From positions 1 through 48,488 of the forward strand of contig JAJZIG010000002.1 of the NCBI GenBank assembly GCA_021851265.1: a stretch of DNA of 48,488 bases. Reading direction: 5' to 3'. The position numbers were made by a program, and so were the translations under genes. The DNA comes from an archaeon (GTDB taxonomy: Archaea > Thermoproteota > Nitrososphaeria > Nitrososphaerales > Gagatemarchaeaceae). Positions 1-48,488 of the stretch are shown piece by piece. Within the stretch, counting starts at the first letter, position 1, and each line of letters begins with the position of its first letter. Below the pieces are notes generated by a model that saw only the letters and a program-made list of their open reading frames with translations, was not told the origin of the DNA and did not search any database.

Positions 1-819
1 TTTCCCGGTTAGGACGGTCCCAACGAGTCCTAAGCCTGCGAATATCGCTTCTTCAGTCCGCACCGTCTCGGCGTGCTGCTCTGGGTAGAGGTTCAAGACG
101 AAGTCTGCTTCGTCCGTCAGCCTCCGCCCGAAGATCTCGTAGAGCCCCTTCGACGGAGGGCCGAAGATCAGCTTAGCCCCATTCGCTCCCTGAATGGCCT
201 CGCCGAGGGCCCTGAGAGCGCTCTTCAGCGGCTGCCCCAGGCGTGAGGTAGCGATCTTTACTCCGAACCTCCCATCCTGCAGTACGTCCGTGTACGCCTT
301 CTCTTCGACTCTGTATCCCCAGTACGCTCCCGCGGCTTCCTTGGGTATCGCTACTGCAGTCGGAGGACTGACACGGACGATCCTTACTGTAATGCGTCTC
401 CCGACAGGGGCTCTCCCCTCTAGTCTGAAGCTGGCATCTAATCCAACGTCGACAGTGCCGTCTTCGTCGGTCACCCCCTCTCTGACGTCTCCGACGGCCA
501 CCTGGTCGAGGCGGACCTTGACCTTATGGGATGGAATCCTGAGCGGCGGCAGGATGCCGGCGTACTTCAGAGATTCGTCGATGGGGTAGATCCTACGTCT
601 CAGGTACTGCGGTGTTTCGAGATATTCGAGTATCTTCCTGACCCACGGCCCCTCTCCTCTCCCCCTCGGGTCGCGGAAAATCTCTATGGTGTCTACACCA
701 TAGATGGCGCACGCCCTGGCGATAGTCCCAACCTTCGCCGTCTTCTCTCTGAGTGACTCTTTCTCCTCAAGGACGGTGTCCGGAATCGAAACGGCTAGCT
801 TCTTGCCTAGAAGTGTCAA
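1..819 (-). CDS. SPOUT-fold RNA methyltransferase (DUF171/COG2106 type), C-terminus cut by window edge
   Basis: The reverse strand reads through 273 codons to the window edge without a stop. Residues 91-98 hold the LRIPSH segment that opens the OB-like insert of this family, followed by a beta-rich stretch. The end visible here has GPPSKGLYEIF and EQHAETVRTEEA, which match the SAM-binding knot region of archaeal DUF171 (C9orf114/SPOUT1-like) proteins. The predicted role is methylation of an RNA substrate in the cytosol; the target is unknown. The start is TTG at 819, the only start codon before an in-frame TGA upstream. It is divergent from the MFS gene at 911. The last part of the knot lies outside the window. 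Confidence 0.8.
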   Translation of the reverse strand, partial: MTLLGKKLAVSIPDTVLEEKESLREKTAKVGTIARACAIYGVDTIEIFRDPRGRGEGPWVRKILEYLETPQYLRRRIYPIDESLKYAGILPPLRIPSHKVKVRLDQVAVGDVREGVTDEDGTVDVGLDASFRLEGRAPVGRRITVRIVRVSPPTAVAIPKEAAGAYWGYRVEEKAYTDVLQDGRFGVKIATSRLGQPLKSALRALGEAIQGANGAKLIFGPPSKGLYEIFGRRLTDEADFVLNLYPEQHAETVRTEEAIFAGLGLVGTVLTGK

Positions 820-910
820 GCACCGTCGGCCATGGCGCCCGATAATTCAGTCTTGCTCGCGTGCCATCTGTGCAAGACAGATGAACCGATTCGCCGTGGG
901 GGTTGGATTC

Positions 911-2215
911 ATGGCATCCGGCTCCGGTTCTGGGAAGGACAGGTGGCTCTACAGCACCTTCCCTGTCTCGGTGGCCACCGGCCCCCTGGGGACCATGGTT
1001 CTGCTCTACCTAATCACGCTGAACGGGCAGGCGCTGGGGACCATCTACGGCGGCCTGGCTTCCGCCGTCTACAACGGAATCAGCATACCCGCGGCCCTAT
1101 TCTGGGGGGTCACCATCGACAGACTGCACAAGCGCAAGGGCCTGATAGCGTTGAGCTACGCCCTGACAGCAGTGGCGCTGGCTTCCTTCTTCTTTGGAGG
1201 GTCCGCCGCCGGCACGATCGTGCGATACGGGGTCATCTCCTTCGTCTCCTTCGCGTCGGCGACGCCCCTGAGCCTACTGATAATGGAGACGGAGCAGAAG
1301 AGCAGATGGGCCAGTGCATTCGCGAAGCTTTCAATGGTCTCGAGCGTCGGTAACGTCGCTGGCTTGGTGGTCAGCACCCTCTGGACTGACCTCCTACCGA
1401 GCCAGCTCGTCCTGCTCTTCGTCCCCATGGGCGCCCTGTCCTTGACTTCGTCCGTGATGGCTCTGCTTATGATCAAAGAGCCTCAATTCGTGCTCGAAAG
1501 GGAGACTGTAGTGGCGAGGAGGCCCAGTTTCTTCAGCCGGCTACTGGCCAACCCGGTCTTCTTCGTGGTTATCCCTACCCTCTCTGACTTCAAGCGCGCC
1601 TTCCGAGGGATACGCTCCACCCTGACCAGGAGCGTTCCGCTGTTCTACATATCCACCATCCTCTTCTATACGTCCAGCGGGCTGTTCAACACGTCGTTCG
1701 TACCGGCGATGCATCTCTTCTCGCTCCCAGACCAAGACGTCTTCGCAGTGATCTTGGTAGGGATGGTCGTCCAGACCATGGCTTTCAGAGTTGCCGGACG
1801 CTACGTGAGCTCGCGGAGCCTTGTGACCTCCCTCGTCCAAGGCATACTCCTCAGGGGGTGGATGTATCTTGCTCTGGGGGTCGCGGCTCTGCTGCTCACT
1901 GGCCCGTTGTTCCTGATACCTGCAATGGTCCTCTACCCCGTGGCCGGCGGCGTCGCTTTCGCAGTCTACTATACGTCAGCGAACACAATGATATTCACAA
2001 CGGTGCAGAGCAGGTCGGCAGGGGCTGCTCTGGGCGTCTACTCTGCAGTGGTGGGGATAGCCTCGATGGTCGGCTCCTTCGCCTCCGGCTTCGTCTCGGT
2101 GTATGATGGTTACTACACGACGTTCATCCTGGCTGCACTGCTACTCTTCGCGGCAGTGGGTGTGATGGGGCGCTTCCCCACGCCATCGAGCCCCTACGAG
2201 GGCGCCCTCCAATAA
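911..2215 (+). CDS. major facilitator superfamily transporter
   Basis: A protein of about 434 residues, almost entirely hydrophobic segments joined by short charged loops, roughly 11-12 membrane spans. After the second or third span comes DRLHKRKG, the cytoplasmic loop signature of MFS carriers (G/D-rich with R/K). The frame stays open upstream to 704, but that part overlaps the divergent SPOUT gene and is not hydrophobic. ATG 911 follows a GGGGG-rich stretch and ATG 881 is an alternative. The substrate cannot be read from sequence. The next gene, a DtxR-type regulator, has its own promoter, so no operon is implied. Confidence 0.8.
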   Translation: MASGSGSGKDRWLYSTFPVSVATGPLGTMVLLYLITLNGQALGTIYGGLASAVYNGISIPAALFWGVTIDRLHKRKGLIALSYALTAVALASFFFGGSAAGTIVRYGVISFVSFASATPLSLLIMETEQKSRWASAFAKLSMVSSVGNVAGLVVSTLWTDLLPSQLVLLFVPMGALSLTSSVMALLMIKEPQFVLERETVVARRPSFFSRLLANPVFFVVIPTLSDFKRAFRGIRSTLTRSVPLFYISTILFYTSSGLFNTSFVPAMHLFSLPDQDVFAVILVGMVVQTMAFRVAGRYVSSRSLVTSLVQGILLRGWMYLALGVAALLLTGPLFLIPAMVLYPVAGGVAFAVYYTSANTMIFTTVQSRSAGAALGVYSAVVGIASMVGSFASGFVSVYDGYYTTFILAALLLFAAVGVMGRFPTPSSPYEGALQ

Positions 2216-2253
2216 CTCAGAGTCGGCCCGGTGCCTGCTGGTAGAATCCTTAA

Positions 2254-2290
2254 GTTAGGTATTACCTAACACCATTAGGTGGAATCTAAT
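2254..2290. promoter_or_regulatory. tandem DtxR-type operator over promoter and start codon
   Basis: There are two 17-bp palindromes. The first is perfect (2254-2270, half-site GTTAGGT, 3-bp centre). The second has one mismatched pair (2274-2290, half-sites ATTAGGT and ATCTAAT). Their centres are 20 bp apart, about two helical turns. The TTAGGT half-site is like that of DtxR/IdeR boxes. They lie between a TATA-like CTTAAGTT at 2249-2256 and the GTG start at 2279, so bound repressor would cover the transcription start. Autoregulation is inferred. Confidence 0.7.
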
Positions 2291-2707
2291 ACTGTCTCAG
2301 GAATCAGCAGGAGAGAGTTGGACTGTGTCGAGACAGTCTACTCGCTCTCTTCAAGCGGCTGGCCGGCTAGAGTGAAGGACATCGCAGGCAGGATGAAGGT
2401 AACTTCACCTACAGCCGTGCAGTTCTTGGACAAGCTGATTGAGCTAGGCCTCGTCACGAAAGGTCCCAGCGGGTACAGGCTCACGGAGAGTGGGTTGGAG
2501 CATCTCAATGGGGCGACCAGAGAACATAGGATTTTCGAAACTCTGCTAGTCAGGAACGGCTTCCCGCTGGAGGACGCGTGCAAGGTCTCCTCCTCCCTCA
2601 CAGGCACCATAGACGAAACCGTCCTGGAGAAGCTTTGCGCCAACATGAGCCACCCAGACAAGTGCCCTCACGGAAGGCCGATACCCGGAGGAGCCTCGCA
2701 TGTTTGA
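2279..2707 (+). CDS. DtxR/MntR-family metal-dependent transcriptional regulator
   Basis: 142 residues. The N-terminal winged helix (about 8-65) has the helix-turn-helix ARVKDIAGRMKVTSPTAVQF. The C-terminal metal-binding and dimerisation part ends with HPDKCPHGRPIP, the CPHG-P-IP signature of DtxR/MntR proteins. The usual SH3 domain is absent, giving an MntR-like short form. The GTG start at 2279 is about 27 bp after the centre of a TATA-like CTTAAGTT, which fits a leaderless mRNA. It overlaps the transporter gene by 8 nt, so the two are almost certainly co-transcribed. Likely represses its own operon when bound to Fe(II) or Mn(II); which metal cannot be told. Confidence 0.88.
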   Translation: MESNTVSGISRRELDCVETVYSLSSSGWPARVKDIAGRMKVTSPTAVQFLDKLIELGLVTKGPSGYRLTESGLEHLNGATREHRIFETLLVRNGFPLEDACKVSSSLTGTIDETVLEKLCANMSHPDKCPHGRPIPGGASHV

Positions 2708-3611
2708 CCTAAGCGCCATCTTGCATCCTACCTCAGGTCTCGCTATTCCAGTGGTCCTCGGGATCGCCCTCATCCTGGGGATGCTCCATGGATTGACCCC
2801 TGACGAGCACACTTGGCCGATCACCTTCAGTTACTCCATAGGGAGCTACAGCACTAGGGGGGGGATGCGCGCGGGATTCATGTTCTCAGGAGGATTCACC
2901 GTCCAGCGGACCATATTAGCGGCCCTCGGCTTCGCGGGCCTGGCAACAGTCTACGAGGCCTACAATCTTGATGGCTACGTCTACGTCCTGGTGGGGATAG
3001 GCATGCTCCTCGCAGGGTACTATCTGCTGAAGGGGACGGACGTGCACATCCCCCTCGACAGGCTCCTCGGCGGCAAAGAGCACCATACGACCAAAGCAGA
3101 GAGACTCCCCATGCACGAATCAGAGGACAGAGCCAAGCCAGTGCCATTGAAGATGGCCACGGCACACGGCTTCATCGCCGGGTGGGGGATAGGCGCCTAC
3201 GCCAGCATAATCGTATTCATACTTGCGCCGCAGATGCCCAACATATTCTATGCGGCCCTGGTCGGTACCTCCTTCGGGATAGGGACCATGTTCATGCAAA
3301 TCATCATCGGTTCCGTGTTCGCGAACATAATGAGAGTCAAGAAACTGACAATCGAGCAGATAAAGTATGTCGGCAGATCTGCAGCAGCACGAACTCTCTA
3401 CCTCGGCGGGCTCGCATTCGCCGCCATCGGGGCCCTGATAGTGGCCTTCCCGTTCATCGACTCTCTGGCCATAAGCACCGGAAACCCTATCCCCAACCTG
3501 TCCTCCATCGGCGTCTCTTCCGTTCTGGTCCTCCTCACTGTGGGGATCATCGGGCTCGGGAACCTGTACATGGGGTACAGGGAGATTACAGGTCAGCATC
3601 AGGATAGCTAG
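2700..3611 (+). CDS. NicO/TauE-like membrane transporter, probably for a divalent metal
   Basis: 303 residues with about 7-8 membrane segments. The first span ends in HGLTPDEHTWP (residues 30-40), a His/Asp/His cluster resembling the metal-selecting motif of nickel/cobalt transporters. A His-rich, charged loop follows at about 125-150 (KEHH, MHESED). A second half repeats the pattern from about residue 155 (AHGFIAGWGIGAY). Its start lies inside the end of the DtxR-family gene, so metal-responsive control is expected. Direction of transport and the metal are unknown; export or import of Mn, Fe, Ni or Co all fit. Confidence 0.72.
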   Translation: MFDLSAILHPTSGLAIPVVLGIALILGMLHGLTPDEHTWPITFSYSIGSYSTRGGMRAGFMFSGGFTVQRTILAALGFAGLATVYEAYNLDGYVYVLVGIGMLLAGYYLLKGTDVHIPLDRLLGGKEHHTTKAERLPMHESEDRAKPVPLKMATAHGFIAGWGIGAYASIIVFILAPQMPNIFYAALVGTSFGIGTMFMQIIIGSVFANIMRVKKLTIEQIKYVGRSAAARTLYLGGLAFAAIGALIVAFPFIDSLAISTGNPIPNLSSIGVSSVLVLLTVGIIGLGNLYMGYREITGQHQDS

Positions 3612-3620
3612 GAACGAAGG

Positions 3621-3722
3621 TGGACCGGGGGGGATTTGGACCCCCGACCTCTCCCAGTCTGGATTTCTTTGCCAAGGGACTGGACGGAAACCCTGTATCC
3701 TACCAGACTAGACGACCGGCCC
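3621..3722 (-). tRNA. tRNA-Ala(GGC) with two introns
   Basis: The acceptor stem GGGCCGG/CCGGTCC has the G3-U70 pair typical of alanine tRNA. D-arm 3697-3713, variable loop AGGTC 3646-3650 and T-arm 3629-3645 are normal. The anticodon arm forms only if a 15-nt intron (3680-3694, between positions 27 and 28) and a 13-nt intron (about 3657-3669, at 37/38) are removed. The result is stem CTCCC/GGGAG with anticodon GGC (3671-3673). 102 minus 28 gives 74 nt, a standard length. The boundaries may shift by 1-2 nt. Convergent with the transporter gene and tail-on to the glycosidase gene. Confidence 0.85.
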
Positions 3723-3788
3723 GCAATTCCGGGCCTGGGAGCGCGCCATTAAAAGAGTTGGAGGCGCTAGAAGGGTCGGCGCCCATCT

Positions 3789-4895
3789 TCAGCCACGGAG
3801 CTCTCTCAGGACCTGTCCGTACCTGTGCCAGGCACTCTTGGGACCTTTCTTCTCGTCGATGAGCCCGAAATGGTTTTCCTGAGGAGGGAACGATTTCCAG
3901 GAGGTGTCGAGATACCGCCATATGCTGATACCTGTCACCCCGTCCAGGGAGTAGGCCTCCTTCAACGCCTGGGCCACATAGGCTGCCTGGTTCTCCTGGC
4001 TGTAGCCTAGGATGGAAGGCCCGCTGGGGTACCCCGTCTCGGCTATCAGCACTGGCTTGCCGGTCACCTTGGAGAAGTCTGCCGACCTCCTCACCACCGA
4101 GGCATCGACGGGCTCTGGCGACTTGTAGTTGGGATAAAAGTCCAAGCCGAGCACGTCACAGAACTTCACATACTCGGCAGCGTCGAGCTTCCCTTCATCA
4201 GCCTCGAGGTTTATCATCGTGGTGGCGCCCTGGTCTTCCTCGTGGACGGCGTCGTTCAGGGTCCTTAGGAGCGCATCTCTGAACCCCTTCCCCTCCAACC
4301 AGGATGCGCCTGAGCGCCATCCCCCTGCTTCGTGCATCATCCACCAGTTCGGTTCGTTCTCCAACTGCCAGGACCCAACGTCCATCTTGTAGTGCCTCAC
4401 CAACAGCCTGGCGTGGAGGTATGCTCTCTCCAGGTACTCGTCGACTCCTATGTCAGGGGTCAGTCCCGCTGGGAGCATCCTGTGGTAACCGCAGGCTAGG
4501 ACAGGGAGGATAGAGATTCCCTGCGCCCTAAGGGCCTTCACCAGGCTGTCCATAGGCCACTTTTCGTACCCCTTGTCTAAGACTGAACTCAAATCCTCGA
4601 CAGGGAGAGCATGTGGTTCGAAGTACCTCCAGGGGAACCAGCATCGGACGAAATCAACCCCAATCGACTTCAAGCTGTCTGCGAGTGAGAGAGAGGCTCT
4701 GTCAGCTTCGTCCTTGGGGATAGGCTGCTGACGCAGCGCGATGGTCGCCTCTTCCACCCTCTCAAAATTCCCCCTGTCTCTCAGGCTCAGGGTGAGCAGG
4801 TGCGGGAATATGATTGACTTCGGCTCCTGCGCACCGGCATACCTCCAGGGGTCGTCCAGGTTTATCCCGAAAGAGAACTTCTGATCAAGATTCAT
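3789..4895 (-). CDS. clan-A glycoside hydrolase, cytosolic
   Basis: 368 residues from ATG 4895 (GTG 4919 would add 8). The (beta/alpha)8 pattern is recognisable from the two catalytic glutamates. The acid/base Glu181 is in WQLENEP and the nucleophile Glu286 is in VLIAETGYPS, as in clan GH-A (GH5, GH39, GH53 and relatives). There is no signal peptide or membrane span, so it should act on an oligosaccharide or glycoside inside the cell. It lies upstream of and divergent from the sugar-acid operon, consistent with feeding free sugar into it. The exact GH family and substrate are not determined. Confidence 0.75.
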   Translation of the reverse strand: MNLDQKFSFGINLDDPWRYAGAQEPKSIIFPHLLTLSLRDRGNFERVEEATIALRQQPIPKDEADRASLSLADSLKSIGVDFVRCWFPWRYFEPHALPVEDLSSVLDKGYEKWPMDSLVKALRAQGISILPVLACGYHRMLPAGLTPDIGVDEYLERAYLHARLLVRHYKMDVGSWQLENEPNWWMMHEAGGWRSGASWLEGKGFRDALLRTLNDAVHEEDQGATTMINLEADEGKLDAAEYVKFCDVLGLDFYPNYKSPEPVDASVVRRSADFSKVTGKPVLIAETGYPSGPSILGYSQENQAAYVAQALKEAYSLDGVTGISIWRYLDTSWKSFPPQENHFGLIDEKKGPKSAWHRYGQVLRELRG

Positions 4896-5093
4896 GGCGA
4901 CGGGTGGGGGGCGCTTCACTTACGGATTTCCATTGTCGCGCTTTGCGAGACAATTCTTCGTTGTTACCATCCCTTTGCTAATCGGCATGCTGTGCTGCGC
5001 CAACTCAACCGACGAAATTTAGGTGATGATGCAGATATCTTACACAGCATGTTGTCGAAAAGGCGTATTACCCATGGGCCCAGTAGTACGACC

Positions 5094-5768
5094 ATGGGTA
5101 TTCCTATCAGAGCCGAGACGGCCATCGACCTCACCCATACGATCAAGAACGGGATGACTGTCTACGTGGGCGATGCCGTTCCACGGGTGGCTAAGTTCAA
5201 GACACTGGCGAAGGACGGTGTGAACCTCTCGGTCATCACGCTGGGGTCCCACACAGGGACACACGTGGACGCTCCAGCCCATTTCGTCAAGGGGGGGAGG
5301 CCGCTGGATGACCTCCCGGTGGAGACCTTCGTCGGGGAGGCTGCCGTGCTCGACCTCTCCCGGGTGAAGGCCGGATCGGCCATCCGCGCCTCGCACCTCG
5401 AAGCACACGAGGACGAGGTGAAGAAGGGGGACATAGTCCTCATCAACACCGGTTTCGGGAGGAGGTGGAGCGACCCGCGCGCGAGAAGAATGTACACTTA
5501 CCTCGGCGGCGACGCCGCTGAGTGGTTCGTAAGGAAGAAAGTGAAGGCGGTGGGCATTGACTATCTCTCGGTCGAGGAGTTTGGCGCACGCACACCGGTC
5601 GCGCACGTCACCCTCCTCTCCCATGGCATACCGATCATCGAGTCTCTGAACGAGAATATAGCTTCCCTCGGACGGAGAGTCTTCTTCGTCTGTCTCCCGA
5701 TAAAGGTGGGGGGATGCGACGGTGCACCCGCCAGGGCCATGGCCTACCCGATTGAGGGTGGGCATTGA
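5094..5768 (+). CDS. cyclase-family metal hydrolase (kynurenine formamidase-like fold); candidate sugar lactonase
   Basis: 224 residues. The metal-binding signature SHTGTHVDAPAHF sits at residues 52-64 (His53, His57, Asp59, His63), as in the KynB/cyclase family of amide and ester hydrolases. ATG 5094 is chosen because a TATA-like GTATTA element lies about 30 bp upstream; the open frame back to 4992 lacks family similarity. Its stop overlaps the TTG start of the aldolase gene (TTGA), so it leads the operon cyclase-aldolase-dehydratase. Known family members hydrolyse N-formylkynurenine or similar. In this operon, opening of an aldonolactone is a plausible but unproven role. Confidence 0.8.
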   Translation: MGIPIRAETAIDLTHTIKNGMTVYVGDAVPRVAKFKTLAKDGVNLSVITLGSHTGTHVDAPAHFVKGGRPLDDLPVETFVGEAAVLDLSRVKAGSAIRASHLEAHEDEVKKGDIVLINTGFGRRWSDPRARRMYTYLGGDAAEWFVRKKVKAVGIDYLSVEEFGARTPVAHVTLLSHGIPIIESLNENIASLGRRVFFVCLPIKVGGCDGAPARAMAYPIEGGH

Positions 5769-6649
5769 CACTGAGCCTCCGCGGCATAGTCTCCCCCATG
5801 CCTACACCGTTCGACGGGAGCGGGAACGTCGACGAGAAGAGGCTGGAGGAGCTCACAGACTTCCTCATCCAGGGGGGCATCGACGGGCTCTTCCCCCTGG
5901 GGACGACGGGGGAGTTCGCCTTCCTGGACAGGAGCGAGCGGAAACGCGTGCTCGAGGTCGTCGCCGACAGGGCGAACTCGAAGGTCCCGGTCCTGGCGGG
6001 TGTCTCTGATCCTTCCCCCAAGAACGTCATCTCTTTCGCGAAAGACGCAGAAGACGCCGGAGTGGACGCGGTCGTGGCCACGGCTCCATACTACTACCTC
6101 GTGAGCGAGGAAGGGCTGTATTTGCACTTCAAGGCGATTCACGAGGGAGTTAGCCTCCCACTCATCTTGTATAACATCCCGGAGTGGACCCATAACTACG
6201 TCCCGCCGCCCGTAGTCTCTCGCCTAGCCGAGGAGCGGGCGATCATCGGGGTGAAGTACACCGAATACAACATGCTCAACCTGACCGAGTTCATAGAATC
6301 GGTCGGGCACAAGATAGCCGTGTTAACCGGTTCCGATGCGATGGCCTTCTCATGCCTGGAGGCTGGAGGGGCCGGCGCGGTCATAAGCGTGTCCAACGTG
6401 GCGCCAAGGGCCGCAGCGAGCATCTTCGACCTGGTTGAGGCTTCGAAGTTCAAGGAGGCCCTGTCCGTCCAGAAGTCTCTGCTCCCTGCCATACAAGCGG
6501 TGGGGATGGGTTACTTCCCGGCAGGGCTCAAGGAGGCTATGAATGTCGCAGGCTTCCCAGTTGGCGACGTGAGGAAGCCGCAGACTCCTCTCTCCCCGGA
6601 AGAGAAAAAGGAGGTCGCCAGGCTGATGGGGATGGCGAGGTTGAAATAG
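5765..6649 (+). CDS. 2-keto-3-deoxy-gluconate-type aldolase (DapA/KdgA superfamily)
   Basis: 294 residues, the normal size for the DHDPS/N-acetylneuraminate lyase superfamily. GTTGE at 46-50 binds the alpha-keto acid carboxylate. Tyr136 (LYNIP) and Lys164 (GVKYT) are the proton-relay Tyr and Schiff-base Lys. Genes on both sides make cleavage of 2-keto-3-deoxygluconate to pyruvate and glyceraldehyde the likely reaction, in the cytosol. The start is TTG 5765, overlapping the upstream TGA by translational coupling; the dehydratase begins 35 nt after its stop. The subfamily cannot be fixed without a tree: DHDPS proper lacks the neighbours seen here. Confidence 0.85.
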   Translation: MTLSLRGIVSPMPTPFDGSGNVDEKRLEELTDFLIQGGIDGLFPLGTTGEFAFLDRSERKRVLEVVADRANSKVPVLAGVSDPSPKNVISFAKDAEDAGVDAVVATAPYYYLVSEEGLYLHFKAIHEGVSLPLILYNIPEWTHNYVPPPVVSRLAEERAIIGVKYTEYNMLNLTEFIESVGHKIAVLTGSDAMAFSCLEAGGAGAVISVSNVAPRAAASIFDLVEASKFKEALSVQKSLLPAIQAVGMGYFPAGLKEAMNVAGFPVGDVRKPQTPLSPEEKKEVARLMGMARLK

Positions 6650-6684
6650 GTGAGGCCGTTGAAGCGCGCCAGAAGGAGCGCCAG

Positions 6685-7869
6685 ATGAAAATCTCAAGTT
6701 TCGAAGTATTTACCCTCGGCGAACCCGCGAAGGCCGGTGGTGCCACCTGGGCTGGGATATCCATCATCCTGAAGCTCACTACCTCGAACGGACTCGTCGG
6801 CTATGGGGAGGCCGTCCCGACCCTGAGGGTGAGGCCTGTTGTGGAGTCGCTGCGCGAGGTCGGGCGCCTGTACAAAGGCAAGGACCCGGCTGACCTCGAG
6901 CTCAACCAGCACGAGTGGCACAAGCACGACTTCTACCTCCCGGTTTCCTTCGAGTCGACCACGGCTCTCAGCGCCTTCGACATAGCCTGCTGGGACATCC
7001 TCGGGAAGCACCACGGGGTGCCTGTGTGTAAGCTCCTGGGTGGCACCTTCAGGGAATCTGTGAGGATGTACTCCAACGGCTGGTACTCTGACTGCGTGAC
7101 TCCCGAGCAGTTCGCAAGCCGCGCAAAGAAGTACGCAGCCATGGGTTACACGGGACTAAAGTTCGACCCATTCGGGAGATATTATGACTGGATTGACTCG
7201 CCTGGCCTCGAACTCGCCTACGAAAGGGTGAAGGCTGTGAAAGACGCAACCCGGGGGAAGGTCGACCTCCTCATCGAGCATCATGGCAGGTTCAACCCCA
7301 ACTCAGCAATCATGGCTGCAAGGAAACTAGAGCCACTCGACCCTCTCTTCGCCGAAGAGCCGATACATCCCGACAATGTGGAGGGGCTCAGGAAGTACAG
7401 GTCGTCTACCAAGATTCGCGTCGCCCTCGGAGAGAGGATACTCACCAAAGAGCACGCCGCCTACGTCTGCTCAAACCATCTGACCGACTTCCTGCAGGCG
7501 GACGTCACCAACATAGGAGGGATCACCCAGGCGAAGAAGGTGAGCGTCATCGCCGAGGCCTACGGCGTGGAAATGGCCTTCCACAACGCCTTCGGCCCCA
7601 TCCAGAACGCGGCTACCCTTCAGGTCGATGCCACGATACCCAATTTCCTCATCCAAGAGTCGTTCTACGACGTCTTCCCAGAGTGGAAGAGGAAGCTCGT
7701 GAAAGGCGGGACTCCTGTATTGAACGGGTGCTCCAGGGTGCCGGCCAAGCCTGGTCTCGGGGTGGAAGTAGACGAACGCATACTGAAAGAGCACTCCTTC
7801 GACGGTCAAGAGACCTTCGATCCAGACGAGCCTGTCTGGATAGTGAAGGACACTTGGAAGAAGTCCTAG
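6685..7869 (+). CDS. sugar-acid dehydratase, mandelate racemase/enolase superfamily (gluconate/galactonate dehydratase)
   Basis: 394 residues, the length of archaeal gluconate dehydratases. An N-terminal capping domain (1-125) is followed by a barrel. Metal ligands are Glu198 (LLIEHH), Glu224 (FAEEP) and Glu250 (LGERI), and His300 (AFHNAFG) is the likely general acid/base. The expected reaction is D-gluconate (and perhaps D-galactonate) to 2-keto-3-deoxy acid, which the upstream aldolase then cleaves. ATG 6685 follows a short spacer with a GAGCGCCAG leader. The end overlaps the convergent glycerate kinase gene by 4 nt. Confidence 0.88.
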   Translation: MKISSFEVFTLGEPAKAGGATWAGISIILKLTTSNGLVGYGEAVPTLRVRPVVESLREVGRLYKGKDPADLELNQHEWHKHDFYLPVSFESTTALSAFDIACWDILGKHHGVPVCKLLGGTFRESVRMYSNGWYSDCVTPEQFASRAKKYAAMGYTGLKFDPFGRYYDWIDSPGLELAYERVKAVKDATRGKVDLLIEHHGRFNPNSAIMAARKLEPLDPLFAEEPIHPDNVEGLRKYRSSTKIRVALGERILTKEHAAYVCSNHLTDFLQADVTNIGGITQAKKVSVIAEAYGVEMAFHNAFGPIQNAATLQVDATIPNFLIQESFYDVFPEWKRKLVKGGTPVLNGCSRVPAKPGLGVEVDERILKEHSFDGQETFDPDEPVWIVKDTWKKS

Positions 7870-9215
7870 AGGCCGTTGCGCATCGCAATCATGATATCAT
7901 TGACGTTGGTCCCGGTAGGACCGGTCATGATGAGGTCGCCCAGAGCCCGAAAGAAGGTGTTTGAGTCGTTGTCGTCAAGGTATCGTTGAGGGTCGAGCCC
8001 CATCGCCAGAGCTCTCTCGACTGTCATGGAATCTGCGTATGCTCCGGCCGCAGTCGTTGACCCGTCGACTCCATCTGTGCCGAAGGACACCACCGCAGTA
8101 TCAGATGCGCGTCTAAGGCGGAGGGCCGCAGCAAGGGCCAGTTCCTGGTTCCTCCCTCCGGTCCCTCTTCCTCTGGCCGTGACCGTCGTCTCTCCTCCCC
8201 AGACCACTGCGATGCGCTTCCCTGGCATAGACTGAACCTGACGAACCAATCGCGCGCCAACCTCCCTCGCTTCGCCGGCGACCGCGCCAGCCGCCCGAAC
8301 CTTGTACCCAAAGCGTTGCAGGGAGTCCTTGGCCGCCGAAGAGGCGGTGGCATTGGTGCCTATCAGGACATTTGTGACCCTCTTGAATACGGGGTCGCCC
8401 GGCTTTGGCGTTTCTCTGATGTGTCCCTCGGTGCCTGAAGTGATTAACTCCCTGACAGACGCCGGAATCCTTCCCCATACTTTCCTAGCCCTAAGGACCT
8501 TTGCCGCTTCAGCGAAGGTGGTCGGGTCCGCCGCAGTCGGACCAGACGCCACGGAACTCAAATCGTCCCCTACGACGTCCGAAATTATCAGGCCAAGGAC
8601 CTGGGCCCCGCCTGCTTTCTCGACTAGGCGGCCTCCCGCTATCTGGGACAGATGCTTCCTCACGCAGTTCATCTCTCTTATCTCCGCGCCGGACTTCAAG
8701 AGGAGGCTGGTGGTCATGTCAAGCTCTTTCATGGTCAAACCTTCAAGCGGCGCCGGCATCAGCGCTGACCCTCCCCCGGACAGCAGGACAATCACTAAGT
8801 CATCTTCCGACGTTCCTTTCAGCGCACCGAGCATGCGCCGCACGCCTCTCAGCCCCCTCTCGGACGGGAGCGGGTGGGTCGACGCCACGAACCTTATCTT
8901 CTCCAGCTTCGGGAGGAACGTCTGATAGTCTGGGACAACCACGACGCCCCGATCTAGCTTCCGTCCCAGCAGGTGTTCCAACTCAGCGGCCATGAGCCCT
9001 GATGCCTTCCCTCCTCCTACCACCACGACCTTGTGAAAGTCCGCCAGTCGGTGACCAACGCCATTGACCTCTAGTTCTCCCCCATGAACCCGGACGGCTT
9101 TCCTCACGAGCAGGGCTGGATCAGCAGCCTCTAGGGCGGCTTTGACCGCGAAGAGGGCGTCCCTTCTGATTCCCCGCGCTGCATCGATGGCTTCTTCCAA
9201 ATCCCCAGTGGTCAC
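7866..9215 (-). CDS. glycerate 2-kinase (MOFRL/GckA type)
   Basis: About 449 residues. It contains the two-domain DUF4147-MOFRL layout: VVVGGGKASGLMAAELE near the N-terminus, LLSGGGSALM in the middle, then WGGETTV and TGGRNQELALA, then FGTDGVDGSTTAAGA. It phosphorylates glycerate to 2-phosphoglycerate, the last special step of the non-phosphorylative Entner-Doudoroff route. GTG 9215 is chosen because the TATA-like GTATTTACA at about 9241-9250 places the transcript start near 9220. The open frame continues to a start at 9284, which would lie upstream of that promoter. Divergent from the aldehyde dehydrogenase. Confidence 0.9.
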   Translation of the reverse strand: MTTGDLEEAIDAARGIRRDALFAVKAALEAADPALLVRKAVRVHGGELEVNGVGHRLADFHKVVVVGGGKASGLMAAELEHLLGRKLDRGVVVVPDYQTFLPKLEKIRFVASTHPLPSERGLRGVRRMLGALKGTSEDDLVIVLLSGGGSALMPAPLEGLTMKELDMTTSLLLKSGAEIREMNCVRKHLSQIAGGRLVEKAGGAQVLGLIISDVVGDDLSSVASGPTAADPTTFAEAAKVLRARKVWGRIPASVRELITSGTEGHIRETPKPGDPVFKRVTNVLIGTNATASSAAKDSLQRFGYKVRAAGAVAGEAREVGARLVRQVQSMPGKRIAVVWGGETTVTARGRGTGGRNQELALAAALRLRRASDTAVVSFGTDGVDGSTTAAGAYADSMTVERALAMGLDPQRYLDDNDSNTFFRALGDLIMTGPTGTNVNDIMIAMRNGL

Positions 9216-9293
9216 GAACTGACGGCATCGCACCCTAACATGTAAATACGATGCCCGGCCAATTGTTCTCTTAGTTTGTCGCATATCGCCGAG

Positions 9294-10754
9294 ATGATGT
9301 ACATCGACGGCGAGTGGGTACGCGGTTCGCGCGAAGAGACAATTAAAGTGGTCAACCCGGCGACAGAGCAGATCTTTGCCACGGTCCCCCGAGGTTCCAG
9401 GGAGGATGCCAAAAGTGCGTTGGATTCGGCCGCTGACGCGCAGAGGGGGTGGGAGAGACTAGCTCCCCTCGAGCGCGCATCTTACCTAAAGACCATGGCT
9501 GAACTCATCAGGGAAAATAGCGAGAGCCTTGCGGAGGTGCTCACATCGGAGCAGGGCAAGCCCCTCTTCGAGGCAAGGCAGGAGGTAGAAGGCTCGGCAG
9601 CACACTTCGAGTACTACGCGGAGTTCGCGCGCAGAATCGAGGGAGATATCCTCCCCAGCGACAACCCGAGGCAGACGGTCATGATACTCAGGCTCCCCAT
9701 AGGCGTAGTGGCTGCGATTACGCCGTGGAACTTCCCATCGGCTATGGTGGCAAGGAAGCTGGCGCCTGCGCTTATCACAGGCAACACAGTCGTGATAAAG
9801 CCATCGAGTAACACCCCGCTCAGTGCCATCGAAATCGTCAAGATTGCGCAACGAGCCGGGATACCAAAGGGGGTCGTAAACCTCGTGACCGGGGACGGGT
9901 CAGAGGCAGGAGATGAGCTCTGCGGGAATAAGAAGACGGGTCTAGTGACTATGACCGGGAGCACGGAGGCGGGGAGGAAGATAATGCAGCGGGCATCGGC
10001 CCAGATTGGGAAGCTCATCCTCGAGCTTGGCGGGAAAGCCCCCCTGATCGTGTGGCGGGACGCCGACCTGGAGTGGGCGTTGAAATGCGCACTATGGGCA
10101 AGGTATTGGAACTGCGGCCAGACCTGCATAAGTGCAGAAAGGATGTATCTTGACAAGGAGGTTAAGGAGAAATTCATGTCGAAGTTCGTGGAGATGTCGA
10201 AGAGGCTCAGGATAGGCAACCCTGCATCCCCCGGGACGGACCTCGGCCCGATGGTGAGCGCCCGTGAGCGGGAGACCAGCGAGAAGTTCATCGACCTTGC
10301 CCGAGGCGCAGGATCGACTCTCGTACTGGGCGGCGTGCGCCCTCCTTCGATGCCCAAGGGATGGTACCTCGAGCCAACCATAATCGACGGTGTCGACCAG
10401 AGTTCGCCGCTCGTGCAGAAGGAGATTTTCGGGCCGGTCGTACCGGTGCTGGAGGTGGAGTCATTCGACCGTGCCGTCGAAATGGCCAACGACTCCGATT
10501 ACGGACTGGCCTCCTACGTCTTCACCAGGGACAACCGCAACGTGATGAAGGCGATGCACGAGATCAAGTTTGGTGAGACGTACATCAACCAGGTGGGGCC
10601 CGAGCAGCTCCAGGGGGCTCACACAGGCTTCAGGATGTCCGGACTCGGAGCCGAAGGCTCCAGGCACGGCCTCGGCCTCTACACCCAACTGAAAACATGC
10701 TATGTGGATTGGAGCGACAAGCCTTCCCTCTCATACTTGTTCCCCTACAGCTGA
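9294..10754 (+). CDS. aldehyde dehydrogenase, probable glyceraldehyde dehydrogenase
   Basis: 486 residues, typical of NAD(P)-dependent ALDH. Asn146 (PWNF), the catalytic Glu244 (LELGGK) and nucleophile Cys278 (NCGQTC) are all present. In this cluster, oxidation of D-glyceraldehyde to glycerate would link the aldolase to the glycerate kinase next door. ATG 9294/9297 begin the conserved MYIDGEW segment; a TTG at 9276 would add six residues. The TATA-like TGTAAATACG at 9240-9249 is shared with the divergent kinase gene. A succinate-semialdehyde or lactaldehyde role cannot be excluded from sequence alone. Glucose dehydrogenase follows 6 nt later. Confidence 0.88.
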   Translation: MMYIDGEWVRGSREETIKVVNPATEQIFATVPRGSREDAKSALDSAADAQRGWERLAPLERASYLKTMAELIRENSESLAEVLTSEQGKPLFEARQEVEGSAAHFEYYAEFARRIEGDILPSDNPRQTVMILRLPIGVVAAITPWNFPSAMVARKLAPALITGNTVVIKPSSNTPLSAIEIVKIAQRAGIPKGVVNLVTGDGSEAGDELCGNKKTGLVTMTGSTEAGRKIMQRASAQIGKLILELGGKAPLIVWRDADLEWALKCALWARYWNCGQTCISAERMYLDKEVKEKFMSKFVEMSKRLRIGNPASPGTDLGPMVSARERETSEKFIDLARGAGSTLVLGGVRPPSMPKGWYLEPTIIDGVDQSSPLVQKEIFGPVVPVLEVESFDRAVEMANDSDYGLASYVFTRDNRNVMKAMHEIKFGETYINQVGPEQLQGAHTGFRMSGLGAEGSRHGLGLYTQLKTCYVDWSDKPSLSYLFPYS

Positions 10755-10760
10755 GCTACT

Positions 10761-11831
10761 ATGAAAGCGATAACTGTTACGCCAGGGACTGCGGGTTCGG
10801 TTTCGCTGAAAGAAGTCCCGGAGCCTACCCCGAAACCTCGACAGCTTCTCCTCAAGGTCCTGAAAGTTGGAATCTGCGGCACCGACATGGATATCGTAAA
10901 CGGGTTCTATGGGGAGGCCCCACCGGGGTCCCCATACCTGATCCTTGGCCACGAGTCACTGTCCAGAGTAGAAAGCATTGGCCCAGGCTGCAAGGGTTTC
11001 AAGAAAGGGGACTTGGTGGTTCCCACGGTACGGAGAGGCTGTCTGGAGAACTGTCTCAACTGCAGAAACGGGGAGTCCGACATGTGTCTCACAGGGCACT
11101 ACAAAGAGCATGGAATCAAGGGCCTCCATGGGTTCGCAAGCGAGTTGACAGTCAGCGATTCACGATTCGTCGTCAAGCTCCCTGAGTCCCTATCGGAGGT
11201 GGGTGTTCTCCTCGAACCGCTTACAATAGTGGAGAAGGGAATCGAGCAGGCCTTCCGCATTCAGAATGCGCGGATGAAGTGGAAGCCGAGTACAGCGCTA
11301 GTACTGGGGTCCGGGCCAGTCGGACTCCTGGCTACTGCGCTCTTACGGCAGATGGGGCTGGCTGTGACCACCGTTGCCAGGAAGCCCGCAGACACCCCCA
11401 AGGCAAGGTTGGCCTCTTCCACTGGTGCGACCTACGTCGATGTCCAGGCCAGGCCATTGTCGTCCATGGAGGACAAGTTCGACCTAGTCTTTGAAGCGAC
11501 TGGTTCTACGTCGGTGGCCCTGGAGGCTCAGAATCTCTGCGGTACCAATGGCGTGGTCTCATTCATAGGGATTTACAAATCGCAGGCCGAGACAGAAGAT
11601 GCGGGGAAGGTGTTCACTAATCTAGTACTGGGGAACCGCGTCTACTTCGGTTCTGTCAACGCCAACATCTCATACTTCCGGCAGGGAGCATCTGACTTGG
11701 TTAAAATCAGGAGGAAATGGAATGGTTTCCTCGAAGGGATATTGACCAACCATATACCTCTGGCGGAGGCGGAGTCAGCCTACGTCCCCAAGGGAGAAGA
11801 CGATGTCAAAACCGTCTTGGAAATGGAATGA
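10761..11831 (+). CDS. zinc-dependent glucose 1-dehydrogenase (MDR family)
   Basis: 356 residues. Catalytic zinc ligands are Cys39 (GICGTD), His64-Glu65 (GHES) and probably Glu152 (LLEPL). Four structural-zinc cysteines lie at 94, 98, 101 and 109. The Rossmann motif GSGPVG is at 183-188, with an Arg after the second strand, compatible with NADP. ICGTDMDIVNG and GHESL resemble Sulfolobus and Thermoplasma glucose dehydrogenases. It oxidises glucose (and often galactose) to the lactone, the entry step of the pathway. Only 6 nt separate it from the aldehyde dehydrogenase, so they form an operon. Promoter-proximal control is shared with that gene. Confidence 0.88.
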   Translation: MKAITVTPGTAGSVSLKEVPEPTPKPRQLLLKVLKVGICGTDMDIVNGFYGEAPPGSPYLILGHESLSRVESIGPGCKGFKKGDLVVPTVRRGCLENCLNCRNGESDMCLTGHYKEHGIKGLHGFASELTVSDSRFVVKLPESLSEVGVLLEPLTIVEKGIEQAFRIQNARMKWKPSTALVLGSGPVGLLATALLRQMGLAVTTVARKPADTPKARLASSTGATYVDVQARPLSSMEDKFDLVFEATGSTSVALEAQNLCGTNGVVSFIGIYKSQAETEDAGKVFTNLVLGNRVYFGSVNANISYFRQGASDLVKIRRKWNGFLEGILTNHIPLAEAESAYVPKGEDDVKTVLEME

Positions 11832-12050
11832 CTCCCAAAATCCGCGTTTCTGACACCAGTGGCCGCGCACGCGCGAGTCCTGAAACGTGAGTCGTGAAAC
11901 GTAAATACCGGTCGGCGGCGCGACTTCGGGAACGTTCGTACTTGCATCAACATATCTCCCAAAAGCGCAATCAGCCATCCAGAAGTAGGGCAGGAGGTAG
12001 TCGATTCACCAATATGATTATCATCTGCTGGGCCGCCGGGCTACGCCAAG

Positions 12051-13913
12051 GTGTCTCAACACACGACTGACGGTGGAGAGATACAGGGGGGAGTCAGTCC
12101 GAAGCCCTTCTCTTTGCCCCCGCCAGACAGCTACAAACCGATTTCCGGGTACGGAATCATCGGGAACACCAGAACAGCCGCCTTGGTCGGATACGACGGT
12201 TCCATAGACTGGTGTTGCATGCCTAAGTTCAGCTCTCCAAGCATCTTCGCCGCCATTCTTGATCGCGGCAAGGGAGGACGATGGGTGATACAGCCGTCTG
12301 CCACCGCGATTTCGACTCAGTCCTACCTGGAGGACACGAACATACTTAGGACCGAGTTTCGTAACGTGACCTCCCGCGTCGTCCTGACCGACTTCATGCC
12401 CTGTTCCCTCACCCAAGAAGCCTGGTCTGCGCCGCCAGAGATCCACAGGGTGGTACAGTGCTTGAGCGGCACGATGCAACTCAAACTAGAATTCAATCCA
12501 GTCTTCAACTACGGCTACGTGATGCCCAAGTTCGCCGCGACTGATTTCGGGGTCAAGGTGAAGAGCAGGAAGGAGGAGATCGCCCTCTCGAGTTCCATCC
12601 CATTCCAAGTATCCGGGTCCGGAGCGTCAGCAGAGTTCACCCTGGCCCAAGGGGAAAAGAGGGCATTCGTGCTGAGCTACGGCGAGGACGAGCCGCGAAA
12701 GGTGAACGAGTACCACACCGAGAGGCAGCGGGCCAAGACCGAGGTGTTCTGGATGGACTGGGTGTCGCTGCTGAGGTACAGGGGAAGGTGGAGAGATGCA
12801 GTAGTGAGGTCTGCCCTCACGCTGAAACTTCTCATCTATTCGCCGACGGGAGCGATGGTCGCCGCACCGACCACCTCACTTCCAGAGTCGATAGGCAACG
12901 GGCGGAACTGGGACTACAGATATTCTTGGCTCCGGGATTCGGCTAGCGCCCTCTGGGCGTTTCACAACATAGGCTACAGGAGCGAAAGTGAAGCGTACCT
13001 TCGCTGGTTGATTGACAACAACCCATCTCTGGATATGGACCTCAGATTGATGTATGACATTGACGGGAGCAGCAGGATAAAGGAAAAGGTCCTCGACCAA
13101 CTCGAGGGATACAGAAAGTCGCACCCCGTCAGGATAGGGAACCAGGCAGTCAGACAGGTGCAGTATGACGCCTATGGATACATGCTGGACGCCCTCTACT
13201 TCTCAACTAGGCATGGCCGCCAGGTTGACAACGAAATGTACTACAGGTTCGTAAAACCCCTTGCCAACTTCATCGTCGAACACTGGTCCGAACCGGGGAA
13301 CGGAATCTGGGAATTCAGAGGCGTACAGAAGCACTACGTCTACACGAAGGTGTGGTGCCATGCAGGCCTGAAGAGGGCCGTCAAGATAGCCGAGACAGCA
13401 GGGCACGAGGACGACATACCATCATGGAAGGCTACCATGAGGCAGATCAAGGGCGAAGTACTCCGCGATGGCTGGAACGCTAAGAGAGGTTCCTTCGTCA
13501 TGCACTATGGGTCGGAATTTCTGGATGCGGCGACGCTGATGTTCCCGCTCATCGGTTTCCTACCTGCGAACGACGAGAAGATGAGAGCGACTATTGAAGC
13601 CGTCAGAAGAGAGCTTTCAGAGGGGGCCCTCGTCTACAGGTACAAGACTGATGATGGCCTTGAGGGGGAGGAAGGCGCGTTCGCGCTATGCGGTTTCTGG
13701 TTGGTCGCCTGTCTTGCTAGGCTTGGCAGGGTCGAGGAGGCCACAAAGAACTTCGAGGAACTCCTGGGCCATGCGAACCACCTGGGCCTCTATTCTGAGG
13801 AGGTCGACCCCAAGACCGGAGAGGCCCTCGGCAACTTCCCACAGGCCTTCAGCCACATGGGGCTCATACTCGCGGCCAAAGAGATCGAAGACGCCATGAT
13901 GAGGACCGAATAG
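12051..13913 (+). CDS. GH15 glucoamylase-like or trehalase-like glycosidase
   Basis: 620 residues. The N-terminal beta-sandwich has the GH15 opening GYGIIGNTRTAALVGYDGSIDW, split here only for description. The (alpha/alpha)6 barrel starts at about 270 and contains NGRNWDYRYSWLRDS. Catalytic glutamates are expected in GEEGAF (about 541) and YSEEVD (about 581). There is no signal peptide, so it is cytosolic. Archaeal homologues include glucoamylases and acid trehalases, and the adjacent glycosyltransferase-phosphatase pair makes trehalose turnover possible. The start is GTG 12051, with TATA-like GTAAATACC far upstream at about 11900. It releases glucose for the neighbouring dehydrogenase. Confidence 0.85.
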   Translation: MSQHTTDGGEIQGGVSPKPFSLPPPDSYKPISGYGIIGNTRTAALVGYDGSIDWCCMPKFSSPSIFAAILDRGKGGRWVIQPSATAISTQSYLEDTNILRTEFRNVTSRVVLTDFMPCSLTQEAWSAPPEIHRVVQCLSGTMQLKLEFNPVFNYGYVMPKFAATDFGVKVKSRKEEIALSSSIPFQVSGSGASAEFTLAQGEKRAFVLSYGEDEPRKVNEYHTERQRAKTEVFWMDWVSLLRYRGRWRDAVVRSALTLKLLIYSPTGAMVAAPTTSLPESIGNGRNWDYRYSWLRDSASALWAFHNIGYRSESEAYLRWLIDNNPSLDMDLRLMYDIDGSSRIKEKVLDQLEGYRKSHPVRIGNQAVRQVQYDAYGYMLDALYFSTRHGRQVDNEMYYRFVKPLANFIVEHWSEPGNGIWEFRGVQKHYVYTKVWCHAGLKRAVKIAETAGHEDDIPSWKATMRQIKGEVLRDGWNAKRGSFVMHYGSEFLDAATLMFPLIGFLPANDEKMRATIEAVRRELSEGALVYRYKTDDGLEGEEGAFALCGFWLVACLARLGRVEEATKNFEELLGHANHLGLYSEEVDPKTGEALGNFPQAFSHMGLILAAKEIEDAMMRTE

Positions 13914-13931
13914 TCTATCGAGTAGCCCGGC

Positions 13932-15278
13932 TCAGCGGTACCCAGACGCGGCCTCTTCAAGAACCGCTTTCACTTCCTTTGCCGCGTCGCCAACCAGGCA
14001 CCTCTTCACAGTCACGGCTCCGTTGTCCCCAAGATGCTCGCCGCCGGGGCCAATGGCCTTGAGTGCTCCTTCGGCAAGCCCCGCGTCATCGTCTGGTTCA
14101 AAGGTATACCCGTTCGACCCTTCGATTACCAGCTCCGACACCCCCGCCCCCTTGCTGACCACTGCCGGCTTCTTGTTTAGCCACCCTTCAAGTACCGTGA
14201 TGCCGAACCCCTCGATTCTTGACGGCAGCAAGACTGCTGAAGCCAGGGCATAGGCCGCCCTGACATCTTCTACAGGCGCATAGCCTAGGAAGACTGTCCT
14301 GTCGCTCACCTTGAGCCGCTTCGCCGTCTCGATGAGGTGTTCCTTCCAGACCATCCCCTTGTCCCTCCCCAGGCCGCCCGTCCTGCTCGAAGAGAAGCTC
14401 CCGTTACCCACCAGCAACAGCCTGACCTTTGCCTTGTTCTTCATCTTCGCAGTGGCTCGAATCGCGACATCCTGGGACTTCACAGGGTCCATCCGTGCGA
14501 CCGTGAGCAGGAGCTTTTCGTCTGCCTTGAGGCCGATCTTCTCCCTTAGCGCCTCCTTCGCAGCCGAGGATGGAGCCTTCCATTCCTTCTCGTCTATGTA
14601 TGGGTAGAGCTGGTGGGCATGCCCCCTGTATCCAGTCTTGGCCAGGCCCTCAAGATCCTTCTTCGTGCTGACCACGACCGAGTCGAAACCTTCGAGCGCC
14701 CTCCGCACGAAGCCTCCAAGGCGGCCGAGGTTCTCGGGCCTGAATGGGACGTGCCACCGAAGCACGGCGGGCGCGGATATCCCGATAAGCTGCCCGGTCT
14801 GTATCAGTTGAAAGTCATGGATATAGAAGATATCGACGTCTCCGACGTAGTGGAAGAGCTTCTCGGTGTTCGCCCAGTTATAGTGCACGTACGCTAGATA
14901 CTCCTTCCTGTTGAACGGGCGGGCCCCCAACCCATGTATGATGGACCAGAATTCTTCTTTGAACGATCCATAGTCTTTGAGGTGCCGCTCTCCGAGCTCC
15001 ACATGCGAGACCACAACGTCATCAAGCTTGACCCGCGGCGGGTATTTGATTCCCAGGCTAATCCAGACAGAATCTTTGGCAAATCCTGACTTCGTAAGGT
15101 GCGATATCAGGGGGAGGACCATCGCCGTGACACCTCCGGGGGCAAACACATAGTCGACTCCCTGCTGCAGGGACTTCAGGTCGACTGGGTCATCCAACTC
15201 ACCGTACTTCTTCTGTAACTCGGCATAATCGACCTTGAACCTCACTGGGGGGGTCTGGGTGTTGATACAGATTCTCAC
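13932..15278 (-). CDS. GT4-family glycosyltransferase
   Basis: 448 residues with GT-B architecture. The N-terminal domain carries the acceptor-side G-rich loop (APGGVTAM). The C-terminal domain has LLTVARMDPVKSQD, LLLVGNG and the donor-binding E-x7-E stretch (PSRIEGFGITVLEG). It is preceded and overlapped by 4 nt by a HAD phosphatase gene on the same strand, a pairing common for two-step synthesis of a glycosyl-phosphate and then a free glycoside, such as trehalose or glucosylglycerate. The acceptor is unknown. It converges with the GH15 gene, 18 nt away. ATG 15278. Confidence 0.8.
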   Translation of the reverse strand: MRICINTQTPPVRFKVDYAELQKKYGELDDPVDLKSLQQGVDYVFAPGGVTAMVLPLISHLTKSGFAKDSVWISLGIKYPPRVKLDDVVVSHVELGERHLKDYGSFKEEFWSIIHGLGARPFNRKEYLAYVHYNWANTEKLFHYVGDVDIFYIHDFQLIQTGQLIGISAPAVLRWHVPFRPENLGRLGGFVRRALEGFDSVVVSTKKDLEGLAKTGYRGHAHQLYPYIDEKEWKAPSSAAKEALREKIGLKADEKLLLTVARMDPVKSQDVAIRATAKMKNKAKVRLLLVGNGSFSSSRTGGLGRDKGMVWKEHLIETAKRLKVSDRTVFLGYAPVEDVRAAYALASAVLLPSRIEGFGITVLEGWLNKKPAVVSKGAGVSELVIEGSNGYTFEPDDDAGLAEGALKAIGPGGEHLGDNGAVTVKRCLVGDAAKEVKAVLEEAASGYR

Positions 15279-15955
15279 GGTGTCGAATCAGCGCTCCCGC
15301 GAAACAGATCCCTAATGGCTTCCATGGTGCCCTCTCCATCGCTGCTGCCTGCGATGTAGTCAGCCCTCTGTTTGAGTGCATCTACTGAGTTGGCAAGCGC
15401 GACTTTGAATCCCGATACGTCGAACATGGGTACATCGTTCTCCCCGTCCCCTACGCAGACAGTCCGGTCGGGGGAAAGATTAAGCATCTTCAGGACGGAA
15501 GCGAGTCCAGAGCCCTTCTCCACTCCCATGGGTACAATCATCAGCCTGTCCTTGTTGACTTGGACACTGGACAATCCAGAGACCAGACTCCGTGCGAGAG
15601 CCAGGTTTTCGATTGAGGAAGAGATTATCACCTCTTCGCACCCCTTCTCGAACCGAGGCAGCAGTCGGGCCCTCTCCTCAGCCCATCCATCGGGCGCTTG
15701 CGGCTCTCTTGCTGACCCTACGGTGAGCATCGCCCCGTTCTCAGAGACGATGGCGTCAAACAGTCCATCTCCGGTGATCTTCATCGCTTCCCCGGAGCAC
15801 CGGCCGGTCACCAGGATCAGTTTGACGCCACGCTCCCTCATCCTCTTCATCGCATCCACCAGCTCAGGCTTCAGTGGTTGCCCCCCTGAGGTGAGTGTGC
15901 CGTCCAAATCCATCGCGAAAGCGTCAATCTGTAAACCGGAGGCCCGCCTTTCCAT
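15275..15955 (-). CDS. HAD-superfamily phosphatase (phosphoglycolate/sugar-phosphate phosphatase type)
   Basis: 226 residues. Motif I is AMDLDGT with Asp16 and Asp18, motif II Thr50 (LVTGRC), a motif III lysine sits in VEKGSG, and motif IV is GDGENDVPMF. The C2-type cap between motifs II and III fits the archaeal phosphoglycolate phosphatase/Cof group. ATG 15955 is chosen: a TATA-like AGATATAAG at about 15985-15993 places the transcript start near 15965, and upstream codons lack similarity. The 4-nt overlap with the GT4 gene suggests it dephosphorylates that enzyme's product; salvage of phosphoglycolate is the alternative. Confidence 0.82.
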   Translation of the reverse strand: MERRASGLQIDAFAMDLDGTLTSGGQPLKPELVDAMKRMRERGVKLILVTGRCSGEAMKITGDGLFDAIVSENGAMLTVGSAREPQAPDGWAEERARLLPRFEKGCEEVIISSSIENLALARSLVSGLSSVQVNKDRLMIVPMGVEKGSGLASVLKMLNLSPDRTVCVGDGENDVPMFDVSGFKVALANSVDALKQRADYIAGSSDGEGTMEAIRDLFRGSADSTP

Positions 15956-15996
15956 GTGCCTGCAGTCAGGCGCTGGCCTGCACTTATATCTTTTGT

Positions 15997-16016
15997 ATAT
16001 CAAATCATTATGATAT
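15997..16016. promoter_or_regulatory. palindrome between divergent HAD and cupin promoters
   Basis: Arms ATATCA and TGATAT are exact reverse complements separated by 8 nt. The element sits between the TATA-like element for the leftward gene (about 15985-15993) and TTTTAAATAC at 16023-16032 for the rightward cupin gene. A regulator bound here could touch both promoters. The high AT content means chance occurrence is possible. Confidence 0.4.
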
Positions 16017-16055
16017 GTCGAACTTTTAAATACGCGCTCTAAGATGACTTTCGTC

Positions 16056-16475
16056 ATGCTTCTGACGATAGATGAAGTCAGATCCAAGGGAAGGCTCGTT
16101 GCAGACAACGAGCGATACCGAGTCCGTGACTACGACCTCGATGATTTGACCGTGTCGCTGACTGAGCTGAAGAAGGGCCAGGGGACCCGCGGCCACGCCC
16201 ACGATTCAAACGCCGAGGCATATTTCTTCCCAGGCGGGAAGGCGGAGATGGAGATAGGCGACGAGAAGGTCGGCATCGACGAGGGCGTAGTCCTCATACC
16301 CAAGGGTGAATTCCACAGGGTGCTGAACCTGTCCGATGACTCGGAACTCGAGTTCGTTTCTGTCTTCCCGGGAAAGAGGGAGAGTTCGAACGCACGATAC
16401 TCCAGGGGCGCGAAGGCAAGCGAGGCACGCAGGCATAGTTCCCTCGGCGACAGTGAACCATCCGACGCCACCTAG
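16056..16475 (+). CDS. small cupin-domain protein
   Basis: 139 residues. A single cupin barrel has metal ligands His47, His49 and Glu54 in RGHAHDSNAEAYFFPGG and a later His in PKGEFHRV. The C-terminal 30 residues are charged and probably disordered. ATG 16056 sits about 28 bp after the centre of the TTTTAAATAC promoter element, fitting a leaderless message; ATG 16044 is upstream of that spacing. Cupins of this size include sugar-phosphate isomerases and unknown metal-binding proteins. The divergent neighbours are in sugar metabolism, but no reaction can be assigned. Confidence 0.75.
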   Translation: MLLTIDEVRSKGRLVADNERYRVRDYDLDDLTVSLTELKKGQGTRGHAHDSNAEAYFFPGGKAEMEIGDEKVGIDEGVVLIPKGEFHRVLNLSDDSELEFVSVFPGKRESSNARYSRGAKASEARRHSSLGDSEPSDAT

Positions 16476-16573
16476 GTGCAAAGAGAGCTGAGTTGTCTCC
16501 TGTCTTGGTCAGGTCCGCCTCAGGATGCTCTCCCTCGGCGCCGACCTGGGAACAACCATAGGGGGCACATGCT

Positions 16574-17167
16574 GTGACTAGCACTCTGAGGAAGGGTACG
16601 AGACCAAGCAGTCATCAACCGCAGACCAAAATCAAGCTGGTCGAGATAATCCGAGACAGCGAAGCAGCAAAGCTGATTTCAGACCCCATGCGGCGAGCCA
16701 TTCTGAACCTCCTTCGGCGCGGGGCTATGTCCCAGTCCGGGTTGGCACAGAGCCTGGGACTCACCGACGGGACGGTGAACTATCACCTGGGGCTCCTTCG
16801 GAAGGCAGGCTTTCTGAAAGTCGCCAGGGTAGAGATGGAGGAGCATGGCATATTGCAGAAATTCTACGCCCCCACTGCGTACCTCTATCTCCCCGATGTC
16901 GCGTCGCTGCCCCTGGAGGTTGCGAGATATTACTATCCTGTGAACATCGAGCGGGTCAGAGGAGTTCTCAGCGCCGCCAAGAGTCAGTTGCCTATGCTTC
17001 TAAGGCGTGACGTCGACACGTTGGCGGAAGACCTGGCCAAGGAAATCGTGGAAGTTGCAGAAGAATATGTCGGGAAAGAGGTCTTCCAGGGGAAAGGCGA
17101 AGAACAGACGAACGAGATCTACTCCAGAGCGCTCTCTAAACTTGTTCGTCGGCTTGATTCAGGGTGA
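16574..17167 (+). CDS. ArsR-like winged-helix transcriptional regulator
   Basis: 197 residues. The winged helix at about 30-100 (ISDPMRRAILNLLRRGAMSQ, then SLGLTDGTVNYHLGLLRKAGF) is typical of the archaeal ArsR-like group. No metal-binding cysteine pair is visible, so it is not a classical arsenic sensor. The C-terminal 90 residues are helical and probably mediate dimerisation. The start is GTG 16574. It stands alone, convergent with the GltD-like gene. Targets unknown. Confidence 0.8.
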   Translation: MTSTLRKGTRPSSHQPQTKIKLVEIIRDSEAAKLISDPMRRAILNLLRRGAMSQSGLAQSLGLTDGTVNYHLGLLRKAGFLKVARVEMEEHGILQKFYAPTAYLYLPDVASLPLEVARYYYPVNIERVRGVLSAAKSQLPMLLRRDVDTLAEDLAKEIVEVAEEYVGKEVFQGKGEEQTNEIYSRALSKLVRRLDSG

Positions 17168-17219
17168 AGAGGCAGGCAAGGGACGGCCGCCCGCCGCGTC
17201 CACCTCGGGCACCTAAATC

Positions 17220-18716
17220 TCAGTCGGGAGGTTGCTCCACTTCTCTGCCACTCAACATGTCTTGGTAGGAATCCTCGGTGGCGCGTTTGGTGTAGTACTG
17301 CTCGTAAAGCGATACGTGTCTGTCTTCGAGTCCTACCAAGTATTCGTGAATCATTTGCGCCGCCTCTCTCCCGTGTCCCATGGCTTTCACCACCAACGTC
17401 TCTCCAGTAGTCGCGTCGCCCGTAGCAAAGACCTTGGCCATCGAGGTCATATAACGAGCGTCGATTGCGATAGCCCCTCTTGGCCCTGACCTGAGCCCTT
17501 CTTTCTTCTCCAGAAAAGAATCAGGGCCCCTACCCACCGCAAGGAGTACGCTGTCGCATTTCACGATGGCTGTCTCCCCGGGGACGGGCTCAGGACGCTT
17601 CCTCCCCGTCGAGTCGGGGGCGCCTAGCCGCATAGACTGCACCATCGCTCCGACGAGCTTCCCTTCCAGGCCCTGGTATTCAGAGGGATCTGACAGAAAC
17701 TTGAACTCGACTCCCTCCTCCTGAGCCTCTTTCACCATTATCGGGTCCGCGGGCATCTCTTTCTCATCTCTCCGATAAAGAATCGAAACGTGTCCCCGGG
17801 TGAGTCTGAGGGCGGTCCGAGCACAATCAAGAGCGGTGTCTCCCCCTCCTACTACCAGGATTTCCTTCCCCAGGTTTCGGTGCTTTTCACGGATGTAGGA
17901 TTCGAGTCCACCCCCGTATACCTCGCGAAGGAACTCGTAACCATCCAGCACGCCGTCAAGGTCGGAGCCTGGCGTATCGAGCTTCTTCACATCCCTCGAG
18001 CCTGTGGCGACCAAGATGGCGTCAGACTCCGACAGAAGCGAGGTGATGGATATGTCTCGGCCGACCTTGACTCCCTTCACGACCTTCGCGCCTTGAGCTA
18101 CTATCCGCTCAGCCTCGTAGGTCAGGACATCCTTGGGTAAGTGGTAGTCAGGTATGCCATACCATGCAGTTCCTCCGAGATTTTGCGCCTCCTCGTAAAT
18201 CGTCACGCTGTGACCATAGCGGAGGAGCAGCTCTGCCGCAGCGAGTCCAGCCGGCCCTGCACCGACGATTGCGACCCTCTTCCCGGTGAGAGGTTCCGAC
18301 CCAGGGTCCGGTTGTCTCGACCCTGTCTGTTCCCAGTCTGCGACGAACCTCTGGACCATGCCGATGGATAGAGGCTGGCCCCCCCATCTGACTACGCAGG
18401 CGTCTTCACAGAGGCCCTGAAGTTGAGGGCAGCATCTGGCAGTAACTCCAAGCAGAGGATTGGTCTCCCTGATGCGGTGGTACGCCCTTCGGAAGTCTCC
18501 GTTCGCGACCGCGTCCATCATCCCCCTTACGTCCAATTGCACAGGGCACGCGTCGATGCAGACGGGGGTCCCACATCTAAGGCAACGGTCCGCCTCCAGC
18601 ATCACTTCCTCTTTGGTGTACGGCTGCTCGACTTCCGAGAAGTCGTTCTTCCTCTCCTCGGGGTCAGATTTCGGAAAAGGGAACGGGCCGACCCGGTTAG
18701 GCTTGATTACTACCAA
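17220..18716 (-). CDS. GltD-like FAD/NADPH oxidoreductase (glutamate synthase small-subunit family)
   Basis: 498 residues. The N-terminal Fe-S region has cysteines 45, 48, 53, 57 and 95, 96, 103, 107. FAD binding is at VGAGPAG (151-157), an NADPH site follows at VVGGGDTALD, and the C-terminal FAD contact is ATGDATTG. The family passes electrons from NAD(P)H to a partner (GltB, sulfide dehydrogenase, dihydropyrimidine dehydrogenase and others). No large subunit is nearby, so the partner is unknown. The TTG start overlaps the last codons of the upstream gene by 7 nt, so the two are co-translated. The C-terminal tail from about 465 is unusual. Confidence 0.85.
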   Translation of the reverse strand: MVVIKPNRVGPFPFPKSDPEERKNDFSEVEQPYTKEEVMLEADRCLRCGTPVCIDACPVQLDVRGMMDAVANGDFRRAYHRIRETNPLLGVTARCCPQLQGLCEDACVVRWGGQPLSIGMVQRFVADWEQTGSRQPDPGSEPLTGKRVAIVGAGPAGLAAAELLLRYGHSVTIYEEAQNLGGTAWYGIPDYHLPKDVLTYEAERIVAQGAKVVKGVKVGRDISITSLLSESDAILVATGSRDVKKLDTPGSDLDGVLDGYEFLREVYGGGLESYIREKHRNLGKEILVVGGGDTALDCARTALRLTRGHVSILYRRDEKEMPADPIMVKEAQEEGVEFKFLSDPSEYQGLEGKLVGAMVQSMRLGAPDSTGRKRPEPVPGETAIVKCDSVLLAVGRGPDSFLEKKEGLRSGPRGAIAIDARYMTSMAKVFATGDATTGETLVVKAMGHGREAAQMIHEYLVGLEDRHVSLYEQYYTKRATEDSYQDMLSGREVEQPPD

Positions 18717-19249
18717 TCACGTGCGCCCTGAGCCGAGTTGTAGAGCAGATATAGCGTCGCCGAAAGCGGGAGTCCAATCTCAAGAAGCTCGCCGGAGAGC
18801 GTAACCCTGAACTCCTGTGGGCTTGTCCCATCGATCTCCCCTACCGATGTGCCTCTATGCAACCTGAGGCGCCCCCAGGTTTCCAGGTCCACCGTGTCTA
18901 GTCTCGAGAAAGGAAACGAGTCAAGCCGGCTGACATGGCGTTTTCCAAGGACATGGTCTGCTGGCCTGACCCCTTCGGGTATGCCAGTCAGAAGGTAGGC
19001 GGCCTCCTTGTAGAAGAACAGGTGGTTCTTGATTTTGACCGCCACCCCGTTCGTGTCTGCGCTGGTGATCTCTGCTGAGAATGGCCTGATCTGCCCATCG
19101 TCACGGAGCTCGACCTTCCAGTCTCCAAGAGACGCCGAACGGATGCTGAATATCGCCTTCCCGCTAGGACCTATCGTCGCAACCTCTTTCCCGTCGACGA
19201 GTATCCTCGCGGACTGTCTTTCTGTCGCCTTAATGACGAACTCCATCAT
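18710..19249 (-). CDS. hypothetical protein, beta-rich N-terminus
   Basis: 180 residues from the paired ATG at 19249/19246. The first about 80 residues alternate strand-like segments (FVIKATERQSARILVDGKEV then IGPSGKAIFSI), like a small beta-sandwich or scramblase-like (LURP/tubby) fold. The second half has charged and hydrophobic stretches without known motifs (VLGKRHVSRLDSFPF). It is translationally coupled to the GltD-like oxidoreductase, so a shared function is possible. No cysteines for cofactor binding were seen. Not recognised. Confidence 0.65.
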   Translation of the reverse strand: MMEFVIKATERQSARILVDGKEVATIGPSGKAIFSIRSASLGDWKVELRDDGQIRPFSAEITSADTNGVAVKIKNHLFFYKEAAYLLTGIPEGVRPADHVLGKRHVSRLDSFPFSRLDTVDLETWGRLRLHRGTSVGEIDGTSPQEFRVTLSGELLEIGLPLSATLYLLYNSAQGARDW

Positions 19250-19349
19250 CGAGTTCGATTTTGCTGTTTGTCCGAGCCTAAATGACTTTCGGGTTCGTCG
19301 ATTACGAAAGGTTGGCGGGTCCATCGCCGTGGATGGCTGTGAAAGGTAC

Positions 19350-20600
19350 TCACTTCGCTTTGTAGGCGGTGTCGAGTCCTTCCATGAACTCCTTGAAACT
19401 GCTCTTCTGGTTCCTTATCCTCCACACGGCCCCGATGGCCGCAATCATGTTCGTTAGGATAATCACATACGTGACCGCGTTCAGGAACGAGTTTGCGTGG
19501 GGGAGACCGTCGTTGACGGCGATGATGGCAAGGGTCGCCGGCACAAGTCCTTGAGCGCACATCATTATGATGTCCCGCCTGTTTTGAGCCAGGGGAGAAC
19601 CCACAGTGGATGCGGTTGTAGCCAGCACCCTGAACAGCATCAGAACGGCGACCACGATTGCTCCCACAGCCAGAAATTCGACCACACTCGACGGGTTTAT
19701 CTCGAACGTCAGCCCTAGGAACACGAAGAACAACGTCTCCATGAGGAATGTAATCTCTTCTTGGAACAGGCCGAGTCTTTGCTGGAGGAAATCCATGCTC
19801 AAATGCCAGTTGGTCACCCTGCTTATCAGCGCATAGTTGCCCAGCACGATGCCGAATATCAGGACAGAGAGCTCCCCGCTACCGCCTAGCTTGTAGCTGA
19901 TCACATAAGTGATGAAGACAAGACCTAGGGTGAGAACGTAGGTGTACTTCCGCTGTTGGAACTTGTTGAGGATGAACACCCAGGCGATGGACAAGATACC
20001 GCCGAGGACGATGCCGACGGAGAAGTTGGCCGATATCGTGGTCAGGGTGGACGCTAAGTTCGTGACACCTGTCCGGTATATGCCGACGAAAGCGAAGAAC
20101 AGGACGATTGATAGGATTGAGTTCACCGCGGACTCCAGTGCAAGGAATGCGACCGTCGCTTCGGGCAGCTTGAGCGACCTCGAGAGCGGGATCACGACGG
20201 CGGCGGCGGTCTCTCCCCCCACCATGGACGCGAAAATGAACGAAGAGATGAGGTTCCAGCCAAGGAAGGCGTTCACGGTGAACGCGATGGCGGCGGTACT
20301 TCCGAGTACGTACACTAGCACTTGGAGGAATGCTCTTCCTCCGCCCTTGATGACAGACTCGAGGCCGGTGTCAATCCCGCCATAGAAGAGCACCATCAGG
20401 AGCGTCAGCTCTGCGAAGACGCCAAGGGAGGGGAGGAGGGACGTCCGGGGTAGGAACTTCAGCACAGGGCCAATCATTATACCCATGAGAATCAAGAAAA
20501 CGAGCATCGGGACCCCTGTCTTCTTGAAGAGGAGTTCGCCGAGAAAACCGGTTACTATGATAGCCGCTACGAACGTGAAAATCGACGCCGTATCGATCAA
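19350..20600 (-). CDS. CPA-family cation/proton antiporter
   Basis: 416 residues with about 12-13 membrane spans. The early segment LVFLILMGIMIGPVL, the unwound-helix region LMVLFYGGIDTGL, and the two polar spans around MVGGETAAAVV and ALESAVNSI match the NhaP/KefB-type exchanger core. The E-S-A-x-N pair corresponds to the ND/ED ion-binding site of CPA1 antiporters (Glu and Asn). It should exchange Na+ or K+ for H+ across the cell membrane. No TrkA-like regulatory domain follows, so it is a core-only form. The start is TTG 20600, with no ATG nearby. It stands 100 nt from the next gene on its strand. Confidence 0.85.
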   Translation of the reverse strand: MIDTASIFTFVAAIIVTGFLGELLFKKTGVPMLVFLILMGIMIGPVLKFLPRTSLLPSLGVFAELTLLMVLFYGGIDTGLESVIKGGGRAFLQVLVYVLGSTAAIAFTVNAFLGWNLISSFIFASMVGGETAAAVVIPLSRSLKLPEATVAFLALESAVNSILSIVLFFAFVGIYRTGVTNLASTLTTISANFSVGIVLGGILSIAWVFILNKFQQRKYTYVLTLGLVFITYVISYKLGGSGELSVLIFGIVLGNYALISRVTNWHLSMDFLQQRLGLFQEEITFLMETLFFVFLGLTFEINPSSVVEFLAVGAIVVAVLMLFRVLATTASTVGSPLAQNRRDIIMMCAQGLVPATLAIIAVNDGLPHANSFLNAVTYVIILTNMIAAIGAVWRIRNQKSSFKEFMEGLDTAYKAK

Positions 20601-20714
20601 TGCCTCTCTCGCGCTGACCTCCTTGATATGTGCTCTCCGTTAGCTCATAGGACGCACGGCGATGATGCGTCCTTGGCTAACGCTTAACTCACCAACGCGA
20701 GGCTCGAAGGGCAG

Positions 20715-21044
20715 TTGCCCATCCCAATCGCAGACTTCGCAAAGGTGGAGATGAAGGTCGGGAAGATCGTTTCGGTCGAGGACATCCCAGGGGCCCGCAA
20801 GCCGATGTACAAGCTGCAAGTGGAGTTCGATGAGGGAGTGACCCGGCAGTGCGCGGCAGGAATCAAAGGCAACTACTCCAAAGATGACCTACTGGGGAAG
20901 TTGGTGGTGGCGGTCGTCAACCTAGAGCCCAAGTCTGTGGTGGGTGTAGTGTCAGAGTGCATGTTGTTGGCCGCATCCAACGGGGACGAGCTGTCTCTCC
21001 TGGCGCCGGAACGGCCAGTCAAAGTCGGCTCGAAGGTCAGTTGA
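20715..21044 (+). CDS. tRNA-binding domain protein (CsaA/Arc1p/MetG C-terminal type)
   Basis: 109 residues, a complete OB-fold EMAP-like tRNA-binding domain. ADFAKVEMKVGKIVSVEDIPGA is its characteristic start (VGKI-x-VE-x-IPGA-KP-MYKL), and KLVVAVVNLEPKSVVGVVSE its end. Stand-alone copies act in trans with an aminoacyl-tRNA synthetase or as chaperone-like CsaA. TTG 20715 is the only start giving the full domain. The tRNA-Gly gene starts 48 nt downstream. Confidence 0.85.
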   Translation: MPIPIADFAKVEMKVGKIVSVEDIPGARKPMYKLQVEFDEGVTRQCAAGIKGNYSKDDLLGKLVVAVVNLEPKSVVGVVSECMLLAASNGDELSLLAPERPVKVGSKVS

Positions 21045-21092
21045 GTTCGCCCCGCAACTTTTTAACCTCCATGATCATGCGACCTGAAACGA

Positions 21093-21190
21093 GCGGTGGT
21101 CGTCTAGCCTGGTCCAGGACAGTAGCCTGCCACGCTACTAACTCGGGAAGTCATGTAAATGACTCGAGAATTCAAATCCCGGCCACCGCA
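21093..21190 (+). tRNA. tRNA-Gly(GCC) with a T-arm intron
   Basis: Acceptor GCGGTGG/CCACCGC, D-arm GTCT...GGAC, anticodon stem GTAGC/GCTAC and anticodon GCC at 21129-21131 are clear. The T-stem forms only if 23 nt (21148-21170) are removed between positions 53 and 54, joining TCGGG to TTCAAAT and CCCGG. The intron folds as a hairpin (GTCAT/ATGAC). The length is 98 minus 23, or 75 nt. A TATA-like CTTTTTAAC lies about 32 nt upstream. The 3' CCA is not encoded. Confidence 0.88.
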
Positions 21191-21618
21191 TTTACGCTTT
21201 CGGGCACGACACGCAGCGGGCCGTCGTGACTTGGAGCAAGCCGGCGCCCCGACTGGGGGTTGGTATCGACCAGACCCTCCTCCGCCTCAGGACACACTTC
21301 ACTGTTGGCCCACACCCATGAACCGGGTCCCAAACCTAGTGTCGCGTCGTAGAAATCCCTAGCGTCGTGGTTTGAGCTCAGACGCCTAGCTACGCTCTTC
21401 AAGATCTCAAGCTATGATTCCGTTCGAGAAAGGAGTGGCTTATTGACAGTCATAACGCCAGATTTGTTATAGACGCGACACTAGTTGACTGCTCATAGAG
21501 CCACGCAGCGCTCGACGATGCTATCTGTCGTGTGGAACGTTCGAACCCAAGCTCGAATGCGGCCGGTGACTGCTGGCAAAACACCTATACTCTCCTCACT
21601 CATTAGGCCCGTCGAGCC
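21191..21618. other. 428-bp region without a recognisable gene
   Basis: Open frames here are short, in conflicting frames and match nothing I recognise. It lies between tRNA-Gly and malate dehydrogenase. A TATA-like TTGTTATAG at about 21462-21470 is far from the next ATG. The longest readable segment is on the reverse strand (about 21172-21402) and could be a decayed coding relic, but I cannot support that. Confidence 0.5.
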
Positions 21619-22560
21619 ATGATATCGATAGTCGGCAGCGGCAAGATAGGGGCGAACGTAGCGGTTCACCTCGCCATGAAGGGATACGACGACCTCACAT
21701 TGGTTGACGTGGTCAAAGGGCTTCCTCAGGGTGAAGCGATGGACATCACTCACATGCTCTCAGCCTACGGAGCCGAGACCAAGGTGACCGGCAGCAACGA
21801 CTACGGGGACATAGCGGGATCTAAGTTAGTGATCGTGGCAGCAGGGTTTGGGAGGAAGCCTGGCCAGACAAGGCTGGACTTGATGAACTCCAACGCCGGA
21901 ATAATCAAGGATGTCTGTGAGCAGATCCGGAAGAACGCTCCGGACGCAGTGCTGCTGATGGTGACGAACCCACTCGACGTCATGACGTACGTATCCTCTA
22001 GAGTCACGGGGTTCGAAAGGCACAGGGTCCTCGGAATGAGCGGGACTCTTGATGGTTCCAGGCTTCGCAACTTCTTGGCAGGCGAGCTGGGCGTAGCTCG
22101 CTCATCGGTAACTACCATGATCATCGGCGAGCACGGTGACAGCATGGTTCCGATTCCGGGATACACTACCGTGGGGGGTATCCCCGCATCGAAGCTGATG
22201 AGCCCTGAAAAGTTTGATGAGGTGGTCAAGGGCACCAGAGGAGTCGCCGCTGAGGTCATCGCCAGGAAGGGTGCGACGATCCACGGCCCTGCGGCGGCCG
22301 TGACTGTCTTGGTCGACGCAATCATCAACGACAAGAAAGCCGTCTTCAACGCGTCGACATACCTTGACGGAGAGTACGGGTTCTCCGACGTCGTGATGGA
22401 TGTCCCAATGGTGGTGGGTAAGGGAGGGGTGGAGAGGATACTCGAAGTCGAGCTAAACAAAGCCGAGAAGGACGCCCTCGACGCGAGCTACCACATACTG
22501 AAGGACGCCATCTCGAAGCTGCAGATTACGCTCCCTCCTCGTAATGACGGTAGCCACTAG
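21619..22560 (+). CDS. mdh: malate dehydrogenase (LDH-like MDH)
   Basis: 313 residues, the standard length. The dinucleotide motif VGSGKIGA is at 5-12, with Asp after the second strand (LVDVV). The mobile-loop Arg lies in FGRKPGQTR, where arginine in place of glutamine points to malate rather than lactate. Catalytic Asp/His sit with TNPLDV and GEHGDS. It interconverts malate and oxaloacetate with NAD(P). ATG 21619 is followed at once by the first beta strand, so no residues are missing. Monocistronic. Confidence 0.92.
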   Translation: MISIVGSGKIGANVAVHLAMKGYDDLTLVDVVKGLPQGEAMDITHMLSAYGAETKVTGSNDYGDIAGSKLVIVAAGFGRKPGQTRLDLMNSNAGIIKDVCEQIRKNAPDAVLLMVTNPLDVMTYVSSRVTGFERHRVLGMSGTLDGSRLRNFLAGELGVARSSVTTMIIGEHGDSMVPIPGYTTVGGIPASKLMSPEKFDEVVKGTRGVAAEVIARKGATIHGPAAAVTVLVDAIINDKKAVFNASTYLDGEYGFSDVVMDVPMVVGKGGVERILEVELNKAEKDALDASYHILKDAISKLQITLPPRNDGSH

Positions 22561-22714
22561 GTTACGGCCGAGCAGCTACGTGCGTAGACGCGCATACCGC
22601 CGCTAATCCGGGCAACGCGAGCTCCGACGCATTCGCACGTCTTCACACGATTGTCAAGCTGGCCCCATCTCACGTGCCAAACACATAAATCACGAATTCA
22701 GATTAACTGAACGG

Positions 22715-23629
22715 TTGAGCAACTGGAATACCTCTCTCTCTTCAAGACTCATAGGGGCAATCACTGTCATAGCGGCTGCTGCAGTCCTGCTGTCCTTCCT
22801 CTTCTACTTCGCCAGGGACATACCGTTCGGCACCCTGCTCCTGACAAAGCTTGCAGTCGCTGTGGTCGCGGGTTACCTCGCGATCGGCATCATATCGAAC
22901 CAGATCAAGAGAGGGATTTCGAGGACCTCCGGAGCGGAGAGGGGGGCCACGGTGGCCACGGCTTTCAGATTCATCGGTTACATCATCCTCGCCTTCGTAG
23001 TGTTGGGGTTGGTTGGCATTACTGGAACCCAACTCCTCGCGGGGGGAACGTTCACCGGGCTCGTGCTCGGATTGGCTAGCCAGCAGACGCTATCGAACGT
23101 TTTTGCGGGATTGCTGATCCTCACCTCGCGACCATTCCTGGTGGGGAGCAGGATAACGATTTCGACATGGCAATGGGGGTTCGCTCTACCCTCATACCCC
23201 CCGAAGTTCTTCTCCGACAACCTACTGATACCAGGTTACACAGGTGTGGTTGAAGACATCAGGCTGAACTACACCACAATCAGACTGGACGATGGGATTC
23301 AGGTCAAAGTTCCGAACAGCATAGTGATCCAGGCCTCGGTCGTGGACCACAGCACGAGCGAAAGGCTCGTCAGGGTGAGGTATGATGTCGCGAAGCCGGT
23401 CGACACTACGGCGCTGGCTAGAGCGTTACACGACGTCGTTGCGAGGAACGCGAGTGTTTCTAAGCCTGAAACAGTCGCAGTGTACTTCGAGAACATCACA
23501 CCTACTGACGTGATTGTCGTTGTCGAGGCATTCTGCAAAGGGGCCTATGAGGCTCCGGCCAGGAGTTCTATGCTTCTAGACATCGAGAATACTGTAACTG
23601 AGTTGAAAGAAAACCAGAAGAAACGATGA
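22715..23629 (+). CDS. MscS-family mechanosensitive channel
   Basis: 304 residues. Two N-terminal spans (about 10-65) precede the pore helix (about 85-125) with TGLVLGLASQQTLSNVFAGL, the Gly/Ala-packed MscS TM3, and LILTSRPFLVGSRI, the start of the cytoplasmic beta domain. A short insert at about 150-170 (STWQWGFALPSYPPKF) is unusual. TTG 22715 follows the TATA-like CATAAATCA (22683-22691) by about 28 bp, consistent with a near-leaderless message. It releases osmolytes under membrane tension. Confidence 0.88.
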   Translation: MSNWNTSLSSRLIGAITVIAAAAVLLSFLFYFARDIPFGTLLLTKLAVAVVAGYLAIGIISNQIKRGISRTSGAERGATVATAFRFIGYIILAFVVLGLVGITGTQLLAGGTFTGLVLGLASQQTLSNVFAGLLILTSRPFLVGSRITISTWQWGFALPSYPPKFFSDNLLIPGYTGVVEDIRLNYTTIRLDDGIQVKVPNSIVIQASVVDHSTSERLVRVRYDVAKPVDTTALARALHDVVARNASVSKPETVAVYFENITPTDVIVVVEAFCKGAYEAPARSSMLLDIENTVTELKENQKKR

Positions 23630-23760
23630 CAGGCTGTCCAACAGGCCAGGTATCTGCCTGTTCGGGCTCAATTCACTCATAGGAAATCCCTGGGCAGACG
23701 CAGCGACGCGGAGGCCGCAGTCGCTCGACCCCCACTTCAGGGAGGCCTCTCCTTGTCGTT

Positions 23761-24678
23761 TCATCTGCGGAGTGCATCGTCTCGAGCTCTCTGGGGAATC
23801 GGGCACCTCCCGTTATATGCGCGTGCGAGGCTGTGCGAAACCAGATAGAGAGTCAGGAGCAGTGCCGGCAGGGTCGCCGCAATGAACTCGGGTTGGTAGT
23901 ACGAGAGGGCCGAGGCGAATGCGACGGCTCCGGTCCCGCCTATCGACCCGGCAAGGAAGAGGCCCGCGCAGGCGGGGCATCCAGTGAACAACCCGACCAC
24001 CGCCCCCAGCCCGCCTAGCCCGTACTTCGACGCCCCCGCCGCGCTACTATCGCGCGCGAACACGGCGAAGGCGACGTTGAGCCCGACTAATGGCGCGACT
24101 ATGAGCAGCAGGAGGACGTCCAGGGGGACGATGAAGAGACCAACGTGGTTCATGAGATAGGCAGTGACGGTGGGGATTGATAGGGGTGGCCCGCAGCAGA
24201 CTGAAACGAAGGCTGAGGGGAATGTGGCGTTGTACGCCTGGATGAAGTTCACTGTGGGCTGATACACGATCATGCTCGTCGCAAAAGCGTAGAGGGCCCC
24301 GTACAGTACCGTGGATATCGAGAAGAAGCGCCTGTAGCGCCTTGTCGTGAGCAAGTAAGGGATGAAGGATCCAGGCGTGAGTTGGATGGTGGACGACCCC
24401 GCGAGCCCGCGGCCCGCACTGCGAACGTATCCACCTAGGCCGATAAGAACAGCCATGACACCTGCTATGAAGATCACAGCGAACGCGTACGACCCCCACA
24501 GCAGGCTCTCTACCCCTGCGGGGCTTATGACGGGGATGCTGTCAACCAAGATGGCGTAGACCACCGACGCACCTCCAACCGCCCCAATGCCGCCCAGCAC
24601 CAGAGCCATCAGCCTCGTCTGAAGCGCCATCCCCACCCCTTTCAGGTGGCCGAGACTCCGCTCTAGGGTATTAATCAT
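23761..24678 (-). CDS. polytopic membrane protein with paired cysteines (CC and CPAC)
   Basis: 305 residues and about 6-7 membrane spans. A conserved-looking SVCCGPPLSIP lies in the middle and LFTGCPACAGLFLAG in a late membrane segment. Paired membrane cysteines suggest metal binding, for example copper, or a redox disulfide. ATG 24678 is chosen because the promoter element at 24716-24725 is shared with the divergent gene. Codons from 24819 down would extend into that promoter. The C-terminal three-span layout matches that of the neighbour at 24753, so the two are likely distant paralogues. Function unknown. Confidence 0.7.
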   Translation of the reverse strand: MINTLERSLGHLKGVGMALQTRLMALVLGGIGAVGGASVVYAILVDSIPVISPAGVESLLWGSYAFAVIFIAGVMAVLIGLGGYVRSAGRGLAGSSTIQLTPGSFIPYLLTTRRYRRFFSISTVLYGALYAFATSMIVYQPTVNFIQAYNATFPSAFVSVCCGPPLSIPTVTAYLMNHVGLFIVPLDVLLLLIVAPLVGLNVAFAVFARDSSAAGASKYGLGGLGAVVGLFTGCPACAGLFLAGSIGGTGAVAFASALSYYQPEFIAATLPALLLTLYLVSHSLARAYNGRCPIPQRARDDALRR

Positions 24679-24715
24679 TCGCCGAGGCGAGAAGCGGGAT
24701 ACTCGCGAGATGGCT

Positions 24716-24725
24716 GTAAATATCC
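24716..24725. promoter_or_regulatory. shared TATA-like element between divergent membrane genes
   Basis: GTAAATATCC reads as a TATA-like box on both strands. The rightward start codon is at 24753 and the leftward one at 24678, so transcripts starting about 25 bp away would have short or no leaders. No second AT-rich box is present in the 74-bp gap. Confidence 0.5.
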
Positions 24726-24752
24726 CATGGATTCGCCTGCCCTCGGAAACTA

Positions 24753-25583
24753 ATGATTGAAGAGAGGAATAAGAGCTCAGTGCATCGTCTGGCGGCCCTT
24801 GTCTCCCTATCTGCGACACTCATCCTGGGTCTGGTGCTGTCGTACTACGGCTACATCTGGGCAGCGCCTTCGGTCAACCCTGCAGAGTTCGCCGGGGCTT
24901 TGGTCTTCTGGGCAGGCTTCGTCTGCCTGCTGCTGGCATTCCCGCTGCGCGCCGTCTTCTTGGACTTCACCCGCTCGCTGAAGACAGTTCTGGGGCCCGT
25001 CATCTTTGCAGGCTACCTTGCGACGCACTTGATCCTCTACGGCTTTGTGCTGGAAGGCATCGTGACCGCCATCCAGGGACCCCAGCTCCTCGGCGTCTCC
25101 ACATCCTCCCTGTACGTCTACACCGACACGTTTGTGCCCCCGTCTCTGTTCAGCGCGCTGTCGGACCTATCCTACAACCCGGCTATCATCTTCACCTATC
25201 CCCCCGAGTTCTCCGCCGCCCTGAGCTTCTACAGCATCTCGATGGCAGTGGTCATAGCAATCTTGGTCGTGGCCAACGTAGGGAAGACGCGAGAGTTAGG
25301 AAAGATCTGTTCAGCTTCCAAGAGGGCGAAATCCTTCGTCCTGGTCCCGATGATGGGGATTATCCTAGGCTCGTCCTGCTGCCTCTCCGTCGCGGGGCTC
25401 GTCAGCTTCTACCTGTTGCCTGTGGCCCTGGCCGACGCCCTCGCTTCAAACCTGTTGCTGTACTACTTCACTTACTTCGTCCTGCCCGCCTTCGCCGTGG
25501 CCATACTCTACCTCAACTACGTCTCGGTGGCGAAGCTCTCCTCGACTCTCAGCGGTCACACTAGCGGGCCGTCTCTTCCATGA
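24753..25583 (+). CDS. polytopic membrane protein with CC pair
   Basis: 276 residues with about 6 membrane spans. A cytosolic-like charged stretch (GKTRELGKICSASKRAKSF) at about 183-205 precedes a span with GIILGSSCCLSVAGL, then two more spans. The CC pair lies at the same relative place as CPAC in the divergent protein, three spans from the end. The large loop between spans 3 and 4 is rich in Tyr, Ser and Pro and may be extracytoplasmic. ATG 24753 fits the shared promoter at 24716. Possible roles are copper or other metal handling, or thiol redox; not assigned. Confidence 0.68.
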   Translation: MIEERNKSSVHRLAALVSLSATLILGLVLSYYGYIWAAPSVNPAEFAGALVFWAGFVCLLLAFPLRAVFLDFTRSLKTVLGPVIFAGYLATHLILYGFVLEGIVTAIQGPQLLGVSTSSLYVYTDTFVPPSLFSALSDLSYNPAIIFTYPPEFSAALSFYSISMAVVIAILVVANVGKTRELGKICSASKRAKSFVLVPMMGIILGSSCCLSVAGLVSFYLLPVALADALASNLLLYYFTYFVLPAFAVAILYLNYVSVAKLSSTLSGHTSGPSLP

Positions 25584-25702
25584 GTTGACGCAACTCCAGT
25601 TCACTTAATGCCGCAGCGCATGATGCCGAGGCTCTGCAGGTTCTTTCAGCCGACCTCAGACCCAGAAACAGGAGACGTTCTCCGGTAACCCGAGCGTGGT
25701 TC

Positions 25703-26677
25703 CTACGACCTTCGTCTCTTCCTGGCGTCACTGCTGCCTCTGGCCGCATGGCCTGCGATAATATACGTCACGACCGACGCAGCCACCCTCGCTGACCGGC
25801 CTGAAGGATCCAGGGTCGGGGCAAGTTCCACGACGTCCGCGCACTTCACCTTGTCATTCCGCGAGATTTCATACACTAACCTGAACAGTTGGTCGGCCGA
25901 TATCCCTCCTGCACTGGGCGCGCTCACTCCAGAGACGTACGCAATGTCAACCGCGTCCAGGTCGACGCTAAGGTATACCGCCTCTGCTCCACGGGACGCC
26001 TTCGCGTACGCCTGCCGCGCCACGGCCTCGGGTCCTTTTTCGTACACTTCCCTGGCTGTGACGACTGTTATGCCGAGCTCTTCCGCTGTCTCGTGGTAGC
26101 TCTTCGAGTTCAGAAAGCCATGCATCCCGATCTCCACCACTCTTCGGGGATCGAGGCTCTTCAGAGTCCTGACAGCCAGCCCGTAGGATGACCCACTCGT
26201 CGGCTTACCATCGATTTCTCCTCGGAGGTCAAAGTGCGAGTCGATGACCACGAGACCAAGCCTCCCAAGTCTCTTCGAAGCAGCGCGGATGCAAGGCAGT
26301 GACACGCTATTGTCTCCGCCAAGGACCACCAACAGGGACCCCGGACCGATGTCCTCGGTCGCCTCTGCCTCGATCTGTCTGTGAGCCATGAGGGTGTCCG
26401 ACTGCTCCACAGAGAGGTCGCCCAGGTCGAGAACTTGCGCTCCTTCGAGACCCAGGGCAAGCTCCACGTTGTAGTTGGAAAAGGCGGACATGGCTTCGCG
26501 TATCGCTGCGGGCCCGCCGGCGGCGCCTCTCCTTCCTAGGACAGCCCCATCAAATGGGACCCCCACGACGTTCACCCCTCCTCTCCGCGCGCTGGTCGAG
26601 GGCTTGATTATCTGCGTCAGTCGCAGGTCTTCAGGGTCGCTGTATTTTGGGGCTGGATAGCGTGCGGGTATCCTCAA
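25703..26677 (-). CDS. hutG: arginase-family ureohydrolase, probable formimidoylglutamase
   Basis: 325 codons from TTG 26677, chosen because the promoter element at 26701-26712 puts the transcript start near 26680; the frame is open to 26800. Metal-binding motifs of ureohydrolases are present as DSHFD and SVDLDAVD. The first motif reads GGDNS in place of GGDHS, so one manganese ligand is changed from His to Asn. The setting beside hutH, hutI and hutU indicates hydrolysis of N-formimidoyl-L-glutamate to glutamate and formamide. Agmatinase or arginase activity is the alternative. Divergent from hutH. Confidence 0.82.
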   Translation of the reverse strand: MRIPARYPAPKYSDPEDLRLTQIIKPSTSARRGGVNVVGVPFDGAVLGRRGAAGGPAAIREAMSAFSNYNVELALGLEGAQVLDLGDLSVEQSDTLMAHRQIEAEATEDIGPGSLLVVLGGDNSVSLPCIRAASKRLGRLGLVVIDSHFDLRGEIDGKPTSGSSYGLAVRTLKSLDPRRVVEIGMHGFLNSKSYHETAEELGITVVTAREVYEKGPEAVARQAYAKASRGAEAVYLSVDLDAVDIAYVSGVSAPSAGGISADQLFRLVYEISRNDKVKCADVVELAPTLDPSGRSARVAASVVTYIIAGHAARGSSDARKRRRS

Positions 26678-26700
26678 CGGGCCGAGGCGGGGGCCAATCG

Positions 26701-26712
26701 AGTTAAAGATAT
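26701..26712. promoter_or_regulatory. bidirectional promoter element, hutG/hutH
   Basis: AGTTAAAGATAT lies in the 73-bp gap between the chosen starts of hutG (26677, leftward) and hutH (26751, rightward). It offers a TATA-like sequence on each strand with start sites about 25-30 bp away on both sides. The symmetry implies both genes are switched together. Confidence 0.55.
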
Positions 26713-26750
26713 GTGGTGTGCTTGTCGACCTGCGCTCGGGGACAGCAGGA

Positions 26751-28229
26751 TTGGCAGTAGTAGTCGTAGACGGGAGGTCCCTCACGCTGCGGTTAGCCAT
26801 GGACGTAGCCGAAGGCGGTGCAGCCGTGAGGGCGAGTCCGGCCAGCTTGAAGAGACTGGAGAGGTTCCGTGCCCTCCTCGAGGGTAAGCTAGCTGGTGGA
26901 GCGGTGGTCTATGGGGTCAACACCGGCTTTGGCTCTCTCGCTGACAAGGTTGTGAGCTCTGAGCACTTGGAAGAGCTGCAGCTCAACTTGGTCAGGAGCC
27001 ATGCGTCGGGGGTCGGTTCCCCTCTCCCCATAACCGTGGTGCGAGCTGCCATGCTAATCCGACTCAACAGCCTCCTGAACGGGAACAGCGCCGTGAGGAA
27101 GGGAGTAGCAGAGCTTATCGTGGGGCTGCTGAACAGGAATGTGACGCCCCTTGTGCCCGAGTTCGGGTCGCTCGGCGCATCGGGGGACCTGACGCCCTCG
27201 GCACACATGGCATTGACCCTGGTGGGAGAGGGGAAGGCGTACCATCATGGAACCGTGACCGATTCGACCAAAGCCCTCGCAGCCTCGGGTCTGAAGCCAG
27301 CGCATCTGAAGGCGAAGGAGGGCCTGTCCCTGATCAATGGGACTGCGTTTACGACCGCCCTGGGGTGTGTTGCGGTCCACAGAGGACAAGCCCTACTGAG
27401 GGCGGCCAACTCGGCCTTGGTGACGACCGCAGAGGCGCTTGGTGCCTGTTCCCAGCCATTCGACGAGCGACTGGTCGGGATAAAACTAGACCCTGGCCAG
27501 AACTCGGTGGCGAGGGAGCTTCGCACGCTCCTGAAGGGGAGCAGAAGGATGCGGCAGGAGCCGGTCCCCCAGGACCCCTACTCGATTCGGTGCGCCCCGC
27601 AGGTACATGGCTCGCTGAGCGATGCGCTGGGCTTCGCAGAGAAGATCGTGGTAAATGAGATGAATTCTGTGTCGGATAACCCTGTCCTCTTGGAGGACGG
27701 GGAGGTGCTCCACGGGGGGAACTTCCACGCGCAGCCTGTAGCAATGTCCCTGGACCTCATGTCCCTTGCCCTATCATATCTCGGGGTGATGTCTCTCGCT
27801 AGGGTCCACTTCCTGCTTTCGAAGACCTCCCCCGATAGGAAGTACATGGCGGCAAAACCCGGCCTGGAATCAGGACTCATGCTGTTGGAGTACACCGCCA
27901 CCGCGCTGAACGCCGACAACGCCAAGAACATCTATCCTGAATCATCGTACCCTTCAAACGTCTCGGGGGGGATCGAAGACCACGCAAGCCATGGGGTAAA
28001 CGCAGGGGTGAAGGCTTTGCAGGTGGCTACCAACGTGTCCCGCATCCTTGCAGTCGAACTGATCTGCTCTTCTAACGCGATTGGACTGGCCACAAGCGGC
28101 TTGTCAGAGCACACTAAGGGCCTGTTGGAATTTGTCAGGTCTCTCTCCCCTCTCCTGCGGGGAGACCGCTCACAGGGCCAGGAGATCGAGTCCTTGGCGG
28201 GAGAAGTGTTGGCTGGGAAGCTCCACTAG
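26751..28229 (+). CDS. hutH: histidine ammonia-lyase
   Basis: 492 residues. The MIO-forming tripeptide Ala143-Ser144-Gly145 lies in GASGDLTPSAHMAL. YGVNTGFG and the C-terminal YPSNVSGGIEDHAS are further family marks. It deaminates L-histidine to urocanate in the cytosol. TTG 26751 is chosen because it places ASG within one residue of its position in bacterial HutH (142-144) and lies after the expected transcript start; GTG 26718 would precede it. Convergent with hutI, with a 4-nt overlap. Confidence 0.95.
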   Translation: MAVVVVDGRSLTLRLAMDVAEGGAAVRASPASLKRLERFRALLEGKLAGGAVVYGVNTGFGSLADKVVSSEHLEELQLNLVRSHASGVGSPLPITVVRAAMLIRLNSLLNGNSAVRKGVAELIVGLLNRNVTPLVPEFGSLGASGDLTPSAHMALTLVGEGKAYHHGTVTDSTKALAASGLKPAHLKAKEGLSLINGTAFTTALGCVAVHRGQALLRAANSALVTTAEALGACSQPFDERLVGIKLDPGQNSVARELRTLLKGSRRMRQEPVPQDPYSIRCAPQVHGSLSDALGFAEKIVVNEMNSVSDNPVLLEDGEVLHGGNFHAQPVAMSLDLMSLALSYLGVMSLARVHFLLSKTSPDRKYMAAKPGLESGLMLLEYTATALNADNAKNIYPESSYPSNVSGGIEDHASHGVNAGVKALQVATNVSRILAVELICSSNAIGLATSGLSEHTKGLLEFVRSLSPLLRGDRSQGQEIESLAGEVLAGKLH

Positions 28230-29497
28230 TTCTCTCCGGAACCGTATATCTGCTTCCCCCGTTTGAACACCGCATTGACATACGAACCGCCTACGCGGTA
28301 AGGAAGGAATCTGTAGCTTGGCACCCTGTGCACCACGAAATCTGCCTGCGTCCCTATGGCGAGCGCGCCCAAGTCGTCCCTGGCGACTGCCTCTGCTGCG
28401 TGCTTGGTGAAGCCTAGGAGTGCCTGGGCGGGGGTCATCTTCATGCCGGTGCATGCCAGGCTCATCACGAACTGCGGAGACTCCACCCAGGAGTTCGGGC
28501 TCAGGTCTGTCCCAAGGGCAACCCTGCACCCTGCAGCCATTATCCCTCGGGCGTCCGCGTATGGGATCGACGAGTAGAGCGATGTCCCTGGAAGGAGAAC
28601 AGCGGTCACCCCCTTCTTCGCCATCGCGCCTATGCCAGTGGCACTGCTCCTCCCAAGATGGTCTGCTGAAACGCATCCTACTTCGGCGGCCAAGGCTGCG
28701 CCGCCCGATTCAGCAAACTCGTCTGCGTGTATCTTCAGCCTGAAACCGAGGTCTTTCGAGGCTCGGAGATATCTCGAGCACTCGGACGCCGTGAATACCC
28801 CTTCCTCGCAGAAGGAGTCGGAGAATACCGGCCGGTCTCTCCTCCTGGCTACGGCAGGGAGGACCTTGCGGGTCACGAAATCCACGTACCCTCCCACGTC
28901 TCTAAACCCGGGGGGCTTGGCATGGAGCCCTAGAAACGTGGGAATGAGCTCCACCGCGGACTCCTCCTTCAGCCTTCGGATCGCGGCGAGGATGTGACTC
29001 TCTCCAGCGAGGTCCAACCCGTACCCTGTCTTCACCTCCATTGTGGTGACCCCGTTCATCATAAGCTGGTCAAGGCGCGCCCTCGACGCGCCGACCAATT
29101 CCGTGGTGGTTGAAGCCCTGGTCTCGCGGACCGTCCGCAGTATCCCGCCCCCTCCGGCAAGGATGGAGATGTAGCTCTCTCCGGATGCCTTCCTCTCGAG
29201 CTCGTCTTCCCTGCTCCCTGCGAATATCGCGTGGGTGTGGGGGTCGACCAGGCCAGGAGTCACAAGGTGTCCTCGCGCGTCGACCGTCCGCTCGACTTTG
29301 CCCGTGGACTTCTGGCGGAGCTGCCTGGTCGTTCCGGTCCAGACAATCCTCCCTCCTGATACGAGAAGTGCCCCGTCCTCCACGATGCCGAGCCCCTCCT
29401 CGGCCGTCCCGCTCCCCCCGGCACAGGTCACTAGTTCGCCTGCGTGGACCAAAGCGAGGTCGAACAAGCAAGCACCTATTCTCAGAGTCGCACTCAC
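28226..29497 (-). CDS. hutI: imidazolonepropionase
   Basis: 423 residues, amidohydrolase fold. Metal ligands are in DPHTHAIFAG, with KIHADEFAE and ALGTDLSPNSW completing the site. VKTGYGLDLAGE is the HutI-type substrate loop. It hydrolyses 4-imidazolone-5-propionate to N-formimidoyl-glutamate, the third step of histidine degradation. GTG 29497 starts a small N-terminal beta domain. Divergent from hutU over 64 bp and convergent with hutH. Confidence 0.94.
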   Translation of the reverse strand: MSATLRIGACLFDLALVHAGELVTCAGGSGTAEEGLGIVEDGALLVSGGRIVWTGTTRQLRQKSTGKVERTVDARGHLVTPGLVDPHTHAIFAGSREDELERKASGESYISILAGGGGILRTVRETRASTTTELVGASRARLDQLMMNGVTTMEVKTGYGLDLAGESHILAAIRRLKEESAVELIPTFLGLHAKPPGFRDVGGYVDFVTRKVLPAVARRRDRPVFSDSFCEEGVFTASECSRYLRASKDLGFRLKIHADEFAESGGAALAAEVGCVSADHLGRSSATGIGAMAKKGVTAVLLPGTSLYSSIPYADARGIMAAGCRVALGTDLSPNSWVESPQFVMSLACTGMKMTPAQALLGFTKHAAEAVARDDLGALAIGTQADFVVHRVPSYRFLPYRVGGSYVNAVFKRGKQIYGSGEN

Positions 29498-29530
29498 ACG
29501 TGATAAGGCTTGCCGACCCGTCGGGCCGAA

Positions 29531-29541
29531 GTCTTAAATCG
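29531..29541. promoter_or_regulatory. bidirectional promoter element, hutI/hutU
   Basis: GTCTTAAATCG contains a TATA-like CTTAAAT readable on both strands. The rightward start, hutU ATG 29562, is about 26 bp from its centre; the leftward hutI GTG 29497 is about 39 bp away. The design is the same as at hutG/hutH. Confidence 0.55.
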
Positions 29542-29561
29542 TGTGCGAGGTTCAGAGTTTC

Positions 29562-31217
29562 ATGCAGCGGCGTGAGGTCCGGGCGCCGAGAGGGACAGCC
29601 ATCTCCTGCAAAGGCTGGCATCAGGAAGCCGCCCTCAGGATGCTGATGAACAACCTCGACCCCGAAGTCGCCAAGGACCCCGAGCATCTGATAGTCTACG
29701 GTGGTACGGGGAGGGCAGCTAGGTCATGGAAGGCCTTCGACGCCATCGTGCGGTCCTTGAAGTCCCTCGAGAACGACGAGACGCTTCTCATTCAGTCGGG
29801 GAAGCCGGTTGGGATTTTCAGGACGAGCCCGGCGTCGCCGCGGGTGCTCATCTCAAACGCGATGCTAGTCCCGAAGTGGGCGGACTGGGCCTATTTCAGG
29901 GAGCTGGAGGAGCGGGGGCTCACGATGTTCGGCCAGATGACCGCCGGGAGTTGGATGTACATCGGGACCCAGGGGATCCTCCAGGGGACCTATGAAACGC
30001 TAGCTGCTGTAGCCAACAAGCATTTCGGCGGCTCCCTGAGAGGCAAGGTCGCGCTGACGTCAGGTCTGGGAGAGATGGGCGGGGCTCAGCCTCTGGCCGT
30101 GACCATGAACGAAGGCGTGGCCCTGATAGTGGAGGTGGACAGGAGGGCGATACAGCGCAGGCTCGACAAGGAATACTGTGATGTCGTGACAGAGGACGTG
30201 AAGGAGGCGCTCGACCTAGCCCGGGGCGCGGCCGACCGAGGGAAGCCGCTGTCCGTCGCCCTGCTGGGCAACTCCGCAGAAGTCCTCCCTGAACTACTGC
30301 AGTCGGGATTCAGGCCTGATATCATCACGGACCAGACGGCCGCCCACGACCCCCTGGCGGGGTACATACCAGAAGGCCTGGGGATAAAGGAGGCAGAGTC
30401 GCTTAGGGCATCAGACCCCAAGGCGTACTTGGACCGCTCCATGAAGTCCATCGCCAAGCACGTCAGGGCCATGCTAGAGTTCCAGGAGAGTGGCGCCATA
30501 GCGTTCGAGTATGGCAACAACATTAGGAAGATGGCCCAGGACGCGGGGGTAGAATGCGCGTTTAGGATACCCGGTTTCGTCCCTGAATACATAAGGCCGC
30601 TCTTCTGCGAGGGGCGAGGGCCATTCCGCTGGGCCGCCCTGTCGGGAGACCCGGAAGACATCTTTGCCACCGACGAGGCTGTGGTCAGGGAGTTCTCCGG
30701 CAACCAGTCTCTCGTAAGGTGGATTCAGAAAGCCCACGACAAGGTCCGTTTCCAGGGCCTCCCTGCGCGCGTCTGCTGGTTGGGGTACGGCGAGCGGGCT
30801 AAGTTCGGCAAAATAATCAATGGCATGGTGAGTGACGGCAAGATCTCAGCCCCGGTGATCATCGGGAGGGATCATCTGGACTCAGGCTCCGTAGCGTCAC
30901 CCTATCGGGAGACCGAGGGTATGAAGGATGGGTCTGACGCGATCGCAGACTGGCCTATCCTCAACGCGCTGCTCAACGCCGTGTCTGGATCATCTTGGGT
31001 CTCCGTACACCACGGTGGCGGTGTCGGGATTGGATACTCTATCCACGCAGGCTTGGCAGTCCTGTGCGACGGTACCCCCGAGGCCGACGCCACAATCGAA
31101 AGGGCACTCACCAATGACCCCGGCCTAGGGGTAGCGAGGCATGTGGACGCAGGGTATGAAGAAGCCATCAAGACCGCGAAGGGCAAAGGTGTCAAGGTCC
31201 CGATGATGGAGGTGTAG
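29562..31217 (+). CDS. hutU: urocanate hydratase
   Basis: 551 residues (family about 550-560). [25 protein letters not shown] and [12 protein letters not shown] are the usual N-terminal blocks; [15 protein letters not shown] carries the Gly-rich NAD-binding turn, and [13 protein letters not shown] is near the C-terminus. NAD serves as a tightly bound electrophile. It converts urocanate to imidazolonepropionate. ATG 29562 fits a leaderless transcript from the element at 29531; an upstream GTG 29541 would overlap the promoter. The 3' end overlaps the convergent DedA gene by 26 nt. Confidence 0.95.
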
Positions 31218-31980
31218 GCCCCGACTTCATGCGGAATCCAGAGTAGAAGTAGAAACCTATGTAGGCCGCGGAGATGGCCGCGAGTACCCCTGAAAGCCCG
31301 TCCACCACCACAGACGACGACGCGAAGGTGTTCCCTGTGAGCCCACCCGCTAGGTAACCCGCGTAAATCAGGACGACAGACCACAGGAAGCATCCTGCCA
31401 CCGTCATCACGATGAAGCGGGATAGTTTCATCTCGAACAGTCCCGCCGGCAGCGATATAACCGTCCGCAGTCCCGGTATGAACCTAGCAACGAAGACCGT
31501 CCACTGGGCCGAGCGTCCGAACCATGCCTCCGCCCTGTCTAGGATGTCCTTGTGCAACTTGAAGAGCCTCAGCAGTCCGACCACGAAGGGCCTCCCCAGC
31601 CAGATGGCGAGGATGTAGTCCAGTAGCGCGCCCGCCAGGCTCGCTACGGTGCTTACGCCCACCGCCACCCAGAAGTTCAGGACGCCTGTCCTGACGAAGT
31701 AGCCCGCCAAGGGGAGGACTACCTCGCTGGGGACAGGAAGAGACGCGCTTTCGAGCGCCATAAGGCCGAACAGGCTAGCGTAACCATACTTTGTCATGAA
31801 ATCGGTCAGGGTCGCAGAAGAAAGTACCGAGCCGGCGAGGAAGGAAAACCAAGAGCCGAATGGAATGTTGACGATGTCCGCCGCCTCGAGCGACCCCACG
31901 ACGAAGACTAGAACGGCGACGGCGAGGAGACATCTGCCGCGTGGCAGCACCGACTCGGGGAGTTTGGGCGATTCCTGCAA
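31192..31980 (-). CDS. DedA/VTT-domain membrane protein
   Basis: 262 residues from TTG 31980, which lies about 28 bp after a TATA-like CTATAAG on this strand; the frame is open to 32031. The VTT core has [20 protein letters not shown] and [18 protein letters not shown], the E-x-PVPSE and R-F-x-PG-R motifs that form the two re-entrant loops. About 5-6 spans. Relatives act in lipid flipping and membrane homeostasis. Shares its 3' end with hutU in antisense, with no functional link. Confidence 0.85.
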
Positions 31981-32205
31981 CTCTGGCGCGACCGAGCTGT
32001 TTCGCTTATAGGACTTTCCAAGTCGTATCAAAGGTCAGCCTGTCCTCCCTTCGGGATGCTCCCCAACGCGCCGGCCGACGCGTAAACGCATTCGGACCGC
32101 CTTCTTCCAGCACGTAGTCGTATGCGTGTCCCACACGCTCAAGCCACCTCAGCAGCCGATTCATTGAATCAGAGCAGCAGAGGCGTCTGAGGTGATGGTT
32201 GGCGA

Positions 32206-33477
32206 CTAGGCCTTCTTTCTGTATTCTTCGACCAGCTCTTTCGCCCGGTCGAACCTGACCTTCTTCTCTTCGACCAGCTTCGCAGCCACGATGTCGATCA
32301 GGTCCCCCGTGGCTCCGGCAGAGGAAGCGACGTTATGCGCATGCAGCTTCATGTGGCCCCTCTGGATTCCCTCGCTGGCCAAGGCCCTTAGGGCAGCGAA
32401 GTTCTGGGCGAGGCCGACTGCCCCCAGGATCTCTCCCAACTCCGTAGCGGTCTTCACGCCAAGTATCTTGATGTTCACCCTCGCAGTCGGATGTGTCTTC
32501 GCCGCACCGCCGACTAGTCCCACGGCCATCGGCATCTCGAGGGTCCCTACGAGATCCCCATCGACATTCTTCTCCCACGTCGTGATTGGCTTGTACTTGC
32601 CTGTCCTGGAGGCGTAGCTATGCGCGCCAGCTTCTAGCGCCCTGATATCCTGGCCGCAGGCTATCCCGACCGCTATGACGCCGTTCATGACTCCCTTGTT
32701 ATGGGTGGCACATCTGTAGGGGTCGGCGTCTGCGAAAGCATAGGCGTAGACCACACCGTCGACCACGTCTTCTCCCCCAATCGCTTCCTTGTCGAAGACC
32801 GCTGTTGCCCTGACCAGCCTCCTGTCGGCCAAGTTAGAGATGATCCTGAGGAACACCCTCCCTCCTGTGATTTCTTCCACCATGGGGGCTACCGCTTCCG
32901 CCATGGTGTTGACAGCATTAGCCCCCATGGCGTCCCCAGTGTTCACTACGAGCTCGGCGACTATCATGGGTCCCTTGATGCTGGAGAGCACCTTGACGTT
33001 GAGGTCCTTGGCTCCCCCACCAAGCGAGACAAGCATGGGGTCCTGGTCGTTCGCCTTCTTCAAGACGTCAGCTTTCTTTGAGAGCAGGTGTGCTTTGGCC
33101 TCTTCAGGCTTCGGAACGTTGACCACCTGGATCTGGCCAATCATCACCGGGCCGGTGTTCGTCACCTTGAATCCTCCTTTTACCCTCGCCATCTTGGCTG
33201 CATTGCTGGCAGCAGCCACGACGGAAGGCTCTTCGAGGGCCATGGGGACCAAGTAGTCCTTCCCATTGATGCGGAAGTTGGTGGCTATGCCGAGGGGGTA
33301 TGTGTATCCCCCCACCACGTTCTCAATCATGTGGTCTGCGGTCCCAGGCGGGAGCGACCCGGTCCCTGCCAATATACCGAGTTCTTCATCAGTAAGTCCC
33401 GTAGCCTTCTTGAGAAGTTCTCTCCTCTCTTCCATGGAGAGTTTGTAGAACCCCTGAAGTTCCGAGTTTTCTGTCAT
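32206..33477 (-). CDS. 3-hydroxy-3-methylglutaryl-CoA reductase, class II
   Basis: 423 residues. The catalytic Glu83 is in ALEEPSVVAAASN, as in the class II enzyme of Pseudomonas mevalonii. The Lys is in HNKGVMNG, Asp in the region after SYASRTGKYKPIT, and the late His in GHMKLHAHN; DAMGANAVNT binds the nucleotide. It makes mevalonate for isoprenoid membrane lipids. ATG 33477 places Glu at the expected 83 and fits a TATA-like AATTAAATAA at about 33501-33510; codons up to 33543 are not conserved. Class II is the bacterial-type form also known in some archaea. Confidence 0.92.
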   Translation of the reverse strand: MTENSELQGFYKLSMEERRELLKKATGLTDEELGILAGTGSLPPGTADHMIENVVGGYTYPLGIATNFRINGKDYLVPMALEEPSVVAAASNAAKMARVKGGFKVTNTGPVMIGQIQVVNVPKPEEAKAHLLSKKADVLKKANDQDPMLVSLGGGAKDLNVKVLSSIKGPMIVAELVVNTGDAMGANAVNTMAEAVAPMVEEITGGRVFLRIISNLADRRLVRATAVFDKEAIGGEDVVDGVVYAYAFADADPYRCATHNKGVMNGVIAVGIACGQDIRALEAGAHSYASRTGKYKPITTWEKNVDGDLVGTLEMPMAVGLVGGAAKTHPTARVNIKILGVKTATELGEILGAVGLAQNFAALRALASEGIQRGHMKLHAHNVASSAGATGDLIDIVAAKLVEEKKVRFDRAKELVEEYRKKA

Positions 33478-33623
33478 CTGGCAGCGCCGTCCGTCCATCT
33501 GGTTATTTAATTGATAGAATGGCGGCGGAACCGCTCTCGTCAATCGGCGAACGGCATCCTGTTCCAGTTGCCTGGTCGAGGCATGCTAAGCATAAAAGGC
33601 AGGTTCGATGGCGGTCTAAACAG

Positions 33624-33748
33624 GGGCCGGTCGTCTAGCATGGTTAGGACGTCAGGGTGGATCCCGTCAAGCTCTGACACTTGCTAGCAGAAGACGGCGA
33701 ATCAAACGCGAAGCGCCAAGGTCGGCGGTTCAACTCCGCCCCGGCCCA
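33624..33748 (+). tRNA. tRNA-Val(GAC) with three introns
   Basis: Acceptor GGGCCGG/CCGGCCC, D-arm GTCT...GGAC and T-arm GGCGG/CCGCC are intact. The anticodon arm assembles only after removal of three pieces: 33654-33670 (17 nt, between 28 and 29), 33680-33694 (15 nt, at 37/38) and 33701-33718 (18 nt, at 43/44). The product has stem TCGCT/GGCGA, loop CTGACAC and variable loop AGGTC. 125 minus 50 leaves exactly 75 nt. The anticodon GAC is at 33676-33678. A TATA-like GCATAAAAGG lies about 35 nt upstream. Confidence 0.82.
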
Positions 33749-33788
33749 CTTCAATCCTTAATACCAAGACCCGACTCTTCCTTCTGCC

Positions 33789-34238
33789 ATGAACAGGAGC
33801 CTCCTGATATTCGGCCTGTTCCTTATCATTGCAGGGGTCTTTGTCGGCTTCTACCTACTGTCTGTCTTCGGCTTTCTCATGGTCATCCCTGCGCTACTCG
33901 CCTCTTCGCATCCTCCGCTGCCGCCGGCCTCCAGGCCGCAAAACGAGACGTCCAGGCGGGTCATGCCCCAGAGTGCACAGCCACAGCCCACTGAGGGCCA
34001 GACGTCTCCCCCACCTCAGGTCAAGCCGATGGCTGCCATGGCTCCTCCGCCCTCCCCTCAATCACAGCAGTTCAGCTACTCCCCTGCCCTCTTCCCAACC
34101 ACGCTTCTTCCGTCACTTTCCATTTCGATGCCCGTCCCTCAGCCTCCGTCCGAGCAGGTTCCCAAGAACCAAGCGAGGGAGGACGACCTGGTAGAGATGG
34201 GCGCTATCCTCGCCCTGGCTCGCCTCCTGCTGGGCTAG
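33789..34238 (+). CDS. hypothetical membrane protein with Pro/Gln-rich tail
   Basis: 149 residues. Two adjacent hydrophobic segments (about 5-38) are followed by a long proline, glutamine and serine-rich stretch (40-125) and a short hydrophobic helix at the C-terminus. Few charges and no domain motif. Likely anchored in the membrane with a flexible tail. It has a TATA-like TTAATACC about 30 bp before the ATG. It overlaps the convergent htpX by 4 nt. Confidence 0.6.
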   Translation: MNRSLLIFGLFLIIAGVFVGFYLLSVFGFLMVIPALLASSHPPLPPASRPQNETSRRVMPQSAQPQPTEGQTSPPPQVKPMAAMAPPPSPQSQQFSYSPALFPTTLLPSLSISMPVPQPPSEQVPKNQAREDDLVEMGAILALARLLLG

Positions 34239-35137
34239 GGGACGTAGACGTTCATTTCTCGGCCAATTTTTCTCAGCCTCTCTACCCTGTGAGGCAGAGA
34301 GGGATGGGTGGAGAACATCTCGGTCAGCGAGTTCCCGCGGAACGGGTTGACGATCCACAAAGAGGCAGTCGCCGGCGAAGGCGCCTTGGAGGCATGCGTG
34401 GCTATGGGCCTCGTCTGCGCCTTGGCGGTGATCTTCTCCAGTGCTGTCACCAGCCCAGCAGGGTTCCGCGTGAGCCTTGCGCCGTACTCGTCGGCGTTAT
34501 ACTCATCATCCCTGCTGATGCCAAGCTGTACGAAGGTCGCACCCAAGGGCACCAGTATGATGGCCAACAGGGCAAGGGGGGACCCACCGTTCCTGTTTTT
34601 CCCTCCGCCTCCGAAGATCATAGAAAGCATCGCGATTTGCCCTATGTATGAGATCGCCCCGGCCATCGTGGCCGCTACACTTGACATCAGGACATCCTGA
34701 TGCACCACATGCCCTATCTCGTGTCCGATGACTGCCTCTAACTCGTCTGGGGTGAGCGTCTGGAGGATGCTAGATGTGGCGCACACCAATGCCCTAGTTG
34801 GTCCTCTCCCCGTCGCGAAGGCGTTGGGCTGTGAGGAGTCGACGACGCCCACCTTGGGCATGGGGATGTTCGCCTTCTGGGCGACACTTCTCACAATCCT
34901 AAACAGGCTCGGATACTCGCTCTCTTGGACGATCTTGGCCTTGCTCATCCGGAGGACAAGCGAGTCGCTGTAGTAGTATGAAACGAAGTTGATTACAGCG
35001 GCGAGGACTAGGGCCAGCCCTACAAAGGCTACTGGATCTCCGAAAAAGTACCACCCGACGAGGTATCCTATGAGCATGAGTAGCGCCGTGAGCACGAAGA
35101 AGAGCACCGTTATCTTCGCATACAGAGCGGTCGACAT
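34235..35137 (-). CDS. htpX: HtpX-family membrane zinc metalloprotease
   Basis: 300 residues. Two N-terminal spans (about 10-55) precede the catalytic HEIGH (His139, Glu140, His143), with the third zinc ligand in DDEYNADEYGA. Two more hydrophobic segments lie between them. GRGPTRALVCATSSIL is typical of HtpX. It degrades misfolded membrane proteins under stress. ATG 35137. The Hsp20 gene is divergent, 124 bp away, a natural stress-gene pair. Confidence 0.92.
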   Translation of the reverse strand: MSTALYAKITVLFFVLTALLMLIGYLVGWYFFGDPVAFVGLALVLAAVINFVSYYYSDSLVLRMSKAKIVQESEYPSLFRIVRSVAQKANIPMPKVGVVDSSQPNAFATGRGPTRALVCATSSILQTLTPDELEAVIGHEIGHVVHQDVLMSSVAATMAGAISYIGQIAMLSMIFGGGGKNRNGGSPLALLAIILVPLGATFVQLGISRDDEYNADEYGARLTRNPAGLVTALEKITAKAQTRPIATHASKAPSPATASLWIVNPFRGNSLTEMFSTHPSLPHRVERLRKIGREMNVYVP

Positions 35138-35261
35138 TCGTACTCTCGCAAAGGCGTTGTGTCTGTAAAAGCTTTTTTCAGATTCCGTCTTTAACCCGGC
35201 GGGGCGGAACGAGCTCTGCGTGAAAGGAATAAATCCCTCTACGGGTCCTCAGAAAGGGAAT

Positions 35262-35858
35262 ATGGAAGACGACGATAAGGATGACTGGAGCGTCCACAGG
35301 AGGCGCAGGGCTCCATTCGGCCCGTGGGGGTTACCTGACATCGACGAGATGATGAAAGAAGTGGAGAGGGCTTTCTCGGTGGAATTCAAGGACCTCGAGA
35401 AAGAGCTCCCAAGGAACCTCGTGAGGGAGTCGAAGATACCCGGAGGGGGAGTAAGGAAGGAGATCGGACCATTTGTCTACGGTTACTCTGTGACTATTGG
35501 GCCAGACGGGAAGCCGGTGGTAAGAGAGTTCGGGAACGTAAGGCGCGAGGAGGGGAAAGCTTGGAAGTCCATCCAGGATAAGCGCGAGCCCCTCGTCGAC
35601 GTCGTCACCTCAAGCAAGGATGTCCGGGTGATAGCGGAGATGCCAGGAGTAAGGAAAGAAGACATCAACGTGACGGTAAACGAGAACACAATGATAATCT
35701 CTGTAGAGCACGAAGACCGGGGGTACTACAAGAAGCTGGACCTCCCTGGAGTGGTCGACCCGAAGCGTGCTATATCTGCTTACAACAACGGGGTCCTTGA
35801 AGTGACTATTCCGTTGAAGACTGCACGGCCCAGTGGGGTCAGGGTCCGAGTCGAATAG
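35262..35858 (+). CDS. Hsp20 small heat-shock protein
   Basis: 198 residues. A long charged N-terminal arm (1-105) is followed by an alpha-crystallin domain (about 110-190) with EPLVDVVTSSKDVRVIAEMPG at its start and AYNNGVLEVTIPLK at its end. The terminal I-x-I is replaced by VRVRVE. ATG 35262 follows AAAGGGA and a TATA-like GGAATAAAT at about 35226-35234; GTG 35220 is less likely. It is an ATP-independent chaperone holding unfolded protein. 2 nt from the end of the convergent CBS gene. Confidence 0.88.
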   Translation: MEDDDKDDWSVHRRRRAPFGPWGLPDIDEMMKEVERAFSVEFKDLEKELPRNLVRESKIPGGGVRKEIGPFVYGYSVTIGPDGKPVVREFGNVRREEGKAWKSIQDKREPLVDVVTSSKDVRVIAEMPGVRKEDINVTVNENTMIISVEHEDRGYYKKLDLPGVVDPKRAISAYNNGVLEVTIPLKTARPSGVRVRVE

Positions 35859-35860
35859 GA

Positions 35861-36328
35861 CTACTGATAAGGTCCGTTTTCCATCTTCCCTTCGCTGAAC
35901 CGCGCCATTGCGTTTAAAGTGGCTTCGCGGTATCCTTGCCTCTCGGCCAGCGACCTGGCGATGTCGCCCGTAGTGATTATCCCCATGAGCGTCCCGACCT
36001 GGTCGACGACAACGAGCCTCCTGACGCGGTACCTGGACATCAGTTCAGCGGCGCCGGTCAAGTAAGCGTCGGGGCCGATGGTGATTAGCGGGGTGGACAT
36101 TATGTCGCGTACGAGTACTTTTTTCGCTTCTATGGACTCGGCGAGCACCTTAGACACTAGGTCTCGCTCCGTCACAATCCCGATGGCTGAACCGCTCTGC
36201 GTGATGACAGCGCAGCTAACTCCCTTCTTTGCCATCGCCTTCGCACAGTCTGCGGCACTGACGTTCAACTCGATTGCCATCACCACCTGCGACATCGCCT
36301 TTGCGACTGTAGGTTCCTCCACGACCAT
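35861..36328 (-). CDS. tandem CBS-domain protein
   Basis: 155 residues comprising two CBS motifs and nothing else. The first runs from about 12 to 70 (GIVTERDLVSKV), the second from about 80 to 140 (GIITTGDIARSL). Such pairs bind adenosyl ligands and regulate partners. ATG 36328 is about 25-30 bp after a TATA-like CGTATATCA; the open frame continues to 36469 but runs through the tRNA-Ala gene and is not real. Partner unknown. Confidence 0.85.
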   Translation of the reverse strand: MVVEEPTVAKAMSQVVMAIELNVSAADCAKAMAKKGVSCAVITQSGSAIGIVTERDLVSKVLAESIEAKKVLVRDIMSTPLITIGPDAYLTGAAELMSRYRVRRLVVVDQVGTLMGIITTGDIARSLAERQGYREATLNAMARFSEGKMENGPYQ

Positions 36329-36372
36329 GTTCTGGCGGCAGGCTTCGGGATGATATACGGGTTGAGAATGCG

Positions 36373-36465
36373 TGGACCGGGGGGGAATTGAACCCCCGAC
36401 CTTGGAGCCCTTTCGGGGTTCTTCCGCGTGCAAGGCGGACGTTCGTACCGCTGAACTACCGGCCC
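36373..36465 (-). tRNA. tRNA-Ala(TGC) with a variable-loop intron
   Basis: Acceptor GGGCCGG/CCGGTCC with the G3-U70 alanine determinant; D-stem GTTC/GAAC; anticodon stem TCCGC/GCGGA with loop CTTGCAC, anticodon at 36430-36432. A 20-nt insert at 36403-36422 separates position 43 from AGGTC (44-48); it folds through CCC/GGG. 93 minus 20 gives 73 nt. The insertion site (43/44) is the same as the third intron of tRNA-Val at 33624. Confidence 0.9.
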
Positions 36466-36586
36466 ACACTCAGCGACGTTCCTTCTGGGCATTTTAAACT
36501 AGGGGAATCGGCCTCCGGGCCGAGGCAGCTTGCTGGGCCCACCAGCACTCGCACGCTTATAGAGGATGTCACATGCCCCGGAGGCT

Positions 36587-36679
36587 GGGCTGGTAGCTCA
36601 GTCCCTTATAGGGGAGCAGCTTGGCTAGAGCACCCGACTGATAATCGGGAGGCCAAGGGTTCGAATCCCTTCCGGCCCA
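36587..36679 (+). tRNA. tRNA-Ile(GAT) with a D-loop intron
   Basis: Acceptor GGGCTGG/CCGGCCC, anticodon stem CCCGA/TCGGG, anticodon GAT at 36640-36642, T-stem AAGGG/CCCTT. The D-arm is GCTCAG, then 18 extra nt (36602-36619), then CTTGGCTAGAGC. Without them the D-loop is standard. The insert can pair TCCC with GGGA. 93 minus 18 gives 75 nt. A TATA-like GCTTATAG lies about 32 nt upstream. Confidence 0.9.
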
Positions 36680-36713
36680 CCTAGGAAACAGCTTATGATT
36701 GACTCACCGATAG

Positions 36714-36968
36714 GCGGAGCTAGATCCCGGCAAGAGGGTGGTCTGGCCAGTCATCAAGGGCGGCCCTAGATTCGTCAGCGATAAGACCGAGTGGAGAGGC
36801 ACGAAGATTGTCTTCGATGTCTCCAGAAGGGGCGCCAAGACCGAGATCAGGTTCACCCACCAGAGCCCAGTCCCAACGCTGCGACGCTGTGACTCCCATG
36901 CCGACGCCTGGGGTTCACCCATCAGAGGCAGCCTGCGTAACCTGGTAACCGCAGGCAAAGGTGATGGG
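36714..36968 (+). pseudogene. C-terminal fragment of an AHSA1/SRPBCC-domain protein
   Basis: From the stop codon at 36711 the frame reads AELDPGKRVVW and continues with a stretch closely like the last 75-80 residues of AHSA1-type SRPBCC proteins (VSDKTEWRGTKIVFDVS, GSLRNLVTAGKG). The N-terminal half that forms the first strands of the ligand-binding fold is missing, and only 34 bp separate it from the end of tRNA-Ile. The frame stays open to 37199, but that part overlaps a likely gene on the other strand. A 5'-truncated relic is the best reading. Confidence 0.7.
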
Positions 36969-37055
36969 GTGGAGCAACCATATCACGGCAACCAGGCGCT
37001 GGGCCTTTTCCTAGGACCTGGCGATGGAGAAGCGCTATGCCGACCTCCAGTCTGC

Positions 37056-37295
37056 CTACCAAGGCCTCTGCTTCGTGACGTACTCGATCCATCTATGCTT
37101 GCACCGCTGGCATTCGTGCTCCTCCTCGTAGGAGTATACCCACACATGGTAGGGCTCCTTCAACTGCACCCCTCTCCCGGTCACCCATCCTCTCTTTGAC
37201 AGTTCGACCTTCTCGGCGGACTTCCTCTTGTTCCATAGCACACGCTTCCGGGATTTCTCGTGGCACTTTGGGCAGGTATGGTAGTACCACCCCAT
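37056..37295 (-). CDS. small two-CxxC zinc-ribbon protein
   Basis: 79 residues from ATG 37295 (TTG 37325 would add ten). An N-terminal CPKC and a C-terminal CQRC enclose a basic middle (KRKSAEKVELSKRGW) and the WVYSYEEEHE strand. A single zinc ribbon with its knuckles 50 residues apart is the likely fold, compatible with nucleic-acid or protein binding. No known family recognised. AGGA lies 4 nt before the start codon. Confidence 0.6.
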   Translation of the reverse strand: MGWYYHTCPKCHEKSRKRVLWNKRKSAEKVELSKRGWVTGRGVQLKEPYHVWVYSYEEEHECQRCKHRWIEYVTKQRPW

Positions 37296-37507
37296 GGTCC
37301 TGATGCCGACCGCCGCGCCCTTCAATCTTCCGCTGGGTTGGAAGCGCGCGAGCCAGCCTTTGCCCCCGGCGGTAGTCGTTGCTAGGCGCGTTCTATCAGA
37401 TAATGGACCGGTTCATACTCATAGCACGGAGTCGTCGCTATAGTGTATGATTACCCATTGGACTCATTCGAGAACCATTTTAGCTCGCTCCGACGCTTTT
37501 CGGGCCG

Positions 37508-37819
37508 ATGCAAGTACAAGAAACATCAAATCTCGGAGAGGTGTCCTCCAAGGACGCCCTGGCCGACCGGAGCCTCTGCGCCCTGCTCGCGCTTGTAGGT
37601 TCGAAACGGATGGGCACCAGCGTCCTTCGCAGGCGTACCAAGCTGTCTCACGCGGCCTTCGACAGCCTCCTCGGCTGGCTTCAGCGGGAGTACCTCGTCG
37701 ACGTCGTGTCCACCATGACAGGTCTCGGAGTCGAAGAAGAGGTGGCCCTGACCGAGCGTGGCGAGGCGCTGCTCGTGACAATGCTGGAGACGACCTGCGA
37801 GCTTCCAGAATTTCGCTGA
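37508..37819 (+). CDS. small winged-helix protein
   Basis: 103 residues. DRSLCALLALVGSKRMGTSV and KLSHAAFDSLLGWLQREYLV fit a winged-helix DNA-binding domain, with ERGEALLVTML as the last helix. No effector domain. A TATA-like CATTTTAGC lies about 30 bp before the ATG. Convergent with phoU, 15 nt apart. Targets unknown. Confidence 0.65.
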   Translation: MQVQETSNLGEVSSKDALADRSLCALLALVGSKRMGTSVLRRRTKLSHAAFDSLLGWLQREYLVDVVSTMTGLGVEEEVALTERGEALLVTMLETTCELPEFR

Positions 37820-37834
37820 GGCCTACCCGACCCC

Positions 37835-38872
37835 TCAGACCACTTGGGGCTCCGCGACGGTGAGGTCTATGGCGATTTCGGCGATGTCCGACCCGTACTC
37901 CGCCGTCCTCCTAATACTCTCGAGCATTAGTTTCGCAGAGGCGACCTGGGCTCCGCTCATCTTCGGCGCTAGCACTTCGCCGCTGACTTTCCCCTCCATC
38001 TGCAGGACCTCCTTCGACTTTGCTATGGCTTCCTCTGCCATCTTGCCGTCGAGTCGGAGCAATGAAGCGATAGAGCTGTCGAACACTTTCTTGGAAAGCG
38101 CGGTCATTTCATGGATCTTCTTGACGGCCTGCTCCGAAAGATTGCCGAGGTTTTCTGCTTCGGTGGCTATGCTCGCCGCGTGGTCGGCTACTCTCTCTAC
38201 GTTCTTGACTACGAGCCTGTAACCTAGACAGTCTCTCGTCGACGCTAGGCCTATCTCCTGGATCACCGACCTATCCCTCACCGCTATGTTGAGCTGCCTA
38301 AGGAGGAAGTGGTAGAACCTGTCGACTTCGTCGTCGCGTTCTACGACTTCTCCTGACATTCCCGTGTTCTCTCCTTGAAGGACACTGACCGCATCGGTTA
38401 GCATACCTCCAGCGATGATGGCCATGCGTTCCAAGGCCTTCTTCAGCGGAAGGTCGATGTAGCCGGACAGGCACTGCGTGAGTATGCCTCCCGACGACTC
38501 TTCGATTATCTCTACGCCTACCAGTTTACGCCTGATGCCTTCTCGGATGAACCCTCTGAGTCCAGGATCAGATTTGCCAATAGCGACCCTAATGATGTCG
38601 TACCCAGCCAGATAATAGGAGATGAAATGCCTCAGCAAGAAGTCTCTGTCGAGACCTTGTGCAGTTTCAAGGGTGGCCTCTGATTTGGAGGATGTCCGTA
38701 TGTCTCTCCTAGGGACTATCAGTAGCGAAGAGTCGGGCTGCACGAGCACGGCTACGGGGTCCTTTGCCCTCAACCCTACATCAGTTACCCAGCTCTTCGG
38801 AAGAGAAACCACGAAGCTGTCTCCTCCCGTCTTCTGCACCCTCCTGAAATCTTGCCTTCTGGATTCGGCCAT
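37835..38872 (-). CDS. phoU: PhoU-type phosphate regulator with N-terminal AbrB domain
   Basis: 345 residues. An AbrB/SpoVT-like DNA-binding domain is at 1-50 (VQKTGGDSFVVSLPKSWVTD), followed by two PhoU three-helix repeats with the acidic metal motifs (ERDDEVDRFYHFL; VADHAASIATEAE). Archaeal members of this type control phosphate uptake genes. ATG 38872 is about 30 bp from a TATA-like AAGTATATACTGG. No pst genes lie in the window. A second, broken PhoU copy lies divergently upstream. Confidence 0.88.
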   Translation of the reverse strand: MAESRRQDFRRVQKTGGDSFVVSLPKSWVTDVGLRAKDPVAVLVQPDSSLLIVPRRDIRTSSKSEATLETAQGLDRDFLLRHFISYYLAGYDIIRVAIGKSDPGLRGFIREGIRRKLVGVEIIEESSGGILTQCLSGYIDLPLKKALERMAIIAGGMLTDAVSVLQGENTGMSGEVVERDDEVDRFYHFLLRQLNIAVRDRSVIQEIGLASTRDCLGYRLVVKNVERVADHAASIATEAENLGNLSEQAVKKIHEMTALSKKVFDSSIASLLRLDGKMAEEAIAKSKEVLQMEGKVSGEVLAPKMSGAQVASAKLMLESIRRTAEYGSDIAEIAIDLTVAEPQVV

Positions 38873-38954
38873 CAAGTCGCCCCGAATGTTGGGGAATAGC
38901 CAGTATATACTTCTTGCCCGGACGACAATTGGTCATTGGGATAGACTCCAGAGG

Positions 38955-39275
38955 CGCGACCTAGCCCGGCGGAACAGAGGCAAGGGAGTCATGGCTCGGT
39001 CGTCGCGACGGCCCGGAAGATACAGGAAATGATCTGGATGAGCGTGGGCGAATTCGCCCGAAGAGGTGCTGGGCTCGCGAGGAAGATTCCGTCCTTGGAC
39101 GACGCCATCGCCTCCAGCTACAGAGAACGTCAAGGAGCCCTTTCAGGGAAAGGACGACCCAAAGTGCGTGTTTTCCTCCATGCTGATGCTCAGGCGCCTC
39201 GAGCGCATCGCAGACCATGCGACCTACATCGGGGATGTGGTCGAGCGTGTAGCCACCGGGTGGCTATCACCATGA
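38955..39275 (+). pseudogene. frameshifted PhoU-domain relic
   Basis: Two frames each carry half of a PhoU repeat. Up to about 39125 one frame reads SVVATARKIQEMIWMSVGEF and ARKIPSLDDAIASSYRE. From there another frame reads ENVKEPFQGKDDPKCVF then LRRLERIADHATYIGDVVE, ending in TGA 39273-39275. ERIADHATYIGD is a clear PhoU signature. The reading frame changes near 39125. It points away from phoU and shares a symmetric TATATA element with it at about 38905. The preceding repeat is missing. Confidence 0.75.
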
Positions 39276-40079
39276 CCTGTGAGGATCGTACCTCAGAGTC
39301 ATCACCTTCGTGACTTCCTTCCCAGCTGTTATGGATACCTTCTCCCCCATGGAGACCTTGATTCCTGCTCGGCTGTCTGCGACCCCGAAGAGCCTGGCGT
39401 CCGCCTCTCTGAACAGAGAGATCTCTATCTTGCTCCCCCAGGGGACCGTGTATCTCAGCGGGTGAATCTCGGCACCGAGCCTTTCGGTGTAGGTGGGGGT
39501 TATGTGGCATATGCCCACTTCGTCCCTCCCGACGTGGGCGAATGCGGATGGCTCGACCATGTTCCCTCTAATCCTATCGACGTAGGAGTAGTAGCCAGTG
39601 GAGCCCGCTCGCGTGGCAACCACTACCCCATCCGCTATGGCCGCCTCTTCGAACCTAGCGCCTTTCCCAGAGACGCTCAACTTGTAGCGGAGACAGCTCC
39701 CTTCGTCTCCCCTCTGAAGGTAGACGTCCGTGAACACTTCCCCGAGCACTTTTGCCTCCTTAGTGACCCTCAGCCGTCGGTGCGCATCTACCGCATATTC
39801 TCCGGACCTGATCTTTGCCAACGCCTCAGGGAGTTCGTCAAAGGTGGTTTGCGCAAGGTGGGCTTTTGATCCGGCGGCCCCCTTCGACCGTACGCCTACG
39901 AAGAGCAGTGGGAGCTTCTCGGTCCGCCCGTATCTGCCGAACCGCCCATCCCCGCCTACGACGATGCCGAAGTCCGCTCCGGCCCTTCCCACTTCGATGC
40001 CGGCCTTCAGAACAATCCTGCTCAACTGCGCCGGAGCGACCTTGGGAGCGTCACCGTCCAGCAGGAGGACCGCCTTCAC
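39267..40079 (-). CDS. NAD kinase-like protein with altered GGDG motif
   Basis: 270 residues. The kinase fold is indicated by VVGGDGRFGRYGR (41-50) and the second conserved block TRAGSTGYYSYVDRI (in NAD kinases T-x-x-GSTAY). The usual GGDGT has Arg for Thr. It most likely phosphorylates NAD, but a related sugar or lipid substrate is possible. ATG 40079 overlaps the DUF72 stop by 4 nt. It is last of an operon-like run DUF72-NADK. Its 3' end overlaps the PhoU relic by 9 nt. Confidence 0.7.
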   Translation of the reverse strand: MKAVLLLDGDAPKVAPAQLSRIVLKAGIEVGRAGADFGIVVGGDGRFGRYGRTEKLPLLFVGVRSKGAAGSKAHLAQTTFDELPEALAKIRSGEYAVDAHRRLRVTKEAKVLGEVFTDVYLQRGDEGSCLRYKLSVSGKGARFEEAAIADGVVVATRAGSTGYYSYVDRIRGNMVEPSAFAHVGRDEVGICHITPTYTERLGAEIHPLRYTVPWGSKIEISLFREADARLFGVADSRAGIKVSMGEKVSITAGKEVTKVMTLRYDPHRSW

Positions 40080-40936
40080 CTGTCGCTCCCAGCTCCGACA
40101 AACTCGAGGATGCTCCCCTCTCCTGTGTCCCTCCTGCCCGTGGCGATGAACTTGGTCGCTTTCGCTCTAGCTTCGTTCTGGAGTGGTGTCGACACACCTA
40201 GTTTCTCCATCATCTTGAGCGAGTTTTCAACCGCGAACCCCCTGAAGTGGTTGTTGAAGTAGCCGAACGTTTTCTTCACCCTGGACGTGACATCCCTCAC
40301 CTTCGGAACCCATCCGTCGAGCTCGCCGTCGGTGTACCTGTAGTTGTACCATGGCCTGCCACCCCTCCCGTGCCATCTTACGAAGGCGAAGTCCGCAGTC
40401 ACGATAGTATCCGGAGGGAGTAAGGGCTCATCGACGATTACGTTGGCCAAGTTCCTGCTACTGAGGTACGACCAGACCTCTTCTCTCAGCCACGAGGGGT
40501 GCCTGAACTCGACCGCGAACGACAGGTCATCAGGCGCCCTGTCAAAGAAGCCTTTCAGCTTCTGAAAGTCATCTTGGAAGGAATAACTCGGAGAGAGTTG
40601 TACCAGGACCGGTCCCAGCTTCCCAGCTGCTATGAGTGGCTTCAGAAGGCCCAAGAACCTGACCGTGTCCGCTTCGACTCCCTGCGACAGGTCCAGCCTC
40701 TTGTCGTGGGTAATCAACCTGGGGAGCTTCACAGAGAAGATGAAGTTCTCGGGCGTATATCTCGCCCAGCCGAGCACCATCCCTTTCGAGGGATACGCGT
40801 AGAACGTCGAGTCAATTTCCACAGTCGCGTAGAGCTTGGAGTAGTATGATAGTTTGTTAATCGAGGAGCTCGGGTAGAATACGCCATTCCACTCGTTGTA
40901 CGACCAGCCTGACGTGCCGAGGAGAAGGTCGGTCAA
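40076..40936 (-). CDS. DUF72 (YecE-like) protein
   Basis: 286 residues, TIM-barrel-like. GTSGWSYNEWNGVFYP at the N-terminus, EIDSTFYAYP, then FAVEFRHPSWL and VRWHGRGG near the C-terminus are the standard DUF72 blocks. The biochemical activity is unknown; a nuclease or sugar-metabolism role has been proposed for the family. The TTG start at 40936 is about 30 bp from TATA-like CTTAAATC, fitting a near-leaderless transcript. It overlaps the NAD kinase-like gene by 4 nt. Confidence 0.88.
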   Translation of the reverse strand: MTDLLLGTSGWSYNEWNGVFYPSSSINKLSYYSKLYATVEIDSTFYAYPSKGMVLGWARYTPENFIFSVKLPRLITHDKRLDLSQGVEADTVRFLGLLKPLIAAGKLGPVLVQLSPSYSFQDDFQKLKGFFDRAPDDLSFAVEFRHPSWLREEVWSYLSSRNLANVIVDEPLLPPDTIVTADFAFVRWHGRGGRPWYNYRYTDGELDGWVPKVRDVTSRVKKTFGYFNNHFRGFAVENSLKMMEKLGVSTPLQNEARAKATKFIATGRRDTGEGSILEFVGAGSDR

Positions 40937-40984
40937 CCGGTCGGGCTGCGGGGCTGCTCTTGATTTAAGTCTGGGGCATCGTCC

Positions 40985-41731
40985 TTAGAGGATGGGCATC
41001 CAACCTGGTCTCGCCGACCACGTGGCCACCGCGTCGTGGGAGTGTATCGACTCGAAGCACCTTCCGCCTATGAACAGGGCATTCGGGAACCTGCTGACGC
41101 ACTCCCTAACGATGTCCTCCGCGAACCTCGGGTTAGATTGAGCCTCGAGGATCTTTTTCGCTTCATCCAGCCTCTTCATGTGTTCGATGGGAAATGCCGA
41201 GAAGCACTCTGTGATTCTTCCAATGACGGCGATAGAATTGAGGGGCTTGTTGCTCTTCAGGTACACCGTCAGTTGCGCTCTCTGCATGTGCCCCACGCCG
41301 ATCATCTTCTTTGAGCATGGGCATGCCGTCATCCCGTCTACCACGTACCGGTATGTGACCAAGCCTCGCTCCGTTGCCCTCATGGTGACCTTCGCGAACT
41401 GATCCTCGTAGGGGAGTTCGAAGTCCGCGGTGACGCTAGACCCCGGCTGTGTCTGATTCACCTCTTTGCAAATCCACCGCAGCCACTGCTCCACCCCCTT
41501 CGGTTTCCTGCTGTTGGCCGCCTTCACCATCCGGCTCATGTGAACCCCCCTATGGAGCCCTGTGGAGGTCTGGATGGAGAGTCCGATTGGCATGGTCATG
41601 CTACCCGAGCTGCTGATCACTCGGAGATTAGCGATGCCAGCGTCCACAGGCAACTGGGAGACCTCAGCCTGTACGTCGGCCGTCGCATCGATGAAGTCCA
41701 GGGCGTCGGCTGTTCGTTCATGCCGCTTCAA
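40985..41731 (-). CDS. mptA: GTP cyclohydrolase, MptA/FolE2 family
   Basis: 248 residues. The FolE2 fold is marked by GLHRGVHMSRM, VTADFELPYEDQFAKVTMRA, the metal-binding cysteine region TACPCSKKMIGVGHMQRA, and IEHMKRLDEA. It opens GTP to a dihydroneopterin-type product, the first step for tetrahydromethanopterin or 7-deazaguanine (archaeosine). The TTG start at 41731 begins directly after the QueC gene on this strand. The nearby QueC and QueD-like genes favour archaeosine, without excluding pterin cofactor synthesis. Confidence 0.9.
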   Translation of the reverse strand: MKRHERTADALDFIDATADVQAEVSQLPVDAGIANLRVISSSGSMTMPIGLSIQTSTGLHRGVHMSRMVKAANSRKPKGVEQWLRWICKEVNQTQPGSSVTADFELPYEDQFAKVTMRATERGLVTYRYVVDGMTACPCSKKMIGVGHMQRAQLTVYLKSNKPLNSIAVIGRITECFSAFPIEHMKRLDEAKKILEAQSNPRFAEDIVRECVSRFPNALFIGGRCFESIHSHDAVATWSARPGWMPIL

Positions 41732-41757
41732 GGAGTTCCGAAACCCTTCGGCACTCC

Positions 41758-42390
41758 TTAAGTAACTTTTCCTAGGTCAGGCGCGAGAGGGTCTTCCACC
41801 CCTGCCTTCCTGAACGACGCGCTCCTCGCGAGGCATCCGGTGCATTCCCAGCAGTGCTCCCTCCCGCTCCGGTGGCAGCTCCATGTGAGCCTGAGCGGCA
41901 CACCTATCGAGCTTGCTAGCCTGACCACCTGGTGCTTTCGCATGCGCCCCAGCGGACGGAGGATTCTGAGCCTCCTGCTCCTTAGAATTGGGGATCCAGC
42001 GCGGAACGCCTTCTCCAAGTTAGCGAAGAACGTCGGGCTAACATCAGCGAAGACGGGCGTGTCGTCCCTGTTGTGTCCTCCCACTAGCGCCGATGCCTTG
42101 GTTTCTTCGGCATAGGACGCGGCGAAGGAGTAGAACACACTGTTCCTGAGCGGAATGTATGTCGGCGGAAGGCCGCCAAAATTGATGCCGGGGATGTCAG
42201 CGGCCTCTCTGAGGTCGGGAAGCCTCACGAACCTGTGTTCTATCACGCCGATTTTGGCCGCCATTTCCCTGGCAGACTGGATCTCACTGTCAGCTATCCC
42301 GCGATATTCGAAGGTGAGAGCCCTTGCGCTGTATGTCTCCTTGGCCAGCAGGAGCGCGGTGGCGGAGTCTATTCCGCCCGAGAGGAGCAC
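41758..42390 (-). CDS. queC: 7-cyano-7-deazaguanine synthase-like PP-loop enzyme
   Basis: 210 residues. PP-loop SGGIDS at 4-9 binds ATP. The C-terminus has a zinc site with four cysteines in LTWSCHRSGREHCWECTGCL. GGHNRDD and FANLEKAF follow QueC order. It converts 7-carboxy-7-deazaguanine to preQ0, precursor of archaeosine. GTG 42390 overlaps the stop of the upstream gene by 1 nt. It also leaves almost no first strand before the P-loop, and no better start exists in frame, so a non-standard start upstream is possible. Confidence 0.82.
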   Translation of the reverse strand: MLLSGGIDSATALLLAKETYSARALTFEYRGIADSEIQSAREMAAKIGVIEHRFVRLPDLREAADIPGINFGGLPPTYIPLRNSVFYSFAASYAEETKASALVGGHNRDDTPVFADVSPTFFANLEKAFRAGSPILRSRRLRILRPLGRMRKHQVVRLASSIGVPLRLTWSCHRSGREHCWECTGCLARSASFRKAGVEDPLAPDLGKVT

Positions 42391-43250
42391 TATGGCTTCT
42401 TTCGTGCCGATCGCGCACCGTCCTGGTGAATCTTCGCCAGGATGTGACTTCCCTTGTTCAGCCCCTCGTACACGTAAACGCCCACGGAGGTCACGTTCTT
42501 TGGCATGTTGGGTGTAATCCTAGACAGCACCTCCCTCGCCAGGTTCTCGACGGTTGCTTCTCCATCCAGCAGCACAGTGGTGTCCTTCGGGGCCTTGATG
42601 GCGAACTCTCCGTGGACTGTGTCGAACTTCATTGACACGCTCTTCCTGTCTATGGATGTCACATACTTGCCGCGAATGAACAGCTTGTGGTCGAGGCCCC
42701 TGATGGCTTCCCTGACAATCTGCTTCGCGACGCCGAAGTCAACAACCATCCCTTCGACAGGTCTACCCGCCACCTCCACCAGAACGCTGGAGGTATGCCC
42801 ATGCATCACGGAACACTTCTCGGTCTTCGGAAGAATGTGGGCATAGTCGAAGTTGAAGGACGGGTCGTCCAAGAAGATAGTCTGTACTCTCTCTTCTTCG
42901 TTCAAACCAAGCACTCTTATGCCGTGGTCGGACCTGTCGCTTCTCAGCGAGTCCCTCCTGACTACGAGGCAGCTCTTCCCCTTGAGGAGGACCTGTTCCT
43001 TCTCGCTCAACTCACGTTCGACGAACATCCAGATGCCGTTGACCTGGAAGTCCGCCCTGAGGCCCCCAGTGCCAGGAACCGCGACACTTTCCTTGAACCC
43101 GATGCCCAGCGAGCCAAGGAGGTCGGCGACTAACTGGTGGGTGCTCGTCTTTCTCTGGGTGCCTCCTGTCCTGTAGCTCCTCTCATAGGCGCCGGCATCA
43201 AGCTTCTTCAGCCTCGGTGCCAGCTTGGACAGAATCTGCTCGGTCGACAA
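42390..43250 (-). CDS. QueD/PTPS-like 6-carboxytetrahydropterin synthase with extra N-terminal domain
   Basis: 286 residues. The C-terminal half (about 130-260) is a 6-pyruvoyl-tetrahydropterin synthase fold: zinc His138 (DYAHIL), His150 and His152 (MHGHTS), catalytic Cys146 (EKCSV) and LDHKLF. Residues 1-125 form an additional domain not part of QueD, with strand-rich blocks ADFQVNGIWMFVERE and KSCLVVRRDSLR. It should make 6-carboxy-5,6,7,8-tetrahydropterin for preQ0. TTG 43250 follows a TATA-like TATAAACC. First gene of QueD-QueC-MptA. Confidence 0.8.
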   Translation of the reverse strand: MSTEQILSKLAPRLKKLDAGAYERSYRTGGTQRKTSTHQLVADLLGSLGIGFKESVAVPGTGGLRADFQVNGIWMFVERELSEKEQVLLKGKSCLVVRRDSLRSDRSDHGIRVLGLNEEERVQTIFLDDPSFNFDYAHILPKTEKCSVMHGHTSSVLVEVAGRPVEGMVVDFGVAKQIVREAIRGLDHKLFIRGKYVTSIDRKSVSMKFDTVHGEFAIKAPKDTTVLLDGEATVENLAREVLSRITPNMPKNVTSVGVYVYEGLNKGSHILAKIHQDGARSARKKP

Positions 43251-43307
43251 CCTTGGGACGGATAAAGTGCTTGGTTTATACCATTTCCGTTCAAGGGGGC
43301 GGGTAGT

Positions 43308-43379
43308 GCGGCCTTGATCCAGTGGTTAGGATAGTGGCTTCCCAAGCCACTTGCCCGGGTTCGAATCCCGGAGGCCGCA
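43308..43379 (+). tRNA. tRNA-Gly(CCC), no intron
   Basis: Acceptor GCGGCCT/AGGCCGC, D-arm ATCC...GGAT, anticodon stem GTGGC/GCCAC with anticodon CCC at 43341-43343, T-stem CCGGG/CCCGG. 72 nt, complete. CCA follows the discriminator A at 43380-43382 and could be encoded or coincidental. This is the only tRNA in the window with no intron. Confidence 0.95.
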
Positions 43380-43554
43380 CCATTAAGAGCACCGTGCAAC
43401 CGTTCAGAGCGGGCGTTGCCAGACCTTGGAACGCGCGCTCGTAGAACGGATTTACGCTTGTCGCCGAAGTCGTACGAAAACTCCGTTACACACGCTTCGT
43501 TTCATATACGGCTGCCAGCCTCAGGGCCTTCCTGGTTCCGGATGGCATAGGTAG

Positions 43555-44013
43555 TCAGTCTCTGATGGCCTTTAGCGCTTCAATTGCCTCGGTAATGTGC
43601 TGTTTGGGCCTGAGTTGCGATGAGAACGTATGCCTCACGACGCCTTTCTTGTCTATGACGAATGTGACCCGGCCGGGGATGAGGCCCATCGACTTCGCAC
43701 CGTACTCAGCTCTGACTTTCCCCTCTTCGTCAGCGAGCAGCGGGAATCTGGCACCGCACTCCTTCGCGAAGCCGCTATGGCTCTCGGCTGAGTCGGAGCT
43801 TATGCCGATTATTTCTGCTCCCATCTCCAGGATGCTGTCATAGCTTTCGCCGAATGCCTTCGTCTCTGCCGTGCACCCCGTGGTGAAGTCCTTTGGATAG
43901 AAGTACAGGACTACATTTTTCGTACCCGCGAAGTCGTGCAGCGACACCATCCGTCCTCCCGGCGCTGGGAGGGTGAAGTCCGGGGCCTTTTCGCCGACCT
44001 TTGGACCGCTCAA
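43555..44013 (-). CDS. bcp: peroxiredoxin, BCP/PrxQ type
   Basis: 152 residues. The peroxidatic Cys47 lies in FTTGCTAE. A second Cys86 in AKECGARF is 39 residues on, near where PrxQ of the alpha3 type places its resolving cysteine. No cysteine lies 5 residues after the first, so the commonest BCP form is absent. It reduces peroxides in the cytosol using thioredoxin-like donors. ATG 44013. Five nt before it ends the next upstream gene, suggesting a short operon. Confidence 0.92.
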   Translation of the reverse strand: MSGPKVGEKAPDFTLPAPGGRMVSLHDFAGTKNVVLYFYPKDFTTGCTAETKAFGESYDSILEMGAEIIGISSDSAESHSGFAKECGARFPLLADEEGKVRAEYGAKSMGLIPGRVTFVIDKKGVVRHTFSSQLRPKQHITEAIEALKAIRD

Positions 44014-44018
44014 GCCAC

Positions 44019-44354
44019 TCAGGTCCCTTCAGTGATTTTCCTCAGGGTAATCGACCCGTTCCGGATGTCTAGGTCATAAATCTCATTGACATCGAGCCTC
44101 ATGCCTAACATATCATACTCTGACTCAGTCAGGGTCATGATGATTTTGGAGAACCCTGTCTCCCTCATCTGGGGCATCAGACCCATGGATTGCAACTGCG
44201 ACACCATCCCCTGGACGACTCTGGCCTCATCGTTAGCAGGGAACATTTCCGGCCTGCGCGCGTCTCTGACCTCCACCAACTCGATCTGCTTCGCAGGGAG
44301 CCCAGTCAGGGGGTCAGTCACGCCGCTGATCCGGTTCACCTTCACCTTGCTCAT
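44019..44354 (-). CDS. small conserved-looking protein (VKVNRISGVTDP... type)
   Basis: 111 residues from ATG 44354, about 27 bp from a TATA-like TTTATACC. The frame opens to 44420, but that part overlaps the promoter. The N-terminal half VNRISGVTDPLTGLPAKQIE is distinctive and the C-terminal part TLTESEYDMLGMRLDVNEIY looks like a compact alpha/beta fold. No catalytic motif. I have a weak impression that it resembles arcadin-type proteins of Crenarchaeota, but I cannot confirm that. Possibly co-transcribed with the peroxiredoxin. Confidence 0.6.
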   Translation of the reverse strand: MSKVKVNRISGVTDPLTGLPAKQIELVEVRDARRPEMFPANDEARVVQGMVSQLQSMGLMPQMRETGFSKIIMTLTESEYDMLGMRLDVNEIYDLDIRNGSITLRKITEGT

Positions 44355-44429
44355 CTGGCATGTCTCTCGCTGCCGCTGGTATAAACTCAGCGCCAGCGGT
44401 TTGCGCTCGGTTTGCCGCATGAAAACGAG

Positions 44430-44906
44430 TTATTGCAGCGAGTCTGGCCGAGGCTCGGCCTGGTTCTCTTCAGGCGACTCCGGCTGCTGCTCTTCTAGAG
44501 GCACCGATACGCCACCTTCGTTCTGCTGGTTCGCCATTATGGCTTCGACGTCTTCTGGTGAGAGAATCCTTGACATCGAGAGGTTCACGAGAGAGTTCGC
44601 GGAGGCGTCGCCTGACATCCTTCCTATCCTCCCCCTGAGCTGCCGCCACTTCAGCTTCGTGTTTCCACTCTTAGACGTGTAGATGATGCCAAGCACATCC
44701 CTAGCGTTGATGAACGTGATGTCCCTGATCTTCTTGAGGTCGACCTTGTCCACCGCCTCGACGTAGATGGATCCCTGGTCGCCTTGCTTCTCGGGGAATA
44801 CTTCGGGGTCTCTGAGGTATGACTCTGGGATGAAACTCCTACAAGTACTGCTGATTAGAAACCGTCTGAACCCCTCTAGATTGCAGGTGAGATCAAGCTC
44901 AACCAC
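44430..44906 (-). CDS. hypothetical protein with acidic tail
   Basis: 158 residues. The N-terminal 120 are mixed alpha/beta and include CNLEGFRRFLISSTCRSFIP and KLKWRQLRGRIGRMSG, a basic stretch that could contact nucleic acid. Residues 125-158 are rich in Glu, Pro and Gln and probably disordered. Two cysteines are near the start. ATG 44906. A gap of 75 nt separates it from the 44019 gene on the same strand. Not recognised. Confidence 0.6.
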   Translation of the reverse strand: MVELDLTCNLEGFRRFLISSTCRSFIPESYLRDPEVFPEKQGDQGSIYVEAVDKVDLKKIRDITFINARDVLGIIYTSKSGNTKLKWRQLRGRIGRMSGDASANSLVNLSMSRILSPEDVEAIMANQQNEGGVSVPLEEQQPESPEENQAEPRPDSLQ

Positions 44907-45107
44907 CCGACTTCGCCTGAATCTGCGGCGCGTTTCAGAGGTTATAAATTGATTCCCAACGCACCGAGGCGGATGCCTCGACCAGATTGTGGGTTCTCGT
45001 ACTCAAGATCCTCGACATCTGTCGGTTCAGTAGGCTAAATCCGGTCATCACCCACGACCTCTGAAGGGCAGGGTCAACATTAAAGCGTTCCAATCATCTT
45101 TCATACC

Positions 45108-45668
45108 GTGTTGCGCTTTCTCATCAGGCTCAAGGGTGGCGCCTTCCGAGGGGACCTCCTGGGGGTAGTCCGCGCGATGGCCCGAGAGCTCGGGGTGGAG
45201 GCGAAGAACCCGAAGTGGACTTCCTACGGCGCCTTGGAGCTGGACGTGTTCGTGCCTGGCCGTCCAGACTTCGAACTCTTCGTCGCCGCGCTGGAGCCTC
45301 TTACGGCGCCAGAATTCACCCACGACCTGAACACCGCCCCGAAGTTCAGGCCCGAAGACGAGATCTTCACCGAGGCCAAGTCGCTGTTCAACGCCGAGCG
45401 GTACTGGGAGTGCCACGAGGTCCTCGAAGGGATTTGGCGGACGAGGGCCGGAGACGAGAAGGCCCTCCTGCAGGGGGTGATACTGGTCTGCGCCGCTTTT
45501 GTCCACCATCAGAAGGGCGAAGATACGGTGGCTCTGGGCATTTTGGAAAGTGGGGTACTGATGCTGGGGTCTTCACGGCCATCCTATGGGGCCTTCAGGG
45601 TCGACCGCCTGAAAGCGGGCTCTGAAGAGATACTGAAGAGGAAACGTTTCATCAGCTTCGAAGTCTAG
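45108..45668 (+). CDS. DUF309-domain protein
   Basis: 186 residues. Residues 85-140 hold the DUF309 signature AERYWECHEVLEGIWR with WECHE, followed by the helix VILVCAAFVHHQKG. The N-terminal 80 residues (LRFLIRLKGGAFRGD) form an alpha/beta domain not usual for the family. The start is GTG 45108, about 27 bp from the centre of a TATA-like ACATTAAAG at 45078-45086, so probably leaderless. Function of the family is unknown; a helical, metal-free bundle. Confidence 0.8.
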   Translation: MLRFLIRLKGGAFRGDLLGVVRAMARELGVEAKNPKWTSYGALELDVFVPGRPDFELFVAALEPLTAPEFTHDLNTAPKFRPEDEIFTEAKSLFNAERYWECHEVLEGIWRTRAGDEKALLQGVILVCAAFVHHQKGEDTVALGILESGVLMLGSSRPSYGAFRVDRLKAGSEEILKRKRFISFEV

Positions 45669-45715
45669 CCGAACACAGGCAGGTTCATCGGATTCGCCTG
45701 CTCTCTCAGTTGCTC

Positions 45716-46063
45716 TCAGGGCCTCAGGGCCAGGAGGTCAAAGATCAGCGACACGAAGGAGAGGACTACCAGGCCGGTCCAGGCCCAGCCTCCATATTGT
45801 CCTGCCCAGTTGTAGAGGGTGATAGCCGCCACGATCGCGGAGAGGGCGCCGCCTGCCATGAAAGCGCTCCTGAACCCGATGTAGCAGACCAGGGCATCTA
45901 GGACAAGAATGGCCCCTAGGGCCGGTACGGCGCCCTGCAGGGCTGGTATTGGGCAGCCGCTTCTGGGGCACAGAAACGACGGGCCGAGACCCCAGCCGAC
46001 TATCGCCGCCCATATCCCTGTCAGAAGGTTGAAGGTTGTCGAGGCTCTTTGCGCCAGAGCCAG
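45716..46063 (-). CDS. small four-span membrane protein with apparent CTG start
   Basis: 115 residues if read from CTG 46063; no ATG, GTG or TTG lies between the in-frame upstream stop and the first membrane span. Four hydrophobic segments alternate with short loops (TGIWAAIVGWGLGPSF; ALGAILVLDALVCYI; ALSAIVAAITLY; LVVLSFVSLIFDLLAL). A CPRSGC pair sits after the first span. It starts just past the stop of the zinc-protein gene, so translation could be coupled. Either a rare start codon or a gene with a lost start. Confidence 0.5.
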   Translation of the reverse strand: MALAQRASTTFNLLTGIWAAIVGWGLGPSFLCPRSGCPIPALQGAVPALGAILVLDALVCYIGFRSAFMAGGALSAIVAAITLYNWAGQYGGWAWTGLVVLSFVSLIFDLLALRP

Positions 46064-46064
46064 G

Positions 46065-46490
46065 CTACTTCACCATCGCCAGCTTGTAGTGTCCTGCCTC
46101 AATGTTCTTGTTGATGTTGTCCTTTACCAGATAGAGCCTGTGGATGGGGCTGCCCGTGTTCGGCGAGAGCGTGTAGTCGGCGCCCACCACATACTCTTGT
46201 ACCTTGCCGTCCCTACACGCGTGGGTGAACTTCTTGCCATGCTTTACCCCCAGGGAGTTCATGTGCACGTCCTTCAGCGTGGTGCACGTCAGCACAGCCC
46301 ACTCCTCGTCATCGGGAATCGACTCGAACCCCACGCTCGCCTTGAGCGGCTCATCGTATCTCTTGTCGTCGCAGAAGAGCTTCTTGCAGCCTCTGCACCT
46401 CCAAACGTCCACTACCCCCTGAAGGTAGTTATCGCGGTTCACGTTAACCATGCCCAAGAAGACTATCTCGTGCTCATGTGGCGCAGCCAT
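46065..46490 (-). CDS. hypothetical cysteine-rich protein
   Basis: 141 residues from ATG 46490 (ATG 46511 is possible but overlaps the preceding gene by 17 nt). A possible zinc site is WRCRGCKKLFC at about 30-40 (C-x2-C-x4-C), with later Cys and His residues (LTCTTLKDVH; THACRDG). Mixed strand-rich composition follows. Not recognised. It sits between a HTH gene and a small membrane protein on the same strand. Confidence 0.6.
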   Translation of the reverse strand: MAAPHEHEIVFLGMVNVNRDNYLQGVVDVWRCRGCKKLFCDDKRYDEPLKASVGFESIPDDEEWAVLTCTTLKDVHMNSLGVKHGKKFTHACRDGKVQEYVVGADYTLSPNTGSPIHRLYLVKDNINKNIEAGHYKLAMVK

Positions 46491-46494
46491 GATA

Positions 46495-46860
46495 CTAGGC
46501 GCCCCCCGCATCCGCCCTTTTCTCCATTGCGGCGTCGTACAGGGGGATTAGCTCAAGGATCAGCCTGTCTACCCTCATCCGCCTCTCGCTGATCTCCTTC
46601 ACCATCGCCTCCCTCCACGTCCTATAGTGGTTCGCTATCCCGAGCCTAGGATGGACTGGGATTATCCTCTTCCCGTCACCGGAGATTATTGCCATCCCCC
46701 TCTCCAGGAGCGTAGCAGCCTCCGCCTCACGGGATGAGGGAATCTGTCCTTCCTGGAGCAGCCTGAGGTACAACGATGCCTCGTTCCGGGACAGGCCGGC
46801 GTCCACGCCAAGCCGTTTGAGGACCCCTTCCTCGTCTCTGATGCTTTCTCCCTTGCTCAA
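46495..46860 (-). CDS. short helix-turn-helix protein, TrmB-like
   Basis: 121 residues. TTG 46860 is the start because it overlaps the TGA of the upstream regulator (TTGA), and longer frames only repeat that gene in another frame. LGVDAGLSRNEASLYLRLLQ resembles the start of a TrmB winged helix, followed by SREAEAATLLERGMAIISG, a wing-like pair (KRIIPVHP) and a C-terminal helix with coiled-coil spacing (REAMVKEISERRMRVDRLIL). It may form a complex with the upstream TrmB protein. Confidence 0.65.
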   Translation of the reverse strand: MSKGESIRDEEGVLKRLGVDAGLSRNEASLYLRLLQEGQIPSSREAEAATLLERGMAIISGDGKRIIPVHPRLGIANHYRTWREAMVKEISERRMRVDRLILELIPLYDAAMEKRADAGGA

Positions 46861-47621
46861 TGCTTGGTGGTCCCTGGCGAGTTCCACAGGAACTCGAAGT
46901 AGTCCTTGGCAAAGCTGGCCAGCCCATGGTGCGATGCCCATATGGCCAGAGGGAGTCCTCCCTGCTCGCCTCCTCCGAGCAGGAGAACTACTTCGCGCGA
47001 ATCTGACACGAGGCCTCCGCCATACATAGTCTTCCTCGTCCTGAGTTCCGAGTGTCTGGCCAGTTGACCGGCTGCCTCCTTTGGGAGGTCAGGTGAAGTA
47101 AGGATCAGGCACTTCACCCCCTTCTCCTTAAGTGCCGCAAGTAGCGGCTCGATCCGGTCGGTGAACGGCGCCAGTTGTGCGGGTAGGGCGATGAGCAACT
47201 CCGCCCTGCAGTTCAGAAGGAGGTTCTTCACTCTCGAGAGAATCTCATTCGTCCCCCGCATGATCCATATGTCTGGTTTCTCCTGCTCCCCCCTGCTGAC
47301 GTATATTCCCATCAGCTCTTCCAGCGCGACCTGCTCCATCTCCTTCCTTTCGGTCTCCTGGCGGGACTTCAGCTCTTCCAAGGCCGTGTCAGGCGGCTTG
47401 GCCGTGTAGACGGTCGGCCTGCTCTTCTGTTCCTCCACCCAGCCGTGCCTATGGAGGGACTCGAGCGCATCGTAGACCTTTGAGTATGGTATCCTCGCCT
47501 CCCGGCTCACGTCGCTCGCGGTCATCGTCCCGCCCTTGAGAAGGGCGACGTAGGCTTTCACTTCGCTCCCCGTCAGCCCGAGTGCCTCGAGGGACACGGT
47601 GGCGCGTTCGCTCAGTGTCAT
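46857..47621 (-). CDS. TrmB-family transcriptional regulator
   Basis: 254 residues. The winged helix at about 1-75 contains LGLTGSEVKAYVALLKGG then ASDVSREARIPYSKVYDALE, the classic TrmB N-terminus. A coiled-coil linker (about 85-105) leads to a C-terminal domain (110-250) of the type that senses a small ligand. ATG 47621 gives the normal N-terminus; GTG 47639 adds six residues. The upstream palindrome at 47648-47676 is the likely operator. Divergent from the Tes-like gene. Effector unknown; lipid or sugar intermediates are guesses. Confidence 0.85.
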   Translation of the reverse strand: MTLSERATVSLEALGLTGSEVKAYVALLKGGTMTASDVSREARIPYSKVYDALESLHRHGWVEEQKSRPTVYTAKPPDTALEELKSRQETERKEMEQVALEELMGIYVSRGEQEKPDIWIMRGTNEILSRVKNLLLNCRAELLIALPAQLAPFTDRIEPLLAALKEKGVKCLILTSPDLPKEAAGQLARHSELRTRKTMYGGGLVSDSREVVLLLGGGEQGGLPLAIWASHHGLASFAKDYFEFLWNSPGTTKH

Positions 47622-47647
47622 CTGCCCGCCCGACAGCACGGGCCATC

Positions 47648-47676
47648 TTTAACTTTTCACCCTCTGGAAAGTTAAA
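47648..47676. promoter_or_regulatory. 29-bp operator palindrome between TrmB-type gene and tes-like gene
   Basis: Arms TTTAACTTT (47648-47656) and AAAGTTAAA (47668-47676) are perfect inverted repeats with an 11-nt spacer. The right arm runs into TTATATCC (47681-47688), a TATA-like box for the rightward gene whose BRE position would be AAAA next to the arm. The leftward gene's promoter overlaps the same DNA. Binding by the TrmB-type protein encoded next door would block both; that is inference. Confidence 0.7.
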
Positions 47677-48488
47677 ATGCTTATATCCACTCGGCGGGAG
47701 AGACTCTCCAGCGAACCTATTTTGGCTCAAATCGCTGACGTCAGCCTTGAACTGAAGAAAGAAGTTTCCAAGGGGAACTTCATCCGCCAGACGCAGTCTA
47801 TCTGCCCTGACTGCAACAGGATACTGCCAGCTATCGTCTTCGAGCGGGACAGCAAGGTCTGGATGACGAAGACATGCCCTGAACACGGCGAGACTGAAGA
47901 GCTCTACTTCGGCTCCTATGAAATGTACAGCAAGTTTTCGCGCTATTGGAAGGACGGGAAGGGGACGCACGCAGCTAATGTCCCCCTCGACGTCTGCTCA
48001 TGCCCAGCGAACTGCGGTCTCTGTTCCAACCATCTGTCGCACACCGGCCTCTCAAACATCATAGTGACGAACAGATGCGACCTCACCTGCTGGTACTGTT
48101 TCTTCTACGTCAAGAAGGGACTGGAGGGGGCCTACGTCTACGAGCCTACCCTCGACCAGGTAAGGGAGATGGGGCGCTCGCTGAAGGCGGAGCGACCTGT
48201 GGCGGGCAATTCCGTACAGATCACCGGAGGGGAGCCGACGCTCCGCGAGGAGCTGCCGACAATCATCAAGATACTGAAGGAAGAAGGAGTGGACCACATC
48301 CAGCTCAACACCAATGGCATCAATCTGGCTCTCAATCCGGGCCTTGCGAAGCGCTTGAAGGACGCCGGGGTCTCCAACCTCTACATGAGCTTCGACGGAG
48401 TCACTCCGAAGACCAACCCGAAGAACCACTGGGAGGCGCCCTACGCCATCGACGCCTGCCGGAGAGTGGGCTTGGGCGTAGTCCTTGT
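47677..48488 (+). CDS. tes: radical SAM protein of tetraether lipid synthase (Tes/MJ0619) type, 3' end outside window
   Basis: 270 codons seen, no stop. Residues 43-46 (CPDC) and 67-70 (CPEH) form an N-terminal zinc-like knuckle; cysteines 107, 109, 113 and 116 follow; then the radical SAM triad C134-x3-C138-x2-C141 and a GGEPTLRE loop. This layout matches the archaeal family that joins two archaeol tails into a macrocyclic tetraether. The longest frame starts at ATG 47677, but that ATG lies inside the promoter; TTG 47722 is the likelier true start because the TATA box predicts a transcript start near 47708. Confidence 0.82.
   Translation, partial: MLISTRRERLSSEPILAQIADVSLELKKEVSKGNFIRQTQSICPDCNRILPAIVFERDSKVWMTKTCPEHGETEELYFGSYEMYSKFSRYWKDGKGTHAANVPLDVCSCPANCGLCSNHLSHTGLSNIIVTNRCDLTCWYCFFYVKKGLEGAYVYEPTLDQVREMGRSLKAERPVAGNSVQITGGEPTLREELPTIIKILKEEGVDHIQLNTNGINLALNPGLAKRLKDAGVSNLYMSFDGVTPKTNPKNHWEAPYAIDACRRVGLGVVL

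Follow-up and report, generated by a model that had tools for sequence, protein, structure and literature searches.

A PF04199 cyclase-family protein as a predicted aldonolactonase of an archaeal Entner-Doudoroff operon

Known aldonolactonases and characterized relatives

The non-phosphorylative Entner-Doudoroff (npED) route is known from Thermoplasma and Picrophilus. The reaction that we propose below for one protein of an npED operon, conversion of an aldonolactone to the aldonate, is that of SMP30/gluconolactonases and DevB/Pgl proteins, whose folds (beta-propellers and NagB-like, respectively) are unrelated to that of the protein in question, a PF04199 cyclase. Reviewed aldonolactonases are SMP30 proteins, and lactone opening can also be spontaneous, if slow (PMC9795676). 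In the non-subscription literature searched, no PF04199 sugar lactonase was found.

Precedent for lactone and ester opening within PF04199 comes from trans-dienelactone hydrolase, a member of the family, and from MGS0169, an esterase with a kcat/Km of ≈2e5 M-1 s-1 for pNP-acetate versus 1e2 for isatin (PMC5341072). Both differ from our cyclase in that Gln replaces the first two His of the metal motif, and their substrates belong to aromatic degradation or are unknown. The kynurenine formamidase KynB (4CO9, 4COG, and 4COB) shares the cyclase fold, with TM-scores of 0.81-0.82 by query length, as well as six metal and catalytic residues (H50, H54, D56, H60, H161, and E173) whose roles have been described (PMC4243253), and by analogy the two proteins would share hydrolysis through a metal-bridged water. 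In contrast to KynB, the cyclase has Tyr in place of Trp20 and Glu in place of Asp151, falls in a separate clade, and is encoded in a sugar-acid operon of a genome that lacks tryptophan dioxygenase. Position 20 of KynB is Trp in 81% of cases, Tyr, as in Tyr24 of the cyclase, being a permitted minority state (PMC4243253). The closest solved structures, 1R61/3KRV from Geobacillus stearothermophilus and 8HMO from Bacillus smithii (with Mn), are 29-32% identical to the cyclase and resemble it in having Tyr and Glu at these two diagnostic positions, but they belong to the clade on the Dependentiae side, have GIE where the cyclase has SVE, and are entries without an assigned function.

The cyclase gene, its operon, and its active site

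The window, meaning the whole stretch of 48,488 nucleotides that was analyzed, is contig C208 of a 1.89 Mb archaeal metagenome-assembled genome (MAG) that is 91% complete and that we queried with family profiles. Identical or near-identical relatives of the window occur in "Nitrososphaerota archaeon" MAGs such as FK2_bin.173, and the genome belongs to a family other than that of the Nitrososphaeraceae-like genomes in the same order. The cyclase gene (Table 1) is intact and encodes 224 amino acids that match PF04199 at 1.8e-36 (125.9 bits versus a cut-off of 23.1) and no other Pfam family; its start is backed by an aligned Met in relatives. The gene is translationally coupled to the aldolase gene: its last four nucleotides, which include the TGA stop codon (5766-5768), are also the first four of the aldolase gene, which starts with TTG at 5765, and the same TTGA overlap is seen again in several relatives.

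The preliminary description of this DNA had placed the other steps of a glucose route in the neighborhood, with the cyclase leading an aldolase-dehydratase operon and carrying an intact metal site, and all of this holds. The coupled aldolase is followed by GAD, and with GlyK, the glyceraldehyde-type ALDH, and the PF16912 GDH, the npED set near the cyclase is complete. Lactone opening is the sole npED step without another assigned gene there. Because the matching NCBIfam equivalog cut-offs were not reached, the substrate specificities of the operon enzymes are predictions. The aldolase scores above the dapA cut-off (213 versus 206 bits), yet it has YNIPEWT where DapA has YNVPGRT, which we take to be the DapA motif with Arg138, a residue that is missing here.

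Several other features surround the operon. A relative of the GH15 trehalase-like gene adjoins GDH at another locus (L160) too. Upstream, a divergent minus-strand gene (3789-4919) encodes a 376-aa protein that matches no family above cut-off, shows a weak DUF5722 match, and resembles a TIM-barrel glycosidase; it precedes the operon in those close relatives whose contigs reach there, and a 23% relative occupies the equivalent divergent position in genome G050 (L157). A scan for sigma-70 promoters and terminators gave nothing above chance, the sigma-70 model being unsuited to archaea.

Table 1. Positions in the window of the cyclase gene, its active-site elements, and the neighboring pathway genes
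Feature	Position	Strand	Basis
PF04199 "cyclase", predicted metal-dependent aldonolactonase, operon gene 1	5094..5768	+	Pfam, alignment, AF2 model
Tyr24, aligned with KynB Trp20	5163..5165	+	Alignment
HTGTHVDAPAH motif: H53, H57, D59 as metal ligands; H63 as general base by analogy with KynB	5250..5282	+	Alignment
S159-V160-E161: Ser retained, Glu in place of KynB Asp151	5568..5576	+	Alignment
H171 ... E183, remaining metal ligands	5604..5642	+	Alignment
DHDPS-family 2-keto-3-deoxygluconate (KDG) aldolase	5765..6649	+	Family profile; lacks DapA Arg138
Gluconate/galactonate dehydratase (GAD), enolase superfamily	6685..7869	+	NF040790, 585.9 bits, under its 750-bit cut-off
Glycerate 2-kinase (GlyK), MOFRL family	7866..9284	-	Family profiles
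Aldehyde dehydrogenase (ALDH), nearest to archaeal glyceraldehyde dehydrogenase NF040792	9276..10754	+	Family profiles
Glucose/aldose dehydrogenase (GDH, PF16912), lactone-producing step	10761..11831	+	Family profiles
GH15 trehalase-like hydrolase, probable glucose supplier	12051..13913	+	Family profiles

The HTGTHVDAPAH segment fits the family motif HxGTHxDxPxH, and all six KynB residues listed above are kept, in the same order, as H53, H57, D59, H63, H171, and E183. The AF2 model of the cyclase (pLDDT 94.7, pTM 0.91) matches 3KRV, 8HMO, and KynB with TM-scores of 0.86-0.91 by target length, PF04199 metal hydrolases being the closest folds in the PDB. At the positions of KynB Trp20 and Asp151, the 25 archaeal sugar-linked sequences have Tyr in 24 cases (plus one gap) and Glu in 25, the acid-sugar sequences described below have the pair in 5 of 5, and the 36 Dependentiae sequences have Tyr in 35 and Glu in 36. 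The cyclase of genome G003 is an exception, with Lys at position 151, and the Tyr/Glu pair also occurs outside sugar-linked sequences.

In a phylogenetic tree whose bootstrap stopped short of full convergence, the window cyclase groups with those of families f9, f17, and f8 and of genome G166 at modest support (87/67). Dependentiae cyclases join 1R61/8HMO (100/98), the acid-sugar group is separate (100/99), and KynB lies elsewhere. Because the Dependentiae and acid-sugar cyclases form clades separate from the archaeal ones, their contexts inform us of what the family can do rather than of orthology. A second cyclase in the window genome (C49:30737-31306, 26% identical) lies in an unrelated catabolic cluster and was set aside as a pathway enzyme.

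Genomic contexts of related cyclases

Relatives of the cyclase are repeatedly associated with genes for lactone-forming dehydrogenases. The linkage to sugar genes, which the preliminary description proposed to look for in other archaea, is present within the genus and beyond it, and it extends to bacteria. The order cyclase-KDG aldolase-GAD is kept in all 10 of the closest loci (L001-L010), and GlyK-ALDH-GDH then follows in nine, that is, wherever the contig extends. Among 31 genomes of the genus, the window genome included, orthologues of GAD (at least 86% identical) and of the cyclase (at least 72%) occur in the same 13 and neither occurs in the other 18, and the two genes are adjacent in 13 of 13; these are raw counts without correction for phylogeny, and the 13 genomes are not 13 independent events because gain or loss of the whole operon at once may underlie the pattern. 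One bin (G157) holds two versions of the operon (L001 and L002, on C17 and C7), with cyclases 100% and 92% identical, reflecting either duplication or two strains binned together.

Outside the genus, the gene order varies. In G166, the order is rearranged, with the cyclase between GlyK and ALDH and 3.1 kb from GAD. In G029 (family f17), the cyclase gene (45%) overlaps the end of a gene for an IlvD/EDD dehydratase, which is preceded by GDH (50%) and a trehalase-like gene (47%); this dehydratase is non-homologous to GAD, and the arrangement follows the same pathway logic. No close cyclase accompanies the dehydratase in genomes G042 and G070, and the cyclase of family f9 lies away from the GAD cluster. 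Around six distant archaeal relatives (L040, L045, L048, L055, L063, and L076) we found no pathway gene nearby, with the exception of a 29% GDH-like match ≈3.7 kb from the cyclase at L055.

Family f8, which we take to be the Nitrososphaeraceae, places cyclases of the same clade (40-47%) among pentose phosphate pathway (PPP) genes. There, the cyclase is clustered with an F420-G6PDH-family oxidoreductase, RpiA, a cupin of ≈130 aa that is perhaps a sugar epimerase or mutarotase, and an NAD-type 6PGDH, in full order in G056 and G200 and partially in G063, G098, and G176 (clusters of this type span, for example, L163:5329-10712 and L187:822-4216). The substrate of the oxidoreductase is predicted, because the protein passes TIGR03557 (F420_G6P_family) and fails the strict G6PDH equivalog TIGR03554. 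We found 6PGDH in 13 of 201 genomes at E<=1e-20; among the eight genomes with an intact 6PGDH at least 64% identical, the cyclase is adjacent in six and on a different contig in two. The cyclase beside 6PGDH in G003 is of the Dependentiae-side clade, a pattern that would fit the exchange of one cyclase for another beside the same 6PGDH. Three Nitrososphaeraceae genomes (G122, G155, and G188) have a PPP-type cyclase and no 6PGDH match, and G063 has a full-length PF10282 protein alongside its PPP-type cyclase. In G196, the 6PGDH frame (L208, C85:2012-2938) carries five stops and the genome also lacks a close PPP-type cyclase, which suggests joint loss. The genome paper on N. evergladensis lists an F420-dependent oxidoreductase and a gluconolactonase, with 6PGDH in N. 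gargensis only (PMC4084955).

Among bacteria, cyclases of the window's kind occur in 57 of 101 Dependentiae genomes (E<=1e-10). We analyzed 38 Dependentiae loci, three of them duplicates, from 35 distinct genomes: 31 of the 38 (28 of the 35 distinct genomes) have a same-strand gnd no more than 1.5 kb away, 27 have zwf within 3.5 kb, and Pfam confirms G6PD, 6PGD, and PGI. None of 62 other cyclase loci has gnd nearby (Fisher p 2e-19 versus Dependentiae, computed on loci). Since neither zwf nor gnd is within reach at any of these 62, the sugar-gene linkage is specific to certain clades, and a link of cyclases in general to sugar genes can be rejected. The zwf-gnd-cyclase arrangement of Dependentiae (TM6) is seen at L212-L241, L021, L025, L026, L027, L034, L037, and L075, sometimes behind pgi; at L021, only 84 aa of the zwf frame remain, and there are two tandem cyclases. 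DevB-type 6PGL was absent in 23 of 24 genomes checked, eight Dependentiae genomes yielded a single 26-bit match to it, and PF10282 in the Dependentiae genomes tested was limited to repeat fragments in two.

A third context occurs in relatives from Deltaproteobacteria/Myxococcota (40-45% identity), in which the cyclase gene lies between those for PdxA2 and a DUF1537-type acid-sugar kinase. In L018:7356-8588, and apparently L016:1-1047, the PF04199 domain follows a class II aldolase domain in a single fused protein, near PdxA2 and/or the DUF1537 kinase. This setting is a four-carbon acid-sugar context.

Alternative assignments and the predicted role

That no SMP30/gluconolactonase was seen in the neighborhood is confirmed on a larger scale, as the whole 91%-complete assembly has no PF08450 match, and SMP30 was rejected as a hidden lactonase of this genome. 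Nor did the search for a normal lactonase elsewhere in the assembly return a DevB-type 6PGL (PF01182) or a PF10282 match above cut-off; an 18.6-bit PF10282 fragment, below cut-off, is part of a beta-propeller protein (298 aa) that is encoded on a different contig and unlinked to the pathway. One Amidohydro_2 protein, also unlinked, is a weak candidate. Since these genes exist and the assembly is incomplete, the real lactonase could be the Amidohydro_2 protein, some divergent beta-propeller, or a product of the 9% that the assembly lacks, with the cyclase as an accessory. We consider this very unlikely, given that no such gene is linked to the pathway and that the 100%-complete genome G044 has the operon and no SMP30, PF01182, or PF10282 match. 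Full-length SMP30 is missing from 8 of the 13 operon genomes and present in 5, where it may be an alternative gluconolactonase. In G163 (L171:8777-10890), its neighbor is a different MR_MLE dehydratase, 42% identical to that of the operon, the two apparently representing a second sugar-acid route, and in G059, G066, G151, and G172 it adjoins another ALDH, ≈35% identical to that of the operon and away from it; because of these neighbors, the SMP30 of the sister genomes plausibly serves another sugar.

Retention of SMP30 in some relatives also bears on the idea that the cyclase opens some other lactone or ester of the neighborhood (galactono-, xylono-, arabino-, or a side product), with the opening of gluconolactone left to spontaneous hydrolysis or to another enzyme. 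In its favor, the dehydratase belongs to a bifunctional type that covers gluconate and galactonate, and no enzyme is strictly required because gluconolactone hydrolyzes spontaneously. We nevertheless regard this reading as unlikely, as 6-phosphogluconolactone is the substrate indicated by the gene contexts in Dependentiae and Nitrososphaeraceae, which suggests that glucose-derived lactones are typical of the sugar-linked clades. Still less probable is an ordinary KynB kynurenine formamidase, or another amidase, that lies in a sugar operon by chance. Arylformamidase TIGR03035 is the best curated model for the cyclase, and the fold and metal ligands are common to both, but the match fails (94.1 bits versus a cut-off of 223.05), and tryptophan 2,3-dioxygenase (PF03301) is absent in 33 of 33 genomes, including that of the window, in a search whose control gave a match in two genomes. 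KynB as the main role also conflicts with its placement in another clade, with the Tyr and Glu that replace Trp20 and Asp151 in the sugar-linked clades, and with an operon association conserved across the genus and beyond.

Operon conservation, the missing standard lactonases, and the comparative contexts make an aldonolactonase of the npED route the best explanation for the window cyclase, and we predict that this is probably its function. Comparative genomics thus supports the job of lactone opening that the preliminary description had proposed, with the five sister genomes that also have SMP30 as a proviso. The catalytic activity, substrate, metal, and mechanism are predictions, and the mechanism is that of KynB transferred to a lactone carbonyl. 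In a heterotrophic Nitrososphaerota host using the npED route, GDH would make D-glucono-1,5-lactone, and possibly galactonolactone too. The cyclase would hold one or two divalent metals through H53, H57, D59, H171, and E183, with H63 activating a metal-bridging water for attack on the lactone C1 and S159 helping to stabilize the intermediate. The gluconate released would then pass to GAD and the KDG aldolase of the same operon.

More broadly, and with somewhat less assurance, we favor the view that several separate PF04199 clades form an unrecognized class of sugar lactonases: gluconolactonases in Nitrososphaerota npED operons, 6-phosphogluconolactonases in the PPP operons of Nitrososphaeraceae and Dependentiae, and tetronolactonases in acid-sugar clusters. 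The aldonolactonase prediction is specific and testable with available substrates. If the broader view is true, many proteins now annotated as "arylformamidase" or "cyclase" would be misnamed, and Tyr and Glu at KynB positions 20 and 151 would help to diagnose sugar-lactonase clades. A likely role would also become available for structures of unassigned function, among them 1R61 and 8HMO, part of a large and often misannotated family of metal hydrolases would have a function, and the lactone-opening step of central sugar oxidation would gain an enzyme in lineages without the standard ones.
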